This document shows positions 1 through 64,000 of a DNA stretch of 64,000 nucleotides, piece by piece. Source of the stretch: Mycolicibacterium monacense (GTDB taxonomy: Bacteria; Actinomycetota; Actinomycetes; Mycobacteriales; Mycobacteriaceae); the NCBI RefSeq assembly GCF_010731575.1, contig NZ_AP022617.1, positions 5,084,001-5,148,000 on the forward strand, given 5' to 3'. Position numbers and translations under genes: made by a program. How positions within the stretch are numbered: position 1 is the stretch's first letter; every line of letters begins with the position of its first letter. The notes beneath the pieces were generated by a model that did no database searches, was not told the origin of the DNA, and was given only the letters and a program-made list of their open reading frames with translations.

Positions 1-753
1 GCGGACGTCGACCTGGCGTACTTCACCTACCCGATCGCCGACAGCGTCGTACCCGCGGCGGCCAATTACGCGTCCGCCGTGCGCGAGGTGGGACGTAACC
101 CGCGCACGGTCGTGATGTCGATGGTACCGGCGAATCCGAACCACCCCAGTGACCTCGGCAAGGGGCAGTGGTTGGCCGAGCAGGTGATGGAGTGGGCCGG
201 TCTCGACCTGCTCATCCTCCGCGTCGCCGCACTGTTCCACGAGAACCTGCTGGTGCTGCACGCGCCGTCGATCAGGAAGGATGCGGTGTTCCGCAACTCC
301 TTCGGCGCGAGCGTGATCGGCTGGATCAGCGGCCGCGACGCCGCCGACCTGAGTGTGGCGGCACTCCTGCACCCGCAGCGCTTCGACGGGCCGGTGACCT
401 ATCCGCGGGGTTCGGAGCAGTTCACCCATGCGGACATCGCCGCGCTGCTCTCCGAGGTTCTCGGTACGCCGGTCGGGTTCACCCCGGTCTGCGAGGCCGC
501 GTGGCGCGACGAACTGCTCGAACTGGCGGACAACGACGCCGACGGCGTGGTGAATCCCGCGATGGCGCAGCACATCTCCGCGGTCGGTGCGGCGATATCC
601 CGCAGTGGCGCCGCGATTCCCGCCGACCCGGCGACGCTGCGGGATCTGATCGGGCGCGAACCCGTCAGCCTGCGTGAGTACCTCGTCGCCAACCGGGAAG
701 CGTTCGAGCCCATCGGCGTCCACACCCTTGTCGCGGCGAAAGCCGGGGAGTGA
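1..753 (+). CDS. NmrA-like NAD(P)-binding oxidoreductase (5' end missing)
   Basis: The frame is open from base 1, so the start and the nucleotide-binding N-terminus lie upstream of the window; about 250 C-terminal residues are visible. The segment resembles NmrA/atypical short-chain dehydrogenases: a middle part with a 'GKGQWLAEQVMEWAGLDL' stretch (linking helix of the Rossmann fold) and a C-terminal lobe with the 'FTHADIAALLSEVLG' region typical of this group. These proteins bind NAD(P)H and act either as reductases or as redox sensors; substrate cannot be inferred. The stop (TGA 751-753) lies just upstream of a DUF302 gene. Family assignment is by resemblance only. Confidence 0.7.
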   Translation, partial: ADVDLAYFTYPIADSVVPAAANYASAVREVGRNPRTVVMSMVPANPNHPSDLGKGQWLAEQVMEWAGLDLLILRVAALFHENLLVLHAPSIRKDAVFRNSFGASVIGWISGRDAADLSVAALLHPQRFDGPVTYPRGSEQFTHADIAALLSEVLGTPVGFTPVCEAAWRDELLELADNDADGVVNPAMAQHISAVGAAISRSGAAIPADPATLRDLIGREPVSLREYLVANREAFEPIGVHTLVAAKAGE

Positions 754-793
754 CCATGACCCAGGATGCGACATTGACCGCCCGAAGCGGGCA

Positions 794-1228
794 ATGGGGC
801 GCCGAGAACACCCGCACGACCTCGAGGCGTGCTCCAGCGCCGGCTCGTGGGCCGCCGTTCTGGCCGCGGTGGAAGTCCAGGCGCCCAACGGGTTCATGCG
901 GTACTACCGCGGCGACGTGACCTCGGTCGTCGCGGGGTCGCCGTCACGATGGAAGGCCACCCAGTACCTGATGGGCAACCACACCATCGCCGAGACGATG
1001 TTCCGCCATGATCCGTCGGTGATGGTGTACGCGCCGCTGCGCACACTCATTTACGAGGACCCGGCCGGACGCACCCGGCTGGCCGTCGACCAGCCCAGCC
1101 TGCAGTTCGCCAGCTTCGGTGACCCCCGGATCGCCGAGGTCGGCGTCCGTCTCGACGCTCTCCTGTCGAGGTTGATCGCGCTTCTCGGCGGCGAACCGCC
1201 CGAACTGGCCGCGCTCAGGCCGGGGTGA
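794..1228 (+). CDS. DUF302-family protein, possibly N-terminally truncated
   Basis: Frame from ATG 794 gives 144 residues. The middle and C-terminus ('PNGFMRYYRGDVTSVV', 'KATQYLMGNH', 'YAPLRTLIYED', 'DQPSLQFASFGD') match the DUF302 fold; function unknown. DUF302-type proteins usually have a further N-terminal strand-helix unit of about 40 residues ahead of the 'GSW' segment, and none is readable here. An ATG at 756, two bases after the preceding stop, is the natural coupled start but is in a different frame and would need a frameshift to reach the conserved part. The gene may therefore be N-terminally damaged. It converges with and overlaps the next gene by 14 bp. Confidence 0.55.
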   Translation: MGRREHPHDLEACSSAGSWAAVLAAVEVQAPNGFMRYYRGDVTSVVAGSPSRWKATQYLMGNHTIAETMFRHDPSVMVYAPLRTLIYEDPAGRTRLAVDQPSLQFASFGDPRIAEVGVRLDALLSRLIALLGGEPPELAALRPG

Positions 1229-2102
1229 TCGACACGAGGCTGAAGATCTTCACGCGGCCGGGCACTTTCGCATGACACTGCGACAGCAGCGGCTCCGACC
1301 ATCCCTCCTCGACGGTCACCTCGACCGGGCCGGACTCACCACCCAGCACCACCCGGTGGCGGTGGTCGGTGTGCTCGGCGGACAGCGTCGGCAGGCCCGC
1401 GATGCGGTCGTCGCCGTACTTCTCGCGGGCGAAGTACTGCGCGGCCTGCACCGCGTGCGGCAGCGAGGTGCGGCCCCGCAGATACCGGTTGTCCAACCGC
1501 CCGTCGAGATAGAGGCGGACGAGTTCGGCCGCATCGGTCGAGTCGACCCGTCCGTAGCACAGCCCTTCGGGCAGGATGAGCATCGTCGCCGCGAAGCGGT
1601 CACCACCCAGATGTGAACACTCCCAGGCCATCTCGGGATACGCGTCGGCGATCGCCGCGATCGCGCCGCGTCCGCGCACCGCACAGCACTGGTCGTGTCG
1701 TCCGTGTGCGCACACAGCCACGACCGGATCGGTCGACAGGGTGCCGTCGGATCCGTCCAGGGCGAGGTCGAGGTAGTCGCGTGGGTTGTCGACCTCGCCG
1801 GCGTACAGCGCTTCGCCGCCGACGACCGCCCGGGCGATGAACCACCGCCACCTCGGAGTGTCGGTCCGTCGTCCGTGGCGGCGGATGGCCGCGATGCGCA
1901 TCTTGGCGCCCTCGACGCGACGCACGATCGCCCGGCCGAGTTCGGGATCGATCACCGCCGGCGACTGCAGGAACGCCGAAGGTCCCCAGCCCCCGGGCAA
2001 TTCGAGCAGCACCCACGAGGACCCCGCCGACGCGGTGCCGTACATCGGGTCGCCGCGCAGCAGCGACTGGTCACTGCACGGTGCGCGCTTCCGTAGCGTC
2101 AT
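1215..2102 (-). CDS. Sucrase/ferredoxin-like (Suc_Fer, Apd1-type) thioredoxin-fold protein
   Basis: 295 residues from ATG 2102. Carries the Suc_Fer signature: Cys131 in 'VCAHGRHDQCC', Cys139/Cys140, then Cys162 and His164 in 'ECSHLGGDRF'. Relatives such as yeast Apd1 are thioredoxin-like [2Fe-2S] proteins with Cys/His ligands, so a soluble electron-transfer role is plausible. The start ATG overlaps the TGA of the upstream cupin gene (ATGA, 2099-2102), which indicates translational coupling: the two products are probably made together, and the ferredoxin could feed or repair the iron oxygenase. That link is inference. Confidence 0.8.
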   Translation of the reverse strand: MTLRKRAPCSDQSLLRGDPMYGTASAGSSWVLLELPGGWGPSAFLQSPAVIDPELGRAIVRRVEGAKMRIAAIRRHGRRTDTPRWRWFIARAVVGGEALYAGEVDNPRDYLDLALDGSDGTLSTDPVVAVCAHGRHDQCCAVRGRGAIAAIADAYPEMAWECSHLGGDRFAATMLILPEGLCYGRVDSTDAAELVRLYLDGRLDNRYLRGRTSLPHAVQAAQYFAREKYGDDRIAGLPTLSAEHTDHRHRVVLGGESGPVEVTVEEGWSEPLLSQCHAKVPGRVKIFSLVSITPA

Positions 2103-3313
2103 GCGGTGGCCGGCACCGGCGTCACGACCGCCTCGCGCAGCAGTCTGCGAATGAGCACGGTGCCGTCGGCCCGGTCGAGTCCGGGCAGGCTGCCCGCATC
2201 GGCGGCCAGACCGCGTTGCAGCGCAAGCACCGCCGGCGCACACGAGGCGGGGAAGGAGAGGACCCGGTCGGTCAACCGCAGCTCGATCCGGTCACCGGCG
2301 GTGTCGGCCGTCGCGACGAGTCCGTGACGCCACTGCACCGTCGTGGTGTCGGCGTGTGCGGCCGCGTCGAGCGTGGCCAGCGGGCGGACGGCGACCGGAC
2401 GCGTCCGGGAGGCGTGCGTGCGGGTCAACCGGTCGGCGGCCGCACCGCTGAGCGCGGTCGCATCGTCGCGCATGGTCTCGACCATCTGTGCCATCACCTT
2501 GGTCACCGCCGCGATGATCTCATCCCGGTCGGCGGGATCGCCGCCCATGGGCAGGGGCGCCCGGAACGCGGCGCTGTCCGCCAGCGCGTCGACGACGGCG
2601 CGGGCCACGTCGACACCCGTCACCGCAGAGACGCCGATGGTCAGGTGGATCGACGTCGTGTCCAGGGCGTGCGCCGAATGCACCCACCCGCGCGGCAGAT
2701 ACAGCGCGTCGCCGGGGGCGAGCACGGTGTCGATGACCGGTTCACCGGCGGCGCGTTCGGCGATAGCGTCACGGTGCTGCGTCCACGGTTGCGACGGCAG
2801 CGGGTGCGGATGGACGGGTTCGTGGACGACCCAGCGCTTCTCGCCGGCCGTCTGCAGCACGAAGACGTCATGGACGTCGTAGTGCGGGTCGAAGCCCCGG
2901 TTGCTAGGGGGCGTGATGTAGGCGTTGGCCTGCACCGGATGGCCGAGGTCGTCGACCAGGTGGCGGACGAGGTCGATGACCGGGGGCCAGAGCCGGTGTA
3001 GACCCTGCATGACGATGGTGGCGCCGGCGGAAAACTGGGTGAGCACCTTGGCGGAGTCCACCTGGTCGGGCATCTCGGCGCCGAAGCCGGCGGGCCCGAG
3101 ATAGCAGTCCTTGGCGAGGACGTCACCCTCTTTGGCGAGCCGGATGAACGGTGCGCGTACCCCGCGTTCGGCGATCAACTCGTCGACCATCCCGGGCGAG
3201 AGCAGGTCGGCGAAATCGCGGGGCAGCGCACCGGAACGGCTGAGCAGCGGTCGGCGACCCCAGTATTCGGTGGCGAACGTGTGCGGGTCGGTGGCGATGC
3301 AGCGGCTCAGCAT
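2099..3313 (-). CDS. JmjC-like cupin oxygenase (Cupin_4 / ribosomal-oxygenase family)
   Basis: 404 residues. The cupin core holds an Fe(II)-binding HxD (His144-Tyr-Asp146 in 'DPHYDVHD') and a distal His about 66 residues later (His212, 'PRGWVHSAH'), with 'ANAYITPP' ahead and 'SIHLTIG' after. This matches the YcfD/RoxA-MINA53 class of 2-oxoglutarate oxygenases that hydroxylate side chains of proteins (Arg or His of ribosomal proteins in known cases). It lies 9 bp downstream of a 60-codon repeat peptide gene and overlaps the Suc_Fer gene, so the three form a likely operon. Its protein target is unknown; the adjacent peptide is an attractive candidate. A role on ribosomal protein cannot be excluded. 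Confidence 0.82.
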   Translation of the reverse strand: MLSRCIATDPHTFATEYWGRRPLLSRSGALPRDFADLLSPGMVDELIAERGVRAPFIRLAKEGDVLAKDCYLGPAGFGAEMPDQVDSAKVLTQFSAGATIVMQGLHRLWPPVIDLVRHLVDDLGHPVQANAYITPPSNRGFDPHYDVHDVFVLQTAGEKRWVVHEPVHPHPLPSQPWTQHRDAIAERAAGEPVIDTVLAPGDALYLPRGWVHSAHALDTTSIHLTIGVSAVTGVDVARAVVDALADSAAFRAPLPMGGDPADRDEIIAAVTKVMAQMVETMRDDATALSGAAADRLTRTHASRTRPVAVRPLATLDAAAHADTTTVQWRHGLVATADTAGDRIELRLTDRVLSFPASCAPAVLALQRGLAADAGSLPGLDRADGTVLIRRLLREAVVTPVPATA

Positions 3314-3322
3314 GTCGGTCGG

Positions 3323-3505
3323 TCAGGCGGTGCCGTCGGCTCCGCCGTCGTGGCCTTCGGGGTTCGAACCGCCGTCGGCGGTTCCCTCGCCCGCGTCAGC
3401 GGTGCCGTCGGCCCCGCCGTCGTGGCCCTCGGGGTTGGATCCGCCGTCGGCGGTTCCCTCTCCTCCGCCGGGGGTGGTGGTGATGTCGTCGTCGTCGAGC
3501 GCCAT
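3323..3505 (-). CDS. 60-aa Asp/Gly-rich repeat peptide
   Basis: From ATG 3505, preceded by the ribosome-binding sequence AAAGGGA, the frame encodes 60 residues: an acidic leader 'MALDDDDITTTPGG' followed by two nearly identical copies of a 24-residue unit beginning 'GEGTADGGSNPEGHDGG' (G15-A38 and G39-A60). Composition is dominated by Gly, Asp, Ala, Thr; there is no signal peptide, Cys, Lys or Arg. It ends 9 bp before the start of the cupin oxygenase. Leader plus repeated core next to a protein-modifying oxygenase is the layout of a multi-core ribosomal peptide precursor, but it could equally be an intrinsically disordered structural protein. I do not know a function for this family. Confidence 0.7.
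   Translation of the reverse strand: MALDDDDITTTPGGGEGTADGGSNPEGHDGGADGTADAGEGTADGGSNPEGHDGGADGTA
3326..3463 (-). repeat. 72-bp in-frame tandem repeat in the Asp/Gly peptide gene
   Basis: Two head-to-tail copies (3392-3463 and 3326-3391, the second lacking the last two codons). On the plus strand the phrase GCGGTGCCGTCGG recurs at 3327 and 3399, exactly 72 bp apart; the copies differ at only a few bases. Each encodes the same 24-residue Gly/Asp unit, which points to recent internal duplication or selection to keep the copies alike. Confidence 0.85.
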
Positions 3506-3607
3506 GGTGTTCCCTTTCTGTCGCCGCAACTGTGTCGAGTACCGGCACGCTGCCCTGCCAGTGTTGCCGATGACGGGCCGCGCGAAACGGTGTTCGGGGA
3601 TCTTCGC

Positions 3608-4126
3608 TCAGGCCGGGGCGCCCGCTGCCGACCCGGTGGCCAGGTGGCCACCCCAGCGTTCGCGCGCGGACGCGACATCGAGGGGCCGGCGGGTCAGGGC
3701 GTCGTCATAGGACCAGGCGTCATCCGGTGCGCGCCAGATGATCTCGACCTCGATACCGTCGGGGTCGGCGGTGTACACCGACAGGTGCATGCCCTGGTCG
3801 ACCGCACCGCGCAGGACGCCGGCACTGTCCAGCGTCTGCTGGACCGCGGCGAGTTCGTCGAGTGTGCCGACCTCGAGGGCGACGTGGAACATTCCGGCGG
3901 GTCTCGGCGCGGACGTCGGGGCGGGCGCCTCCGCGTTCGCGATGAGGGCCAGATCGTGGTGGTTGGAACTCGGCGCCGGTGAGCGCAGGAACACCATGGC
4001 GGGCCAGTGCTCGGACCCCGGCAGTTCGGCGACCGGCAGCAGGCCGAGGAGGTCTCGGTAGAAGGTGAGTGAGCGGTCCAGATCGGATACGGACAGGACG
4101 ACGTGGTTGACGCGGCGCAGATGCAT
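3608..4126 (-). CDS. VOC-family (glyoxalase / extradiol dioxygenase-like) protein
   Basis: 172 residues. Starts 'MHLRRVNHVVLSVSDLDRSL' with the first metal-ligand His at position 8 and the FYRDLLGL helix typical of the vicinal-oxygen-chelate fold; the second half contains 'FHVALEVG' and 'DPDGIEVEIIW' with the conserved ligand Glu. Such proteins are metal-dependent dioxygenases, isomerases or resistance proteins; the substrate cannot be told. The gene is divergent from a MarR regulator, and the shared intergenic stretch carries an array of GGTAC operator-like sites, so MarR control of this gene is likely. Confidence 0.85.
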   Translation of the reverse strand: MHLRRVNHVVLSVSDLDRSLTFYRDLLGLLPVAELPGSEHWPAMVFLRSPAPSSNHHDLALIANAEAPAPTSAPRPAGMFHVALEVGTLDELAAVQQTLDSAGVLRGAVDQGMHLSVYTADPDGIEVEIIWRAPDDAWSYDDALTRRPLDVASARERWGGHLATGSAAGAPA

Positions 4127-4147
4127 GGGCGGATTCCTCAGAAGATA

Positions 4148-4205
4148 GTGGTACCACCTAATGTGGTACCACAGTAATATGACGGTACCTCATAGTGTGG
4201 TACTC
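4148..4205. promoter_or_regulatory. Array of GTGGTACCAC-type operator sites
   Basis: Two perfect 10-bp palindromes GTGGTACCAC at 4148-4157 and 4163-4172, and two degenerate copies at 4182-4191 and 4196-4205. The GGTAC cores begin at 4150, 4165, 4184 and 4199, spaced 15, 19 and 15 bp. They fill the divergent promoter between the VOC gene and the MarR gene. Binding by the adjacent MarR protein is inferred. Confidence 0.7.
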
Positions 4206-4219
4206 CGCTATAAAGGGGT

Positions 4220-4675
4220 GTGGCCGAGCGCGCAGAACGATCCGGGGTTCCGACACCCGCCGAGTTGTCCGACGACTTCTTCGCCGCGGCGAAGGCCCTG
4301 CGTGCGCACGCCAACGCCACACTGCGCGAGCAGGGATTCACCCTGGCCCGGGGCAAGTTGCTGTCGATCCTGCAGCGCAACGGGGCGACCCGGGTCAGTG
4401 TCCTGGCCCGCAAGCTAGACATCACCACGCGCAGCGTCACCGAGGCGGTGGACGCACTCGAACGCGACGGTCTCGTGCGACGGGCACCGGATCCCGCGGA
4501 CCGCCGGGCGGTGCTGGTATCGCTCACCGACCGCGGTTCGGCGGTCATCGACGCGGCGGTGCAGCCCCGGCGCGCCGCGATGAAGCGGACCTTCGGCGCC
4601 CTCAGTCCTTCGCAGCGCACCGAGTTGGCCGAACTTTTGGCCATCTTGACGGCGTCCACGCGCGACCCCGGGTGA
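4220..4675 (+). CDS. MarR-family transcriptional regulator
   Basis: 151 residues from GTG 4220. Winged-helix core: 'LREQGFTLARGKLLSIL', recognition region 'VSVLARKLDITTRSVTEAVDALERDGLV' and wing 'RRAPDPADRRAVLVSLTDRG' with the invariant Asp-Arg-Arg of MarR proteins. Members are homodimers that release palindromic operators on binding small phenolic or lipophilic ligands. The upstream intergenic region holds four GGTAC motifs and another palindromic copy lies before the downstream SDR gene, so it probably autoregulates and controls both flanking enzymes. No strong ribosome-binding site is visible; translation may be leaderless or nearly so. Confidence 0.88.
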   Translation: MAERAERSGVPTPAELSDDFFAAAKALRAHANATLREQGFTLARGKLLSILQRNGATRVSVLARKLDITTRSVTEAVDALERDGLVRRAPDPADRRAVLVSLTDRGSAVIDAAVQPRRAAMKRTFGALSPSQRTELAELLAILTASTRDPG

Positions 4676-4685
4676 CCGGTCCATA

Positions 4686-4704
4686 ACGGTGCCACTGGTA
4701 CCGT
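4686..4704. promoter_or_regulatory. Probable operator (ACGGT-N9-ACCGT) before the SDR gene
   Basis: ACGGT at 4686-4690 and ACCGT at 4700-4704 form an inverted repeat that contains GGTACC at 4697-4702, the same core as the sites upstream of the MarR gene. It sits 34 bp before the start of the SDR gene, suggesting common control. Confidence 0.5.
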
Positions 4705-4737
4705 AACGGCGCGATATCGCACGGACGAGGAGGCTCC

Positions 4738-5706
4738 ATGCTCATTGGCGTCACCGGCGGAACCGGATACGTGGGTGCCCACTGCGTACGTGCGCTGCTG
4801 GCCGACGGCCACCGGGTGCGGCTGCTGGTCGGACCGGACGCCGAGGGCGCACCGGTGCTCGAGCACCTCGCCGAACTCGGGGATGTCGACGTGTTCTCCG
4901 GTGACATTCGTGACGCCATGACGATCGACCGTCTGCTCGACGGGTGCGATGCGGTGCTGCACGGTGCGGGTGTGGTGGGCACCGACAACCGGCGTGCGGC
5001 GCTGATGTGGGAGGTCAACGCGTACGCGACGGAGGCGCTGCTCACCCAGGCGGTCCGCGCGGGCTTCGACCCCGTCATATCGGTGAGCAGTTACAGCTCG
5101 CTGTTCCCGCCGCCCGACGGGATCATCGGCCCGGACACACCGCCGGCGAACGGGCGCAGCGCGTATGCGAAGACCAAGGGGTACGCCGACCGGGTCGCGC
5201 GGCGACTCCAGGCCGAGGGCGCACCCGTCGTCGTGACGTATCCGTCGAGCGTGGTCGGTCCGGCGTTCCACACGGCGCCCGGCGTCACCGAACGGGGGTG
5301 GGCGCCGATCGTGCGGTTCGGTGTCGCACCCAGGTTGCGCGGCGGGATGCAGATGATCGACGTGCGTGACGTCGCCGCCGTGCACGCGGCGGCGATGAAA
5401 CCGGGCCGCGGGCCCAGACGCTACGTCTGCGGCGGCGAACTGATCACCTTCGATGAAATGATCGACGCCCTTAAGCGTGGATCCGGGCGACGGTTCCGCC
5501 GAATCCCGGTGAGTCAGGCGGTCTTTCGCGGGATGAGCCGGATCGGCGACACCCTCGCCGGCATCGTGCCGCTCGGTGACGGGCTCTCCTACGAGGCGGC
5601 GCTGCTCCTCACCGCGGCCACCCCGACCGACGATTCGGCCACCCTGGCCGACTTCGGCCTCACCTGGCGCTCGCCGACCGACGCCATCATCGCGTCGTTC
5701 GCCTGA
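4738..5706 (+). CDS. Extended SDR, NAD-dependent epimerase/dehydratase
   Basis: 322 residues; start ATG 4738 after the ribosome-binding sequence GAGGAGG. N-terminal Rossmann motif 'GVTGGTGYVG' (residues 4-13), Asp-rich strand end 'VFSGDIRD', active-site 'SAYAKTKGYAD' with the YxxxK pair, preceded by 'VSSYSS'. This is the extended short-chain dehydrogenase class (epimerases, dehydratases, dihydroflavonol-reductase-like). The substrate is not deducible. A copy of the MarR operator core lies directly upstream. Confidence 0.87.
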   Translation: MLIGVTGGTGYVGAHCVRALLADGHRVRLLVGPDAEGAPVLEHLAELGDVDVFSGDIRDAMTIDRLLDGCDAVLHGAGVVGTDNRRAALMWEVNAYATEALLTQAVRAGFDPVISVSSYSSLFPPPDGIIGPDTPPANGRSAYAKTKGYADRVARRLQAEGAPVVVTYPSSVVGPAFHTAPGVTERGWAPIVRFGVAPRLRGGMQMIDVRDVAAVHAAAMKPGRGPRRYVCGGELITFDEMIDALKRGSGRRFRRIPVSQAVFRGMSRIGDTLAGIVPLGDGLSYEAALLLTAATPTDDSATLADFGLTWRSPTDAIIASFA

Positions 5707-5709
5707 CGC

Positions 5710-6201
5710 TCACGCGCCCCGCTGGGCCAGATCGGCGCGCCCGGTCAGCGCCGCCGCCACGTGGGTGGTCAACGCGCGGATCGCGGGCACCGCGGCGACG
5801 AGGGCCTCGACATCGGCACCCGGTAGCGCCGTCAGCGCCGTGGACACCGACCGCGCGATGGCGTTCTCGATGGCCTCTCGCTCGGTGAGCGCGCGGGCCG
5901 TCGGTTCCAGTAACGACACCCGGCGGTCGCGGGGGTCGGCGTGTTTGTCGAGCAGTCCGCGTTCCATCAGCGAGCGAACCGCTGTGCTGACATTGCTCGA
6001 CTGCATGTTGGTGACCGCGGCGACCTCGGACACGCTGCGCCCCGGTGCCTCCATCACCGCCCGCAGCACCGCGAGTTCGGACGCGGGCAGCGGTTCGAGG
6101 CCGACCTGGGCCGGCCCGAAGCGGGCGAGCCGCCAGGACAGATCGTGCAGCACGAGCGCCAGGTCGCGGTACTGGTCAGTGGGTTCGGTCACAACCGGCA
6201 T
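5710..6201 (-). CDS. MarR-family regulator of the adjacent efflux gene
   Basis: 163 residues from ATG 6201. The DNA-binding segment 'SVSEVAAVTNMQSSNVSTAVRSLMERGLL' and wing 'ADPRDRRVSLLEPTARA' are diagnostic. The gene is divergent from a Bcr/CflA-type transporter, and a near-perfect palindrome (6219-6234) lies between the two starts, the usual arrangement of a substrate-responsive efflux repressor. Its 3' end lies 3 bp from the convergent SDR gene. Confidence 0.88.
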   Translation of the reverse strand: MPVVTEPTDQYRDLALVLHDLSWRLARFGPAQVGLEPLPASELAVLRAVMEAPGRSVSEVAAVTNMQSSNVSTAVRSLMERGLLDKHADPRDRRVSLLEPTARALTEREAIENAIARSVSTALTALPGADVEALVAAVPAIRALTTHVAAALTGRADLAQRGA

Positions 6202-6218
6202 ATAGATATTGTGACACA

Positions 6219-6234
6219 CATATTTTGAAATATG
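6219..6234. promoter_or_regulatory. Operator palindrome CATATTTTGAAATATG
   Basis: Seven-bp arms CATATTT/AAATATG around a TG centre, in an AT-rich stretch unlike the surrounding GC-rich DNA, between the divergent MarR and MFS genes. It most likely binds the MarR protein and covers both promoters. Confidence 0.7.
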
Positions 6235-6290
6235 TATGCTTTCATAAGCAAGTGCCCGGTCAATCTGCCGTGTGCGCTGGAAGGAATTCG

Positions 6291-7568
6291 ATGTCCCAGA
6301 AGATCGCGGCGGTCGCCTCGCCGCCGTCGGCCGTGCTGATCGCGGTTCTGGCGCTGCTCAACGCGGTGACGCCGTTCTCGATCGACATGTACCTGTCGGC
6401 GTTTCCCGAGATGGCGTCCGAATTCGGGGTGTCGCCGTCGACGATCCAGCTCTCGCTCACGACGTTCTTGATCGGGTTGGCGGTCGGTCAGCTGATCATC
6501 GGAACGCTGTCCGACCGTTACGGCCGGCGGCGGCCTCTCATCATCGGCACCGTGGCCTGCGTCGCGGTCAGCGTGGCGTGCGCAGTGGCCCCGTCGATTG
6601 CGCTGCTGATCGGCCTGCGGTTCGCGCAGGGGTTCTGCGGTGCGGCGGGTGTGGTGATCTCCCGGGCCGTGATCGCCGACCGCTCCCGCGGCTCTCGCGC
6701 CGCGCGGCTGTTCGCGGTGATGATGCTCATCGGCGTTCTCGCGCCGATCACCGCCCCGATCCTCGGCGGCGTCATCGTCACCGGATTCGGCTGGCGCGCC
6801 GTCTTCCTCGCGCTGGCGGTACTGAACCTGGCGACCCTGCTGGGCGTCGTGCTGACCGTGCGCGAATCCCTGTCCGAAGAGCATCGGCGGCCGGGCGGTC
6901 TCAAGGCGTTGGGGGTCAGTGCCCGGACGGTGCTGGGGAACCGCCACTACCTGGGCCACACGCTGGTGATGGCGTTTGCCGCAGCCGCGATGTTCGGCTA
7001 CATCGCGGCGTCGCCGTTCGTCGTCCAGAACATTCTGGGGTTCTCACCCGCGGCGTACTCGGTGACGTTCGGATCGTGTGCGCTCGCCGTCGGCGCGGGC
7101 AGCCTGATCTCCGCGCGCCTGGTGCGGACCGTCGCGCCGCGCCGGGTGCTGATGGGCGGCGTCACGGCACTGCTGGTGGTCGCGACACTGATGTTGCTCA
7201 ACGTCACCGCCGGCCACGTGATCGGTTGGGCCACCATCGCTTTGATGGCGTGCTTCATGGGCAGTATCGGATTCGTCTACGCCAACGCCACCGCGCTGGC
7301 CCTCGGCGAGGTACCGCGCGCGGCGGGAACCGGATCGGCCGTTCTGGGTTTCCTCCAGTACGGCATGGGTGCGGTCACCCCGCCGCTGGTCGGGTTGGCG
7401 GGTCAGTCCAGCGCGGTGCCGATGGGTCTGGTGATGTTCGGCGCCGCGACGCTGGCGGCCCTGTCGATGTTCGTGCTGACCCGCGGGCATGTGCCGTTCG
7501 GGGATGAGGACGACGCCGCCGGCGACGCGCCGGTCACTGTGTCAACAGGTGGCACCACGAGTCGGTGA
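6291..7568 (+). CDS. MFS multidrug efflux transporter (Bcr/CflA type)
   Basis: 425 residues from ATG 6291 (AAGGA upstream). Twelve hydrophobic segments are apparent; the loop 2-3 motif 'GTLSDRYGRRRPLIIG' (MFS motif A) follows TM2 and 'APITAPILGG' is the drug-antiporter motif C in TM5. 'ALLNAVTPFSIDMYLSAFP' at the N-terminus is typical of Bcr/CflA drug:H+ antiporters. It is regulated by the divergent MarR gene through the palindrome at 6219. The 3' end overlaps the convergent TetR gene by 35 bp. Confidence 0.9.
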   Translation: MSQKIAAVASPPSAVLIAVLALLNAVTPFSIDMYLSAFPEMASEFGVSPSTIQLSLTTFLIGLAVGQLIIGTLSDRYGRRRPLIIGTVACVAVSVACAVAPSIALLIGLRFAQGFCGAAGVVISRAVIADRSRGSRAARLFAVMMLIGVLAPITAPILGGVIVTGFGWRAVFLALAVLNLATLLGVVLTVRESLSEEHRRPGGLKALGVSARTVLGNRHYLGHTLVMAFAAAAMFGYIAASPFVVQNILGFSPAAYSVTFGSCALAVGAGSLISARLVRTVAPRRVLMGGVTALLVVATLMLLNVTAGHVIGWATIALMACFMGSIGFVYANATALALGEVPRAAGTGSAVLGFLQYGMGAVTPPLVGLAGQSSAVPMGLVMFGAATLAALSMFVLTRGHVPFGDEDDAAGDAPVTVSTGGTTSR

Positions 7569-8121
7569 GCGTCTCGAGCAGGACCTCCCGCTCCACCTGC
7601 CAGCCGCGCCGGAACCACTGGCGCGACACGAATTCGAACTGTCCGAACGCCAGCAGGCATCGGGGGCGGCGGGATTCGGCGTCGAACCGGCCCGCCGCAT
7701 CCAGGCCGGCCCGCATGGCCTCGACCGTGCCGTCGAACCATTTGTCCAGTACCGCAGCCACTTCGGGCTCGCTGAACTCCGCGTCGTGGACGACCAGCAT
7801 GTACGGCCGGATCGCCGGCCACTGGTCGAACTTGCGACTCAACCACTCGCGCAGCAGATCTCGGCTGCCCGACGCGACGACCTCCGTCAGCGGCGGGTCG
7901 TCGGCCGCGGTGAGGATCGCGTCGACGTCGTCGATCAACTGACGCATGAGCTGCGCCTTGGACGAGAAGTGCAGATAGAAGGTCGCGCGGGTGGTCCCCG
8001 CTGCCGCGGCGATGTCGTCGATCGTGGTGGCCTGGTACCCCTTCGACGCGAACGACTCCAGCCCGCATTCGAGCAGCAGTCCCCGCGTGCGCTGTTTCTG
8101 GGCCTCGCGAAGCGTCGCCAC
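7534..8121 (-). CDS. TetR-family regulator
   Basis: 195 residues from GTG 8121. N-terminal HTH: 'GYQATTIDDIAAAAGTTRATFYLHFSSKAQL' (about residues 29-59); the helical ligand domain follows with no recognisable ligand signature. It is divergent from the hydantoinase operon and the intergenic region contains TCACTA-N11-TAGTGA, so it likely represses the downstream hyu-like genes as well as itself. Confidence 0.88.
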   Translation of the reverse strand: MATLREAQKQRTRGLLLECGLESFASKGYQATTIDDIAAAAGTTRATFYLHFSSKAQLMRQLIDDVDAILTAADDPPLTEVVASGSRDLLREWLSRKFDQWPAIRPYMLVVHDAEFSEPEVAAVLDKWFDGTVEAMRAGLDAAGRFDAESRRPRCLLAFGQFEFVSRQWFRRGWQVEREVLLETLTDSWCHLLTQ

Positions 8122-8191
8122 CGGCCCAGACTACCCAGCGTTCAGGTGGCCGTTGTGTGAGGAAGCCCACCGAAATCTACACACCGTAAAG

Positions 8192-8214
8192 TCACTAGAC
8201 ACGCTGTATAGTGA
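8192..8214. promoter_or_regulatory. TetR-type operator TCACTA-N11-TAGTGA
   Basis: Perfect 6-bp inverted arms (8192-8197 and 8209-8214) between the divergent TetR gene and the hydantoinase A gene. Size and symmetry fit a TetR dimer site. Confidence 0.6.
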
Positions 8215-8292
8215 AGTGAACGCGCGTGCTCTGCATCCCCATCGGCACGTCTCCATCCCAGGTCCGTGATCACGGGCGAAAGAGGACATTCC

Positions 8293-10413
8293 ATGGCGTA
8301 TTTCGTAGGCATCGACATCGGCGGAACGTTCACCGACGCAGTCCTTCTCGACGACTCCGGTACGGCGCGTCTGCTCAAGACGCCGACCACCCTGCACGAC
8401 CCGTCCGAGGGTGTGAACAATGCGCTGGCCCTGGCCGAGAAGGAACTCGACCTGCCGGCCGGTTCGATCCTGCGCCAGGTCGACTACTTCGGCCTCGGCA
8501 CCACGGTCGCCACGAACGCGCTCATCGAGCGCAAGGGCGTCAAGACCGGCATCATCACCACCCGCGGCTTCCGCGACGCCATCCTGATGCAGCGGGCGAC
8601 GGGCCACTGGGCCGGCCGCGAACTGCACGAGATCCGCCACGACTCGCAGCGCACCCAGGTCGAACCCGTGGTGCCGCGCCCGCTGATCCGCGAGGTCACC
8701 GAGCGCATCGACTACAAGGGTGCGGTCATCGTCGCGCTCGACGAGGACGAGGTCCGCACCGAGGTGCAGGCACTGATCGACGCGGGCGTACAGGCGATCG
8801 CCGTCTGCCTGCTGTGGTCGTTCCGCGAGCCCAGCCACGAACAGCGGGTCGCCGCGATCATCCGCGAGATGGCACCCCAGATCTACCTGACGATCTCCAG
8901 CGAACTGGCCCCCGTCCTCGGGGAGTACGAGCGCACCGCCACCACCGCGCTCAACGCCTACCTCGGCCCCGCCGTGCAGGGTTACATGACCAAGCTGAAC
9001 GGATCCCTGCGCGACCGCGGACTGAAGGGTTCGCTGCGCATCCTGGACTCGGGCGGCGGCGTCATCACACCCGAACGGGCCGGGGACACAGCGGTTTCCA
9101 TCCTCACCTCCGGCCCGGCCGGCGGTGTCCTCGCCAGCGCGCAGCTCGCTCGCCGGATCGGCACGCCGAATGTGCTCACCACCGACATGGGCGGCACCTC
9201 GTTCGACGTCGGGATGATCACCGACTACGAACCCGTCATCTCGCCGCAGCAGCAGGTCAACGGCTACCAGGTACTCAAACCCGCCGTGAAGGTCACCGCG
9301 ATCGGTGCGGGCGGCGGTTCGATCGCCCGCGTGGTGAACGGCCGCCTGGTCGTCGGACCCACCAGCGCCGGCTCGGTACCCGGACCGGTCTGCTATCGGC
9401 GCGGCGGCACCGAGCCGACGGTCACCGACGCCGACGTGGTGCTCGGCATCATCGATCCCACCTACTTCCTCGGCGGGTCCATGGGGCTCGACAAGGAAGG
9501 TGCCGAACGCGCGATGCACGACAGGATCGCCAAACCGCTCGGACTGTCCGTGCAGGAGGCCGCCTACGGCATCAAGGCCATCGCCGACCACCGGATGGCC
9601 GACCTGCTCGACACACTGACCGTCGGCCAGGGCCACGATCCGCGCGATTTCGTCGTCTTCGCCTATGGCGGTGCGGGCGGTGCGCACTGCCATCAGTTCG
9701 GTGCCGAGCTCGGCGCGCAGTCGATCCTGGTGCCCGCCACCGCCACCGTGCATTCGGCATTCGGCGCGGCGATGAGCGATCTGCACGTCTCCGCCGAGAT
9801 CTCCGACCCGATGCACTCGGCCACCTGGGACGGCGCCAAGGACGCCTTCGATCCTGAACGGCTGACCCGCCACTTCGAGGATCTCGAGGCCGAGGTCACC
9901 AAGGAGCTCCTCGGCAGCGGCGCGGTCACCGAGCGCATCGTCGTGCAGCGCTTCGCCGACGTGAGGTTCCGGATGCAGAGCAAGGGATTGAGCGTGCCCG
10001 TGGAGCCCGGAAATCTCGACACCGGCGCGATCGTGCGGATGATGGACGCGTTCCGGACGCAGTTCGTCGAGCTCTACGGCCGCGAGGCGCTGTTCCTCGG
10101 CGCCGGCGTCGAGATCGTCTCCCTGCGCGTACAGGCCAAGGGTGAGCTCGACAAGCCCCGCGTCACCCACGTCGTGAGCGCGGCCGGGCAGAGCGCCGGC
10201 ACCCCGTCATCACGGCAGGTGTACCTCGGTCCCGAGCACGGGACGACGCTCGCCGACGTCGCCCGCGGCACCGAACTGCGCTCGGGCGACCGGGTGCAGG
10301 GGCCGGCCGTCATCGAACACCCGGGCACGACCATCTTCGTCGGACCCGGCCAGACCGCCGTCATCGACGAAGTGGAGAACACCGTCATCCACACCAGCCA
10401 GAAGGATTCCTGA
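8293..10413 (+). CDS. Hydantoinase/oxoprolinase HyuA-type subunit (acetone-carboxylase-like)
   Basis: 706 residues from ATG 8293; an in-frame ATG at 8266 is less well placed. The N-terminal ASKHA ATPase phosphate loop 'GIDIGGTFTDAV' and mid-domain 'TTDMGGTSFDVG' with 'GAGGGSIA' are hallmarks of the HyuA / acetone carboxylase family, which uses ATP to open hydantoin or oxoproline rings or to activate ketones for carboxylation. The partner subunit follows two bases after the stop. The zinc-ribbon extension on the partner suggests a carboxylase-type rather than a simple hydantoinase reaction, but the substrate is unknown. Confidence 0.87.
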   Translation: MAYFVGIDIGGTFTDAVLLDDSGTARLLKTPTTLHDPSEGVNNALALAEKELDLPAGSILRQVDYFGLGTTVATNALIERKGVKTGIITTRGFRDAILMQRATGHWAGRELHEIRHDSQRTQVEPVVPRPLIREVTERIDYKGAVIVALDEDEVRTEVQALIDAGVQAIAVCLLWSFREPSHEQRVAAIIREMAPQIYLTISSELAPVLGEYERTATTALNAYLGPAVQGYMTKLNGSLRDRGLKGSLRILDSGGGVITPERAGDTAVSILTSGPAGGVLASAQLARRIGTPNVLTTDMGGTSFDVGMITDYEPVISPQQQVNGYQVLKPAVKVTAIGAGGGSIARVVNGRLVVGPTSAGSVPGPVCYRRGGTEPTVTDADVVLGIIDPTYFLGGSMGLDKEGAERAMHDRIAKPLGLSVQEAAYGIKAIADHRMADLLDTLTVGQGHDPRDFVVFAYGGAGGAHCHQFGAELGAQSILVPATATVHSAFGAAMSDLHVSAEISDPMHSATWDGAKDAFDPERLTRHFEDLEAEVTKELLGSGAVTERIVVQRFADVRFRMQSKGLSVPVEPGNLDTGAIVRMMDAFRTQFVELYGREALFLGAGVEIVSLRVQAKGELDKPRVTHVVSAAGQSAGTPSSRQVYLGPEHGTTLADVARGTELRSGDRVQGPAVIEHPGTTIFVGPGQTAVIDEVENTVIHTSQKDS

Positions 10414-10415
10414 GC

Positions 10416-12542
10416 GTGAACACTCTCACCGACACTCCCGTCGACGTGGATGTCATCACCTACGAGGTGGTCCGCAACCGCCTCACCGCCATCGTCGCCC
10501 AGCAGTCGGCGGTGCTCAAGAACGTCTCCGGCTCACCGCTGGTGACCGAGGCCAACGACTGCAACACCGGCGTCTACCTGGCCGGCGGTGAGGTCGTTGC
10601 GATGGGACCGCACAACCTCTTTCACTCCGGTTCGATGGAGACGGTGGTGAACCACATCATCGCCGACTGCACCGACACCGTCGGCATCGAGGAAGGAGAC
10701 GTCTTCATCACCAACGACCCCTACAAGGGCGCGTTGCACATGCCGGACGTCACCATGATCGAGCCGGTGTTCCACGAAGGTGTCCGGATCGGATGGGTCG
10801 GGACGTGTGCGCATGTGCTCGACATCGGCGGGATGACCCCGTCGAGTTGGTCGCCGGCCGCGCGGGAGGTGTATCAGGAGGGCCTGATCCTGCCGCCCAC
10901 GAAGATCATCTCCGGTGGCCGGACCCGCCACGACGTGTGGAACCTGATCCTCGCGGCATCCCGGCTGCCCGCCAACCTCGGGCTCGACCTCAAGGCGATG
11001 ATCGCCGCGAACAACCATGCGCGACAGGGCATGCTGCGCCTAGTCGACCGCTACGGCGCCGACGTCGTCACCACGGTGATGACGACGATGCTCGACCGCT
11101 CCGAAGCCCAGGTGCGCGAGCGGTTGCTCGCTGTCCCGGACGGAACCACCCGGGCGCGTACGTATTTCGACCACGACGGGCACAAGTCCACGCTCGCGCG
11201 GGTCGAGGTGGAGCTCCGCAAGGACGGCGACCGGCTGGTGTTCGACTACGGCCGCACCGCCGAACAGCTCCCGGGGTTCTTCAACTGCACGATGTCCGGT
11301 CTGCGCGGCGGCGTGTTCTCGGCGATCCTGCCGGTGCTGGCCCACGACATCCCGTGGAACAGCGGCGTCATGCGGGCCATCGAGGTGACCGCACCCGAGG
11401 GGACCATCGTCAACGCCAGGCACCCGGCGCCGTGCGGTGCCTCGACCACGGGCGCCACCACGATCGTGCAGAGCACGGCGGGCAGCGCGTTGTCGACACT
11501 GGTCAGCGCGCACGACGAATTACGTGGTGAGGCAAGGGCAGTCACCACGGGCGGGCTGATGGTCTTCCACATCGCCGGCCGCAACCAGTACGGCGAACCG
11601 TACGGCGGCGCGATGACCGAGGTGCTGGCCGGGGGCGCCGGTGCCAACGTCAACCGCAACGGAGTCGACTACCGCGGACCCAACGAGATCCTCACCGGAC
11701 AGTTCAACAACGTCGAGGGCGAGGAGGCCGTCTTCCCGCTGCTGTACCTGAACCGGTCGGCCAACACCGACGGTGGGGGAGCGGGCCGCCATCACGGCGG
11801 TGTGTCGGTGAGTTCGTCGTTCGTACTGCACGACACCGATGCGCTGCACGGGGTGATGGCGGGCCACAGCATGTCGATGCCCAACTCGCTCGGCCTTCAC
11901 GGCGGGCTACCGGGATCGACGCATCAGGTGACGATCGTGCGCGGGGGTGAGCCCGTGGTCTACACCGGTTCTCCCGGGGAGATCCACCTTGCAGCAGGCG
12001 ATGTCGTCGACTGGAGCTTCCACGGCGGGGGCGGCTGGGGTGACCCGCTCGACGCCGACCCGGACGAGGTGCTGGCAGACGTCACGGCCGGCCGGATCTC
12101 CACCGAGAGCGCGTCGCGGCTCTACGGCGTGGTCCTGACGGCAGGGGCGGTGGACCGTGAGGAGACCACCGCGCGCCGGAACCGGGAACGCGCCCGTCGT
12201 CGACTGTGGGCCCCGCACAGGGTGTTCGGTGCGCGGCAGCTCGACATGGTCGGTGACGCGCGCCGGATCGGTGACCGTCTCGTGCTGACGCACGACGGTG
12301 TGTCGGCGGTGTACGCGTGCGACTGCGGGAACGTGATCGCCCCTGCCGACGAGAACTGGAAGGACTACGCGGCGCATTCCCGGTTGAGCGAACACGATCT
12401 GGGACCGAAGGTCCGGTTGCATCCGGGTCTGCGCGCCGACGCGTATGCGTGCGCGGGATGCGGCACGCTGCTGGCGGTCGAGATCCGGGCACACGAGGAC
12501 GAACCGCTGCGCGATCTGGAGTTGGCCGGGCAGAGCGGCTGA
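10416..12542 (+). CDS. Hydantoinase B-type subunit fused to an acetone-carboxylase gamma-like domain
   Basis: 708 residues from GTG 10416. Residues about 10-570 form the HyuB fold ('ANDCNTGVYLAGGEVVAMGPH', 'ITNDPYKGALHMPDVTM', 'GRHHGGVSVSSSF', 'GGGGWGDPLD'). HyuB proteins normally end near there; here about 130 further residues carry a CxC at about 634-636 ('ACDCGNVI') and a CxxC at about 678-681 ('CAGCGTLL'), like the small zinc-binding gamma subunit of acetone/acetophenone carboxylases. The operon therefore seems to supply all three subunit types in two proteins. TetR-type control from upstream is likely. Confidence 0.85.
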   Translation: MNTLTDTPVDVDVITYEVVRNRLTAIVAQQSAVLKNVSGSPLVTEANDCNTGVYLAGGEVVAMGPHNLFHSGSMETVVNHIIADCTDTVGIEEGDVFITNDPYKGALHMPDVTMIEPVFHEGVRIGWVGTCAHVLDIGGMTPSSWSPAAREVYQEGLILPPTKIISGGRTRHDVWNLILAASRLPANLGLDLKAMIAANNHARQGMLRLVDRYGADVVTTVMTTMLDRSEAQVRERLLAVPDGTTRARTYFDHDGHKSTLARVEVELRKDGDRLVFDYGRTAEQLPGFFNCTMSGLRGGVFSAILPVLAHDIPWNSGVMRAIEVTAPEGTIVNARHPAPCGASTTGATTIVQSTAGSALSTLVSAHDELRGEARAVTTGGLMVFHIAGRNQYGEPYGGAMTEVLAGGAGANVNRNGVDYRGPNEILTGQFNNVEGEEAVFPLLYLNRSANTDGGGAGRHHGGVSVSSSFVLHDTDALHGVMAGHSMSMPNSLGLHGGLPGSTHQVTIVRGGEPVVYTGSPGEIHLAAGDVVDWSFHGGGGWGDPLDADPDEVLADVTAGRISTESASRLYGVVLTAGAVDREETTARRNRERARRRLWAPHRVFGARQLDMVGDARRIGDRLVLTHDGVSAVYACDCGNVIAPADENWKDYAAHSRLSEHDLGPKVRLHPGLRADAYACAGCGTLLAVEIRAHEDEPLRDLELAGQSG

Positions 12543-12555
12543 GCGCCGCCCCGCC

Positions 12556-12720
12556 TCACTTGTCGACGCGGCGCTGATGCGCCAACCGGTTGTCGCGGCT
12601 GCGGTCGGTGAACTCCCTGTCCCGCCGAAGCCGCGCGACCGCCCACCGGCCGTCGGCGGCCCTACTGGCCGCCCGTTCGGTGGCCGCGAGGAGACGGGCG
12701 ATTGACCTACGGGGGCTCAC
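12556..12720 (-). CDS. Possible small basic protein (54 aa)
   Basis: A frame from GTG 12720 to TGA 12556 encodes a strongly basic hydrophilic peptide ('ATERAASRAADGRWAV', 'DREFTDRSRDNRLAHQ'). It lies convergent to the hydantoinase B gene in a gap of more than 400 bp otherwise without a gene. No family is recognised and no clear ribosome-binding site is visible; it may be spurious. Confidence 0.3.
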   Translation of the reverse strand: MSPRRSIARLLAATERAASRAADGRWAVARLRRDREFTDRSRDNRLAHQRRVDK

Positions 12721-12976
12721 GGGGTCACCGCACCCGGGACGGTGGCGCGAAGTATGGCGCCGGCGAACAATTTGCTGACAGACATTGGGACGCCTCGAAT
12801 TTCGAACGGTGGAACTCCAGTACACGCCTGACGCGGAGCACTGTCAACGCGGTCCGCGCAGGCCGTGAACGCCGGGTTCGCCGAGGTGCGTACATCCCTG
12901 TCCAACGGGGATAGGCTGCAGAGATGAGAGCCATCAGCCGTCGGACGCCGGCCGACCGACCACCGTTCGGCATGTA
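12721..12976. other. Intergenic leader of the first GAF-ANTAR gene
   Basis: No convincing long gene. It contains an inverted repeat ATCCC-N9-GGGAT near 12893-12911 and a 17-codon frame (ATG 12924 to TAG 12975-12977) whose stop overlaps the GTG start of the GAF-ANTAR gene as TAGTG. Promoter or leader functions are possible but unproven. Confidence 0.3.
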
Positions 12977-13684
12977 GTGGCGATTCACGAGCAGTTCTCC
13001 GCCGCCATCGACGGCCAGTACGGCACCGATGCGGCTGACCGGTTGTGCGAGGCCTGCGTGATGCTGCTCGGCATCGACGCCGCAGCGATCTCTCTGGTGT
13101 TCGACGGTGCCAACACCGGAACGCTGGGTGCGAGCGGGACACTGGCGCGCAGCTGCGACGAACTGCAGTTCACCCTCGGTGAGGGCCCATGCCTGGACAC
13201 CGTCACGCACCGCGCCCCGGTGTTCGTGGTCGACCTCGCCGACCCCGACGAGACGCGTTGGCCGGTGTACGGACCGGCGATGCTCGACATGCGCATCCGG
13301 GGTGTCTTCGCGATGCCGGTGCTGATCGCCGGCGAGTACGTGGGTGCCCTCGACCTCTTCCGCACCGAACCAGGTGGCTTGCGGGCCGGACAGCTCGCAG
13401 GCGCGATCGCCGCCGCCGAGCTCGCCGGAATTCCTCTGCTCGACCTACTGGACACCGACCTGCGCGCCGCGGTCGACGAGCCCGGATCCGACGCGTGGGC
13501 CGAGCTCAACGCCCTGAGCCGCACCGAGGTCAGCCAGGCGACCGGCATGCTCGTCGCCCAGCTCGGCGTCGACCCGCCCGAGGCGTTGTTGCGGCTGCGG
13601 GCGCACGCCTACTCAACGGGCCGAAGCGCTTCGGACGTGGCCCGCGACATCCTCGAACGCCGCCTGCGGCTCGAGGCCGACTGA
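12977..13684 (+). CDS. GAF-ANTAR RNA-binding regulator (1 of 3)
   Basis: 235 residues from GTG 12977. N-terminal GAF sensor domain (about residues 15-150; 'GEGPCLDTV' and 'MRIRGVFAMPVLI' are typical) and a C-terminal ANTAR helical bundle (about 175-230; 'SQATGMLVAQLGVDPPEALLRLRAHAYSTGRSASDVA' region). ANTAR domains bind paired hairpins in nascent RNA and prevent termination. No kinase or phospho-acceptor domain is attached, so the GAF domain is probably the sensor. It is followed by a second GAF-ANTAR gene 15 bp downstream. Confidence 0.88.
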   Translation: MAIHEQFSAAIDGQYGTDAADRLCEACVMLLGIDAAAISLVFDGANTGTLGASGTLARSCDELQFTLGEGPCLDTVTHRAPVFVVDLADPDETRWPVYGPAMLDMRIRGVFAMPVLIAGEYVGALDLFRTEPGGLRAGQLAGAIAAAELAGIPLLDLLDTDLRAAVDEPGSDAWAELNALSRTEVSQATGMLVAQLGVDPPEALLRLRAHAYSTGRSASDVARDILERRLRLEAD

Positions 13685-13699
13685 CTGGGAGGGGACACC

Positions 13700-14449
13700 A
13701 TGACCGATCCGTCCCGCGAGACCCGCGTACTCGACGCCGTCGTGACGCTCGTCGACAGCCTGCTCGACGACTTCGACGTCGTCGACCTGCTGACCGAACT
13801 CACCGAACGCTGTGCCGATCTGCTCGATGTGGCCGCCGCCGGATTCCTGCTCGTCGACCCGATGGATCGGCTGCGACTGCTGGCCGCCACCACCGACCAG
13901 GCGGAGGCGCTGGAACTGTTCCAGCTGCAGTCCGACGAGGGTCCGTGCGTGGACTGCTATCGCACCGGTCTGCCGGTGTCGGTCGCCGATCTCACGGGGG
14001 CCGGGCAGCGATGGCCGCGGTTCGTCCCCGCCGCGCGCGAGGCGGGCTTCGCCTCGGTGCACGCCGTCCCGATGCGCGCGGCGGGCATCGTGCTGGGCGC
14101 CCTCGGCCTGTTCGGCAGCCGCCCCGGCGCGTTGAACGAGGCCGACCTCCTGGTCAGCCAGACCCTGGCGCATGTCGCCTGCGTGGCGATCCTGCAGGAG
14201 CACCCGCCGACGCCCGCGACGGTCCTGCCCCAGCTGCGCTCCGCGCTGACCAGCCGGATCGTCGTCGAACAGGCCAAGGGGTTCCTACGCGAGATCTTCG
14301 ACGTTCCGGTCGAAGAAGCCTTCACGCTCCTGCGCACCTATGCCCGGAGCCGGGGTGAACACCTCACCGATGTCGCCCGCGCATTGATGGGTGACCGCCT
14401 GGTGCGTCCGGTGATGATCGCGGCGCTGACCGAGATGGTCGAGCGCTGA
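13700..14449 (+). CDS. GAF-ANTAR RNA-binding regulator (2 of 3)
   Basis: 249 residues; ATG 13700 follows GGGAGGGG. GAF domain residues about 25-165 ('DEGPCVDCYRTG', 'VPMRAAGIVLGALGLFG') and ANTAR about 185-240 ('IVVEQAKGFLREIFDVPVEEA'). The GAF pocket contains a CxxC-like 'CVDC' element absent from copy 1, so the sensed signal may differ. Co-transcribed with copy 1 and convergent with copy 3, whose end lies 2 bp away. Confidence 0.9.
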   Translation: MTDPSRETRVLDAVVTLVDSLLDDFDVVDLLTELTERCADLLDVAAAGFLLVDPMDRLRLLAATTDQAEALELFQLQSDEGPCVDCYRTGLPVSVADLTGAGQRWPRFVPAAREAGFASVHAVPMRAAGIVLGALGLFGSRPGALNEADLLVSQTLAHVACVAILQEHPPTPATVLPQLRSALTSRIVVEQAKGFLREIFDVPVEEAFTLLRTYARSRGEHLTDVARALMGDRLVRPVMIAALTEMVER

Positions 14450-14451
14450 GA

Positions 14452-15252
14452 TCACTGCCGCCGCGCCTGGGCGCGCCGGACCGCCTCTTCCACCAGGCGT
14501 TCGGCCACGATGTGCAGTTTGACGTTCTCGGACTGACTGATCCTGGTGAGCCGGGCGAACGCCTCCTCACCGCTGACTCCCGACCGGCTGCGGATGATCC
14601 CGATCGCCTGGTCGATGACCGCGCGGCTGGCGAGTGCCCGCTGTAACCGGTCAGTGCTCTCGTGGGCGTCGGCCAGCAGTCGCGCGTGGTAGACCGCCAC
14701 CGCGGCGGGACCGGCGAATTCGCATGCGAGTTGCACGGCGTGCTCCCCGAAGGCGTCGCGGTGGGCGGCGTAGGCGTTGATCGCGCCGAGCGTGCGGTCG
14801 TCGACGATGAGCGGGACCGACAGGGCCGAGTGCACGCCCATCCTCGCCACCCGGCCGCCGAAGTGCGGCCACCGTTGATCGCTGCCCAGCGAACCGCTTA
14901 TCGTCGGCCGCAGGGAATGCATACACGTCAGACACGGTCCCTCGTGCAGATCCCGGTACTGCACGAGGTCGATCTCGTTCACGAATGGTGCTGTCGCCGA
15001 CCAAGTCTGGATGCTCGGTAGCCCCTCGCGGTCGATCAGCGCCACCCCGGCACCCTCGACCCCGGGAATGGCCCGCACCGCGAATTGGGCGACCTTGTTA
15101 AGCAGTTCGGTCACACTGCCTGCGCCGGCGACGATGCCTGCCACACCGCGCAGACCTTCGTGGTAATCGATCTCATCGGATTCGCGCTGTCGCTGCGACG
15201 GCCCTGCGCCGGCCCTGGGCTCTCGCCCCGCCTGGGCGTCGTAATCGGCCAT
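14452..15252 (-). CDS. GAF-ANTAR RNA-binding regulator (3 of 3)
   Basis: 266 residues from ATG 15252 (ribosome-binding sequence GGGAGGGG). A polar N-terminal extension of about 30 residues precedes the GAF domain ('LHEGPCLTCMHSLRPTI', with CLTC) and the ANTAR domain ('VIDQAIGIIRSRSGVSGEEAF'). It lies on the strand opposite to the other two and precedes no co-directional neighbour closely; the fatty-acyl-AMP ligase gene lies 74 bp upstream on the same strand. Confidence 0.9.
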   Translation of the reverse strand: MADYDAQAGREPRAGAGPSQRQRESDEIDYHEGLRGVAGIVAGAGSVTELLNKVAQFAVRAIPGVEGAGVALIDREGLPSIQTWSATAPFVNEIDLVQYRDLHEGPCLTCMHSLRPTISGSLGSDQRWPHFGGRVARMGVHSALSVPLIVDDRTLGAINAYAAHRDAFGEHAVQLACEFAGPAAVAVYHARLLADAHESTDRLQRALASRAVIDQAIGIIRSRSGVSGEEAFARLTRISQSENVKLHIVAERLVEEAVRRAQARRQ

Positions 15253-15326
15253 CGGCCACCCCTCCCGCCTCGACGGTGCCGCCGATCGGTGACAGACCGA
15301 AAGTACCCGCAGTGGGTGAGAAGGAA

Positions 15327-16961
15327 TTAGTCGATCAGCGACAGGGCGTGGGCCCGGCGCAGCTTGCCCGACGGTGTCTTCGGGATCATGCCGGGCTCGA
15401 GCACCACCACGTTGCGGGGCCGCACGTCGACCTCCGCCACCACCTCGTGGGCCACCTGACGCTGGATGCGCCGGACCTGCTTGACATCCTCGAAGTGCTT
15501 GCTCTCCACCGCCACGGCGAATGTCTCGCGCGGGTGGCCTCCGTCGAGGCGGATGGCCACCGCGCAACCCGGCCGCACACCGTCGACGCGGGCCGCGGCC
15601 CGCTCGATGTCCGTCGGATAGATGTTGCGGCCGGCCATGATGATCACGTCCTTGAGCCGGCCGCACACCACCACCTCGCCTGCCTCGGTGAGGTATCCGA
15701 GGTCACCGGTGTCGTACCAACCCAACTCGTCCTGCGCCGGGACGAAGCCGGCGGTCGTGGTGTAGCCGCGGCTCACCGGCCGGCCCCGCACCTCGATCAC
15801 CCCCACCCCGCGGGCGGGCAGGACCGCACCGTCCTCGTCGAGCACCCGCACCTCGAGCCCCGGCAGCGGCCGGCCCAGCGATACGAGCCGCCGGGTGTGG
15901 CCCTTGTTCGCAGGCACGGCGCGGTGGAGCACGGACAGCAGGTCGGCGTCCACCTCGTCGACGACCATCCCGCGGCCGCATTCGGAGAACGACACCGCGA
16001 CCGTCGTCTCGGCCATGCCGTACGCCGGGATGATCGCCTCCGGTTTCAACCCGAACGGCGCACCGGCTTCGCAGAGATCCTCGACGTCGAGCGGGTCGAC
16101 CTGCTCGGCGCCCGACAGCGCCCACCGCAGCGACGACAGGTCGAACTCGCCGGGGGTGGCGAGCCGGCGCAGCCGCTTGGCGAACAGGGTGTAGGCGAAG
16201 TTGGGCGCCGCGGTCATGGTGCCGCGGTATTTGTGGATGAGCTTGGCCCACAGCAGCGTGTCGTGCAGGAAGTCCATCGGCGTGACCTTGACCAGTTCCG
16301 CGCCGAAATACATGGGCACGGTGAGGTAGCCCGTCATGCCCATGTCGTGGAAGCACGGCAGCCAACTCACGATCACGTCGGTCTCGATGTCGAACTCGCA
16401 GCCGACGATCATCGCCTCGGCGTTGGCCACCACGTTGGCGTGCGATATCTGCACGGCCTTCGGTGAACCCGTGGACCCGGACGTCAACTGCATGAGGGCG
16501 ATGTCGTCGTCACCGGTCGGGACCATCTCTCCCGGTTCGTGGGCGAGGAGATCGGCCACCGTAAGCACCAGCATCCCGAGCCCGGACAGCAGCGGAGCCG
16601 CGGGCATGAACGGCTCGGACACGATCACGGCCTTCGCGTCGATCATGTCGATGACCGCGGTGGTCTCGTCGGCCCAGCGCTGCAGATCGGTGCGCGGGGT
16701 CGGCTGGTGCAGCATGGTCAGGCTCGCACCGCGCATCCAGATGCCCTGGGCTGTCGGCGCGATCTCGACGGGCGCCCCGGCCAGCACCGCGATCGCGTCG
16801 CCGTGCCCGACCCCTGCCGCGGCGAGCCCGCCGGCGATTCTCAAGGCACGCTCGTGGACCTCGAGCCAGGTGTGGCGGACGGGGTCGCCCGGTTCTCCGG
16901 TGACCATCCCTTTGGTGCTCGAGCCGGCATTGCTGTACATGGTCTCGGTAAAAGTGCTCAC
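15327..16961 (-). CDS. Fatty-acyl-AMP ligase / acyl-CoA synthetase (FadD family)
   Basis: 544 residues from GTG 16961, which follows AAGGAG. Adenylation-enzyme motifs: P-loop '[16 protein letters not shown]', 'AYGMAETT', '[11 protein letters not shown]', '[16 protein letters not shown]' and C-terminal catalytic '[10 protein letters not shown]'. The '[19 protein letters not shown]' and '[10 protein letters not shown]' segments match mycobacterial fatty-acyl-AMP ligases, which load acyl-adenylates onto polyketide synthases or carrier proteins for lipid assembly. No polyketide synthase is nearby, so its partner is elsewhere. Confidence 0.85.
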
Positions 16962-17297
16962 CGCACTCCTTAGGCCCCGACGCACGAGGTATCGAGCTGG
17001 GCGCATGCATCGCGCGGGATTCGGACCGGGCTTCGCAGGACGCCGAGCAGTGGATGTCGAATCGGGATGCGTGACGCAACCGACGGTTGCGACGGGCGCT
17101 GAATTCCGCGGGGCGACGTCGGAGCACTTCCGCTCGTGCGGCGGGGAGATCGTCTCGCCACCGTGACGCGTCCTCGGGCTGTCAGGTCAACCCGCAATGA
17201 CGGTACCGCGCGGATACGGCACTTCGGCAATCTTGGCCCCGGGACGCGCCCGATTTCCGTGCCGTGCCTTTCCGTGGCTTTCCGTGCGATGACGGTG
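16962..17297. other. 336-bp intergenic region upstream of the fadD gene
   Basis: No supported gene. Frames here are arginine-rich on both strands and lack family features. It must hold the promoter of the minus-strand acyl ligase gene; I see no clear operator or hairpin. Confidence 0.4.
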
Positions 17298-17759
17298 TCA
17301 GCCGCGCGGGTGGTGCATCCCGAACGGCACCGCCTTGAGCAGCGTGACCGGGACGGACGCCCCGCTGGGCACCTCATAGGTGCGCCGATCACCGGGCCGG
17401 GCGCCGATCAGTGCCTCACCGAGCGGGGAGCTCACCGAGTACACCTCGAGGTCGCCGTACTCCGCTCCGCGGACGCCGAGCAGGAACGTCTCCTCGTCGC
17501 CGGTCTGGTCGAATCGCACCGTCAGCACCATGCCGGGTTCGGCGACACCGTCGTCGGGCGGATCCTCGCCGACCACGGCGTTGAGCAGCAGGTCGTGGAT
17601 CTGCTGGATGCGGGTCTGACGGGCACGCTGCACCGCGACGGTGTTCTCCTGGCCGTCGTCGGGCGCTTCGTTGGCGATCAGGGTCCGGAGTTCGGTCAGT
17701 TCGTCCTGTAGGCGCCGGTAGGCGACCGGGGTCATCCAGACACGCTGTGCTGTCGTCAT
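17298..17759 (-). CDS. GreA/GreB-family transcription factor homologue
   Basis: 153 residues. N-terminal coiled-coil part ('VAYRRLQDELTELRTLIANEAPDDGQEN' then a helix rich in Arg and Gln) and a C-terminal FKBP-like lobe with 'SPLGEALIGARPGDRRTYEVPSG', the signature of GreA/B C-terminal domains. Gre factors enter the RNA polymerase secondary channel; mycobacteria have a divergent paralogue besides GreA that this resembles. Acidic coiled-coil tip residues ('EAPDD') are present. ATG 17759 follows a GAGGAGGA ribosome-binding sequence. Confidence 0.82.
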   Translation of the reverse strand: MTTAQRVWMTPVAYRRLQDELTELRTLIANEAPDDGQENTVAVQRARQTRIQQIHDLLLNAVVGEDPPDDGVAEPGMVLTVRFDQTGDEETFLLGVRGAEYGDLEVYSVSSPLGEALIGARPGDRRTYEVPSGASVPVTLLKAVPFGMHHPRG

Positions 17760-17785
17760 GGGTCCTCCTCGAGAAAGCGGGAATC

Positions 17786-17822
17786 GTCGTCAGGGGCGGG
17801 CCGATGCGCCGCCCCTGACGAC
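17786..17822 (-). terminator. Hairpin terminator after the D-amino-acid dehydrogenase gene
   Basis: Perfect 14-bp inverted repeat (17786-17799 / 17809-17822) with a 9-nt loop, located between the dehydrogenase stop (17840) and the start of the Gre-like gene. There is no U-tract, as is common in mycobacterial terminators. Confidence 0.65.
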
Positions 17823-17839
17823 TCGATGCCGGTCTGTGG

Positions 17840-19096
17840 TCAGCGCAGCGGGTCGACGGCCCGCAGCGCCTCGGGTTGCTTACCGGTGGTGATCTGCTCG
17901 GCCAGCAGGCGGCCGGTGACGGGGCCGTGCGCCAGCCCCCACATCCCGTGGCCGCCCGCGACGTACACATTGCGGTCGACGTTTCCGATCAGCGGCCGGC
18001 CGTCGGGGGTGACGGGCCGAGGACCCACCCACTCGTCGGTGCGCTCACCCCAGCGCACACCGTCGAACAGCGGTGCGGTCGAACCGACGATCGCCTCGAC
18101 GCGGGCCGGGATCGCCGGTTCGTCCGGGCCGCGGAATTCCATGGTGCCCGCGACGCGCAGCGCCCCCCGGTAGGGCGTGCACGCCACCCGCACCTCGGGC
18201 AGATAGATCGGACCCGGCACCGGACGGTCGACGGGCACGGTGAACGAGTAGCCGCGCCCGGCGCGCACCGGTGTGCGGACCCACCGGTCGGCGAGCGCAG
18301 AGATCCAGGCGCCGGTGGCGATCACCGCGGCGTCGGCGGTCAGCGGTGCGCCGGTCCGGGGGTAGACCCGGACCCCTCGCCGGTGGGGCAGCAGGTCGAC
18401 GACGTCGACCTCGCTGATCGTCGCCCCGCGCGCCACGACCGCCCGGGCCAGCGCGTGGGTGAACCGCCCCGGATCGACGAACCGCTGATCCTCGACGCTG
18501 ACGCCGACCGTCACCGCCCGCGACGCCAGTGGCACCTGATCCTCGAGCTCATCGAGGGTGAGGCGGCGGTAGGACACGTCCTGACCCGCCTGCTGCAAGG
18601 CGCGCAGTTCGTCGAGCAGGTGCGCGGCCTGCCGTTCGGAGGTGAACACCGCGGTGATCGGACAGTCGGTGGTCGGTACGTCGACCCCGTTGCCGGTCAG
18701 CACGTCGAACGCTTCGAGGCATTCGGCGTTGAACGGCAGGTTGGCGGCGACCGCGCGGTCCCACGACGAGCGTCGGCAGTTGGCCGCGAACCGGGTGAGG
18801 AACGACCACAGCCTGATGTCGGCGCGGGCGGGGACGTGCAGCGGTGCGGCCGGGTTCGCCAGCGACCGCAGCCCGTAGCCCAGCACCGACGGCTGGTTGA
18901 GGGGAATCGTCAGCGCCGGAGACACCCAGCCGGCGTTACCCCAGGACGCGCCCGCGGCCACCCCGCCGCGGTCGACCACCGTCACCTCGACGCCGCGCTC
19001 CTGCAGGAACCAGGCGGTGGACAGGCCGACGATGCCGGCGCCCACCACGATCACCGATCGGGGTCCGCCGTCGACTCCGTCACCGCCGAACATCAC
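17840..19096 (-). CDS. FAD-dependent D-amino-acid dehydrogenase-like oxidoreductase
   Basis: 418 residues. FAD-binding 'VIVVGAGIVGLSTAWFL' near residue 15, 'AAGASWGNAGWVSP' flavin-contact region and C-terminal 'GHGMWGLAHGPVTG', all features of the DadA/DAO family. DadA oxidises D-amino acids to 2-oxo acids, passing electrons to the respiratory chain. An ATG one codon later (19093) is an alternative start. The PucR-type regulator 80 bp upstream on the same strand probably controls it. Confidence 0.83.
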   Translation of the reverse strand: MMFGGDGVDGGPRSVIVVGAGIVGLSTAWFLQERGVEVTVVDRGGVAAGASWGNAGWVSPALTIPLNQPSVLGYGLRSLANPAAPLHVPARADIRLWSFLTRFAANCRRSSWDRAVAANLPFNAECLEAFDVLTGNGVDVPTTDCPITAVFTSERQAAHLLDELRALQQAGQDVSYRRLTLDELEDQVPLASRAVTVGVSVEDQRFVDPGRFTHALARAVVARGATISEVDVVDLLPHRRGVRVYPRTGAPLTADAAVIATGAWISALADRWVRTPVRAGRGYSFTVPVDRPVPGPIYLPEVRVACTPYRGALRVAGTMEFRGPDEPAIPARVEAIVGSTAPLFDGVRWGERTDEWVGPRPVTPDGRPLIGNVDRNVYVAGGHGMWGLAHGPVTGRLLAEQITTGKQPEALRAVDPLR

Positions 19097-19175
19097 GCCA
19101 CCTCCACTGGACTCCTGTCCCCACCGATGATGGCGGTGTTCGGCGTCCGGCGGTTGCCCGCTCGGGACAACACGG

Positions 19176-20723
19176 TCACGAGATTTTGTCGGCCTCCGAC
19201 AACGTGAAACCGTCGTCGTCTGTAGCGGCGAGTTCGACCGTCATGGCCAGCCGCTTGCGCGCGTCGGTCAGGTCGAGGTCGGTGACCTCGGCCATCTTGC
19301 GCAGCCGGTAGCGCACGGTGTTCTCGTGCACGCCCAGGCGCTCGGCCGCCTCGTGCAGATCTCCCTGCGCGGCCAGCCAGGCGCGCAGCGTGTCCACGTA
19401 GCGGGTCCCGTGATGCTCGTCGTGGCGCCGCAGGTCGGCCACCGGTCCGCGTTGCGGGGTGCGGCCGACGCGCGCGGCGATCCGCAGCCGCCGCAGCACG
19501 ATGTCGTCCCAGGACTCGTCGTAGGCGGGCGCCTCGCCGACGCCGCCCTGCAGTTCGTGCAGCGCCAGGCACTCGTCGGCCTCGTCACGAGCCGTCGGCA
19601 GTTCCAAAACCGTTGCCGTACTGCTGATTCCGGCGAGGATGGCGGCCCGTTCCGGCAGTGCGGCCCGCAGGCTGTCCACCCAGCGGCGCGCGGTCTCCGC
19701 CGGTTCGCTGGGCAACACGGTGTAGACGGTGGTGGCCGACAGCGTGGAGCGGCCGGGCCGCGACCACCCGAAACCCGTGGTCGCGCGTTCGAAGGCCAAC
19801 AGCAGCGCCGCGTGGCGTTCCTCGCCGAGGCGGGCGCGCAGCGCGATGACCCGCAGTCCCGCAGGCGGCAACGCCAGCTTGCTCACCACCGTCGGGGCGT
19901 CGACGGTGCCCTCCAGCAGACCGATCACCAGATCGGATTCCACCTGGCGCTCGAGGTCGGCGCTGGCCCGCGACCGCAACAGGTGCAGTGCGACCATGCG
20001 GGCGCCGTCGGCCAACGCGCGCAGCTGGTCACCGCGCAACTCCTCCGCGCAGGCCACCCACACCGAGCCGAGCAGTTCGCGACCGGCGCGGGCCGCGATC
20101 ACCATCCGGCCGGCGAGCCCGTCGGCGGGTGCGGGGGCCACGAACATCGGTTCATCCGAGTTGGCGAGGTGCCGGGCTACGCCGCGTTCGGTGAACAGCG
20201 CCCGCAGTCTGTCGGGGGCCTGCCTACCGAGGATGGTCGCGACGCGCGCGTCATCGGCGTGTTGCTGCATCCGCGAGTAGGCCAGCACCCGCCAGTGCCG
20301 GTCCTCGATGGTGACCGCACCGCCGATCGCGTCGGCCAGGCTGTCGGCCAGCGCGAACAGATCGGTCGGGCCGCGCCCGGACTCCGTCTCGCGCCCCTCG
20401 AGCACCAGGCCGAACACCAGCGCGGCCAACTCACTCCAGGACACGTCGGGATCGACCGTGAGAACCGCGGGCCCGCCGGCCGCTGCCGCGTCCACACCGA
20501 CGTCGTCGCCGCGGACCAGCACCACCGCCGCCCGTGCGGCGCGCGCCCATTCGAGTGCGGTGGCCACCGAATCGGCTCCGACCGCCAGCAGGACGTCGCC
20601 GACGACGTGGCGATCCTCGTGGATCACCACGGTGCGCAACTCGGTCGAGCGCGGCGCCGAACCCGCCCGGAACTGGACGCCGTAACCGCCGAGCACATTG
20701 ACGAGCCGGTCCAAAGTGACCAC
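19176..20723 (-). CDS. PucR/CdaR-type transcriptional regulator
   Basis: 515 residues. C-terminal helix-turn-helix of the HTH_30 type ('EAAERLGVHENTVRYRLRKM', about residues 460-480), preceded by a GGDEF-like regulatory middle domain and an N-terminal PucR-like sensing domain. The class activates purine, amino-acid or sugar-acid catabolism. Position directly upstream of a D-amino-acid dehydrogenase on the same strand suggests control of amino-acid oxidation. Confidence 0.83.
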   Translation of the reverse strand: MVTLDRLVNVLGGYGVQFRAGSAPRSTELRTVVIHEDRHVVGDVLLAVGADSVATALEWARAARAAVVLVRGDDVGVDAAAAGGPAVLTVDPDVSWSELAALVFGLVLEGRETESGRGPTDLFALADSLADAIGGAVTIEDRHWRVLAYSRMQQHADDARVATILGRQAPDRLRALFTERGVARHLANSDEPMFVAPAPADGLAGRMVIAARAGRELLGSVWVACAEELRGDQLRALADGARMVALHLLRSRASADLERQVESDLVIGLLEGTVDAPTVVSKLALPPAGLRVIALRARLGEERHAALLLAFERATTGFGWSRPGRSTLSATTVYTVLPSEPAETARRWVDSLRAALPERAAILAGISSTATVLELPTARDEADECLALHELQGGVGEAPAYDESWDDIVLRRLRIAARVGRTPQRGPVADLRRHDEHHGTRYVDTLRAWLAAQGDLHEAAERLGVHENTVRYRLRKMAEVTDLDLTDARKRLAMTVELAATDDDGFTLSEADKIS

Positions 20724-20828
20724 ACATGCTCCCCACGCCGAGCGACGCGCTCAGCCTAATGCGGTGGTCCGCTCGGCTGCCACCAGCATGAACACCCGCC
20801 CGCACGGACCTCGCGGTTCAATTGCGGC

Positions 20829-21383
20829 GTGGCGGACGGAAAATCGCAGGGCCGGCCCCGGGACCGCTCGATCGACGAGCGGGTCCTCGCGGTCACCCGG
20901 GACCTGCTGGTCGAAAGCGGCTGGGACGACCTGAGCATGCGCCAGATCGCGGTGCGGTCGGGGGTGAGCCGATCGAGTATCAACCGCCGGTGGCCGTCCA
21001 AATCCGAACTGGTGTTCCACGCCATCCTCGGCGACCGCCCGGATCTGGCGCCGTTCGCCGGCACCGATCGGCGCGGCTGGATCGACTGGGTGGTGCGGGG
21101 GAGCCGGCAGCTCTTCGCCCGCCCCGAGGTCCGGGCGGCGGTGCCCGGCCTGCTGCTCGCGATGGCCGAGAACGAGGCCATGCGGCGACGGCTGTGGGCC
21201 GAGTTCAGCGGCCCCGCGGTCGAACTGTTCGGCTCGGGCGCCGGCGAGGAACGTGACGCCCGCGCCGTCCTGGTGATGGCGGCCGGTGCGGCGCTGTTCC
21301 TGTCCACCGTCGCCGTCGAGGACGACACCGATGCCATCCACCACCGCATCGCCTCGTTGCTCACCGAGGCGGTGACGGGATGA
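20829..21383 (+). CDS. TetR-family regulator
   Basis: 184 residues from GTG 20829. HTH 'LSMRQIAVRSGVSRSSINRRWPSKSELVF' (about residues 36-64); the N-terminus 'KSQGRPRDRSIDERVL' contains the RPR element common in this subgroup. The C-terminal helical domain ends 1 bp before a convergent methyltransferase gene. Target genes are not evident; the divergent gene is the PucR-type regulator. Confidence 0.87.
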   Translation: MADGKSQGRPRDRSIDERVLAVTRDLLVESGWDDLSMRQIAVRSGVSRSSINRRWPSKSELVFHAILGDRPDLAPFAGTDRRGWIDWVVRGSRQLFARPEVRAAVPGLLLAMAENEAMRRRLWAEFSGPAVELFGSGAGEERDARAVLVMAAGAALFLSTVAVEDDTDAIHHRIASLLTEAVTG

Positions 21384-21384
21384 C

Positions 21385-22236
21385 CTACCCGAACTCGAGC
21401 AACGTGTAGGCGCCGCGCATCTGCTTGGTCGGCTTGAACTCCCAGAACGCCGGGTACAGCTTCTCGAACAGCAGGCCGCGGCCCCGCGGCATCGGAAGGT
21501 CGTGCACCGCACGGACACCGGGGACGGTGATCGCGAGATCGGCCAGCTGATTCGGCGTCAGGCTGAACGGCATCGGTGGGACTCGGTACCGGCGGGAGGC
21601 CCGCATCCCGTTGGGCGCCAGCTTCTTCACCAGCACCGGCGGCAGGTCGAAGATCATCTGTCCACCAGGAAACCGCCTGGCGCACTCGGTGATCAGGCGC
21701 ATCGACTCGTGGGGCTGCAGGTACATCAGCAGGCCCTCGGCGGTGATGAACACACCGTTGCTGGTGTCGACGTGGTCCATCCATGAGAAGTCCAGCGCCG
21801 ACTGCGCGAGAGTGCTGATCCGGTCGGAGTGCGGCAGCAACCGTTCGCGCAGTGCGATGATCGGTTCGAAATCGACTGTCAGCCAACTGAAGTCGAGGTC
21901 CGGCCGTGCGCTGGTGAGCCGCCAGAAGCTGGTCTGCAGACCCTCGGCCAACGCCACCACCGTCGCGGACGGATGCGCGTCGAGGTGCCGGATCGCCGCC
22001 CGGTCGAAGGCCAGCGAGCGCAACGCCATCTCCTGGCCCTTGCGGCCGAACTTGTCGAAGTCGAAATCGATGGAGTCGACGAGGCGGATCGCCATCGGGT
22101 CGTCGATGATGGCCTTCGGGTGTCGCGCCTGGTGCGCCCGGCCGTTCAGCGTCAGGAGCGCGGTCTCCGAGACACCGCTCAGCATTCCGGCGCTTGTCTT
22201 GTCACTGTCTGCTTTGTCACGGTCTGCTTGGTCCAC
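21385..22236 (-). CDS. Class I SAM-dependent methyltransferase, LCMT/PPM-like
   Basis: 283 residues from GTG 22236. Motifs of the leucine carboxyl methyltransferase-like group: 'RAHQARHPKAIIDDPMAIRLVD' region, 'ATVVALAEGLQTSFWRL' (SAM-binding loop in which the usual G-x-G is replaced by A-E-G), 'TVDFEPIIALRERLL' and 'ITAEGLLMYL'. Mycobacteria have many such O-methyltransferases; some act on polyketides or small acids. Divergent from an SDR gene with only 43 bp between starts. Confidence 0.83.
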   Translation of the reverse strand: MDQADRDKADSDKTSAGMLSGVSETALLTLNGRAHQARHPKAIIDDPMAIRLVDSIDFDFDKFGRKGQEMALRSLAFDRAAIRHLDAHPSATVVALAEGLQTSFWRLTSARPDLDFSWLTVDFEPIIALRERLLPHSDRISTLAQSALDFSWMDHVDTSNGVFITAEGLLMYLQPHESMRLITECARRFPGGQMIFDLPPVLVKKLAPNGMRASRRYRVPPMPFSLTPNQLADLAITVPGVRAVHDLPMPRGRGLLFEKLYPAFWEFKPTKQMRGAYTLLEFG

Positions 22237-22279
22237 CGGACCCAACGTACCGACAGCGGGATGTGTATACGGTTCAGGT

Positions 22280-23119
22280 ATGAGTCGAGTCTCGGTGATC
22301 ACAGGTGGTGCGGGCGGGATGGGTCTGGCGACGGCGCGGATCGTCGGCGGCGACCATACGGTGGTGCTCTGCGACGTCCGCAAGGAGCGCCTCGACGCCG
22401 CCGTCGCGACGCTGCACGACCTCGGGATCACGCCCACGGCGGTCCACTGCGATGTGACCGAGCGCGATGCCGTCGAGGCGTTGTTCGACACCGCGGCGAG
22501 CCTGGGGCCGATCGTCTCGGTCATCCACACCGCCGGGGTCAGCCCCAGCATGGGCGACGCGGAATACGTCATGCGCACCAATGCGATCGGCACGGTCAAC
22601 GTCAACGAGGTCTTCTCCAGCAGGGCAGGCGAAGGCGCAGCGATCGTCAACCTGGCCTCGATGGCGGCACACCTGCTGCCCGAGGAGATCGTCCCGACCG
22701 GACAGTTCCCCCGCGCCCTCGACGACCAGGACGCGTTCATGGCCGACATGCTGGCGGCCTGCGCAGTGGTCCCCGAGGAGGCGCAGTCCGGTTACGCCTA
22801 CGCGCTGAGCAAGAACTTCGTCAAGTGGTACAGCAGCGCGCAGGCCGAGCGGTTCAACGCCCGCGGGCTGCGCATCGTCTCGGTGTCACCGGGTTCGATC
22901 GACACCGAGATGGGCCGGTTGGAGGAACAGGCCGGCGCCGGGGCGATGGTCGCCGACGCCGCGGTGCCGCGATGGGGCAAACCGGAGGAGATGGCCGAAC
23001 TGCTGGCCTTCTGCGCCGGTGACCGGGCCGGCTACCTCACCGGCACCGACATCCTCAACGACGGCGGAGTTGTCGCCTCGATGCGGGAACGCGCCCGGGT
23101 CGCCGCCGACAATGCCTGA
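22280..23119 (+). CDS. Short-chain dehydrogenase/reductase
   Basis: 279 residues from ATG 22280. Classical SDR: '[16 protein letters not shown]' cofactor motif at the N-terminus, 'HTAGVSP' (NAG-like), 'VNLASMAAH' with catalytic Ser, and 'YAYALSKNF' with Tyr and Lys. 'CDVRK' after strand 2 suggests NAD preference. Its stop overlaps the start of the next gene by 8 bp, so the two are translationally coupled and probably act in one small-molecule pathway. Confidence 0.87.
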
Positions 23120-23579
23120 GCCGTTGACGCCGCCGTTCACGCGTGACACCGCGATCGCCAAAGTGCGTGCCGGCGAAGACCTCTGGAACACCCGCGACCC
23201 CGCGCGGGTGGCGCTGGGTTACACAACGGACAGCCGCTGGCGCAACCGTTCCACCTTCCTGCGTGGTCGCGAGGAGATCGTCGAGTTCCTCACCGACAAG
23301 TGGGCCAGGGAACTGGAATACCGGCTCATCAAGGAACTCTGGGCCTTCGGCGACGACCGTATCGCCGTGCGGTTCGCCTATGAGTTCCACGACGACGCGG
23401 GGCGGTGGTTCCGTGCCTACGGCAACGAGAACTGGGAGTTCACCTCCGACGGGTTGATGAAGACGCGGCACGCCAGCATCAACGACGTCCCGATCGGCGA
23501 GGCCGATCGCCTGTTCGGATGGGACCGCAGCGGCCCACGGCCGCAGGATCACCCCGGGCTCAGCGATCTGGGGTTGTGA
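23112..23579 (+). CDS. DUF1348 / NTF2-like protein
   Basis: 155 residues. '[18 protein letters not shown]'-like segment, '[14 protein letters not shown]', 'YGNENWEF' and '[13 protein letters not shown]' are typical of DUF1348, a nuclear-transport-factor-2-like cone fold found as small hydrolases or isomerases. Coupled to the preceding SDR by an 8-bp overlap. A strong terminator hairpin follows. Confidence 0.88.
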
Positions 23580-23602
23580 ACCACCGGCAGGTCGAAACAC
23601 GA

Positions 23603-23633
23603 ACGAGGGGCACCCGTTTCGGGTGCCCCTCGT
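23603..23633. terminator. Bidirectional hairpin terminator
   Basis: Perfect 14-bp stem (23603-23616 / 23620-23633; ACGAGGGGCACCCG) with a TTT loop, placed between two convergent genes (DUF1348 protein and a small secreted protein). Confidence 0.85.
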
Positions 23634-23647
23634 CGGTGGTGCGGATA

Positions 23648-23896
23648 TCAGCGGACGGTGACGTAGACGACGCGGTCGTCGTTGTCGTAGCGCACCGAGA
23701 CGATGCTCGACTGGTCGAGCGGCTTGACCATGCCCTGGTGGTTGACCCGGACGGCGTAGCCGCGGTCGTCGAGCTTCTCGATGGTGTTCTGGGCGTTGCC
23801 CGGTCCGGCCGGGGCGGCCTGGGCGGGGGTGGCCAGTGCGAGGAAACCGGTGGCCAGTCCGCCGGCGATGATGGTGGCGAATCCGAGCTTGTTCAT
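23648..23896 (-). CDS. Small secreted protein (82 aa)
   Basis: Cleavable signal peptide: 'MNKLGFATIIAGGLATGFLALATPAQAAPA', with an AxA-type site at about residues 26-28. The mature part of about 54 residues is a conserved-looking domain with 'NAQNTIEKLDDRGYAVRVNHQG' and a C-terminal strand 'VVYVTVR'. It resembles a common family of small mycobacterial secreted proteins without known function. The ribosome-binding region is A-rich (AGAAAGAAG). No Cys. Confidence 0.8.
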   Translation of the reverse strand: MNKLGFATIIAGGLATGFLALATPAQAAPAGPGNAQNTIEKLDDRGYAVRVNHQGMVKPLDQSSIVSVRYDNDDRVVYVTVR

Positions 23897-24026
23897 CTTC
23901 GTTCTTCTTTCTGTCCCTCTGGAATTCTTTGTGGTCTGATCTACTGAACCCGCAGGTCAGCCGTTTAATTCCAGTGGCAGTAATTGGTTGTCGAATGGCA
24001 CTTTCGCGTGCCTGAAGCGGCGGTGG

Positions 24027-24986
24027 TCACGCACCGCCGGTGCGGCGGGCCTTGGCGCGGCGCTTGCCTTCGTGCATCGCGGCCACCCGGGCGACGGGGA
24101 TGGTGCGGCCGTGTTCGATGAGCTCGTCGGGCAACCGCTGCGGGGCAGGCATCGACTCGGCCCACGGATCGCGGCCGTCGAGCGCTTCGACGGCGGTGTG
24201 CACGGTGAAGTCCCCCGGCGTGACCGCGGACAGCTCCGACCAGTCGAGGGGAAACGACACCGGAGTGCCCGGCCGCAACCGCGGGCTGTAGGCCGCCGCG
24301 ACGGTGGCACCGCCGGCCCGCGTCGAATCGACGAAGACCTTGCTGTGGCGGTCCTCGACGATGAACGCCGTGGTGGCGATCGACGGGTCGAGGGCTTCCG
24401 CACGCGCCGCCAGCGCCCGCGTCGCGGCGGCGACGTCCTCGACCGGTGCGCTGTCGTCGACCGGTACGAAGACGTGCAGACCCTTGGCCCCGCTCGTCTT
24501 GACCGCACCCGCGAGTCCGCTGTCGGCGAGCGCCTGCCGGACCAACTGCGCGACGTCGACGACCGCCGCGAAATCGGTCTCCGTCGGCGGATCCAGATCG
24601 AGCACCAGGTGGGTGGGCCGGTAGATGTTCTCGGCCAGACCGAGCGTCGGGTGGTACTCGACCGCACGCTGATTCGCCAGCCACAGCAGGGTGCGGCGGT
24701 CGTCGCACAGCGGATACCGCACCTCCCGGTGTGAGCTCTCCGCCCAGATCGCGACGGTCTTCACCCACTCCGGGGTGTACTTCGGCGCGTTCTTCTGCAT
24801 GAACGGCGCCTGCCCGCGCAGCACCCGCAGGACCGTGAGGGGACGCCCGGCCAGGCCGGGCACGATCCGGTCGGCCACCGCATCGAGGTAGTCGACGAGG
24901 TCGCGTTTGGTCGCCCCGGCATCCGGGCTCAGCGGTTGGTCGAGATTGGTCAGGGCCACCCCGGCGCGGCTCTCCCCGGCGCTCAC
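24027..24986 (-). CDS. LigD-type primase-polymerase (stand-alone PolD)
   Basis: 319 residues, the length of an isolated LigD polymerase domain. Catalytic Asp130 and Asp132 in 'LVLDLDPP', third Asp220 in 'SKVFVDSTR', and nucleotide-binding 'TSGAKGLHVFVP' (residues 164-175). No ligase or nuclease domain is attached. Mycobacteria carry such PolD/Prim-PolC enzymes that add ribonucleotides during gap filling, end joining and damage tolerance. No ku or lig gene is near, which fits the stand-alone class. Confidence 0.88.
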   Translation of the reverse strand: MSAGESRAGVALTNLDQPLSPDAGATKRDLVDYLDAVADRIVPGLAGRPLTVLRVLRGQAPFMQKNAPKYTPEWVKTVAIWAESSHREVRYPLCDDRRTLLWLANQRAVEYHPTLGLAENIYRPTHLVLDLDPPTETDFAAVVDVAQLVRQALADSGLAGAVKTSGAKGLHVFVPVDDSAPVEDVAAATRALAARAEALDPSIATTAFIVEDRHSKVFVDSTRAGGATVAAAYSPRLRPGTPVSFPLDWSELSAVTPGDFTVHTAVEALDGRDPWAESMPAPQRLPDELIEHGRTIPVARVAAMHEGKRRAKARRTGGA

Positions 24987-24996
24987 CTCAGCGACT

Positions 24997-25659
24997 CTAC
25001 GGCCGGCGCCTGCGCCAGCTCCGGTAACCGCGGTGCGCGGCGAAGGCGCCCACCACCGCGGTCACCACCCAGATGCCGATCGCCGTGTAGGCCAGCGGCG
25101 ACGACAGGTCGCCGATCGACGCACCCAATGCCGTGTAGACGAACGCCCGCGGCACCGAACCGATGAACGCCCCGACCGCCATCTGCCACAGCGGAACCCC
25201 GAACGCGCCGAACGCATACGAGGCCAGCGCGTCCGAGATGCCGGGGATGAACCGCTGTCCCACCACCGCCCACAGGCCGCGCCGTTCGATCTGCGTGTCG
25301 AGTAGCTCCGCCCGCTCGGGTCCCAGCAGCGCGCGGGCGCTGTCCCGTCCGGCCCGCCGCCCCACGAGGCTGGCAACGACCGCCGTGCCGACCGTCGCGC
25401 CCAGCGTCACGAACGTGCCGAGCACCGGACCGAACAGCAGACCGCTGCCGCCCGCCAGCAGCGGACCGGGTACGAACAGCGCACCGAGTGTCGCCGACAC
25501 CACGACGTAGGTGAGCGGGGCGACGGGCCCGGTCGCGGCGACCGCGTCGCGGACCGCGTCCACCTCGATCACCCGCTCCACCGCCACCAGATAGAACAGG
25601 CCGAACACCAGCGCGGCGAAGACGGCCAGCCGCGCGATGTGGCGCCGCCGGGAGGTCAC
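24997..25659 (-). CDS. TVP38/TMEM64 (DedA-like) membrane protein
   Basis: 220 residues from GTG 25659. About five or six hydrophobic segments; core motifs 'GALFVPGPLLAGGSGLLFGPVLGT', 'GRRAGRDSARALLG' and 'QRFIPGISDALASYAFG' are those of the VTT/SNARE-associated fold, members of which move lipids or carrier lipids across membranes. It ends 10 bp before the PolD gene on the same strand and is divergent from the DUF3159 gene. Confidence 0.85.
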   Translation of the reverse strand: MTSRRRHIARLAVFAALVFGLFYLVAVERVIEVDAVRDAVAATGPVAPLTYVVVSATLGALFVPGPLLAGGSGLLFGPVLGTFVTLGATVGTAVVASLVGRRAGRDSARALLGPERAELLDTQIERRGLWAVVGQRFIPGISDALASYAFGAFGVPLWQMAVGAFIGSVPRAFVYTALGASIGDLSSPLAYTAIGIWVVTAVVGAFAAHRGYRSWRRRRP

Positions 25660-25706
25660 CGGAGCAATCCTGCCGCAGGGCTGCGCAACGCAGTACCCTC
25701 GGGGCC

Positions 25707-26345
25707 ATGTCCAGCCGGCCCGGCATGTCGGAATCGGCACCCCCGCTGCAGAACCTGCTCGCCCGCGCCGGCGGAATCCGGGGACTGGTCTCCACCGCGT
25801 TGCCGGTCGCCGCCTTCGCCCCGACGTCGGCGCTCTTCGGGCTGGTACCGGCGATCGTCGCGGCGCTCACCGCGGCCGCCGTCGTCCTGGTGTGGCAGCT
25901 GGCGCGCGGGGAGTCCACCCGGCCCGCGGTCCTCGGCTTCGCCGCGGTGGGGCTGTGCGCGGCCGTCGCGTGGATCACCGGCAGGAGCAAGGATTTCTAC
26001 CTGCCCGGCATCTGGATGTACCTCGGCCTGGCGGTGGTGTTCACGCTGTCGGTGGTGATCCGGCGGCCCGCGGTCGGCGTGGTGTGGGCCTGGTTCACCG
26101 GCCGGGACGGTTCATGGCGACGGGTGCGTCGGGTGCGGCGCATCTTCGACGGCGCCACACTGATGATGGCCGCGGTGTCCTGGACGCGCTTCCTCGTGCA
26201 GTACCACCTCTACGACAGCGACCGGGAGGCGTTGCTGGCGGTCGCGCGGATCGCGATGGGCTGGCAGGTGTTCGTGGTGACGACCACGGTGATCTACCTG
26301 TCGATCCGCGCTGCCAACCGGGCGCTGACGGTCTCGGAGACCTAA
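25707..26345 (+). CDS. DUF3159 membrane protein
   Basis: 212 residues. A cytoplasmic N-terminus of about 30 residues, then roughly six transmembrane helices; 'ITGRSKDFYLPGIWMYLG' and the C-terminal 'TRFLVQYHLYDSDREALLAVARIAMGW' region are characteristic of this actinobacterial family, whose function is unknown. Promoter shared with the divergent TVP38 gene (47 bp between starts). Confidence 0.82.
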   Translation: MSSRPGMSESAPPLQNLLARAGGIRGLVSTALPVAAFAPTSALFGLVPAIVAALTAAAVVLVWQLARGESTRPAVLGFAAVGLCAAVAWITGRSKDFYLPGIWMYLGLAVVFTLSVVIRRPAVGVVWAWFTGRDGSWRRVRRVRRIFDGATLMMAAVSWTRFLVQYHLYDSDREALLAVARIAMGWQVFVVTTTVIYLSIRAANRALTVSET

Positions 26346-26410
26346 CGAATCGGTTGTGGCTCGGTGTCGGCGCTCGCCTCCGCCGGCCCGGCGTGGTCGA
26401 GTGGAGGGCG

Positions 26411-26938
26411 ATGTCCATTCTCCGGCCCACACCCCGCTCTCTGGTCCGTTGGTCCGTCGCCGCGGCGGCCGGTACGGCGCTGCTGAGTTTCGGCGCGCAT
26501 CCGGCTGCGGCCGCCCCCACTTCCGACGCGCAGGGGTTCATCGACTCCACCGCGCGCTGCGCATCGCCCAGCACCGCGGTGGCCTACGGCAGAACCGAGA
26601 GCTCACGCATCGCGGTGTGCAAGTCGCCCGACGGGAAGTACCAGTACCGCGGGGTGCGGGTGCGTGACGGCGCCAAGTTGATCACCGCCGCCACGGCGAC
26701 GGGCGACGGTGAGTACGTCGCCTCGAACAACGTGGCTACCTACACCGTGACGTCGGAGGCCCTGACGATCTCCATCGGCGACGACGTCGTCCGCGAGGAG
26801 ACAATGGTCGAATTCCACGGCCCGGCCGCCGCGACCGCGCCGGCCTCCCCGGGGCCCGGTCCCGCGCCCGCCACACCCACACCGACCACGCCGCTTCCCC
26901 CGCCTCTGCCCGCCGAGGCCGGCCACCGCGGAACCTAG
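26411..26938 (+). CDS. Secreted protein with Pro-rich tail
   Basis: 175 residues; start ATG 26411 after GGAGG. Signal peptide (Arg-rich start, hydrophobic stretch, 'HPAAAAPT' cleavage region at about 33-36). The mature domain has two Cys ('TARCASPS', 'IAVCKSPDG') likely forming one disulfide, then a C-terminal Ala/Pro/Thr-rich tail from about residue 138 that may span cell-wall layers. No family named. The open frame extends upstream through the DUF3159 gene but has no independent evidence there. It overlaps the convergent GTPase gene by 4 bp. Confidence 0.75.
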   Translation: MSILRPTPRSLVRWSVAAAAGTALLSFGAHPAAAAPTSDAQGFIDSTARCASPSTAVAYGRTESSRIAVCKSPDGKYQYRGVRVRDGAKLITAATATGDGEYVASNNVATYTVTSEALTISIGDDVVREETMVEFHGPAAATAPASPGPGPAPATPTPTTPLPPPLPAEAGHRGT

Positions 26939-27942
26939 GCGCTGAGCCGCCGGTACCGCTGCAGGCGGCGCAGCCCCGCCGTCGGCACCGGCTTGTCGCA
27001 CCGACGCAACGCCGCCTCGACGCGCGCACGGACCGCGTCGACGTCGAATCCGGTGCCGATCGCCACCAGGACGTTCGCCGAGCCCGGCGTCCCGGCCGCG
27101 ACGTGGACCGACGGCCCGACGACGTTGACGACGTAGCGGCGGGCCCGGTCCCGATAGCGGACGGCGACCGTGCCCTTGAGCCGGTACACCCCCGCGGGCG
27201 GATCCTCGAGCAGGTCGAACAGCGCGCCGGGATCGACGCACCCCTCGCTGGTCGCCGTCACCGACACCGCGTGCACGTGATGGTGGGTGTCGTCGGCGAT
27301 CAGCAGTTCGCGGAAGGACAGCTGCCCGGTGGCGAGTTCGGTGTCGGCGACGTCGTAGAGCAGAGCCGGGTCGACCCGGCCGCCGACGGCGCCGACGATG
27401 TGCGCCTCCGGATGCCGTTCCCGGACCCGGGATTCGATGCGCTCGAGGGCGGCGGCACGGTCGTCGTCGGGGATCTGGTCGAGTTTGTTGACCACCACCA
27501 GCGACGCCGCGGCGTAGCGGGCGGGCGGTGCGCCGCCGCGGTCGACGGTGTCGAAGTGCATGGCGGCGTCGATGACGTCGACCACCCCGCCGGGGCGTAC
27601 CCGGTCCACGCCGCTGAAGCGGATGATCCGCGAGACCGCGACAGGGTCGGCCAGACCGCTCGCCTCGACGATGATCGCGTCCAGCCCCAGCTTCGGGTCG
27701 GCCAGTTTCTCCAGCGCGGCGTCGAGTCCGCCTTCGTCCGGTAGGCAGCAGATGCAGCCGCCGGCGATCGAGGCCGGTTCGTCCACCTGACCGGTCACCA
27801 GCGCGGCGTCGACGTTGAGTTCACCGAAGTCGTTGATCACCACGCCCACCCGGGCATCGGGTGCCCGCAACACATGGTTGAGCAGGCTGGTCTTGCCGGC
27901 ACCCAGATAGCCGGTCAACGCGATGACCGGGATTGCCGACAC
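26935..27942 (-). CDS. CobW/COG0523 metal-chaperone GTPase
   Basis: 335 residues. Walker A 'GYLGAGKTS' (11-19), metal-binding CxCC 'GGCICC' with Cys63, Cys65, Cys66, guanine-recognition 'NKLD', and a C-terminal CobW_C domain. A His-rich 'DDTHHHVHA' loop in the middle may also bind metal. COG0523 GTPases deliver Zn, Co or other metals to target enzymes. No Zur box or zinc-uptake gene was recognised next to it, so the metal is open. Confidence 0.88.
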   Translation of the reverse strand: MSAIPVIALTGYLGAGKTSLLNHVLRAPDARVGVVINDFGELNVDAALVTGQVDEPASIAGGCICCLPDEGGLDAALEKLADPKLGLDAIIVEASGLADPVAVSRIIRFSGVDRVRPGGVVDVIDAAMHFDTVDRGGAPPARYAAASLVVVNKLDQIPDDDRAAALERIESRVRERHPEAHIVGAVGGRVDPALLYDVADTELATGQLSFRELLIADDTHHHVHAVSVTATSEGCVDPGALFDLLEDPPAGVYRLKGTVAVRYRDRARRYVVNVVGPSVHVAAGTPGSANVLVAIGTGFDVDAVRARVEAALRRCDKPVPTAGLRRLQRYRRLSA

Positions 27943-28041
27943 CTGGCCTCCTTTCCGCCGTCGCGAAGTCTAAGCGCGACCGTCGACACCGGTATTAGCA
28001 TCGGTCTCCGGGTCGGGGGATGACGCGACTGTGGGGGTGGG

Positions 28042-28752
28042 ATGAACGTCGTCGCAACGCGGAACGCGGTGCGCAGGATTCTTGGGGTGACCGGGGCGGG
28101 GATGGCCCTGACGTGGGCCGTTGTGGCCGGCGGGCCGGCCCCGGTGGCATCGGCGCAGCCGTGCCCGGACGTCGAGGTGATCTTCGCGCGGGGCACCGCC
28201 GAACCGCCGGGGGTCGGCGGGACCGGGCAGGCCTTCGTCGACTCGCTGCGCTCACAGCTCGGATGGCGGACGCTCGGGGTGTACGCCGTCAACTATCCGG
28301 CCAGCGGGGCGTTCACCAGCCCGGACTTTCCCAGGACCGTCGTCGACGGCATCCGGGATGCGACGAATCGGGTGCAGGTGATGTCGGTGATCTGCCCCAA
28401 CACCCGGTTGGTGCTCGGCGGGTTCTCCCAGGGCGCGATGGTGTCCGGATTGGTGACCGGCGACGCGGTGCCCCAGGGGGCCACGCCCGCCCCGATGCCG
28501 CCGGCGCTGGCCCCGGACGTCGCCGACAACGTCGCCGCGGTGGTGCTGCTCGGCAAACCGTCGGGACCGTTCCTGCAGAAGTACGCGATGCCACCGGTGG
28601 TGACCGGGCCGCTGTACGCGGCCAGGACCATCGAACTGTGCGCGGCGGGCGATCCGGTCTGCGGACCGGGTGGCAGCACCACCGCGCACGCGTCGTATCC
28701 GGTGAACGGCATGGTCAATCAGGGGGCGGGGTTCGCGGCCACGCACCTGTGA
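28042..28752 (+). CDS. Secreted cutinase-family esterase
   Basis: 236 residues with a signal peptide ending near 'PVASAQP' (residue about 39). Alpha/beta-hydrolase of the cutinase type: 'CPDVEVIFARGTAEPPGVG', nucleophile elbow 'GGFSQGAM' with Ser129, catalytic Asp in 'CAAGDPVCG' and His in 'STTAHASYP'; the cutinase Cys pairs are present. Mycobacterial Culp proteins are exported lipases/esterases of the cell envelope. The stop directly abuts the convergent NrfD gene. Confidence 0.92.
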   Translation: MNVVATRNAVRRILGVTGAGMALTWAVVAGGPAPVASAQPCPDVEVIFARGTAEPPGVGGTGQAFVDSLRSQLGWRTLGVYAVNYPASGAFTSPDFPRTVVDGIRDATNRVQVMSVICPNTRLVLGGFSQGAMVSGLVTGDAVPQGATPAPMPPALAPDVADNVAAVVLLGKPSGPFLQKYAMPPVVTGPLYAARTIELCAAGDPVCGPGGSTTAHASYPVNGMVNQGAGFAATHL

Positions 28753-29709
28753 TCAGCGGGCGCGCGCAGGCTCACCGGCGGCGAGCCGCTCCCGTTGCGG
28801 CACCACGACGTATTTCGGGTCTCTCGTCGACTCCACACCGGCCTCGAACACCCCGAAGCGCTGCAGCGCGCTCCCGGCGAGCAGCGCCGCCCCCGAGACG
28901 GCCAGCACGGCCCGGTTCCGGCCGATCACCGCGCCGGCCACGCCGCCGAGGGTGAGCACCTCCGACCACTGCCGCAGGCGGTGCGCCCTACCGGTGGTGT
29001 AGGCCTCGCCGACGACGCCGAGCCGGCGCTCCATCGTCCGCGATGCCGCCACCTCGAGTGCCGCACCCGCGACCGCCATCCGGCGGGCCGGGCCCGATTC
29101 GTCGAGCGGCGCCAGCAGCATGCCCAGCCCGCCGCCGCTGGCCGCCGCCGAACCGGTGAACACGAACGGCAGGTACGGGTGGGCCTCGTTCCAGGCCGGA
29201 ACGGCGGAGTGCGACAACAGGACCGCGGTGTACGACGCGACGCCGGGCGCCACGACCGCCGCCTCCAGACCGGCGGGCCGCGCCGCCCATCCGAGCAACC
29301 GCCCCAGCCGCGTCCGCCGCAGCCGCGCGGGCATCAACTCGGCCACCTCGGCCACCGCGGCCACCCCGGCGCCGGGGCCGTACGCGCCCAGGATCCACGT
29401 GCCCATGCTCATCGGCGAACTCGGTTTCGCCACCCGCAGCATGTGGTGGAACCGTTCGGGCCGGCCGAGGTCGCCGATCAGGAAGTACATGCTCGCCACG
29501 AGACTGACCAGCGAGCCGATCCGGGAGACCTTCCGCAGCCCGGGCCTACCCGTCAGATCGGCGCCGGCGCCCAGCATCGCCGAGCCGGCCGACAGTCCGC
29601 CGGAGAACAGATAGGCGGCGATCATCCAGTTCCAGACCGGCGTCTTGAGGATCTGCCGACCGTAATAGGAGCGGAACTCGGCCTTCGGTACGGCCAGGCG
29701 CTCCTTCAT
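28753..29709 (-). CDS. NrfD-type membrane subunit of formate dehydrogenase
   Basis: 318 residues from ATG 29709, which overlaps the stop of the iron-sulfur subunit gene as ATGA. Strongly hydrophobic with about eight helices; 'TPVWNWMIAAYLFSGGLSAG' and 'LGRPERFHHMLRV', 'SSPMSMGTWIL' are the NrfD/PsrC quinone-interacting motifs. It would anchor the complex and pass formate-derived electrons to the quinone pool. It replaces the cytochrome b subunit used by FdnI/FdoI-type enzymes. Confidence 0.88.
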   Translation of the reverse strand: MKERLAVPKAEFRSYYGRQILKTPVWNWMIAAYLFSGGLSAGSAMLGAGADLTGRPGLRKVSRIGSLVSLVASMYFLIGDLGRPERFHHMLRVAKPSSPMSMGTWILGAYGPGAGVAAVAEVAELMPARLRRTRLGRLLGWAARPAGLEAAVVAPGVASYTAVLLSHSAVPAWNEAHPYLPFVFTGSAAASGGGLGMLLAPLDESGPARRMAVAGAALEVAASRTMERRLGVVGEAYTTGRAHRLRQWSEVLTLGGVAGAVIGRNRAVLAVSGAALLAGSALQRFGVFEAGVESTRDPKYVVVPQRERLAAGEPARAR

Positions 29710-30608
29710 GAGCGCCTCGTGAAGGCCGAGACCGCGATACCGACCAGGGCCGACGCCGCCATCCCCGCATACCGCCACATCGCGGCGGCGTCACGGGTGG
29801 GGACCACCGGATCCGGCGGCAGCCCATACACTTCCGGTTCGTCGAGCAGCAGGAAGAAGGCGCCGTCACCGCCCACCCCGTCGTTCGGGTCATGGCCGTA
29901 CAGCCGGGCCTCGCTCACCCCGCGCTCGTGCAGCTGCTCGACCCGCAGCGCCGCGCGTTCCCGCAGTTCGTCGAGCGGGCCGAACTGGATCGAATCGGTC
30001 GGGCAGGCCTTGGCGCACGCGGGTTCGAGTCCGTCGTGCAGCCGGTCGTAGCACAGCGTGCACTTCCACGCCCGACCGTCGCCCTCGCGCCGTTCGATCA
30101 CCCCGTACGGGCAGCCCGAGACGCAGTACCCGCAGCCATTGCAGATGTCCTGCTGCACAACGACGGTCGAGAACTCGGTGCGGAACAGCGCGCCGGTCGG
30201 GCACACGTCGAGGCAGCCCGCGTGCGTGCAGTGCTTGCAGACGTCGGAGGACATCAGCCACCGGAAGTCGGGCCGCTCGCCCACCATGTCGATGCCCGCA
30301 CCGCCGATGTCGGGCATGCCGAGATCGACCGTTTCGCGTTGGGGGACCGGCTGTTCGATGAACGCCACGTGCCGCCATGAGTTCGCACCCAGTTCACCGG
30401 TGTTGTCGAACGACATGCCCAGCAGGTTGAACCCGTCCCCTTCCCCTGAGACGGGCACCTCGTTCCACTCTTTGCACGCGACCTCGCAGGCTTTGCAGCC
30501 GATGCACACCGAGGTGTCGGTGAAGAACCCGACCCGCTGCGGGTGCTCCGAATATCCCGCGTCACCGGCCGGATCCTCGAGCGGACCGTAGAAGCTGTTC
30601 TCGCGCAT
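29706..30608 (-). CDS. fdhB: Formate dehydrogenase iron-sulfur subunit FdhB
   Basis: ATG 30608 overlaps the fdhA stop (TGATG); a GTG one codon earlier is possible. 300 residues. Four [4Fe-4S] ferredoxin clusters: 'CIGCKACEVACKEW', 'CKHCTHAGCLDVCPTGA', 'CNGCGYCVSGCPYG' and 'CTLCYDR...CAKACP'. A C-terminal hydrophobic helix ('MAASALVGIAVSAF') would tether it to the membrane as in FdnH/FdoH-type subunits. It wires the molybdenum/tungsten subunit to the NrfD protein. Confidence 0.92.
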   Translation of the reverse strand: MRENSFYGPLEDPAGDAGYSEHPQRVGFFTDTSVCIGCKACEVACKEWNEVPVSGEGDGFNLLGMSFDNTGELGANSWRHVAFIEQPVPQRETVDLGMPDIGGAGIDMVGERPDFRWLMSSDVCKHCTHAGCLDVCPTGALFRTEFSTVVVQQDICNGCGYCVSGCPYGVIERREGDGRAWKCTLCYDRLHDGLEPACAKACPTDSIQFGPLDELRERAALRVEQLHERGVSEARLYGHDPNDGVGGDGAFFLLLDEPEVYGLPPDPVVPTRDAAAMWRYAGMAASALVGIAVSAFTRRS

Positions 30609-33600
30609 CACGTTTCCTCGGTGTGTTCGGTCGACCGTTTCGTCGTGTCGAGGTCGGTCCCGGTGTCGACGGTGATGCGGGCCCGATCGCGGTACATCGC
30701 GATGTACTCGAGCAGCGCCGGTCCGCGGGGGCGCCTGCCCGGCTGGATGTCACACGTCGCGACCTTGCTCTCCTGGATGAACACGTTCGGGTCGGCGACC
30801 ACGCCGAGCAGGTCGTTGACCACGTCACCGTCGATCAGCCCGGCGTTACCCCAGTGGTAGGGCATCCAGATCTGGTGCACCACATGGTCGTCGATCCGCA
30901 GCGGCCGCATCCGGTCGGTGACGAACACCCGGGCGTCCACCGCCGCCCGGCTGGTGATCACGTGCGCCCATTCCATGTGGGTCAGCCCGCGTTCGGCCGC
31001 CAGCTGCGGGGAGACCTCCACGAACAGCCCGGGCTGCAGCTCGGCCAGATAGGGCAGCTGCCGGCTCATCCCGCCCGCGGTGTGGTGTTCGGTCAGCCGC
31101 GCGGCGGTGAACACGTACGGGAACACCTCACCGTGCAGTTCCGGCGGCGACGGGTTCGACGGATTGTCCGCTCGTCCATACACTTTGCGAGCCGGATTGC
31201 CCTGCTGCGCGTACAGCGGGTTGCGCACCGGCGATTCGTGCGGTTCGTAGTGTGTGGGTAGCGGACCGTCCGCGAGACCGTTCGGCGCGAACAGCCATGC
31301 CTTACCGTCGGCCTGCATGATGAACGGGTCGTCCCCGTGCAGCGCCTCGACGCCCACCGCACCCGGGGCGGGCCGGTAGTCCGGCGGCTTGTGCTTCTCG
31401 AAGTCGGGGACGTCGTACCCCGTCCACTCCTGTTTCTCGGTGTCCCACCACACCAGCTTCTTGCGCTCACTCCACGGCCGGCCCTGCGGATCCGCCGAGG
31501 CCCGGTTGTACAGGACGCGGCGGTTCATCGGCCACGTCCAGCCCCACTCGTTCTCGTAGGGCCCCTGCTGGTCGTGCGGTTTGCGGCGCGCCGCCTGGTT
31601 GACCTCGTCGGCGTACACGCCGCTGTAGATCCAGCAGCCGGACATGGTGGTGCCGTCGGCCCTGAGCGACATGTAGTCGTCCACCGCGCGGCCGGTCGTG
31701 AGGTCGACACCGCTGATCCGCCGCAGTACGTCCTCACCCGACGGTTCGTCGCCGTCCATCACGTAGTCCCAGGACAATTCGAGCAGCGGACGGTTACGCT
31801 CGTCGGTGGAGCCGGCCAGCTTCTCCCGCAGGATGCGGCCCAGGTGGTAGAAGAACCACAGTTCCGAGCGGGCGTCGCCCGGCGGCTCGACGGCCTTCTC
31901 CCGCCACTGCAGCATCCGTTGCGTCTGCGTGAACGTGCCCGCCTTCTCCACATGCGAGGCGGCCGGGAAGAGGAACACCTCCGTCCGGCACGTCTGCGGG
32001 GTGATCTCACCCGTCTCGACCTCGGGGCCCGACTTCCAGAAGGTGGCGCTCTCGATCTCGACGAGGTCGCGGACCACCAACCAGTCCAGGTTGGCCATGC
32101 CCAGGCGCTGCAGACGGCCGTGCGCCGACCCGACCGCCGGGTTCTGGCCGAGCAGGAAGTAACCGAACACCTTCCCGTCGACCATGTCCATCACCGTGCG
32201 GTAGGTGCCGTGGTCGCCGCTGATGCGCGGCAGGTAGTCGAAGCAGAAGTCGTTGTCCGCCCGTGCGTGCTCGCCCCAGTACTCCTTGAGCAGCGACACC
32301 ATGTACGCATCGGCGTTGAACCAGAAGCCCTTCTGGTTGCGGCTCTTGATGTCGTCGAGGTAGTCGGCCAGCGTCTCCTGGCCCGCGTGGGGCATCGCCA
32401 GGTAGCCGGGCAGCAGGTTGAACAGCGTCGGCACGTCGGTCGAGCCCTGGATGCTGGCGTGGCCGCGCAGTGCGAACACCCCGCCGCCGGGGCGGCCGAT
32501 GTTGCCGAGCAGCAGCTGGATGATCGCGCCGGCGCGGATGAACTGCGCGCCCATCGTGTGCTGGGTCCACCCGACGCTGTAGACCAATGCGGCGGTCCGC
32601 TCCCGCCCGGAGTTCTCGGCCCACTTGCGGGCCACCTCGAGGAACTGTTCGGCGGGCACCCCGCACACCCGCTCGACCATCTCCGGGGTGTAGCGGGCGT
32701 AGTGCCGTTTGAGGATCTGGTAGACGCAGCGCGGGTCCTGCAGCGTCGGGTCCCTGGGGATGTCACCCGCACCGCCCTCGACCGGCGGACCGCCGGACCC
32801 GGAGCGGTCGCCCGAGCTCTGCTCCTTGGCCTCGGCGCCGCCCTCCTCGGGATCGGTGGTCTGGTACTGCCACGTCGACGGATCGTAGGAGGCGGTCGCG
32901 TCGTCGTAGCCGGAGAACAGACCGTCGAGATCCTCGGCGTCGCTGAACCGTTCGTCGACGATGAACGATGCGTTGGTGTACGCGGTCACGTACTCCCGGA
33001 AGTCCAGCTCGTTGCTCAGGATGTAGTTGATCACCCCGCCGAGGAGGGCGATATCGCTACCGGCGCGCAGCGATACGTACCGGTCGGCCAGTGCGCTGGT
33101 GCGGGTGAACCGCGGGTCGATGTGCACCACGTCGGTGCCGCGCGCCTTCGCCTCGACCACCCACTGGAATCCGACCGGATGTGCCTCGGCCATGTTGGAC
33201 CCCATGATGACGATGAAGTCCGAGTTGACGAGGTCCTGCTGGTAGTCCGTCGCCCCGCCGCGACCGAAGGAGGCCCCCAGACCGGGAACCGTGGCGCTGT
33301 GTCAAATACGCGCCTGGTTCTCGATCTGTAACGCACCCAGGGCGGTGAAGAGCTTCTTGATCAGGTAGTTCTCTTCGTTGTCGAGCGTCGCACCGCCCAG
33401 GCTGGCGATCCCCATGGTGCGGCGCAGGGTGTTGCGGTCGGCGTCGAACTGCTGCCAGCCCTTCTCGCGCGCGTCGAGCAGGCGGTCGGCGACCATGTCC
33501 ATCGCCGTGTCGAGGTCGAGGTCCTGCCATTCGGTGGCGTACGGCGGCCGGTAGCGCACCTTGGTCAGCCGTTGCGGACCGGTGACCAGTTGCTTGCTCG

Positions 33601-33871
33601 CAGAACCCTTGGGGCACAGGCGGCCCCGGGATATCGGGCTGTCCGGATTGCCCTCGATCTGGACGACCTTCTCGTCCTTGACGTACACCTTCTGCGCGCA
33701 GCCGACCGCGCAGAACGGGCACACGGAGTGGGCGACGTGGTCGGCGTCGGCGGTGCGGGGCGTCAGGGTCAGGGAGCGCTTCGACTGGGCGGCCTTACCT
33801 CGGCCCAATGCGTCGTCGCCGGTGAGCTGCCGGTACACCGGCCACGACTCGATCCGCTTCCTGAAGTCCAC
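30608..33871 (-). CDS. fdhA: Selenocysteine-containing formate dehydrogenase catalytic subunit (UGA at 33302-33304 read as Sec)
   Basis: One gene of 1087 residues interrupted by an in-frame UGA. The codons before it spell 'QIENQARI', those after 'HSATVPGLGASFGRGG', the exact active-site surround where formate dehydrogenases carry Sec or Cys (Sec190 from this start). N-terminal [4Fe-4S] motif 'CPFCAVGC' with 'GRLCPKG', followed by the molybdopterin-oxidoreductase domains and a C-terminal dinucleotide-binding domain. GTG 33871 is chosen because GAGGAGG precedes it by 5 nt; ATG 33919 is an alternative. There is no twin-arginine signal, suggesting a cytoplasmic-side enzyme. A SECIS-like hairpin follows the UGA, and sel genes lie upstream on the same strand. 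Automatic annotation would split it at 33302. Confidence 0.92.
33272..33290 (-). promoter_or_regulatory. SECIS-like stem-loop for UGA recoding
   Basis: Minus-strand RNA GGUUCCC-GGUCU-GGGGGCC: a 7-bp stem (two G-U pairs) with a 5-nt loop containing GGUCU, beginning 11 nt after the UGA. Bacterial SECIS elements have this spacing and an apical GGUC/GGUCU recognised by SelB. It lies inside the coding sequence, as expected in bacteria. Confidence 0.85.
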
Positions 33872-33926
33872 ACCGTCCTCCTCGAGTGGGCTGGCGATAC
33901 CCGGCGCACCTGCGATCAAACCACTT

Positions 33927-35273
33927 CTACACGAAGTCGAAGGCCGGCGGAATCACGACGAGAGCCACCGCCGCCCACAGGCCGAAGACGGGAAGGTAAC
34001 GGGTCTGCCAGCGTTCTGCGGCGCTGAACGGTACGCGGCCGCGGAGGAATCCGGCGAGCAGGCGGGCCGACCACGTCAGGTTCACCAGGAGGACGAGGTT
34101 GAGCCCGAGTGCGGTCACCTTGTTCGGCGTGACGCCGAACTCGGCGATCCGGGTGAGCATGGCGACCAGCATGAGCAGATCGACCGCCAGGGCGCTGAGC
34201 ACGAGGACGAGTTGCAGGCGGTCGAACAGGTCGGCCGGGGCCTGCGGATCACGCGCGGAGATCGCATACAGCACCAGTCCGAGGACCAGCACCAGGATGA
34301 GGTCCATCAGGATGAGCAGGTTCCGGTCGACGCCCACCACTGTGCCGGCCGCCGCGAAGGCCACGAGCAGCACCAGCAGCATCAGGATGGTCAGCGGGGT
34401 GAACACCCGGGTGAGCACGGGCGCGATGTTCTCCACCACGTTCTGCTTCGCCTCCACCAACCACGCCGAGACGACCACGGCGCCCGCCACACCGAAGGGC
34501 AGCACCCAGCTTTCGATCACCCACTCGACGTCCATGCCGAGCGCGTCGAACGCGCCGACGGTCAGGCCGACGAGGACACCGCCGCCGATCCCCAACAGGG
34601 CGAGATAGACGATCCATTCACCGGTGAACCGGATGAAATCCATCCGGCGGCGGTCGGATCGCCACCGCCCTCCGGCATAGGCCAGGCCGACGACGAACCA
34701 CAACACGATCGGGGTGTGGATCGCCGCGATCACCTCCGTCGCGCCCTCCGGGCGGAACGGATAGCCGTTCAACGCGGCCGCCGCCACCACGAACGGCACC
34801 GACAGCGCCGCGGCCGCGCGCGGCGACATCTGGCGCTTCCAGGCGAAGTACGCCGTGAGGAACGGCAGCACGAACAACGCGGCATTGCGCGCGAACGCTT
34901 GCTCGCCCATCAGTGCCGAGCCGACCTTGACCGCGACGGCGGCACCGACCGCGAGTGCGAGGACCATCCACAGCTCGCGCGTCGGGCCACCGGCACGGGC
35001 GTCGGGCGCGGCGGGCATCAGCACGAGTTGCTTCCACAGCCGGTCGGAGTGTTCGTGTGCGAACTCCCGGGAGATGCCGTTCATGTTGCCCATGCGCTTG
35101 ACTGCGACGAGGAATGCCTCGTCGCCCATCAGCCCCGCCGCGGTGAGGTCCGAGATCTGGCTGCGCAGATGGTCTTCCATCTCGTCGGCGTCGGCAGCCG
35201 AGATGGTCTGGTGGCGTTCGACGTAACCGCGCCACTGGGCGATCTGCGATTCCAGTGCGGTGTCGGCGTCCAT
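33927..35273 (-). CDS. Permease-prefix-domain membrane protein
   Basis: 448 residues from ATG 35273, which overlaps the PadR stop (TGATG). N-terminal soluble 'permease prefix domain 1' (residues about 5-75: 'YVERHQTISAADADEMEDHL' ... 'DEAFLVAVKRMGNMNGISREF'), then about ten hydrophobic helices. Such PadR-coupled membrane proteins are of unknown function; by analogy with prefix-domain ABC permeases a transport or envelope-stress role is possible. It lies 55 bp upstream of fdhA and downstream of selB on the same strand. Confidence 0.78.
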   Translation of the reverse strand: MDADTALESQIAQWRGYVERHQTISAADADEMEDHLRSQISDLTAAGLMGDEAFLVAVKRMGNMNGISREFAHEHSDRLWKQLVLMPAAPDARAGGPTRELWMVLALAVGAAVAVKVGSALMGEQAFARNAALFVLPFLTAYFAWKRQMSPRAAAALSVPFVVAAAALNGYPFRPEGATEVIAAIHTPIVLWFVVGLAYAGGRWRSDRRRMDFIRFTGEWIVYLALLGIGGGVLVGLTVGAFDALGMDVEWVIESWVLPFGVAGAVVVSAWLVEAKQNVVENIAPVLTRVFTPLTILMLLVLLVAFAAAGTVVGVDRNLLILMDLILVLVLGLVLYAISARDPQAPADLFDRLQLVLVLSALAVDLLMLVAMLTRIAEFGVTPNKVTALGLNLVLLVNLTWSARLLAGFLRGRVPFSAAERWQTRYLPVFGLWAAVALVVIPPAFDFV

Positions 35274-35629
35274 CACGACCACCCCTCGGCGAGCGGCGGC
35301 CTGGCGTCGCGCCACACCTGGTTCAACGCGTCGACGACAACCGTCCACTGAGTCTGGCGCTGCGCCAACATCTCTCGACCGGCATCGGTGATCGCGTAGT
35401 GCTTGCGGCGACGTCCGGTGTCGGAGACACCCCACGACGCCGATACGTAGCCGAGCCGTTCGAGCCGGTGCAGCAACGGATACAGCATCCCGTCGGTCCA
35501 CTGCATGCGACCACCCGACAGGTCGTGGACGCGCTTGATGATCGCGTACCCGTAGGACTCGCCTTCGGCGAGGATGCCGAGGACGAGTGGGGTCGCGGTG
35601 GCCGCCACGAGGTCCTTGTCGATATGCAT
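35273..35629 (-). CDS. PadR-family regulator
   Basis: 118 residues. PadR winged helix: 'TPLVLGILAEGESYGYAIIKRV', 'GMLYPLLHRLERLGYVSASW', 'RRRKHYAITDAGREML'. Coupled by TGATG to the membrane-protein gene that follows. A palindrome CCTAGC-AGC-GCTAGG sits 12 bp upstream of the start, typical of autoregulated PadR operators in mycobacteria. Confidence 0.9.
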   Translation of the reverse strand: MHIDKDLVAATATPLVLGILAEGESYGYAIIKRVHDLSGGRMQWTDGMLYPLLHRLERLGYVSASWGVSDTGRRRKHYAITDAGREMLAQRQTQWTVVVDALNQVWRDARPPLAEGWS

Positions 35630-35640
35630 AGCGCCTCTAC

Positions 35641-35655
35641 CCTAGCAGCGCTAGG
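35641..35655. promoter_or_regulatory. PadR operator palindrome CCTAGC-N3-GCTAGG
   Basis: Perfect 6-bp inverted arms with a 3-nt spacer, placed between the selB stop and the PadR start. Likely the PadR binding site; it would make transcription of padR and the genes after it, possibly including fdhAB, responsive to PadR. Confidence 0.65.
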
Positions 35656-35665
35656 TATGACGTCG

Positions 35666-37363
35666 TCAGCGTTTCGCGACAGTGCGGGTGCCGTCGGCGT
35701 CGCGGCGGGTGATCCGCTGCGCGTCGAGTTGCTCGAGCAGTGGCACCGCGACGCGGCGGGTGGTGCCCAGTGCGCGTTTGGCCTCGGCGACGGTGAACGG
35801 CTGGGGGAGCGCGGTGAGGATCTCCGCGGCGCGCTCGAGTGCGTCGGCACCGAGGACGACTCCCTCGGCGATCCGGGTCAGCCGCCCGGACCGCACCGCC
35901 GCGGCCAGTTCCGGTGTGCCGAGCCCCAACTGCCCGAGGGTGTCCGCGTCCGGTGCGCGGAACGGGTCGTCGGCCAAGGACTTCTCGACCGCGCGGACCG
36001 CCTCGTCGATCCTGGTCGGCAGCGTCATCCCGGGCCGGCGAACCCGGCCGTCCGACACCTCGAGGGTGGTGCCCGCCAACAGCGGGGTGACGAGTTCGGC
36101 TGCGGGCAGACCGGTTTCCCGGCGCAGCGTCTCCAGCGGCATCCCGGCGGCCACGTCATGGTCGGCCGACCACCGCCGCACGGCGGCCACCGCCTGCTCG
36201 CGCCGCTGTGCCCACCACGTCTCGTCGACCACCCATGCGCCGATGCGCCGGCCAGTCTGCGGTAACCCCATCGCACGCAGATCCGATGCGCGGGCGCACA
36301 CCGGTGGACGTATCCGTCCCTCGGCCAGCTCCGCGGCGCGCTCGCGTGCCGCGCCCCGGCGCCGCAGCGGCGGTGGCCGCACGTCGAGCACCTCGACCCC
36401 GGCGGCGATGCGGTGCTGTCCCGGGTCGCGCAACAACCCGACGTCCCCGACCCGCAGCGGCAGCGGATGTGACAACCGCAGGCGGGCGGCGGCGCCAAGG
36501 GGGCGGACATGCACCGGCACCGCGGCCGATCCGATGTGCAACACGAGTTGGCGGTGCACACCGTCGGCGGCGCGCAGCGCGACGTCCACCTCGTCGGTGT
36601 CCAGCCATGCCCCAGCGGTGCGCAGTGCGTCGCCGCGGCCGATCTCGCGCCGGTCGACTCCGCGCAGGTTCACCGCCACGCGCGCCACCGGGCCGACGGC
36701 GCTGCGCTGCTGCCCCAGCGACTGCAGTCCGCGCACGGTGACGCGGCGTCCGGCGTGGTCGAGTTCGTCACCCACCCCGAGGGTTCCCGCGGTGAGCGTG
36801 CCGGTGACGACGGTGCCCGCACCGCGCACCGAGAAGGAGCGGTCGACCCAGAGCCGGACGTCGGCGCCGGCGTCCGGTGCGGGCAACCGGTCGACGAGGT
36901 CCACCAGCTCGGCGCGGACGTGATCCAGATCCGTGCTGACGGCGACCGGCGGCGCGGCCAGGCCGGTGTCGGCGAAGGCGTGCAGCGCCTGTTCGACGGC
37001 CGGCGCGGGGTCGGTGAGATCGGCCTTCGTGACGACCAGCAGCGCGTGTCGCACACCGAGCGCATCGAGGGCGGCCAGATGCTCCTCGGACTGCGGCATC
37101 CACCCCTCGGTCGCGGCGACGACGAACATCACCGCCGGCACCGGGCCCACACCCGCAAGCATGTTCGCGACGAACCGCTCATGTCCCGGTACGTCGACGA
37201 ACGCCATCTCGCGTCCGCCGATGTCGGCCCAGGCGAATCCGAGGTCGATCGTCAGGCCGCGGCGCTGCTCCTCGGCGAGCCGGTCGGGCCACATCCCGGT
37301 GAGCCGCTGCACCAGCGTCGACTTGCCGTGGTCGACGTGTCCGGCGGTGGCGACTACGTACAT
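35666..37363 (-). CDS. selB: Selenocysteine-specific elongation factor SelB
   Basis: 565 residues. N-terminal GTPase with G1 'GHVDHGKST' (8-16), 'GLTIDLGFAW', G3 'DVPGHERF' and G4 'TKAD', EF-Tu-like barrels, then C-terminal winged helices ('AVRRWSADHDVAAGMPLETLRRETGL', 'PFTVAEAKRALGTTRRVAVPLLEQLDAQ') that bind the SECIS RNA. Brings Sec-tRNA-Sec to the ribosome at the fdhA UGA. ATG 37363 overlaps the 3' end of selA by 10 bp. Confidence 0.95.
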   Translation of the reverse strand: MYVVATAGHVDHGKSTLVQRLTGMWPDRLAEEQRRGLTIDLGFAWADIGGREMAFVDVPGHERFVANMLAGVGPVPAVMFVVAATEGWMPQSEEHLAALDALGVRHALLVVTKADLTDPAPAVEQALHAFADTGLAAPPVAVSTDLDHVRAELVDLVDRLPAPDAGADVRLWVDRSFSVRGAGTVVTGTLTAGTLGVGDELDHAGRRVTVRGLQSLGQQRSAVGPVARVAVNLRGVDRREIGRGDALRTAGAWLDTDEVDVALRAADGVHRQLVLHIGSAAVPVHVRPLGAAARLRLSHPLPLRVGDVGLLRDPGQHRIAAGVEVLDVRPPPLRRRGAARERAAELAEGRIRPPVCARASDLRAMGLPQTGRRIGAWVVDETWWAQRREQAVAAVRRWSADHDVAAGMPLETLRRETGLPAAELVTPLLAGTTLEVSDGRVRRPGMTLPTRIDEAVRAVEKSLADDPFRAPDADTLGQLGLGTPELAAAVRSGRLTRIAEGVVLGADALERAAEILTALPQPFTVAEAKRALGTTRRVAVPLLEQLDAQRITRRDADGTRTVAKR

Positions 37364-38631
37364 CTGCTGATGGCCTCGAGCAGCCGCGCATCCTCCTCCG
37401 GATCGACCGTGCGCAGGTCGAGGACGCAGCGGCCGGATTCGACGCGGCCCACCACCGGTGGTGTTCCCGCGCGCAGCGCCGCGGCGAACGATTCGGGCAG
37501 GCTGACGCCTGCGCTGGGCAGGGTGACCTCGGGGGCGCCGCCGCCGCCGACCGCCGCGACACAGTCGACGGCCTGCGCGTCCGGAAGCTGCGTGGCCAGG
37601 CGCTGCGCGCGCTCCCGCAGATCGGCGAGGTCGGCGGTCAACGCGCGTTCGACCGGTGTCGGCGGGCCCACCAGCGTCGCCTCGAGCGCGGCGAGGGTGA
37701 GCTTGTCGACCCGCAGGGCGCGGGCGGCGGGATGCCTGCGGAGCCGTTCGATCAGGTCCGCGGTGCCGAACAGCAGCCCCGCCTGCGGGCCGCCGAGCAG
37801 TTTGTCCCCGCTGGCGGTGACGAGGTCGGCGCCGGCGCGCAGCGCCGTCGTGGCATCCGGTTCGTCGGGCAGGACCGGGTGCGGGGTCAGCAGCCCCGAG
37901 CCGATGTCGACGACCAACGGCGCGTCGAGCCGGGCCAACTCGGTGATGCTCACGGCCTTGGTGAAGCCGGTGACGTGGTAGTTCGACGGGTGCACCTTGA
38001 GTACGAACCCGGTGTCCGGGCCGATGGCGTCGGCGTAGTCGCGCAGGTGCGTGCGGTTGGTGGTGCCGACCTCGCGGATGCGCGCGCCGGTCGATTCGAG
38101 GAGTTCGGGGATGCGGAAGCCGTCGCCGATCTCGATGAGTTCGCCTCGGCTGATGACGATTTCACGCCCACTCGCCAGCGTCATCGCGGCCAGCAGCAGC
38201 GCGGCGGCATTGTTGTTGACCACGTGTACACCACCGGCGGTGGGCACCGCCCGAGCCAGTGCGGCCAACGCCCCGCGGCCCCGGCGGGCGCGCAGGCCGG
38301 TGGCGAGGTCGAATTCGACGTCGGTCGCGCCGCCGGCCGTCACCACCGCGTCGACGGCCGCCCGGGACAGCGGTGCGCGGCCGAGGTTGGTGTGGACGAC
38401 CACACCGGTCGCGTTGATCACCGGCCGCAGGCTCGCCGCCGCCGACGGCAGCGCGGCGACCGCGTGGTCGGCGACGTGTTCGGGCGTGATGTCACCGGCG
38501 CGGGCGCGCTGCTGCGCGTCGGCGATCACCGTTTTCACCAGCGTGCGGCCCAGTACCCGCGCGGCCTCGGCCAGCCGGGGGTCGGCGAGCAGGGCATCGG
38601 TGCGGGGCACGCGCCGGCGCGGGTCGGTCAT
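37354..38631 (-). CDS. selA: L-seryl-tRNA(Sec) selenium transferase SelA
   Basis: 425 residues. PLP-dependent fold: 'VINATGVVVHTNLGRAPLS', 'NNNAAALLLAAMTLASGREIVISRGELIEIG' and the PLP-Lys region 'TASGDKLLGGPQAG'. Converts Ser-tRNA-Sec to Sec-tRNA-Sec using selenophosphate from SelD. Lies downstream of selC on the same strand, separated by a long hairpin, and overlaps selB. Confidence 0.95.
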   Translation of the reverse strand: MTDPRRRVPRTDALLADPRLAEAARVLGRTLVKTVIADAQQRARAGDITPEHVADHAVAALPSAAASLRPVINATGVVVHTNLGRAPLSRAAVDAVVTAGGATDVEFDLATGLRARRGRGALAALARAVPTAGGVHVVNNNAAALLLAAMTLASGREIVISRGELIEIGDGFRIPELLESTGARIREVGTTNRTHLRDYADAIGPDTGFVLKVHPSNYHVTGFTKAVSITELARLDAPLVVDIGSGLLTPHPVLPDEPDATTALRAGADLVTASGDKLLGGPQAGLLFGTADLIERLRRHPAARALRVDKLTLAALEATLVGPPTPVERALTADLADLRERAQRLATQLPDAQAVDCVAAVGGGGAPEVTLPSAGVSLPESFAAALRAGTPPVVGRVESGRCVLDLRTVDPEEDARLLEAISRCT

Positions 38632-38642
38632 CGCCCACCCAC

Positions 38643-38695
38643 GTGATTTCGGCGTGCGCGGTCGCGCCCTGCGCGACCCAGCACGCCGAAATCAC
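38643..38695. repeat. Long palindromic hairpin between selC and selA
   Basis: Perfect 15-bp inverted arms GTGATTTCGGCGTGC (38643-38657) and its complement (38681-38695), enclosing a second 8-bp stem GGTCGCGC/GCGCGACC (38660-38667 / 38671-38678) with a 3-nt loop. Transcripts on either strand could fold into one rod. It could act as an attenuator or tRNA-processing signal after selC, or be a dispersed intergenic palindrome. Confidence 0.8.
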
Positions 38696-38703
38696 AAGAA
38701 CGA

Positions 38704-38798
38704 TGGCGGAGGCGGACGGGAATCGAACCCGCCAACGACAGATCCTGCCGTTCGACGATTTTGAAGATCGCGCCGGTCACCAGACCGGATACGCCTCC
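38704..38798 (-). tRNA. selC: tRNA-Sec (anticodon UCA)
   Basis: 95 nt including an encoded CCA (38704-38706), the length of E. coli selC. The 5' GGAGGCGT (38791-38798) pairs with the 3' acceptor strand CGCCTCC before the discriminator G and CCA. The anticodon loop CUUCAAAA gives UCA (complement of 38762-38764); the T-loop GGUUCGAUUCC is clear and there is an extended variable arm. Decodes UGA as selenocysteine with SelB. Confidence 0.93.
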
Positions 38799-38837
38799 CT
38801 GGGCCATGGCCCCATCATGGCAGGCACCATGGTGGAC

Positions 38838-39839
38838 ATGACGTCCGTGACCTACCGACTCACCCAGTACGCCCACGGCGGCGGATGCGCGTGCAAGATC
38901 CCGCCGGGCGAGCTGGAGGAGGTGGTCCGCGGGTTGTCGGCCGCGCAGCCGGACAGTCCGTTCGGGGAGTTGTTGGTGGGCCTCGACGACGGCGACGACG
39001 CCGCGGCCGTCCGGATCTCCGGCGACACCGCGTTGATCGCCACGACCGACTTCTTCACCCCGGTCGTCGACGATCCGTACGACTGGGGCCGCATCGCGGC
39101 GACCAACGCGCTGTCGGACGTGTACGCGATGGGTGGACGCCCGGTGGTGGCGGTCAACCTGCTGGGCTGGCCGCGTGACGTGCTGCCGTTCGAACTCGCG
39201 GCCGAGACGCTGCGCGGCGGGCTCGACGTCTGCAACGCCGCGGGCTGTCACCTGGCCGGCGGGCACAGCGTCGACGACCCGGAACCGAAGTACGGGCTGG
39301 CGGTGACGGGCATCGCGGATCCGAACCGGTTGCTGCGCAACGACGCCGGTAAGCCCGGCACGCCGCTGTCGCTGACGAAGCCGCTGGGGATCGGCGTGCT
39401 CAACACCAGGCACAAGGCCACCGGTGAGCGGTCCGAGGAGGCGATCGCGGTGATGACCACGCTCAACGCGCAGGCGGCGGTGGCGGCGCTCGAAGCCGGT
39501 GCCGAATGTGCCACCGACGTCACGGGATTCGGACTGCTCGGGCATCTCTACAAACTCGCGAGGGCCAGCGGCGTCACCGCGGTCGTCGACGCGGCGGCGG
39601 TGCCCTACATCGCCGGGGCGCGCGAGGCGCTCGCGGCGGGTCACGTCAGCGGCGGCACGCGGCGCAACCTCGAGTGGGTGGCCCCGCACGCCGACCTGTC
39701 GGCGGTCGGGGCGGACGAGGCGCTGCTGATGGCCGACGCCCAGACCAGCGGCGGTCTGCTGATTGCGGGCGAGATTCCCGGCGCACCCGTCATCGGTGAA
39801 CTCGTGCCGCGCGGCGAACACACACTCGTCGTGCGCTGA
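38838..39839 (+). CDS. selD: Selenide, water dikinase SelD
   Basis: 333 residues from ATG 38838 (ATG 38829 is three codons earlier). Makes selenophosphate from selenide and ATP. The flexible active-site loop 'HGGGCACKIPPG' carries Cys17 and Lys20, equal in position to the catalytic residues of E. coli SelD; Cys rather than Sec is used. AIRS-type ATP-binding motifs 'ATTDFFTPVVDDPYDWGRI', 'NALSDVYAMGG' and 'GHSVDDPEPKYG' follow. Divergent from selC, with only 30-40 bp between, so the two promoters overlap. Confidence 0.95.
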   Translation: MTSVTYRLTQYAHGGGCACKIPPGELEEVVRGLSAAQPDSPFGELLVGLDDGDDAAAVRISGDTALIATTDFFTPVVDDPYDWGRIAATNALSDVYAMGGRPVVAVNLLGWPRDVLPFELAAETLRGGLDVCNAAGCHLAGGHSVDDPEPKYGLAVTGIADPNRLLRNDAGKPGTPLSLTKPLGIGVLNTRHKATGERSEEAIAVMTTLNAQAAVAALEAGAECATDVTGFGLLGHLYKLARASGVTAVVDAAAVPYIAGAREALAAGHVSGGTRRNLEWVAPHADLSAVGADEALLMADAQTSGGLLIAGEIPGAPVIGELVPRGEHTLVVR

Positions 39840-39860
39840 GGCGGTTCTAGGCTCGGTGAC

Positions 39861-40250
39861 ATGACTTCCCCCGAAGGACCCGTCGGCACCCTGGCGTCCA
39901 TCTCCATCGACTGTCCCGACCCCGACCGGCTCGTACCGTTCTACCGCGGACTGCTCGGCCTCGAAGAGGTCTTCGCCACCCACGACCGAGGTGTCGTCGC
40001 CCTGTCCGGCGCGGGTCCGATGGTGACGTTGATGCGTGCCGACACCTTCGTGGCGCCGAACTGGCCGGACGGTCCACAACGTCAACAGATGCACTTCGAC
40101 GTCGCCGTCGACGATCTGGACGCGGCGGTGGCCGCCGCTGTGGCTCTCGGCGCGACGGAGGCCGAGTTTCAGCCCGCGGCCAAGGCGTGGCGGGTGTTGC
40201 TCGACCCGGTCGGCCACCCGTTCTGCGTGAGCACGGTACGGCCCGACTGA
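39861..40250 (+). CDS. VOC-family small protein
   Basis: 129 residues. 'ISIDCPDPDRLVPFYRGLLGL' and 'MHFDVAVDDLDAAVAAAVALGA' with a C-terminal 'LLDPVGHPFCV' show a single-chain VOC fold of the mycobacterial glyoxalase-like type. His in 'QMHFDV' and the usual ligand positions are partly replaced, so it may be catalytically divergent. It starts 22 bp after selD and may be co-transcribed, without evident functional link to selenium. Confidence 0.8.
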   Translation: MTSPEGPVGTLASISIDCPDPDRLVPFYRGLLGLEEVFATHDRGVVALSGAGPMVTLMRADTFVAPNWPDGPQRQQMHFDVAVDDLDAAVAAAVALGATEAEFQPAAKAWRVLLDPVGHPFCVSTVRPD

Positions 40251-40254
40251 ACGG

Positions 40255-41190
40255 TTATGAATCTCTCTGCGCCACATCGTCTTCGGCGCTGAGTACCGCA
40301 TCGCTGACTCGCGGGTTGTGCATCAGGACGTCGTCCATCACGGCGGTGGTGAGGCTGCGCGCCGCCAGCACCGGACCCACCCACGCGGGTGCGGTGACCT
40401 GCGCGGCACGGCGTTCGACACCCGAGAGCACGGCGGCGGCGGCCGATTCGGCACTCATCGGCCGGGTGATGAAACCGGGCGCCGCCGAACGGATCGCGGC
40501 GGCGTGTTCGTCGGCGAAGGCATCGCTGGTCAGATCGGTGTCGATGAAACCGAGGTAGGCGATGCCCGCGGTGACACCGTGCTGCGCCAGCTCCACCCGC
40601 AGGGCACGCGAAAGCTGTTCCACCCCGGCCTTACTGACCGCGTAGGGGGCGGCGAGCACACCGTTGAAGAATGCGTAGATCGAGCCGACGAACGCGATGT
40701 GTCCGCGGGCCGCGATCACGGCGGGCAGCGTCGCGCGTACGGTGCGCCACTGGCCGAGCAGGTCGACCTCGACGGTGTGCTCGAACTCGTCCGGGTCGAT
40801 GGTGGCGACCGTCTCCGACGGCGGCGCGATCCCGGCGTTGGCCAACACGACGTCGATCCCGCCGAACGCGGCGACCGCACCCTCGGCGGCGCGTCGCAAA
40901 GCCGGGGCGTCGGTGACGTCGGCCTCGAAGGCGGCCGCCCCGTCGCCGAGTTCGGCGGCGAGATCCTCCAGCGGTTTCAGGGTGCGCCCGACGAGCACCA
41001 CCTGAGCGCCGCGCGCGTGCGCCTGGCGGGCGATCTGCGCGCCGAGCCCGCGTGCCGCGCCGGTGACGAACACGACCCGGCCGTCCAGGTCCAGATGCGG
41101 GGGTGCGCCGAACCGGTTGCCGACCACGGGGATCCCGCGGGCCAACCGGATCGCGGTCCGACCGGCCAACCGCACCGCATCGTCGATCAC
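40255..41190 (-). CDS. Short-chain dehydrogenase/reductase
   Basis: 311 residues from GTG 41190, chosen because it lies 2 bp after the stop of a small upstream ORF; upstream sequence in this frame is not coding. SDR motifs: 'VFVTGAARGLGAQIARQ' after a 35-residue N-terminal extension ('IDDAVRLAGRTAIRLARG'), 'LANAGIAPP' and 'YAVSKAGVEQL'. The extension may be an amphipathic helix near the membrane. Substrate unknown. Confidence 0.85.
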   Translation of the reverse strand: MIDDAVRLAGRTAIRLARGIPVVGNRFGAPPHLDLDGRVVFVTGAARGLGAQIARQAHARGAQVVLVGRTLKPLEDLAAELGDGAAAFEADVTDAPALRRAAEGAVAAFGGIDVVLANAGIAPPSETVATIDPDEFEHTVEVDLLGQWRTVRATLPAVIAARGHIAFVGSIYAFFNGVLAAPYAVSKAGVEQLSRALRVELAQHGVTAGIAYLGFIDTDLTSDAFADEHAAAIRSAAPGFITRPMSAESAAAAVLSGVERRAAQVTAPAWVGPVLAARSLTTAVMDDVLMHNPRVSDAVLSAEDDVAQRDS

Positions 41191-41192
41191 CG

Positions 41193-41324
41193 TCAGCGGA
41201 TTCTGAGCTGATGACTCAGGTAGGACGGCGCGGCGGGCACCCACACCGACTTCTTGGGCGCCCGGCGCGGCAACACCGCAGACACCGCGCGCAGCAGCCA
41301 CGGCCGAGGCATCGGAGTGCTCAT
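41193..41324 (-). CDS. 43-aa basic small protein preceding the SDR
   Basis: ATG 41324 to TGA 41193. The peptide begins 'MSTPMPRPWLLRAVSAVLPR' and continues with a basic, aromatic and Pro-rich tail that includes 'KKSVWVPAAPSYLS'. High third-position GC and lack of rare codons support coding. It ends two bases before the GTG of the SDR, indicating translational coupling. It is too short for routine gene finding. Function unknown; a short membrane-associated partner for the SDR is possible. Confidence 0.65.
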   Translation of the reverse strand: MSTPMPRPWLLRAVSAVLPRRAPKKSVWVPAAPSYLSHQLRIR

Positions 41325-41402
41325 CGCCTGCTCCCTTCCGTAAGGTGACGGGATCTTGAAATACCCGTCGGCGGCCGAGGCAAACCGTTACGGTCGTCCG
41401 CG

Positions 41403-42578
41403 ATGAAGACACGACACGGCGCGGTCGTCGGGCTGGCACGTGACATGCGGGACCTCGTGCGCTCCCGCGCGGACGACAGTGAACGGTTGCGCACGCTGTC
41501 GCCGCACATCGTCGACGAGATGTGGGCGAGCGGGCTGATGTCGGCGTTCAACCCGATCCCGGCGGGGGGTGCGGAGCCGTCCTTCACCGAGATGATCGAG
41601 ACGTGGATCGAAATGGCCTGGCAGGACGGGTCGTTCGGCTGGATCGGAATCGCGAACTTCCCGTCGTCGTTCGCCGCGGCCTGCTACCTGCCCGACGAGG
41701 GCTTCGCCGAGGTCTTCACCGCACACGACCACCGCGTCACGATGGGCGGCCAGTTCTTCCCGAATGGCCAGGGCGCGGCCGTCTCCGGCGGCTACCGGCT
41801 GAGCGGGTCGTGGAGCTTCGGATCGGGCACCGGCCATTCCCAGTACGTTGCAGCGGGTTTCCTGCCGATGGACGCCGGTGAGATCCGCTGGGCCGGCGAC
41901 GGCGTCCCCGATATGCAGGTGGCGGTGCTGCCCCGCGACGAGGTGACCTTCACCGACGGCTGGCACGTCCAGGGGCTGAAGGGCACCGGGTCGTACGACT
42001 ACCGCGTCGACGACGTGTTCGTCCCCGCGGAGCGCACGTTCCCGCTGTTCGCCCGTAGGCCGCTGCGCGGCGACTCACCGGCCGCCCGGATGGGTCTGAT
42101 GCCCGTCACCGCCGCCGGGCACGCCGCCTGGGCGCTCGGGGTCGCCAAGAGCATGCTCGACGACGTGTCCGACCTCGCCGCGACGAAGTTCCGGATGAGC
42201 GATATGGCCTCGCTGGCGAGCCGCCCCACCTTCCAGAAGGGGCTGGCCCACCACACCGCGGCGTGGCGCGCCGCCCGGCTCCTGGTGCTCGACGCGTTCA
42301 CCACCGCCGAATCCGCGGTCGCCGCAGGCGCCGACCTCACCCCCGCGTTACGCGCCGACATGCGGGTGGCCGCCGTCTACGCCACCGACACCGCGAGGGC
42401 GTGCGCCGAGTGGGCGCACCTGGTGGCGGGCACCGACGCGATCCGCGAGGGCAGCCGCCTCGAGCGGGCGTTCCGGGACATCTACACCGGCACCCAGCAC
42501 GCATTCATCTCGGAGAAGGTGGCCATCGACGCGGCGCAGATCTGGCTCGGGATCATCGAGGACCAGCCCGGGCTCTGA
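41403..42578 (+). CDS. Acyl-CoA-dehydrogenase-fold flavoprotein (group D monooxygenase-like)
   Basis: 391 residues. Acyl-CoA dehydrogenase fold with N-terminal helices ('LSPHIVDEMWASGLMSAFNP'), a central beta domain ('GGYRLSGSWSFGSGTGHSQYVAAG') and C-terminal helices. The GSWSFGSG region resembles HsaA/HpaB-type flavin monooxygenases rather than acyl-CoA dehydrogenases. Such enzymes take reduced flavin from a reductase and hydroxylate aromatics or sterols. No reductase is adjacent. Confidence 0.8.
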   Translation: MKTRHGAVVGLARDMRDLVRSRADDSERLRTLSPHIVDEMWASGLMSAFNPIPAGGAEPSFTEMIETWIEMAWQDGSFGWIGIANFPSSFAAACYLPDEGFAEVFTAHDHRVTMGGQFFPNGQGAAVSGGYRLSGSWSFGSGTGHSQYVAAGFLPMDAGEIRWAGDGVPDMQVAVLPRDEVTFTDGWHVQGLKGTGSYDYRVDDVFVPAERTFPLFARRPLRGDSPAARMGLMPVTAAGHAAWALGVAKSMLDDVSDLAATKFRMSDMASLASRPTFQKGLAHHTAAWRAARLLVLDAFTTAESAVAAGADLTPALRADMRVAAVYATDTARACAEWAHLVAGTDAIREGSRLERAFRDIYTGTQHAFISEKVAIDAAQIWLGIIEDQPGL

Positions 42579-42587
42579 GCGGCCGGG

Positions 42588-43709
42588 TCAGGACGGGTCG
42601 TCGTCCGCCGTCATCGGCAGCTCCCGGTGCCGGACCTGGTTGCCGCCTGCGCGTTTCGCGTCGTACATCGCCGCGTCGGCGGCGGTGATCGCCTCGTCGA
42701 TGCCCGCCCGCCAGCCCGTGACACGGAGTCGCATCAGCGGCACGCTCGCGGTCCCGACGCTGGCCGTCAGCGGCGCCGCCTTCTCGATGGCGGACAGCAA
42801 CCGCATCGCCGGCTGGGTCGGGTTGGCGGAGGCCGACACCGTGGCGACGACGAACTCCTCACCGCCGGTGCGGCCCACCAGCGCGTCGTCGTCGGAACTG
42901 CGCGACAGCGCCCGCCCCACCGCGATCAGCGCCCGGTCACCGGCGGCGTGGCCCTGGGTGTCGTTGAGGTTCTTGAACCTGTCGAGGTCGATCACGGCGA
43001 CCAGCAGGTTGCGGTCGGCCGGCTGGTCACCGGCGACCAGGGTGGACAGCCGTTGGTAGAACGCCCGCCGGGTCAGCAGACCCGTCAGCGGGTCCCATTC
43101 CGAGCGCACCACGTCCACACCGAGCGCGTGCACGATCGTCTGGACGCCGAACGGGATGACCGCGTTGAGCACGATGACGAACCAGAGCAGCGCGAGCGCG
43201 CCGACCAGTTGGCCGCTCGACGCCAACCGGGTCGCGGCGATCGCGCCCACCGCCACCGCCGCCGCGAAGACGTAGGCGGTGTAGCGGGAGGTGTGCAGGA
43301 ATGCGACGTAGGCCGCCGGCGTCACGAAGCCGAAGCAGCCCACCAAGGCGATCGTCGGATCGGACTGGACCAGGCAGATCGCGGCGACGCAGGCGGTCGC
43401 GATGTACGACACCACCAATGACTGCACGCGGGTCGGCCAGCGCTGGACGTAGGGGAGCATGGTCGCCCACCCGCCGATGCCCGCGAGCCACGACACCACC
43501 ACACCGATCGTCGACTTCGGCCCGAAATTGCTGAACACCAACAGGATCGGGACCAGGGCGAGCGAACCGACCATCACGGACAGGATGGTGCGTGCAGCAA
43601 CCATCATCCCGCGGCTGCGCAGATAGCCGGTCACCCAGTCGAAGTGATCGGGCAACATCCACCACCGCCGCACCGAGTCCATGCGCGACGTCACACTCCG
43701 ATTGTCCAC
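42588..43709 (-). CDS. Membrane GGDEF diguanylate cyclase
   Basis: 373 residues. About six N-terminal membrane helices (residues 35-200), then a GGDEF domain: 'WDPLTGLLTRRAFYQRL', 'AVIDLDRFKNLNDTQGHAAGDRAL' and signature 'GRTGGEEF' (about residues 279-286). GGEEF and the metal-ligand Asp of 'VIDLDRFK' are intact, so it is probably active in making c-di-GMP. No EAL domain is attached. Start GTG 43709 or ATG 43682. Confidence 0.87.
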   Translation of the reverse strand: MDNRSVTSRMDSVRRWWMLPDHFDWVTGYLRSRGMMVAARTILSVMVGSLALVPILLVFSNFGPKSTIGVVVSWLAGIGGWATMLPYVQRWPTRVQSLVVSYIATACVAAICLVQSDPTIALVGCFGFVTPAAYVAFLHTSRYTAYVFAAAVAVGAIAATRLASSGQLVGALALLWFVIVLNAVIPFGVQTIVHALGVDVVRSEWDPLTGLLTRRAFYQRLSTLVAGDQPADRNLLVAVIDLDRFKNLNDTQGHAAGDRALIAVGRALSRSSDDDALVGRTGGEEFVVATVSASANPTQPAMRLLSAIEKAAPLTASVGTASVPLMRLRVTGWRAGIDEAITAADAAMYDAKRAGGNQVRHRELPMTADDDPS

Positions 43710-43748
43710 GGCCCTGCAAATCCCGTTGTCACGCGGGGTGTTGGACCA

Positions 43749-43889
43749 CTATGCCGCCGGGTGCAGGAAGAACTCGGTGAGTACTCCGGCCACCGCCGGA
43801 ATGGCGGTCCCAGAGATCACCTCGTACCCGTGGATGCTCAGGGTGGGCAAACACAGCGGACCTACCCGCGGCGTGAGCCCGTTGTGCAC
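43749..43889 (-). CDS. Possible 46-codon small ORF downstream of the lipoprotein gene
   Basis: From GTG 43889 to TAG 43749, lying just after the lipoprotein stop. The peptide ends 'AVAGVLTEFFLHPAA'. It has a protein-like composition compared with other frames, but third-position GC is lower than in neighbouring genes and no ribosome-binding site is evident. It could be a remnant or an untranslated stretch. Confidence 0.22.
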   Translation of the reverse strand: MHNGLTPRVGPLCLPTLSIHGYEVISGTAIPAVAGVLTEFFLHPAA

Positions 43890-43904
43890 CGGGAGTAATC
43901 CGGG

Positions 43905-44576
43905 TCAGCCGGTGACGCTGGGCAGACCGACCCGTAGGGCGATGGCCTGCTTGATCCCGATGTCGGTGACGACGTCGGGCGGAGTGGGGTCACCGGGTGC
44001 GCTCTGGAATTCCAGCCGCGCGACCGCGGGTCCCTTGGTGAAGAGCAGCGCGGTGACGTCCTTGGCGCCGTCGGGCGAGGTCCCGACGATGACGGTGCCG
44101 TCGGTGCCGACCGGCGACGGCGCCGGTGGTCCGCCCGTGACGGTGGCGCCGATGGCGGTCAGGCTCGCGTCGAGCGCGGCCTTCGCTGCGGCCTCGTCCG
44201 GCAGGATCGAGATCGTCACACCGATGGCCCGGGTGTCGTCCTGGTTGACGAACAACGCCGAGATCCCCTTTCCGCCGCGCCGGTTGGGCACGGTCGAGCG
44301 GGTGACGAAGGTGTCGTAGGCGCTGTTGATGTCGGTCGGCTCGATGAGCAGGCGGGAGTAGTCGACGACGGCCGAGCTGTTCTCCTTCGGCGCCGAGGTC
44401 GGCGCGCTCGACTCGCTGGAGGAGGAGGTGGGCAGTCCCGGCGCCGACGGTGCCGGGGACGAATCGGTGGGGGTGCAACCGCTGAGTCCGATGGCGAGCA
44501 CCGCCGCGCCGATGGTCGTTCCGACGAAAGCCGACGTGTTCGCGAAGACCGACGATTTGGTGAACCTGCTGCGCAT
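43905..44576 (-). CDS. Putative lipoprotein
   Basis: 223 residues from ATG 44576. Signal sequence with lipobox 'AIGLSGC' (Cys about residue 34), then a Ser/Pro-rich linker and a globular domain with 'LLIEPTDINSAYDTFVTRS' and 'DVTALLFTKGPAVARLEF'. It resembles mycobacterial envelope lipoproteins in which such a domain follows a flexible linker. It is divergent from a TetR gene with an operator-like palindrome between them. Confidence 0.78.
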   Translation of the reverse strand: MRSRFTKSSVFANTSAFVGTTIGAAVLAIGLSGCTPTDSSPAPSAPGLPTSSSSESSAPTSAPKENSSAVVDYSRLLIEPTDINSAYDTFVTRSTVPNRRGGKGISALFVNQDDTRAIGVTISILPDEAAAKAALDASLTAIGATVTGGPPAPSPVGTDGTVIVGTSPDGAKDVTALLFTKGPAVARLEFQSAPGDPTPPDVVTDIGIKQAIALRVGLPSVTG

Positions 44577-44630
44577 GGATATCTGCCGAAGCCCCAATCG
44601 ATTTTGAAAGCTGAGAATACTGAGAATATA

Positions 44631-44647
44631 GTGGACAGAGTGTCCAC
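44631..44647. promoter_or_regulatory. Operator palindrome GTGGAC-N5-GTCCAC
   Basis: Perfect 6-bp arms with a 5-nt spacer, overlapping the probable GTG start of the TetR gene and following a -10-like AT-rich stretch TGAGAATATA. Fits autoregulation and control of the divergent lipoprotein. Confidence 0.6.
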
Positions 44648-45284
44648 AAATGACGGTACACGCGTTGCGCCGGGGCTGGCAATCGCCGCCACGGAGCCAC
44701 CGCGTCGCGGGCGGCCGCGCAATGCCGAACTGCGCGCGGCGGTGTTGCGGGCCGCCACGGATCTCGCGCTCGCCGGCGGTACCGGAGCGGTCAGCATCGA
44801 CGCGATCGCCAAACGCGCGGCGGTGAGCCGCACCACGATCTACAAGTGGTGGCCGTCGGCGGCGGCGATCGTGCTCGAGGGGCTGCTGGCGTCGATGCAG
44901 GGCTCCATCGTCCCGCCGACCGGCAGTGGCACCCGGGGTGCGCTCGACCATCAGGTGCGCGCGCTGAACGCCATCCTGGCCGACGCCACGACCGGCCCGC
45001 TGTTCCGGCGCGTCATCGCGGCTGCGGGGACGAACGGCGAGGTCGCCACCGCGCTGCTCGACCAGTGGCTGCTGCCGCGGCGCTCCGCGGTCACCGCCGT
45101 ACTGCTCGACGGCATCGCCACCGGCGAACTGCGCGGTGACCTCGACGTCGACGTCACCGTCGACGCGCTGTTCTCCCCGGCTTACTACCGCCTGATGTTC
45201 GGTATGCCGCCCCTCGACGAGACCGCGCTCACCGATCTGCTGGAGATGGTGTGGCGCGGGTGCGCACGCCCGGAACCCCGCTGA
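44640..45284 (+). CDS. TetR-family regulator
   Basis: 214 residues from GTG 44640; a TTG at 44604 is in frame but lies in the AT-rich promoter region. HTH 'VSIDAIAKRAAVSRTTIYKWWPSAAAIV' (about residues 54-81), with an RRGRPRN element before it. The start falls inside a palindrome, suggesting a leaderless or nearly leaderless transcript controlled by its own product. Confidence 0.83.
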   Translation: MSTNDGTRVAPGLAIAATEPPRRGRPRNAELRAAVLRAATDLALAGGTGAVSIDAIAKRAAVSRTTIYKWWPSAAAIVLEGLLASMQGSIVPPTGSGTRGALDHQVRALNAILADATTGPLFRRVIAAAGTNGEVATALLDQWLLPRRSAVTAVLLDGIATGELRGDLDVDVTVDALFSPAYYRLMFGMPPLDETALTDLLEMVWRGCARPEPR

Positions 45285-45285
45285 A

Positions 45286-46692
45286 TCAGCCGCGCCGCGG
45301 CACCAGGGCGCCGAGCAGCAGACCGGCGAACGGTATCGCGGCGAGCACCGCGCTCAGCGTCACGCTGCCGCCGGTCACCAGGGTGAAATTGCTCAGCACC
45401 AACCACATGCTGGCCACCAGCCCGGCACAGGCCAGGGCCGGTGCGATGCGGGTCTGCCAGAGCCGGCCGCCGGCATGTTCGCGATGGCGGGCGAAGTAGA
45501 CCAGCACGGCCACCGACGTGGTGAGCATCAACAGGACCATCCCGACGGTGGCGACGCCGGCCATGGAGCCGAAGACGCCGACGAGCGGGTCGACGCCCAG
45601 TACGGCGAGCACACCGACGATCACCGCGGCGGTGATCGTCTGCACGATCGACGAGAACGCCGGTGACCGGTGCCGGTCGTGCACACCGGCCAGGCGGCGG
45701 GGCAGCAGACCCTTGCCGGCGAGCGCGAACTGGTAGCGGGCGATCACGTTGTGGAAGGACAGCACGCAGGCGAACAGGCTCGTCAGGAGCAGCACGTTGA
45801 CGATGTCGCGGCCGATGCGGCCGAGTTTGCCGTCGGTGGTGTCGAGCAGCATGTTGCCCTCACCGTCGAGTGTGCGCTGCGCCACCTCGGTGACCTGGTC
45901 GGGTCCGATCGCCACCACGAACGCCCAGCAGGTCAGCGCATAGAACCCGCCGATGATGAGGACCGCGGCGTACGTCGCCCGCGGAATGGTCCGCTCGGGA
46001 TCGCGGGCCTCGTCGCGGAACACCGCGGTGGCCTCGAACCCGATGAACCCGGTCAGCGCGAACAGGACGGCGATGCCCACCGCGCCCTGGGTGAACGTCT
46101 GGGGCGCGAACGAGGTCAGCGTCAGACCGGCGGGGCCGGGGTCGGCGACGATCACCAGATCGAGCACCACCACGATGCCGATCTCCAGCGCCAGCGCGAC
46201 ACCGAGCACCTTCGCGCTCAGGTCGATGTGGCGGTAACCGAGCAGCGCGACGATCGCCAGCGTGCCGAACGCGTACACCGGCCACGGGACCTCCGGGCCG
46301 CCGTAGAACCGGACGGTGTCGCCGATCGCCCACCCGATGTAGCCGTAGATGCCCACCTGGATCGCGGTGTAGGCGATCAGCGCGACCGCGGCGATGCCGG
46401 TGCCGGGCCGTCGGCCGAGACCGAGGGTGACGTAGGAGAAGAACGCGCCCGCCTCCGGGACGAACGGCGTCATCGTCACGAACCCGACGCTGAACACCAG
46501 CAGGACCAGGGCGGCGATGACGAATCCGACCGGTGCACCCGCACCGTTGCCCAGGCCGATCGCCAGAGGCATGTTGCCGCCGATCACGGTCAGCGGTGCC
46601 GCGGCCGCGACCACCATGAACACCACCGCGACGGGTCCGAGGCGGCCCTCGAGCCGTTGCTTCCCGGCGGTGGGTGTGACGTCGGTGCTCAT
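45286..46692 (-). CDS. APC-family amino acid permease
   Basis: 468 residues. About 12 hydrophobic helices; 'PLTVIGGNMPLAIGLGNGAG', 'EAGAFFSYVTLGLGRRPG' and 'FIGFEATAVFRDEARDPERTIPRA' are APC amino-acid/polyamine transporter motifs. ATG 46692 overlaps the P1 peptidase stop (ATGA), so it is co-translated with the peptidase. Together they look like peptide or ester cleavage coupled to uptake of the released amino acid. Confidence 0.87.
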   Translation of the reverse strand: MSTDVTPTAGKQRLEGRLGPVAVVFMVVAAAAPLTVIGGNMPLAIGLGNGAGAPVGFVIAALVLLVFSVGFVTMTPFVPEAGAFFSYVTLGLGRRPGTGIAAVALIAYTAIQVGIYGYIGWAIGDTVRFYGGPEVPWPVYAFGTLAIVALLGYRHIDLSAKVLGVALALEIGIVVVLDLVIVADPGPAGLTLTSFAPQTFTQGAVGIAVLFALTGFIGFEATAVFRDEARDPERTIPRATYAAVLIIGGFYALTCWAFVVAIGPDQVTEVAQRTLDGEGNMLLDTTDGKLGRIGRDIVNVLLLTSLFACVLSFHNVIARYQFALAGKGLLPRRLAGVHDRHRSPAFSSIVQTITAAVIVGVLAVLGVDPLVGVFGSMAGVATVGMVLLMLTTSVAVLVYFARHREHAGGRLWQTRIAPALACAGLVASMWLVLSNFTLVTGGSVTLSAVLAAIPFAGLLLGALVPRRG

Positions 46693-47792
46693 CGGGCCTC
46701 CCGGGTGTGGCGCAGCGCCTGGCGGAACAGGTTGTGGTCGAGGGCGTGCGCGGTGCGTCCGTCGCGCCCGGTGACGGTGGTGGCCGCGACGACCGCGTTG
46801 ACGATCGCCTCTTCGGTGGCCTCGATGGTGAGGTCGAACAGCAGCGTCATCAGCTGCGGCGCGACCATCCGGACGGCGATCTCGGGGCGGTCGGTGCCGG
46901 TGTCCTCGTCCCATGAGTACGGCGGGATGCCGCGGTTGCCGGTCGAAAAGGCGAGCATCAGGTCGCCGCTGTACTGTTCGCCGCTGCCGCCGATCCTGCT
47001 CACCGCCAGCGCGGACCGCTGCGCGAGCCGGGTGCACTGGTGGGGCAGCAGCGGTGCGTCGGTCGCGACGATCACGATGATCGAACCCGAGCCGGGTTCG
47101 TACGCGACCGGCATATCCGGCAGCGGCACGGCGTCGGGGCCGATGATCTCGCCGACCGGGACGCCGTTGACGCGGAACCGTTCGCGGCGGCCGTGATTGG
47201 CCTGGACCAGCACACCGACGGTGTAGCGGCCCGCGGCCGTGTCGGCGACGCGCGACGAGGTGCCGATCCCGCCCTTGAAGCCGTGGCAGATCATGCCCGT
47301 GCCGCCGCCGACGTTGCCCTCGGCGACCGGGCCGTGGTTCGCCCCGGTCAGCGCGGCGTGAACGTGTTCGGCCCGCACGTGGTGGCCGTTGATGTCGTTG
47401 AGCACACCGTCGTAGGTCTCGCCCACCACGGGCAGCGACCAGTAGAGACCCTCGCCGCGGGCGGAGACCTGGGTGTCGACCAGCGCATCGCGCACCACCC
47501 CGACGCTGTGGGTGTTGGTCAGGCCGACCGCCGAGGTCAGCTCACCCGATTCGCGGACCCACTCCAGGCCGGTCATCTCACCGCTGCCGTTGAGTCGGTG
47601 CGCACCGGCGAAGACCGGTTCGGTCCAGATGTCGTCGTGGGGCACGACGACGGTCACGCCGGTGTTGACCGCGGGCGGGCCGGCCTGGTGCAGCGTCGTG
47701 TGCCCGACCCGCACGCCGGGGACGTCGGTGATGGCGTTGTGCGGACCGGTGGGGTGTTCACCGATCACGACGCCGAGGTCGCGCGTGCGCAT
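46689..47792 (-). CDS. P1-family (DmpA-type) aminopeptidase/esterase
   Basis: 367 residues. 'HNAITDVPGVRVGHTT' at the N-terminus, 'GNVGGGTGMICHGFKGGIGTSSR' region and the autoprocessing segment 'GSGSIIVIVATDAPLLP', in which Gly236-Ser237 is the likely self-cleavage site and Ser237 the N-terminal nucleophile, as in DmpA. These enzymes release N-terminal residues, including D- or beta-amino acids, from peptides or amides. Coupled to the amino-acid permease; divergent from a TetR gene. Confidence 0.87.
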   Translation of the reverse strand: MRTRDLGVVIGEHPTGPHNAITDVPGVRVGHTTLHQAGPPAVNTGVTVVVPHDDIWTEPVFAGAHRLNGSGEMTGLEWVRESGELTSAVGLTNTHSVGVVRDALVDTQVSARGEGLYWSLPVVGETYDGVLNDINGHHVRAEHVHAALTGANHGPVAEGNVGGGTGMICHGFKGGIGTSSRVADTAAGRYTVGVLVQANHGRRERFRVNGVPVGEIIGPDAVPLPDMPVAYEPGSGSIIVIVATDAPLLPHQCTRLAQRSALAVSRIGGSGEQYSGDLMLAFSTGNRGIPPYSWDEDTGTDRPEIAVRMVAPQLMTLLFDLTIEATEEAIVNAVVAATTVTGRDGRTAHALDHNLFRQALRHTREAR

Positions 47793-47820
47793 GACGCCTC
47801 CGGAAGTCGGGGTGGAGTTC

Positions 47821-47837
47821 TTTTCCTGTTCGGAAAA
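47821..47837. promoter_or_regulatory. Operator palindrome TTTTCC-N5-GGAAAA
   Basis: Perfect 6-bp arms, AT-rich relative to surroundings, in the divergent gap between the P1 peptidase/permease operon and the TetR gene. Confidence 0.6.
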
Positions 47838-47917
47838 TAATGAGGCCGGGGCGGCGGATGCGCAAGGGGAAGACTGATTCGGCGACAATCGGCGGTGACG
47901 GAAGGGGTCCCGACAAG

Positions 47918-48529
47918 GTGCCACGGCCCAACAGGCAGGCGGAACGGCGTGAGGAGATCCTCGACGCCGCGATCGCTCTGATCGAACGCCACGACCTCGC
48001 GACCTTGCGGATCGCGGACGTGGCCGCCGAACTCGGACTGACCGCCAACGCGGTGCGGTACTACTTCAAGGAGATGGACCAGCTGCTGTCCGAACTGGCG
48101 CTGCGGTCCGACACCCGCTTCTACGACGACCGGCTCGCCGTCGTCGAAAAGACCGCCGACGCGGGGGAGCAGTTGGCCAGGACCATCGCCGCCGGCCTGC
48201 CGACCGGTCCCGAGGACGCCGAATGGCGGTCCATCTGGCGGGCGGTGTTGGCTGCCGGATTCGAACTCGACCAGCGCCGCGACGTCCAGGAGATCTACCA
48301 CCGTCAGGTCGGCCTGTACGCGCGGATCCTCGCCGACGGTGAGCGCGACGGGGTGTTCCGACTCGGCTCGCCGGCCCACGACATCGCGATGACGTTGATG
48401 GCGATGGAGGACTACCTCGGCTACCGCATCGTCGCCCGCGACCCGCTGATGAGCCGGGAGACGGCCCTTCGGTTGATGCGCCAGTACGCCGAACTCGCCA
48501 CCGCGGCACACCTGCCGGACACCGTCTGA
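47918..48529 (+). CDS. TetR-family regulator of the peptidase/permease operon
   Basis: 203 residues from GTG 47918, which has GGAAGGGG about ten bases upstream; ATG 47858 and ATG 47840 are in-frame alternatives, the last lying only 2 bp from the operator. HTH 'LRIADVAAELGLTANAVRYYFKEMDQLL' (about residues 30-57); the segment before it begins 'PRPNRQAERREEILDAAIAL'. It has a divergent promoter with the DmpA-type gene and a palindrome at 47821-47837. Confidence 0.83.
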   Translation: MPRPNRQAERREEILDAAIALIERHDLATLRIADVAAELGLTANAVRYYFKEMDQLLSELALRSDTRFYDDRLAVVEKTADAGEQLARTIAAGLPTGPEDAEWRSIWRAVLAAGFELDQRRDVQEIYHRQVGLYARILADGERDGVFRLGSPAHDIAMTLMAMEDYLGYRIVARDPLMSRETALRLMRQYAELATAAHLPDTV

Positions 48530-48585
48530 CCGCCGTCTGGGATGAATCGGTCCGGGCCGAGCCGGGCCGCGCCTACAGTCGACAT

Positions 48586-48840
48586 ATGACGCATCCGATG
48601 CGACGGCTCCTCGTCGCGGCGCTGTCGGTGGCCGCGTTCACCGCGATGCCGGTGGCCGTCACCACCCTCGTCTCACCCGCCGTCAGCTCGGCCTGCCTGC
48701 CCGGCGAAACGGGCGTCACCAACGGGTGCGCGCCGTTCTGCCTGCCGGGCCGCGCGCTCGACACCAACACCGGGCTGTGCCTGCCCGTGCCGCCGCCCCC
48801 GCCCCCGCCACCCGGGGCCCCGATGTCGGTCACCGGCTGA
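48586..48840 (+). CDS. Small secreted Cys- and Pro-rich protein
   Basis: 84 residues. Signal peptide (MTHPMRRLLVAALSVAAFTA... to about residue 36), then a short Cys-containing region with four Cys ('SACLPGE', 'GCAPFCLPG', 'GLCLPV') and a run of Pro near the C-terminus. Likely an exported, disulfide-bonded surface peptide. Similar very small secreted proteins are common in mycobacteria; function unknown. Confidence 0.65.
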   Translation: MTHPMRRLLVAALSVAAFTAMPVAVTTLVSPAVSSACLPGETGVTNGCAPFCLPGRALDTNTGLCLPVPPPPPPPPGAPMSVTG

Positions 48841-48897
48841 CCGGACTTCGCGCCCCTGCTGTGCCGCGCCCGGAGCCGCTGGGCGACCATTGAGGGC

Positions 48898-49830
48898 GTG
48901 TATGACGAGGTCCCCTTCCACTCCCACGACTCCGGCTCGCACGATCCCGGTGAGGTCGGATCGCGCATCGATCCGGTGCTCGCGCGCAGCTGGCTGCTGG
49001 TCAACGGTGCGCACGGGGACCGGTTCGAGGCCGCGGTGCGCTCCCGCGCCGACATCGTCGTACTCGACATCGAGGACGCCGTGGCGCCCAAGGACAAGGT
49101 GCTCGCCCGCGACAACGTGGTGCGCTGGCTGGGGGCGGGTAACTCCGACTGGGTCCGGATCAACGGCTTCGGCACACCGTGGTGGGCCGACGACCTCGCC
49201 GCGCTGGCGGGCACCTCCGTCGGCGGGGTGATGCTCGCGATGGCCGAATCCGTCGACCATGTGAGCGAAACCGCCAAACGTCTGCCCGGCGTGCCGATCG
49301 TCGCGCTCGTGGAGACCGCCCGCGGTCTGGAGCGCATCACCGAGATCGCCGCGGCGAAGGGCACCTTCCGGCTGGCCTTCGGCATCGGCGACTTCCGCCG
49401 CGACACCGGCTTCGGCGACAACCCGGCCACGCTGGCCTACGCCAGGTCGCGGTTCACCATCGCGGCCAAGGCCGCCCACCTCCCCAGCGCGATCGACGGG
49501 CCGACGATCGGTTCGAGCGCGCTGCGGCTCATCGAGGCGACCGCGGTGTCGGTGGAGTTCGGGATGACCGGCAAGATCTGCCTGAGCCCCGAACAGTGCT
49601 CGGTGGTCAACGAGGGGCTCTCACCGTCACACGATGAGATCGCCTGGGCGAACGAGTTCTTCGCGGAGTTCGAGCGTGACGGCGGGGAGATCCGCAACGG
49701 GTCCGACCTGCCACGCATCGCACGGGCGAACAAGATCCTCGACCTGGCCCGCGCCTACGGCATCGTGGCCACCGAATTCGAGGACGAACCCGTGCACATG
49801 CCTGCGCCGTCGGACACCTACCACTACTGA
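48898..49830 (+). CDS. HpcH/HpaI aldolase / CitE-like lyase
   Basis: 310 residues from GTG 48898. TIM-barrel CitE family: metal-site 'VVLDIEDAV' (Asp57, Glu59, Asp60), 'VALVETARGLERI' and 'FGIGDFRRDTG'. The family cleaves or forms citryl- or malyl-like CoA thioesters; no citrate lyase alpha or ACP subunits are nearby, so a stand-alone CitE-like lyase or thioesterase role is more likely. A Ser/His-rich N-terminal extension of about 20 residues precedes the fold. Confidence 0.82.
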   Translation: MYDEVPFHSHDSGSHDPGEVGSRIDPVLARSWLLVNGAHGDRFEAAVRSRADIVVLDIEDAVAPKDKVLARDNVVRWLGAGNSDWVRINGFGTPWWADDLAALAGTSVGGVMLAMAESVDHVSETAKRLPGVPIVALVETARGLERITEIAAAKGTFRLAFGIGDFRRDTGFGDNPATLAYARSRFTIAAKAAHLPSAIDGPTIGSSALRLIEATAVSVEFGMTGKICLSPEQCSVVNEGLSPSHDEIAWANEFFAEFERDGGEIRNGSDLPRIARANKILDLARAYGIVATEFEDEPVHMPAPSDTYHY

Positions 49831-49889
49831 GTGGTTTGATTTCGCAACGGCACGTTTGAGACCTGCGTCACAGTGGTAAAGCCCGCGAC

Positions 49890-50369
49890 ATGGTGACACA
49901 TAACAGAAAGATCACGCCGGTTCTCGCCGCCGGTGCCTCCGCACTCGCCATCGCCGCCGCGCCGGCGCTCTTCGTCGTCGCTGCCCCGTCGGGCGGCTCC
50001 ACCATCACCTACACCGCCGGCGGCCCACCCGGCTGTGTCGACCCGTACGGCACCGGCTGCGGTGCCGTACCACCACCGCCGCCACCGGCGCCCGGTGTCT
50101 ACGTACCCCCGCCGCCCGGCGTCGCCGGTGCGATCCCGGGTGGTCCGGGTGGTGTGGCCGGTCCGCAGGGTGCCGCGGGTGCGATCCCGGGTGGTCCGGG
50201 TGGTGTGGCCGGTCCGCAGGGTGCCGCGGGTGCGATCCCGGGTGGTCCGGGCGGCGCGGCCGGACCTCAGGGCGCGACGGGGGCGATCCCGGGCGGACCT
50301 TCGGGCACCGCCGGTCCGGGCGGCGCCACCGGGTGCATCCCGGGCGTCGGCTGCGCCACCACGCCCTAG
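49890..50369 (+). CDS. Secreted collagen-like Gly/Pro repeat protein
   Basis: 159 residues. Signal peptide ends near 'ALFVVAAPS' (about residue 35); a short region with two Cys ('PPGCVDPYGTGC'), a Pro-rich linker, then four copies of a 17-residue unit of the type 'AGAIPGGPGGVAGPQGA', and a C-terminal pair of Cys ('TGCIPGVGCAT'). The Gly-X-Y-like composition recalls bacterial collagen-like surface proteins, though Gly spacing is not strictly every third residue. Cell-surface location is likely. Confidence 0.75.
   Translation: MVTHNRKITPVLAAGASALAIAAAPALFVVAAPSGGSTITYTAGGPPGCVDPYGTGCGAVPPPPPPAPGVYVPPPPGVAGAIPGGPGGVAGPQGAAGAIPGGPGGVAGPQGAAGAIPGGPGGAAGPQGATGAIPGGPSGTAGPGGATGCIPGVGCATTP
50127..50330 (+). 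repeat. 51-bp tandem repeat (four units) in the collagen-like gene
   Basis: Units begin at 50127, 50178, 50229 and 50280. Units 1 and 2 are identical over all 51 bases; units 3 and 4 diverge. This points to recent duplication and probable length variation between strains. Confidence 0.85.
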
Positions 50370-50372
50370 GCC

Positions 50373-51833
50373 TCAGGTCCCGCAGAAGGTGCGGTACCTG
50401 CCGAAGGCCTCGGGAGCCGGTTCCGCATAACGCTGGAGACCGGGCCGTTCGTCGAACGGCCCGGTCACCGCGTCGAGCAGGGTCTCGAACGGTTCCATAT
50501 CGCCCGCGGCGGCCGCGGTCAGCGCCTCCTCGACGAGGTGGTTGCGCGGGATGTAGACCGGGTTCACCCGGTCCATCGCGGCACCGTCGGGGCCCAGCGC
50601 GCGCCAACTGTCGAGCCACGCGTCGAAACCGGCGAGGTCGACGAACAACCCCCGCACGGGTTCGTTGTCGCCCCGGGCGGCGAGGCCGAGCGCGCGGAAG
50701 AACGACGTGAAGTCGATGTGGTTGTCCTGCAACAGTTTCAGTAGCTCGTCGAGCAGCGGGGCGACAGCGGGCCCGTCCACTCCGGTCAGGCCGAGTTTGG
50801 CCTGCATACCGGCTGTGAGTGCGCCTTCGTAGTGTCGGCCGAAAGCGCCGAGCGCGTTCTGCGCCAACGTGATCGCCCGGTCGATGTCGTCGTCGAACAG
50901 GGGCAGCAGCGTCTCGGCGAAGCGTGCCAGGTTCCACGCCGCGATCGAGGGCTGGTTGCCGTATGCGTAGCGGCCCCACGAGTCGATCGAGCTGAACACC
51001 GTCTCGGGGTCGTAGACGTCCATGAACGCGCACGGCCCGTAGTCGATGGTCTCGCCCGAGATCGTCATGTTGTCGGTGTTCATCACGCCGTGCACGAACC
51101 CCACGAGCATCCAGCGGGCGATCAACTGCGCCTGGGCCGAACAGACCGCCTCGAACAAACCCAGATACGGGTCGGCCGCCCCCGCAACCTCGGGGTGATG
51201 GCGGGCGATGGCGTGTTCGGCGAGTCGGCGCACCAGATCGGTGTCCCCGGTCACCGCGGCGTACTGGAAGCTTCCGACGCGCAGATGACTGCTCGCCACC
51301 CGGGTCAGCACCGCGCCGTCGAGCACGCTCTCACGCCGCACCGGCCGTCCGGTCGCCACCACGGCCAGCGACCGGGTGGTCGGGATGCCGAGGGCATGCA
51401 TGGCCTCGCTGACCAGGTATTCGCGCAGCATCGGGCCGACCGCGGCCAACCCGTCGCCGGCGCGGGCGAACGGGGTGTGCCCGGACCCCTTGAGATGCAC
51501 ATCGCGCATCCGGCCGTCACCGTCGACGAGCTCACCGAGCAGAAGCGCCCGGCCGTCGCCCAGCCGCGGCGCGAACCCACCGAACTGATGGCCCGCATAG
51601 GCCTGGGCGACCGGGGTGGCGCCGTCGGGAACCGAGTTGCCGACCAGCAGCCGTACCCCGTCGGGGGAGCGCAGCCAGTCGGCGTCCAACCCGAGACCCG
51701 ACGCCAACTCGTCGTTGAGCACGAGCAGCCGGGGATCGGGCGCCTCCTCGGCCTTCCAGCGGACCGCCATCTCCGGCAGTTCCCGCGCGAAGCGGCCGTC
51801 CAGGCTGAGGTTCGTCACAGGTGAGGCACTCAC
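50373..51833 (-). CDS. selO: SelO-family protein AMPylator (YdiU)
   Basis: 486 residues from GTG 51833. Pseudokinase fold: '[25 protein letters not shown]', '[18 protein letters not shown]', '[23 protein letters not shown]', '[28 protein letters not shown]'. SelO transfers AMP to Ser, Thr or Tyr of target proteins and is linked to redox stress. The C-terminus 'RTFCGT' has Cys at the position taken by Sec in some eukaryotic SelO, so no recoding is needed here. A 47-aa ORF lies 62 bp upstream on the same strand and is probably co-transcribed. Confidence 0.92.
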
Positions 51834-51895
51834 CTCATCCAGACTACGGAGCCGAGCAGTCCGCACACGGACACCGGACGAGCGGTGACGCGCGC

Positions 51896-52039
51896 CTATT
51901 CAGCCGCGTCGCCCTGATCCTCCGCGTCGCGGATGCCTTCCGGCGGAGGGGTCGAATACCCGGGACTGGCGCTCGGCACCTGCCCTTCGGGGGTTCCCCC
52001 CAGCTGGGCGTCGTCTGGCGTCGGTTCCGGTGAGCTCAT
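51896..52039 (-). CDS. 47-aa acidic small protein upstream of selO
   Basis: ATG 52039 follows a strong GAGGAGG six nt upstream; TAG at 51896. The peptide is acidic and Pro-rich, from '[15 protein letters not shown]' to '[13 protein letters not shown]', with no hydrophobic segment, Lys or Cys. The dedicated SigF-like promoter and the good ribosome-binding site support real expression. It appears disordered; a stress-related binding peptide is possible. It is too short for routine gene calls and sits directly upstream of selO. Confidence 0.75.
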
Positions 52040-52075
52040 CAAATCCTCCTCGAGGGTTCGGGGTAGACCACAGAA

Positions 52076-52101
52076 CTACCCGGCGCATCACACCGGAAAC
52101 C
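52076..52101 (-). promoter_or_regulatory. SigF-type promoter for the 47-aa gene (and selO)
   Basis: Minus strand GGTTT (52101-52097), 15-nt spacer, GGGTAG (52081-52076), matching the mycobacterial SigF consensus GGTTT-N15-17-GGGTA. Predicted transcription start is near 52069, about 30 nt before the ATG at 52039. Confidence 0.65.
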
Positions 52102-52138
52102 GGCTTGGGCGAACCGCTCGGTGGGAACACTGACCGGG

Positions 52139-53284
52139 ATGTCACCCCCTCAGCAGCGCCATCAGCGCGTCGTCGTCGTGGGCGCGGGTCCGTGCGGGCT
52201 GGCGATCGCCCGCCAACTCCTGCACGAACAGAGGATCGAACCGCTGGTCCTCGACCGCGCCACGGCACCCGCGTCCACCTGGCGCGACCGCTACGAAGGA
52301 TTCCGGCTCAACACCTGCGGATACTGGTCGCACCTGCCCGGCCAGCCGATTCCGCGCCGGTACGGCCGTTGGCCCAAACGTGACGACATGGTCGACTACT
52401 TCGACAGTTACGTACGGCGACAACGGATTCCACTGTCTCTCGGCGTCACCGTCACCCGCATCGACCGCGACGGGGACCGATGGCTGATCACCACCGACGG
52501 TGACACGTACACCGCGGACGCGGTCGTGATCGCGACCGGGAACTATCACACCCCGGCGCTGCCGGCGTGGCCCGGGATGGAGGGTTACACCGGCGACCTG
52601 CTGCACTCGGCGGACTATCGCAATCCGTGGCCGTTCGCCGGCCGCGACGTTCTGGTGGTCGGCTCGGGTAACTCCGCCACCGACATCGCACTGCAGCTCA
52701 GCGACGAGGTGGCCGGCCGGGTGCGGCTTGCGGTCCGGGAACCGCCCCACCTGATGCCGAGGTCGGCCGCCGGGATCCCGGTCGACGCCTTCAGTGCCGC
52801 GTTCAGCCGGCTGCCGGTACCCGTGATCGACCACGCCGCCGCGCTGGCGAGCCGGCTCTGGTTCGGTGACCTCACCTCCGCCGGTCTGCCGGCGCCGCGC
52901 CGCGGCATCTACCGCGCGTTGCTCGACGACGGCAGCATCCCGACGCTCGGCGACGAACTCGTCCCCCAGATCAAGGCGGGCCGGATCGAGGTGGTCGCCG
53001 CGGTCGAATCGTTCGAGGGTGATTCCGTGGTGCTCGCCGACGGTCGGACCATCCGCCCGGATGTCGTCATCGGCGCGACCGGGTACCGGCACGGACTCGA
53101 ACCGCTCGTCGGGCATCTCGATGTGCTCGACGAGGACGGGGCGCCGCTGGTCAACGGCCTGCCCCCGGCCGCGCCCGGGTTGTGGTTCGCCGGCTACGAG
53201 GAACCGATCATCGGGCCGCTGCAGTCGTTTCGACTGCAGGCCGGTCCGCTGGCCGCGGAGGTCGCCGGGTTCGCCGCCGGGTAG
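52139..53284 (+). CDS. FAD-dependent NAD(P)-binding oxidoreductase (flavin monooxygenase-like)
   Basis: 381 residues from ATG 52139; a GTG at 52121 is in frame. First dinucleotide site 'VVVVGAGPCGLAIARQ', second 'VLVVGSGNSATDIALQL', and 'GFRLNTCGYWSHLPG' together with 'VVIATGNYHTPALP' mark the flavin-containing/Trk-like monooxygenase group. Probably an N- or S-oxygenase or aldehyde/ketone oxidoreductase. It is convergent with a KstD-like gene that begins directly at its end, without overlap. Confidence 0.83.
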   Translation: MSPPQQRHQRVVVVGAGPCGLAIARQLLHEQRIEPLVLDRATAPASTWRDRYEGFRLNTCGYWSHLPGQPIPRRYGRWPKRDDMVDYFDSYVRRQRIPLSLGVTVTRIDRDGDRWLITTDGDTYTADAVVIATGNYHTPALPAWPGMEGYTGDLLHSADYRNPWPFAGRDVLVVGSGNSATDIALQLSDEVAGRVRLAVREPPHLMPRSAAGIPVDAFSAAFSRLPVPVIDHAAALASRLWFGDLTSAGLPAPRRGIYRALLDDGSIPTLGDELVPQIKAGRIEVVAAVESFEGDSVVLADGRTIRPDVVIGATGYRHGLEPLVGHLDVLDEDGAPLVNGLPPAAPGLWFAGYEEPIIGPLQSFRLQAGPLAAEVAGFAAG

Positions 53285-54955
53285 TCAGACCCGGTCGGCC
53301 AGGGCGCGGCCGGCGGCGCGGCCGGAGAAGATGCAGCCGCCGAGGAACGTGCCTTCGAGTGCGTTGTAACCGTGCACGCCGCCACCGCCGAAACCCGCGA
53401 CCTCCCCAGCCGCGTACAGTCCCTCGATCGGCGCTCCGTCCAGCCCGATGGCCCGCGAGGCGAGATCGGTCTGGATGCCGCCCAACGTCTTTCGCGTCAG
53501 GATGTGTAGCTTGATCCCGATCAGCGGTCCCGCCGCCGGGTCGAGGATGCGGTGCGGTGCCGTGGTGCGGCCGATCCGGTCGGCCAGGGCTCGGCGCGAA
53601 TTGTGGATGCCCTGGATCTGCGCGTCCTTGCTGAACGGGTTGCGCACCTGCAGATCCCGGGCCTCGATCTGGCGGCGGATCACCGTCGCGTCGAGTAGCG
53701 GTTCGTCGGTGAGGGCGTTCATCTTCCGGACGAGTTCCTCGAGATCGTCGGCGACGACGAAATCCACGCCGTTGCGCTTGAACGCCTCGACCGGGCCGGG
53801 TGCACCCTTGCTGAACAACCGCTCCTTGAGGAATCCACGGCGGTCCTTGGCGGTGATGTCCGGGTTCTGCTCCGAGCCCGACAGCGCGAACTCCTTCTCG
53901 ATGATCCGCTGGGTGAGGATGAACCAGGAGTGGTCGTGCTCGGCGATGCCGGGGGTGGTGCGCAGGTAGCGCAGTGTGCCGAGGGTGTCGTAGCCGGGTA
54001 GGTACGGCGCAGGCAGGCGGCGGCCCAGCGCGTCGAACCACATCGACGATGGCCCGGGCAGGATCCGGATGGCGTGGTTCGGCCAGATCGGGTCCCAGTC
54101 GACGATGCCCTCGGTGTAGTGCCACATCCGGTCCCGGTTGACAAGGCGCACACCGGAATCCGCGGCGATGTCGAGCATCCGGCCGTCGACGTGGGCGGGC
54201 ACCCCGGTGATCATCGACTTCGGCGCGGTGCCCATGCGCTCGGGCCAGAACCGGCGCACGATCTCGTGGTTGGCGCCGATGCCGCCGGTCGTCACGACGA
54301 CGGCCTGTGCGGAGAGTTCGAAATCACCGACGGTGTCACGGTTGGACGGCGCCCCGCGCTTCGCGTTGTCGGGGGCCAGGACCGTCCCGCGCACCCCGGT
54401 GACCGCGCCGTCGGTGTAGACCAACTCGTCGACCCGGTGGCGGTGGTGGAACCGCACCAGCCCGCGCTGCGCGGCGGTCAGCGCCGAATCGGCGAACGGG
54501 CCGACGACACCCGTGCCGGTACCCCAGGCGACGTGGAAGCGAGGCACCGAGTTGCCGTGTCCGGTGGCGGTGAGGTCGCCGCGCTCGGCCCAGCCGACGG
54601 TCGGCAGGAACGAGATGCCGTGGCCGGTGAGGTAGTCGCGCTTCTCGCCGGCCGCCCACTCGACATAGGCGCGCGCCCACTTGGCAGCCCACACGTCCTC
54701 GTCGTCGAGGCGGTCGAATGCGGCGCTGCCCTGCCAGTCGCTCCACGCCAGTTCGAAGGAGTCCTTGATGCGCATGCGGCGCTGCTCGGGGCTGTCCACC
54801 AGGAAGAGGCCGCCGAACGACCAGTACGCCTGCCCGCCGAGGTTGGCGGCGTTCTCCTGGTCGACGAGCGCGACGCGCTTACCGCGGCGGGTCAGCTCGT
54901 GGGTGGCGACCAGGCCGGCGAGACCCGCGCCCACCACGATGACGTCAGCGTCCAT
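53285..54955 (-). CDS. KstD-like FAD-binding dehydrogenase
   Basis: 556 residues. N-terminal 'DVIVVGAGLAGLVATHELTR', then 'ANLGGQAYWSFGGLF' and C-terminal 'GLYAAGEVAGFGGGGVHG' with 'EGTFLGGCIFSG': the 3-ketosteroid-dehydrogenase/fumarate-reductase flavoprotein fold. From memory it resembles the M. tuberculosis Rv0785 type, and the divergent PNPOx-like neighbour the Rv0786c type, so this pair seems conserved. True steroid activity is not shown by sequence. Confidence 0.84.
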   Translation of the reverse strand: MDADVIVVGAGLAGLVATHELTRRGKRVALVDQENAANLGGQAYWSFGGLFLVDSPEQRRMRIKDSFELAWSDWQGSAAFDRLDDEDVWAAKWARAYVEWAAGEKRDYLTGHGISFLPTVGWAERGDLTATGHGNSVPRFHVAWGTGTGVVGPFADSALTAAQRGLVRFHHRHRVDELVYTDGAVTGVRGTVLAPDNAKRGAPSNRDTVGDFELSAQAVVVTTGGIGANHEIVRRFWPERMGTAPKSMITGVPAHVDGRMLDIAADSGVRLVNRDRMWHYTEGIVDWDPIWPNHAIRILPGPSSMWFDALGRRLPAPYLPGYDTLGTLRYLRTTPGIAEHDHSWFILTQRIIEKEFALSGSEQNPDITAKDRRGFLKERLFSKGAPGPVEAFKRNGVDFVVADDLEELVRKMNALTDEPLLDATVIRRQIEARDLQVRNPFSKDAQIQGIHNSRRALADRIGRTTAPHRILDPAAGPLIGIKLHILTRKTLGGIQTDLASRAIGLDGAPIEGLYAAGEVAGFGGGGVHGYNALEGTFLGGCIFSGRAAGRALADRV

Positions 54956-54998
54956 GAACTCAAGATATCGGTTGCCGCCGGTGCGTCGGCCTGGATGA

Positions 54999-55634
54999 AT
55001 GTCGGCTGTGACCACATCATCGCCGAGATCACCGCTGAGCCGACTGACGCGTAAACCCGAACGCGCCAGCGATCTCGAGCTGCTGTACGAGGTGTTCGAC
55101 ACCGCCGCCGTGGCGACCCTGTCGACGGTGCTCGGCGACGAGCCGTGGGCGGTGCCCATGCTCGTGGCCCGCGACGGGGACCGGCTGCTGCTGCACGGGT
55201 CGACGGGGGCGGGGGCGCTCCGACACATCGCCGAGGGGGCGAAGGTGTGCGTCAGCGCCTTCCTGCTCGACGGGCTCGTGATCGCCGAGCGCCAGTTCGA
55301 CCATTCGGCGAACTACCGGTCCGCGGTGGTTCGTGGGGTGTGCCGGGTCGTTCCCGACGCGGAGGCGCCGGCGCTGCTCGACCGGTTCACCGAGGCGCTG
55401 ATCCCGGGCCGGGCGGCCGAGTGCCCGCCGCATTCGGCGAAGGAGATCGCGGCGACACTGTTGCTCGAGGTGCCGATCGTCGACGGGTCGTGGGTGGCCA
55501 AGGCACGGACCGGGCCGGCGTCGCCCGGCGCGGCCTGGACCGGGGTGGTGCCGGTGCGGTCGGGTTATGGGGAGCCGGTGTCGGACTCGGTACAGCCGGT
55601 GCCGCCGTCGGTGCGGCGGTTGATCAACGGGTGA
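54999..55634 (+). CDS. PNPOx-like flavin/pyridoxamine-oxidase-fold protein
   Basis: 211 residues. Split-barrel fold: 'VATLSTVLGDEPWAVPMLVARDGDRLLLHGSTGAGALRHI' region and 'QFDHSANYRSAVVRGVCRVV'. These proteins bind FMN or F420 and reduce small electrophiles, or are heme-degrading relatives. Divergent from the KstD-like gene by 43 bp. Function not determined. Confidence 0.8.
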   Translation: MSAVTTSSPRSPLSRLTRKPERASDLELLYEVFDTAAVATLSTVLGDEPWAVPMLVARDGDRLLLHGSTGAGALRHIAEGAKVCVSAFLLDGLVIAERQFDHSANYRSAVVRGVCRVVPDAEAPALLDRFTEALIPGRAAECPPHSAKEIAATLLLEVPIVDGSWVAKARTGPASPGAAWTGVVPVRSGYGEPVSDSVQPVPPSVRRLING

Positions 55635-55998
55635 GCATGCCGGTGCACTGCGTGTATCCGCCGCTGAGGCCGTCGAGCGCGATCAGTGCCCCGTCGGCCG
55701 TGATGCGGCAGGTCACGTCGCCGGGTGACGAATCGGTGCGCCCTGCGCTCAGCGACAGGAACCGGCTGTCGGCGGTGACAGTGAATTGGCGCCGCCAGGG
55801 GAGGGTGACCGGCGCTGCGGTGGACAGCGCGCCGTCGGCCTCCTCGAAGCGGATCTCGACGTGACCCGCCACTCCGGTCACCTCGTAGGCCACGGTGACC
55901 CGGCGGACGTCGTCTCCGAGCGTGTGTGCGGCTGATACGGCGAAAGTCAGCAGGGCGACGAGAAGCAGTCCGCGCAGCCATCGCATTCGACCGGCCAT
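55624..55998 (-). CDS. Secreted MmpS-like domain protein
   Basis: 124 residues with an N-terminal hydrophobic signal/anchor (about residues 9-25). The mature domain 'VTVAYEVTGVAGHVEIRFEE', 'VTLPWRRQFTV' and 'DVTCRITADG' follows the MmpS beta-sandwich pattern, including the C-terminal Cys pair ('VTCRI', 'YTQCTG'). MmpS proteins assist MmpL lipid exporters; no MmpL is present here, so it may be an orphan. It overlaps the PNPOx gene 3' end by 11 bp. Confidence 0.72.
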   Translation of the reverse strand: MAGRMRWLRGLLLVALLTFAVSAAHTLGDDVRRVTVAYEVTGVAGHVEIRFEEADGALSTAAPVTLPWRRQFTVTADSRFLSLSAGRTDSSPGDVTCRITADGALIALDGLSGGYTQCTGMLTR

Positions 55999-56129
55999 CG
56001 GAGCCTCCTCGCCTGCTTCGAGGGTAGGCCGACCAGGCTGAAAACAGGCTGCAGCGGTATCGTGGCGCTTTCCGGGGGGAAGCGCGGCCGACCCGCCGCC
56101 TCCCAGTCATGCAGTCAAAGGAGCAACCG

Positions 56130-57023
56130 TTGCCCCTGAACACCGTCGCGCTCGAACTCGTGCCGCCCAACGTCGACCGTGGTCGTGAACATGCGCTCGA
56201 AGACGCCCACAAGGTGCTGCGCTGCTCGGCCGAGGCCGGTATCGAGGGCCGGATCGGGCACGTCATGATCCCGGGGATGATCGAGGAGGACAGCGGTCGT
56301 CCCATCGAGATGAAGCCCAAGATGGACGTCCTGGACTTCTGGCAGATCATCAAACCGGAGCTGCCCGGTGTCCGCGGACTGTGCACCCAGGTGACGGCGT
56401 TCCTCGACGAACCCGCGCTGCGGCAGCGGCTCACCGAGCTGAGCACCGCGGGGTTCGACGGCATCGCATTCGTCGGTGTCCCGCGCACGATGAACGACGG
56501 CGAGGGCAGCGGCGTCGCCCCCACCGATGCGCTGTCGATCTACGAAGGTCTGGTCGACAACCGGGGCGCGATCCTCATCCCCACCCGCGACGGTGAGCAG
56601 GGCCGCTTCACGTTCAAGTGCAAGCAGGGTGCGACGTACGGGATGACCCAGCTGCTGTACTCCGACGCGATCGTCGGGTTCCTGACGGAGTTCGCGGCGA
56701 ACAACGAGTTCCGGCCGGAGATCCTGCTGTCGTTCGGTTTCGTGCCGAAGGTGGAGAGCCGCGTCGGGCTCATCAACTGGCTGATCCAGGATCCGGGTAA
56801 CGCCGCGGTCGCCGCTGAGCAGGAGTTCGTGAAGTCGTTGGCCGCCAGTGAGCCGGCCGACAAGCGGCGCATGCTGCTCGATCTGTACAAGCGGGTGATC
56901 GACGGGGTGGGTGAGCTCGGGTTCCCGCTGAGCATTCACCTCGAGGCGACCTACGGGGTGTCGACGCCCGCGTTCGAGACGTTCGCCGAGATGCTGGAGT
57001 ACTGGTCGCCCACCGCGGTCTGA
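56130..57023 (+). CDS. Non-canonical methylenetetrahydrofolate reductase (mycobacterial type)
   Basis: 297 residues from TTG 56130, preferred because AAAGGAG precedes it by 5-6 nt and family members start 'PLNTVALELVPPN'; ATG 56109 is seven codons earlier. TIM-barrel sequence with 'VPRTMNDGEGSGVAPTDAL' and 'LLSFGFVPKVESRVGLINWL' matches the Rv2172c-like proteins reported to reduce 5,10-methylene-tetrahydrofolate. It would supply methyl groups for methionine synthesis. No FAD-type MetF motifs are visible. Confidence 0.78.
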   Translation: MPLNTVALELVPPNVDRGREHALEDAHKVLRCSAEAGIEGRIGHVMIPGMIEEDSGRPIEMKPKMDVLDFWQIIKPELPGVRGLCTQVTAFLDEPALRQRLTELSTAGFDGIAFVGVPRTMNDGEGSGVAPTDALSIYEGLVDNRGAILIPTRDGEQGRFTFKCKQGATYGMTQLLYSDAIVGFLTEFAANNEFRPEILLSFGFVPKVESRVGLINWLIQDPGNAAVAAEQEFVKSLAASEPADKRRMLLDLYKRVIDGVGELGFPLSIHLEATYGVSTPAFETFAEMLEYWSPTAV

Positions 57024-57121
57024 CGTGGGGCGTTGACGCTGCGTCCACGGCGCAGACGTTCGAGTGGGCGACGCCGTGAGCGCAGAGTGAACGACTGATC
57101 AGCGACGGTATCCTGGCGCGA

Positions 57122-60100
57122 GTGTCCGAACCGTCCGTGCGTGATCTGCGCAAGCGTCTGGACGGCCTGACCTACCGCGACGCCGCCCGCCTCGGAAGGC
57201 GGCTGCGCAACGCCACACCCGACAAGCTCGCGCAGCTCGCCGAGCAGATCTCCGCCGCCGAAGAGCTCATCGCCACCCGGTTGGCGGCGGTGCCGACGAT
57301 CAGCTATCCCGATCTCCCGGTCAGCGACCGGCGTGACGAGATCGCCAGGGCCATCGCCGGGAACCAGGTGGTCGTCGTCGCGGGCGAGACCGGTTCCGGC
57401 AAGACCACGCAGCTGCCGAAGATCTGCCTCGAACTCGGCCGGGGTATCCGCGGCACCATCGGCCACACCCAGCCGCGGCGCCTCGCCGCGCGCACCGTCG
57501 CCCAGCGCATCGCCGACGAACTCGACACCCCGCTCGGCGACGCTGTCGGCTACACCGTCCGCTTCACCGACCAGGCCTCCGACCGCACGCTGGTCAAGCT
57601 GATGACCGACGGCATCCTGCTCGCCGAGATCCAGCGCGACCGCAAGCTGCTGCGCTACGACACCCTCATCCTCGACGAGGCCCACGAGCGCAGCCTCAAC
57701 ATCGACTTCCTGCTCGGCTACCTGCGCGAACTGCTGCCGCGCCGACCCGACCTGAAGGTGATCGTCACGTCGGCGACCATCGAGCCCGAGCGGTTCGCTG
57801 AGCATTTCGGCCACGCGCCGATCGTCGAGGTGTCGGGCCGCACGTATCCGGTGGAGATCCGGTACCGCCCGCTGGAGGTGCCCGTCGTCGACGCCGATGG
57901 CGACGACCCCGACGATCCGGACCACGAGGTGGTCCGGACCCCGGATGCTGGTCTTCGCGCAAGCGGCTCATCCGAGATGCGCGACCCGACCGACGCGATC
58001 GTCGACGCCGTGCGCGAACTCGAGGCCGAACCGCCCGGCGACGTGCTGGTGTTCCTGTCCGGTGAGCGCGAGATCCGTGACACCGCCGAGGTGCTTCGCG
58101 GTGAACTCCGCAACACCGAGGTGCTGCCGCTGTACGCGCGCCTGCCCACCGCCGAACAGCAGAAGGTCTTCGCACCGCACACCGGGCGGCGGGTCGTGTT
58201 GTCGACCAACGTCGCCGAGACGTCGTTGACCGTGCCGGGCATCCGCTATGTCGTCGACCCCGGCACCGCGCGCATCTCCCGCTACAGCCGGCGGACGAAG
58301 GTGCAGCGGCTGCCGATCGAGCCGATCTCGCAGGCGTCGGCCGCCCAGCGGGCCGGCCGGTCCGGTCGCACCGCACCCGGTATCTGCATCCGGTTGTACT
58401 CCGAAGAGGACTTCGAGAGCCGGCCGCGATACACCGATCCGGAGATCCTGCGGACCAACCTCGCCGCGGTGATCCTGCAGATGGCCGCGCTCGGCCTCGG
58501 GGACGTCGAGGAGTTCTCCTTCCTGGATCCGCCGGAGAAACGCAGCATCCGCGACGGGGTGACCCTGCTGCAGGAACTCGGGGCGTTCGATCGCGAGGGG
58601 GAGCTCACCGACATCGGGCGGCGACTCGCGCGTCTTCCGCTCGACCCGCGGATCGGGCGGATGATCCTGCAGTCCGACACCGAGGGCTGCGTCCGCGAAG
58701 TGTTGGTGCTGGCCGCGGCGTTGTCGATCCCGGATCCGCGCGAACGGCCCGCCGACCGCGAGGACGCGGCCCGCCAGAAACACTCCCGCTTCGCCGACGA
58801 GCACTCCGACTTCATCACGTATCTCAACCTCTGGCGCTATCTGGGCGAACAGCGCAAAGAACGCTCGGGCAGTTCGTTCCGCCGGATGTGCCGCGAGGAG
58901 TTCCTGCATTACCTCCGCATCCGCGAGTGGCAGGACCTGACCGGCCAGTTGCGCAGCATCGCCCGCGACCTCGGCATCCGGGAGTCCGACGAACCCGCCT
59001 CGCCGGCCAGTGTGCACGCCGCGTTGCTGTCCGGGTTGCTGTCGCACGTCGGGTTGCGGGAGGGGGACGGCCAGGCGCGCACGCGAGGAGCGAATCCAGC
59101 GCAGTACCAGGGCGCCCGCAACTCCCGCTTCGTGCTGGCGCCCGGGTCGGTGCTGACCAAACGCCCGCCGCGGTGGATCGTCGTCGCCGACCTGGTGGAG
59201 ACCAGCCGGTTGTTCGGCCGGGTCGGCGCCAGCATCGACCCCGACACCGTAGAGCGCATCGCCGGTGATCTGGTGCAGCGCACCCACAGTGAGCCGCACT
59301 GGGAGGCCGACCGCGGTGCGGTGATGGGGTTCGAACGTGTCACCCTCTACGGCCTGCCGCTGGTGGCGCGCCGTCGCGTGAACTACTCCCAGATCGACCC
59401 CGAACTGGCGCGCGAACTGTTCATCCGCCACGCGCTGGTCGAGGGCGACTGGCGAACCAAACACCACTTCTTCCGCGACAACGCCCGGCTGCGTGAGGAA
59501 CTCGAAGAGGTCGAGGAGCGGGCCCGTCGGCGTGACCTCCTGGTCGGCGACGAAGAGGTGTTCGCGTTCTACAACGCCCGCATTCCCGAAACCGTGGTAT
59601 CAGCACGGCATTTCGACGCGTGGTGGCGCAAACAGCGGCACCGGACCCCCGATCTGTTGACGATGACGCGCGACGATCTGCTGCGGCAGGACGGCGTCGA
59701 CGAACTGCCCGACGAATGGCGCGCCGGTGACCTGACCCTGCCACTGAGCTACCGCTTCGAACCGGGTGCAGCCGATGACGGCATCACCGTGCACGTGCCG
59801 GTGGAGGTGCTGGCCCGCCTCGGCGGGGACGAATTCGCCTGGCACGTCCCGGCTCTGCGTGAGGAACTGGTCACCGCCCTGATCCGCTCGCTGCCGAAGG
59901 ACCTGCGGCGCAACTTCGTCCCCGCACCCGACACCGCGCGGTCGGTGCTCGAGACGATGAAGCCCGGCGAGGAACCGCTGCTCGAATCGCTGCAACGCGA
60001 GTTGCGGCGGCGCAGCGGGGTGCTGGTGCCGATCGAGGCGTTCGACCTCGAGAAGATCCCGGCTCATCTGCGGGTGACGTTCGCCGTGGAGAAGGACGGC

Positions 60101-61060
60101 GCCGAGGTGGCGCGCGGAAAGGATCTCGACACCCTGCAGGAGCAGTTGGCCGCACCGGTGCGCGACGCGGTCGCCCGTGCGGTCGCCGACGGGCTGGAAC
60201 GAAGCGGGTTGCGTTCGTGGCCAGAGGATCTCGACGAACTGCCACGCACCGTCGAGAACACCAGTGGCGGCCACCGGGTCCGCGGGTATCCGGCGTTCGT
60301 CGACGCGGGTTCTGCGGTGGACGTGCGGGTGTTCGCGACGCCGGCCGAGCAGCGTGCGGCGATGGGTCCGGGGATCCGGCGGCTGCTGCGGTTGTCGGCG
60401 CCGTCGCCGGTCAAGAACGTGGAACGGGCGCTGGACATGCGGCAGCGCCTGGTGCTCGGCGCCAATCCCGACGGGTCACTGGCCGCGCTGATCGAGGACT
60501 GCGCGGACGCGGCGGTGGATGCACTGGTCCGTGAACCCGTCTGGACGCGTGGGGATTTCGATGTGCTGCGGCAGCGGGTGGCGGCCGCGCTGGTGCCGAC
60601 GACGCTGGACATCGTGGGCCGGGTGGAGAAGGTGCTGACCGCCGCGCAGCAGGCGCAGGTGGCGCTCCCGGCGAACCCGCCGGCGACGCAGGCCGAGGCG
60701 ATCGCCGACATTCGCGGTCAGCTGGCCGCCCTGCTGCCGAAGGGTTTCGTCTGTGCTACGGGTGCGGCGCACCTGGCCAACCTGACCCGCTACCTCACCG
60801 CGATCGGCCGCCGGCTGGAACGGTTACCGCACGCAGTCGGGGCCGACGGCGAGCGCATGGAGCGGGTGCGCGCCGTGCAGGAGGCGTACGACGAACTGCG
60901 GCAGGCACTTTCGCCGAGCCGGGCCGCCGCCGAGGACGTCCGCGACATCGGCCGGATGATCGAAGAGCTGCGGGTCAGCCTGTGGGCCCAGCAGCTCGGC
61001 ACGCCGCGGCCGGTCAGCGAGCAGCGGATCTACCGGGCGATCGACGCGATCACGGCATAG
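57122..61060 (+). CDS. hrpA: ATP-dependent RNA helicase HrpA
   Basis: 1312 residues from GTG 57122, the usual length of bacterial HrpA. Walker A 'GETGSGKTTQ' (88-97), DEAH box 'ILDEAHERSLN' (about 182-192), 'VTSATIEPERF', 'STNVAETSLTV' and 'QRAGRSGRTAPG' helicase motifs, then HA2, OB and a large C-terminal DUF3418 region. An acidic insert 'DGDDPDDPDHEVV' near residue 260 is unusual. HrpA resolves stalled or colliding ribosomes on mRNA. It is convergent with a VOC gene. Confidence 0.94.
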   Translation: MSEPSVRDLRKRLDGLTYRDAARLGRRLRNATPDKLAQLAEQISAAEELIATRLAAVPTISYPDLPVSDRRDEIARAIAGNQVVVVAGETGSGKTTQLPKICLELGRGIRGTIGHTQPRRLAARTVAQRIADELDTPLGDAVGYTVRFTDQASDRTLVKLMTDGILLAEIQRDRKLLRYDTLILDEAHERSLNIDFLLGYLRELLPRRPDLKVIVTSATIEPERFAEHFGHAPIVEVSGRTYPVEIRYRPLEVPVVDADGDDPDDPDHEVVRTPDAGLRASGSSEMRDPTDAIVDAVRELEAEPPGDVLVFLSGEREIRDTAEVLRGELRNTEVLPLYARLPTAEQQKVFAPHTGRRVVLSTNVAETSLTVPGIRYVVDPGTARISRYSRRTKVQRLPIEPISQASAAQRAGRSGRTAPGICIRLYSEEDFESRPRYTDPEILRTNLAAVILQMAALGLGDVEEFSFLDPPEKRSIRDGVTLLQELGAFDREGELTDIGRRLARLPLDPRIGRMILQSDTEGCVREVLVLAAALSIPDPRERPADREDAARQKHSRFADEHSDFITYLNLWRYLGEQRKERSGSSFRRMCREEFLHYLRIREWQDLTGQLRSIARDLGIRESDEPASPASVHAALLSGLLSHVGLREGDGQARTRGANPAQYQGARNSRFVLAPGSVLTKRPPRWIVVADLVETSRLFGRVGASIDPDTVERIAGDLVQRTHSEPHWEADRGAVMGFERVTLYGLPLVARRRVNYSQIDPELARELFIRHALVEGDWRTKHHFFRDNARLREELEEVEERARRRDLLVGDEEVFAFYNARIPETVVSARHFDAWWRKQRHRTPDLLTMTRDDLLRQDGVDELPDEWRAGDLTLPLSYRFEPGAADDGITVHVPVEVLARLGGDEFAWHVPALREELVTALIRSLPKDLRRNFVPAPDTARSVLETMKPGEEPLLESLQRELRRRSGVLVPIEAFDLEKIPAHLRVTFAVEKDGAEVARGKDLDTLQEQLAAPVRDAVARAVADGLERSGLRSWPEDLDELPRTVENTSGGHRVRGYPAFVDAGSAVDVRVFATPAEQRAAMGPGIRRLLRLSAPSPVKNVERALDMRQRLVLGANPDGSLAALIEDCADAAVDALVREPVWTRGDFDVLRQRVAAALVPTTLDIVGRVEKVLTAAQQAQVALPANPPATQAEAIADIRGQLAALLPKGFVCATGAAHLANLTRYLTAIGRRLERLPHAVGADGERMERVRAVQEAYDELRQALSPSRAAAEDVRDIGRMIEELRVSLWAQQLGTPRPVSEQRIYRAIDAITA

Positions 61061-61171
61061 TCGGCTCGGCACCCCGCATCGGCCAGATCCTCGGCTCGTG
61101 GCTCGCGTCGTCGACTTCCTCACGCGCGTTCTGCAGACCCGACTGGAATGATCCGAACGTGCGCAACACCG

Positions 61172-61642
61172 CTAGGCGTCGCGCCACATCTGCACGGTGC
61201 TGGTCAGCCCGCCGGGCAGTTCGATCAGTTCGATCGGGGTGCCGTCGGGATCGTGGACGAACAGCATTCGCACGCCACCGATGTCGGTGGGCGGGGTGAA
61301 CCGCACCCCGGCGTGCCGGCCCAGCGCTTCATGCGCAGCGTCGAGATCGCCTACCCGGAAGGACATATTGGTGTATCCGAGATGGGGGCCTTCCACGACG
61401 GCCGGTACGTCACCGAGCGCCAGGAGTTCGACCATGCTGGCACCGATGAGGCCGCCGACCATGCGCCCGGCGGCGCCCGCGGTACCTGTCACCTCCTCCA
61501 GTCCCGCACCGGCCAGTTCGACATCGAAGACGATGTCCATGCCGAGCACACCGGTGTAGAACGCCAGGGATGACTCCATGTCTGAAACGCCGACACATAT
61601 GTGCGAGAAGTTCTCGATCGAAAGCGGTTTCGGTGCGGTCAC
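61172..61642 (-). CDS. VOC-family protein (glyoxalase-like)
   Basis: 156 residues from GTG 61642; a TTG at 61678 is an upstream alternative. 'NFSHICVGVSDMESSLAFYTGVLGM' and 'MLFVHDPDGTPIELIELPG' show the VOC repeat with His and Glu ligands. It could be a methylmalonyl-CoA-epimerase-like or dioxygenase-type enzyme; no context points to a substrate. The next minus-strand gene upstream is the thioredoxin-reductase-like flavoprotein, which ends 40 bp before this start. Confidence 0.8.
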   Translation of the reverse strand: MTAPKPLSIENFSHICVGVSDMESSLAFYTGVLGMDIVFDVELAGAGLEEVTGTAGAAGRMVGGLIGASMVELLALGDVPAVVEGPHLGYTNMSFRVGDLDAAHEALGRHAGVRFTPPTDIGGVRMLFVHDPDGTPIELIELPGGLTSTVQMWRDA

Positions 61643-61681
61643 CTGCTCACCAAAACAATGCCCCGAGACACCTGTCAATGG

Positions 61682-62617
61682 TCACTCCGGCGGGTACGGC
61701 ATCCCGAACTGCTCGGCCAGCAGGCTCTGCGCGACGATCATCGCCGCCTGCGCACCCCCTGCGATCGACCCGGCCACGTACGGGTGTTCGGTGCACACGT
61801 CACCGGCGGCGAACACCGTGTGCGCCGACGTGCGGTGCAGCGCGTCGATGCCGATGGTGTCCTGAGCCAGCGGACCCGGCGTGCAGGTGGCGCCCAGTTG
61901 CTCGGCGAGTTTCGAACGCTGCCGCAGCGGGGCCTCGACGAGCAGACCGTCGCGTTCCAACCGGCTTCCGTCGTTGAACGCGATCGCGGTCAGCTGTCCG
62001 TCGGTGCCGATCAATTCGGCGATCCGGCGGTCGTCGACGATGATGCCTGCGGCCTTCAACTGGTCGATGTCCTTGCCGTCGAGTTGCGGATGGCCGTCGG
62101 TGAGCAGCACCACGTCGTCGCTCCACCCGCGCAGCATCAGCGCCGAGTGCACGGCCTCCTCACCCGCGGCCAATGAGGCGATCCGCTTGTCGCGCATCTC
62201 CCAGCCGTGGCAGAACGGGCACTGGAACACCGACTTACCCCACAGCGGTTCCAGACCCGGAAGCTCCGGCGGGCAGTACTCCATGCCGGTGGCCAGCAGC
62301 ACCCGCCGGGTGGTGACCCGGTCACCGTCGTCGAGGGAGAGCACGAAGCCGTCGTCCTGCGCGGCGCCGTGCACCACGGTGCCCACCCGGTACTCGACCG
62401 TCGGATACGCCTCGAGCTCGCGCCGGCCCGTTTCGTACAGCTCCGCCGGCGGCCGCTGGTCGTAGCCGAGCAACCCGCCGATGCCGGTGGAGACCCTGTT
62501 GCTCTGTTCACCCGCGTCGACGAGCAGGGTGCGTCGGCGCGCCCGTCCCAGGACCAGGGTGGCGCTCAATCCCGCCGCGCCACCACCGACGACGACGCAT
62601 TCCCATTCGTGTGTCAT
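61682..62617 (-). CDS. Thioredoxin-reductase-like FAD/NAD(P)H oxidoreductase
   Basis: 311 residues from ATG 62617. 'VVVGGGAAGLSATLVLGRA' FAD motif, 'GGLLGYDQRPPAELY', redox pair Cys133-Pro-Phe-Cys136 ('FQCPFCHGWE') and C-terminal 'FAAGDVCTEHPYVAGSIAGG'. Length and CxxC match TrxB-like proteins, though the N-terminus and 'LLVDAGEQSNRVSTG' resemble the smaller low-molecular-weight reductases that act on alternative partners. No thioredoxin gene lies beside it. Confidence 0.83.
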   Translation of the reverse strand: MTHEWECVVVGGGAAGLSATLVLGRARRRTLLVDAGEQSNRVSTGIGGLLGYDQRPPAELYETGRRELEAYPTVEYRVGTVVHGAAQDDGFVLSLDDGDRVTTRRVLLATGMEYCPPELPGLEPLWGKSVFQCPFCHGWEMRDKRIASLAAGEEAVHSALMLRGWSDDVVLLTDGHPQLDGKDIDQLKAAGIIVDDRRIAELIGTDGQLTAIAFNDGSRLERDGLLVEAPLRQRSKLAEQLGATCTPGPLAQDTIGIDALHRTSAHTVFAAGDVCTEHPYVAGSIAGGAQAAMIVAQSLLAEQFGMPYPPE

Positions 62618-62785
62618 TGCCCCGACCGATTCCCGGGAGGCGGGGTGATCAAACAATCGCCGCCTTGTGCGCAGATTCGACACCAGGGTCGTTGACGGCG
62701 GGTCCGGCCACCGGAACCACGACCGTGGTGTCGAAAACGAGCACAGCATCCGCGACGACACCCCTTCTGGGGAGCCGGGACGGCG

Positions 62786-63415
62786 CTACTTGGTGCCGAA
62801 GATCCGGTCACCCGCATCGCCGAGCCCCGGCACGATGTAGCCGTGCTCGTCGAGCTGACGGTCGACGGCCGCGGTGTAGATGGGGACGTCGGGATGAGCC
62901 TCCTGCATCGCGGCGATGCCCTCGGGACACGTCAACAGGCAGACGAACTTGATCGACTTCGGCCCGCACTCCTTGATCCGGTCCACCGCCGCCACCGCCG
63001 AGTGGCCGGTGGCGAGCATCGGGTCGACCACGACGACGTCGCGCTCCTCCAGGTCCGCCGGCATCTTGAAGTAGTACTCGACGGCGACGAGCGTCTTGGG
63101 ATCGCGATACAGCCCGATGTGCCCGACCCGCGCCCCGGGCACCACGGCCAGCATGCCGTCGAGGATGCCCGTGCCCGCCCGCAGAATCGACACGAACACC
63201 AGCTTCTTACCGTCGATGACCTGACCGACCGTCGTCTCCAGCGGTGTCTCCACCTCGAAATCCTGGGTCGGGATGTCACGCAGCACCTCGTAGGCCATCA
63301 GCGCGGAGATCTCGTGCAGCAGCTGGCGGAAGCTGTGTGTGGAGGCATCCTTGCGGCGCAACAAGGTCAGCTTGTGCGCCACCAGCGGGTGGTCGACCAG
63401 GTGGACTTCGCTCAT
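62786..63415 (-). CDS. upp: Uracil phosphoribosyltransferase
   Basis: 209 residues, the standard Upp length. '[19 protein letters not shown]', '[13 protein letters not shown]' and PRPP loop '[19 protein letters not shown]', with uracil-binding C-terminus '[15 protein letters not shown]'. Converts uracil and PRPP to UMP. Ends a unit with the DUF1688 gene, whose stop lies 10 bp upstream of the upp start, indicating an operon in pyrimidine metabolism. Confidence 0.96.
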
Positions 63416-63425
63416 GCGCTCTCCT

Positions 63426-64000
63426 TCAGAAGACGGTGCCGTCGCTGTCGATGGTCAACGGCGGCAACCCGCCGCGGAGTTGTTGCGCCAGAAGGCGTCC
63501 GGCCGCCCAGGTCCCACCCTCCAGCGCGCACGCCAGCGGCATGTCGACACCGAGCCGCGCGGACACCCGCGGGGCGAGTTCGTCGAGCAGTGCGACGGTG
63601 AGTGCGCGCCACTCGACCACCAGCTCGTCGCCGACTTCCCAGGTGCGCTCGGCGTATTCAGGTGCCCGCAGTGCCAGCACTCCGGCGTCGAGCAGGAGCC
63701 CGCCGTTGCGGTACTCGGGTAACCCGGTGAGCGTGTCGACTCCCTCCACCGGCACACCCGCCCGGGTGAACGGTTCGAGCAGCGAATAGGTCAACCACTG
63801 GGAGAGCTTGTGGAACGGCACCCAGCCCCGGGTGAGTCCCTCACCGCCGACCGCAGCATGGCGCCAGCAGTCGCCCAGCGGTTGGTCACCGATGTCATTG
63901 CCGCTCAACCAGATCGACGACAGTTCGGTGAGCAACACCGTGAGGATGTCGTGGGCATGCACCGTCCGGGCGCGCGCGGTGAGGGTGTCGAACAGCCCGC
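63426..64000 (-). CDS. DUF1688 (URC4-like) uracil catabolism protein, 5' end missing
   Basis: The frame runs off the window at 64000; about 190 C-terminal residues are visible. '[36 protein letters not shown]' and '[19 protein letters not shown]' are typical of DUF1688, the family of fungal URC4 needed for the alternative uracil degradation pathway. Pairing with upp fits the URC pathway, in which uracil is first ribosylated. The remaining genes would lie beyond the window. Confidence 0.85.

Follow-up and report, generated by a model that had tools for sequence, protein, structure and literature searches.

The JmjC_2 family (PF08007) includes NO66 (RIOX1), MINA53 (RIOX2) and YcfD, which combine an HxD...H triad and a conserved Lys with a C-terminal winged helix; the substrates of YcfD, NO66 and MINA are ribosomal proteins, and the characterised relatives hydroxylate His or Arg (PMC6006756). 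RRE-like folds have been described as fused to PF08007 in fish and algae, and bacterial homologues, at about 30% identity, are placed in 'RiPP-like genomic contexts' (PMC12710340). Among the biphenomycin-type RiPPs, the JmjC/cupin hydroxylases BipG and PbsQ act on a ribosomal peptide (PMC12707348, PMC12257519). JmjC/cupin hydroxylases in RiPPs, and PF08007 proteins with RRE-like folds, have both been published before. Finally, Apd1 and Aim32 are sucrase/ferredoxin-like proteins with a thioredoxin-like ferredoxin fold and the cluster motif CX8CXnHX3H (PMC8482512).

The window analysed here, a 64,000-nt stretch of the Mycolicibacterium monacense genome, carries three abutting minus-strand genes, recognised from the ORF list and profile searches, for a small acidic repeat peptide, a JmjC_2 cupin and a thioredoxin-like ferredoxin (TLF; Table 1). 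While the cupin has the family membership, triad, Lys and winged helix of NO66, MINA53 and YcfD, it differs from them in being encoded directly after a repeat peptide, in its patchy occurrence within the genus, and in that no ribosomal substrate is indicated. Like the RRE-bearing proteins of PMC12710340, it is a PF08007 enzyme that has a winged-helix domain and sits in a RiPP-like neighbourhood, but their description there does not extend to a precursor family, repeats, a partner ferredoxin, a distribution or a chemistry. PbsQ differs in acting on Orn within a larger MNIO/radical-SAM cluster, and the passages on these enzymes mention no acidic repeats (PMC12707348, PMC12257519).

Table 1. Features of the peptide-cupin-ferredoxin locus (coordinates are positions in the window).
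Feature	Position	Strand	Basis
Precursor-like peptide CDS, 60 aa plus stop	3323..3505	-	ORF call; recurs in genus genomes and upstream of cupin loci
Acidic leader MALDDDDITTTPGG	3464..3505	-	Retained although core and repeat number differ
Core unit 1, 22 residues, GEGTADGGSNPEGHDGGADGTA	3398..3463	-	206 aligned units
Spacer DA between core units	3392-3397	-	
Core unit 2, identical to unit 1	3326..3391	-	ORF and unit alignment
JmjC_2 (NO66/MINA/YcfD-type) cupin oxygenase, 404 aa	2099..3313	-	PF08007, E 1.1e-28; nearest solved structures NO66, MINA53
Cupin HxD residues H144 and D146, presumed metal-binding	2876..2884	-	Conservation in alignment; role by family knowledge
Cupin distal H212	2678-2680	-	Conservation; role by family knowledge
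Cupin K159	2837-2839	-	Conservation; role by family knowledge
Cupin C-terminal winged-helix-like domain, candidate leader-binding (RRE-like)	2117..2338	-	AlphaFold2 model
Thioredoxin-like [2Fe-2S] ferredoxin (PF06999), 295 aa	1215..2102	-	
Predicted TLF cluster-ligand region CX8C...HX3D (C131, C140, H164, D168)	1599..1712	-	TLF alignment; Apd1/Aim32 motif as given in PMC8482512
SigF-like promoter element GTTT...CGGCAA, 83 nt upstream of peptide ATG	3564..3588	-	Similar element in 53/80 upstream regions

The arrangement given in the initial annotation, a 60-codon ORF followed by a cupin that overlaps a ferredoxin, is borne out as a whole: 9 nt separate the peptide stop from the cupin ATG, and the TLF ATG overlaps the cupin TGA by 4 nt (ATGA). 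The cassette as then delimited (2099-3505) covered the peptide and the cupin but left out nearly all of the ferredoxin, and the supposed pair of near-identical 24-residue units is in fact a 22-residue unit present in two identical copies, with DA between them. The 6.04-Mb, single-contig genome of the window yielded a single match each for the peptide, PF08007 and PF06999. No RNA element reached its gathering score in window positions 1-7000, and no sigma-70-type promoter was found in positions 1100-4200. For the peptide of the window, Pfam gave nothing at E <= 1 and NCBIfam a single match far below threshold, and searches of open-licence PMC papers brought up no description of its family.

The cassette recurs. 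A cupin scan of genome contigs returned 173 relatives, of which the best 80 were kept as named loci (L031-L110), from Mycobacterium/Mycolicibacterium, Gordonia, Williamsia, Antrihabitans and Dietzia, some of them MAGs. In all 80 of these best-scoring loci, peptide sequence lies directly upstream of the cupin and TLF directly downstream, so that the co-occurrence of the three families for which the initial annotation had called is found throughout this set. The peptide ORF is intact in 76, with two units in 21 and three in 55; its frame is broken within the repeats in three (L034, L055, L097) and interrupted by an N gap in L080. Repeat number thus varies between two and three while the leader is kept, again as anticipated. 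Across 206 units, a single residue makes up 96% or more at 19 of the 22 positions, with positions 4, 12 and 21, and also the spacers, variable; 200 units retain His14 and 204 retain Asn10. Each unit position is encoded by two to five synonymous codons, those of invariant residues included, and in 392 comparisons of equal-length peptides the median pN was 0.063 against a pS of 0.49, which amounts to purifying selection. Because low pN relative to pS coincides with synonymous variation at invariant residues, selection acts on the protein.

Peptide and cupin are also inherited together. Among 118 genomes of the genus, the peptide was detected in 42, the cupin in 43 and neither in 75; all 42 peptide genomes are cupin-positive, and the 43rd cupin genome has only a paralogue of 33% identity. 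Presence and absence therefore agree in 117 of 118 genomes (Fisher p 2e-31, relatedness ignored), and in 42 of 42 both genes share a strand, the matched pieces being 11-95 nt apart. At the level of the order (298 genomes), 180 were cupin-positive at E <= 1e-20, paralogues included, and the 95 that match the mycobacterial-type peptide profile all fall within these 180 (Fisher p 2e-27, relatedness ignored). Taken together, the conservation of the units with synonymous codons and the agreement within the genus show that the recurrence of the cassette is more than chance.

As the mycobacterial-type profile misses diverged peptides, regions upstream of the cupin were read directly beyond the genus, in 94 further locus records from which re-fetched duplicates had been dropped and which include the window itself (L119). 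Several of L119-L135 are genomes that are also among the named loci, so the two sets are not independent. An Asp-rich ORF precedes the cupin in 91 of the 94 records; none was found in L247, and in L139 and L227 the record breaks off at a contig end. By regular expression, 84 of the 91 ORFs have an acidic-acidic-[IMVT] motif within their first 22 residues, one of these matches (L213) being doubtful and looking spurious; in L184 and L245 the motif lies just beyond the limit, and L186, L187, L205, L210 and L212 are without it. The acidic 'DDDI'-type leader mostly persists across Actinomycetota, ranging from ALDDDDITT to LSDEDIETV-like forms, while the core varies from EGPADGGATPGQHDGGADGSA repeats (GEGxADGGSNPxGHDGGADG) through poly(ADGG) to DADAADADGADGDA (DADA) or TDGDATDGD (TDGDA) repeats in deep lineages, among them a locus of Euzebyales named through an identical protein (L217). 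Quite different repeats occur in L224/L239 and in L245, and the ORFs of L213 and L250 are acidic and not repetitive.

As a control, weakly scoring cupin loci (E 2e-22 to 8e-41) were picked from the order-level cupin positives, and none of these 13 JmjC_2 loci (12 genomes) has an Asp-rich small-residue ORF upstream; G387, from the same selection and with a cupin E of 7e-48, does carry one. In three control paralogues (L254-L256) the match is preceded, at a distance of about 110 nt, by a shared 43-aa ORF of another kind, without repeats, that fell slightly below the threshold; a small upstream ORF as such is therefore not unique to the peptide-bearing clade.

The cupin scored 99.8 bits against a PF08007 gathering score of 22, confirming its earlier assignment to a family of side-chain hydroxylases. 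By profile, NO66 (E 9e-27) and MINA53 (4e-21) are the closest solved structures, YcfD ranking lower, and Foldseek on the AlphaFold2 model also placed NO66 first (E 2e-21), at a TM of only 0.45; owing to the quality of this model (pLDDT 77, pTM 0.64, residues 50-85 poor), domain placement is uncertain. Among non-gap rows H144 is conserved in 193/193, and D146, H212 and K159 in 192/193 each. From family knowledge, we take the first three to be the iron triad and K159 to be the 2OG-binding Lys, and judged by this alignment the 2OG-oxygenase active site is intact. At E <= 1e-3, 4676 of 7996 candidates are relatives of the cupin, the peptide not necessarily being present in all.

In the model, the winged-helix-like C-terminal domain consists of strands 334-339, 342-347 and 351-355 and helices 356-366, 373-375 and 381-393, preceded by a further short strand (326-328). 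Three strands followed by helices is the order that defines an RRE (PMC12710340), but the topology is not clean, because the middle helix has only three residues, and the domain of the window searched alone gave no Pfam match. Arg389, in the last helix, reaches 98% conservation among sequences with a leader, and of the three aligned sequences lacking one, two have lost it; in so small and perhaps related a sample, a tie between its loss and that of the leader is suggestive only.

The locus presents a genetically linked ribosomal precursor with a conserved leader and a variable core, as in RiPPs. We consider it probable that the peptide is a RiPP-like precursor, guided by its leader and oxidised at multiple sites, most likely Asp, by the adjacent NO66/MINA-type 2OG oxygenase; the initial interpretation as an oxidised-peptide cassette finds support in part. 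The small gene would supply a dedicated precursor, made up of a leader of the form M-x-[LI]-x-D-D-D-[IM]-T-T and tandem Asp-rich units, and the neighbouring JmjC cupin would be its modifying enzyme. The C-terminal winged-helix domain probably holds the leader, while the cupin, with Fe(II), 2-oxoglutarate and O2, would oxidise side chains at several repeated sites, the most likely chemistry being beta-hydroxylation of Asp in the DGG and DxD motifs. The product would probably be an intracellular, multiply oxidised and possibly metal-binding peptide. In crude six-frame clustering, no protease or transporter was found to recur beside the three genes, unlike in many RiPP clusters, and no further neighbour family occurs in more than four lineages except a mixed component of antisense ORFs, taken as shadows; leader removal and export might be provided from other places in the genome.

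Which residue is modified is the point on which the main competing explanation turns, according to which the oxygenase hydroxylates the repeat His (or Asn/Pro), in the manner of NO66 and MINA53, which target ribosomal His, with the Asp-rich frame as mere context. The nearest solved structures are indeed histidyl hydroxylases, and in the named loci, where every peptide tested has His, His14 and Asn10 are kept in nearly all units; yet His is absent from 20 of the 91 wider cores, His14 is replaced by Q, R, K, N or S in other lineages, and neither Asn nor Pro occurs in pure ADGG or DADA cores. We therefore rejected His as the common denominator, although it had been listed among the expected targets together with Asp and Asn, and regard this explanation as unlikely. 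Since Asp, not His, is the residue common to the cores, multiple Asp hydroxylation is favoured, and Asp appears the likeliest modified residue.

Two further explanations strike us as more improbable still. By the first, the oxygenase would perform a cross-link, cyclisation or cleavage rather than a simple hydroxylation. Macrocyclisation catalysed by a 2OG dioxygenase has reportedly been seen in RiPPs, in a 2025 study (JACS 2025, 147, 26693), and DG motifs are prone to succinimide formation, but the wide variation in core spacing and length fits repeated single-residue modification better. Under the second, of similarly low standing, the cupin would act elsewhere, for instance on a ribosomal protein, and the disordered acidic peptide would be its partner or inhibitor; the ribosomal substrates of YcfD, NO66 and MINA speak for it, as do the names that sources give to relatives of the cupin ('ribosomal protein L16 Arg81 hydroxylase', 'NO66'). 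Variation in repeat number and core under a constant leader is, however, what would be expected of a substrate, and patchy occurrence in the genus (43 of 118 genomes) would be odd for a ribosomal modification. That the upstream ORF is merely GC-rich low-complexity sequence without protein function is refuted for the mycobacterial form by the pN/pS contrast and synonymous variation. Given the conserved leader and the 13 control loci, it is barely credible for the other forms too, although in some lineages the core consists of little besides Gly, Ala and Asp.

A small acidic repeat peptide encoded beside an iron oxygenase is widespread in many actinobacteria, and it is very probably oxidised by that enzyme, a pair for which databases offer a ribosome-modifying enzyme and a hypothetical protein. 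The oxidised-precursor reading would provide PF08007 proteins labelled ribosomal hydroxylase or NO66 with a locally encoded candidate substrate and would tie human NO66/MINA-like enzymes to a proposed leader-guided peptide oxidation in bacteria; with two genes, the substrate question is directly testable. More speculatively, there may be a phylum-wide class of ribosomal peptides whose tandem DGG/DADA repeats are turned by NO66-type JmjC oxygenases into beta-hydroxyaspartate-rich polymers, yielding metal-chelating, stress-made peptides that are serviced by an unusual Cys/Cys/His/Asp-ligated ferredoxin. Hydroxyaspartate is a known siderophore ligand. We hold this broader proposal only tentatively and consider it doubtful in its entirety; if it were true, many actinobacterial 'ribosomal oxygenases' would be peptide maturases.

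In mycobacteria, the peptide may be made under general-stress (SigF-type) control. When the upstream regions of the window and of 79 named loci were compared, 53 of these 80 had the pattern GTTT-N14-18-GG[GTC]A[ATC], which was chosen after inspection of the sequences; in 50 mononucleotide shuffles matches averaged 1.84 and never exceeded 5. Shared descent inflates the count. Matches are found mostly in Mycobacterium/Mycolicibacterium, with 2 of 10 Gordonia and Antrihabitans and none in Dietzia or Williamsia. The M. smegmatis SigF consensus is GTTT-N14-19-GGGTA, with GGGCA variants listed, including that of sigF itself, and the text of that paper contains no mention of a cupin, JmjC or sucrase (PMC4694148). 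Most of the sites found here read GGCAA, not GGGTA, and SigF control of the cassette may be taken as a weak lead.

TLF scored 58.2 bits against the PF06999 cut-off of 34.9 and has the thioredoxin-like ferredoxin fold; Foldseek on its model returned no match below E 0.19, and a second structure look (VIA) matched Aquifex TLF. The initial annotation had proposed it as the electron donor expected of such a cassette, but in eight of eight tested genomes of one family, which keep peptide and cupin, the TLF profile has no match at E <= 1e-6. An obligatory partnership was therefore rejected, and from this distribution TLF appears to be an accessory, usual but dispensable partner of the peptide-oxygenase pair, which, where present, may serve an accessory redox step. 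2OG oxygenases need no ferredoxin. The designation 'Apd1-type' holds for the fold and for CX8C, each Cys being present in 169/169 non-gap rows, but not for HX3H, which is HX3D in 159, HX3C in 9 and HX3E in 2 of 170 aligned rows. Since the second His of Apd1/Aim32 is thus replaced, the TLF cluster cannot be bis-histidinyl as in those proteins. Apart from its link to the peptide-oxygenase pair, the HX3D ferredoxin is a chemical oddity in its own right.

Upstream of the cupin, two wider actinobacterial loci outside the genus (L224 and L245) carry quite different repeat cores, with the same leader type and cupin as the other loci. In three assemblies (L034, L055 and L097), the peptide frame upstream of the cupin is interrupted inside the repeats, perhaps by sequencing error in these GC-rich tracts. 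A pattern search of the upstream regions of the window and of 79 of the best 80 of 173 related cupin loci found a SigF-like element in 53 of the 80 regions upstream of the peptide, a hint that this gene is under general-stress control.

Features in the window and divergent repeat cores
Feature	Position	Strand	Remark
SigF-like promoter element	3564-3588	(-)	5' of peptide gene
Ferredoxin ligand motif CX8C...HX3D	1599-1712	(-)	from alignment of ferredoxin sequences
Terminator-like hairpin	4148-4172	(-)	palindrome-like GTGGTACCAC
Glyoxalase-family gene	3608-4126		family match from domain search
Presumably MarR-like gene	4220-4675
L224 core	upstream of cupin		ADGTDQGV..GGTYGPRDA
L245 core	upstream of cupin		EPTEDDENLDAPGEHSQDTGD, two copies

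In the thioredoxin-like ferredoxin, HX3D replaces HX3H; a Cys/Cys/His/Asp [2Fe-2S] site is possible. On a Dietzia contig (L102), a second stretch (9355-9570), approximately 4.4 kb beyond the first ferredoxin, shares 61% identity with residues 165-235 of the window ferredoxin.

The hairpin, flanked by the glyoxalase-family and MarR-like genes, is perhaps an operator. Three paralogous JmjC_2 loci (L254, L255 and L256) share a non-repetitive 43-aa ORF (MAQEQS...DNDGNDG) approximately 110 nt 5' of the JmjC_2 match; its product may be the partner peptide for a sister group of enzymes.
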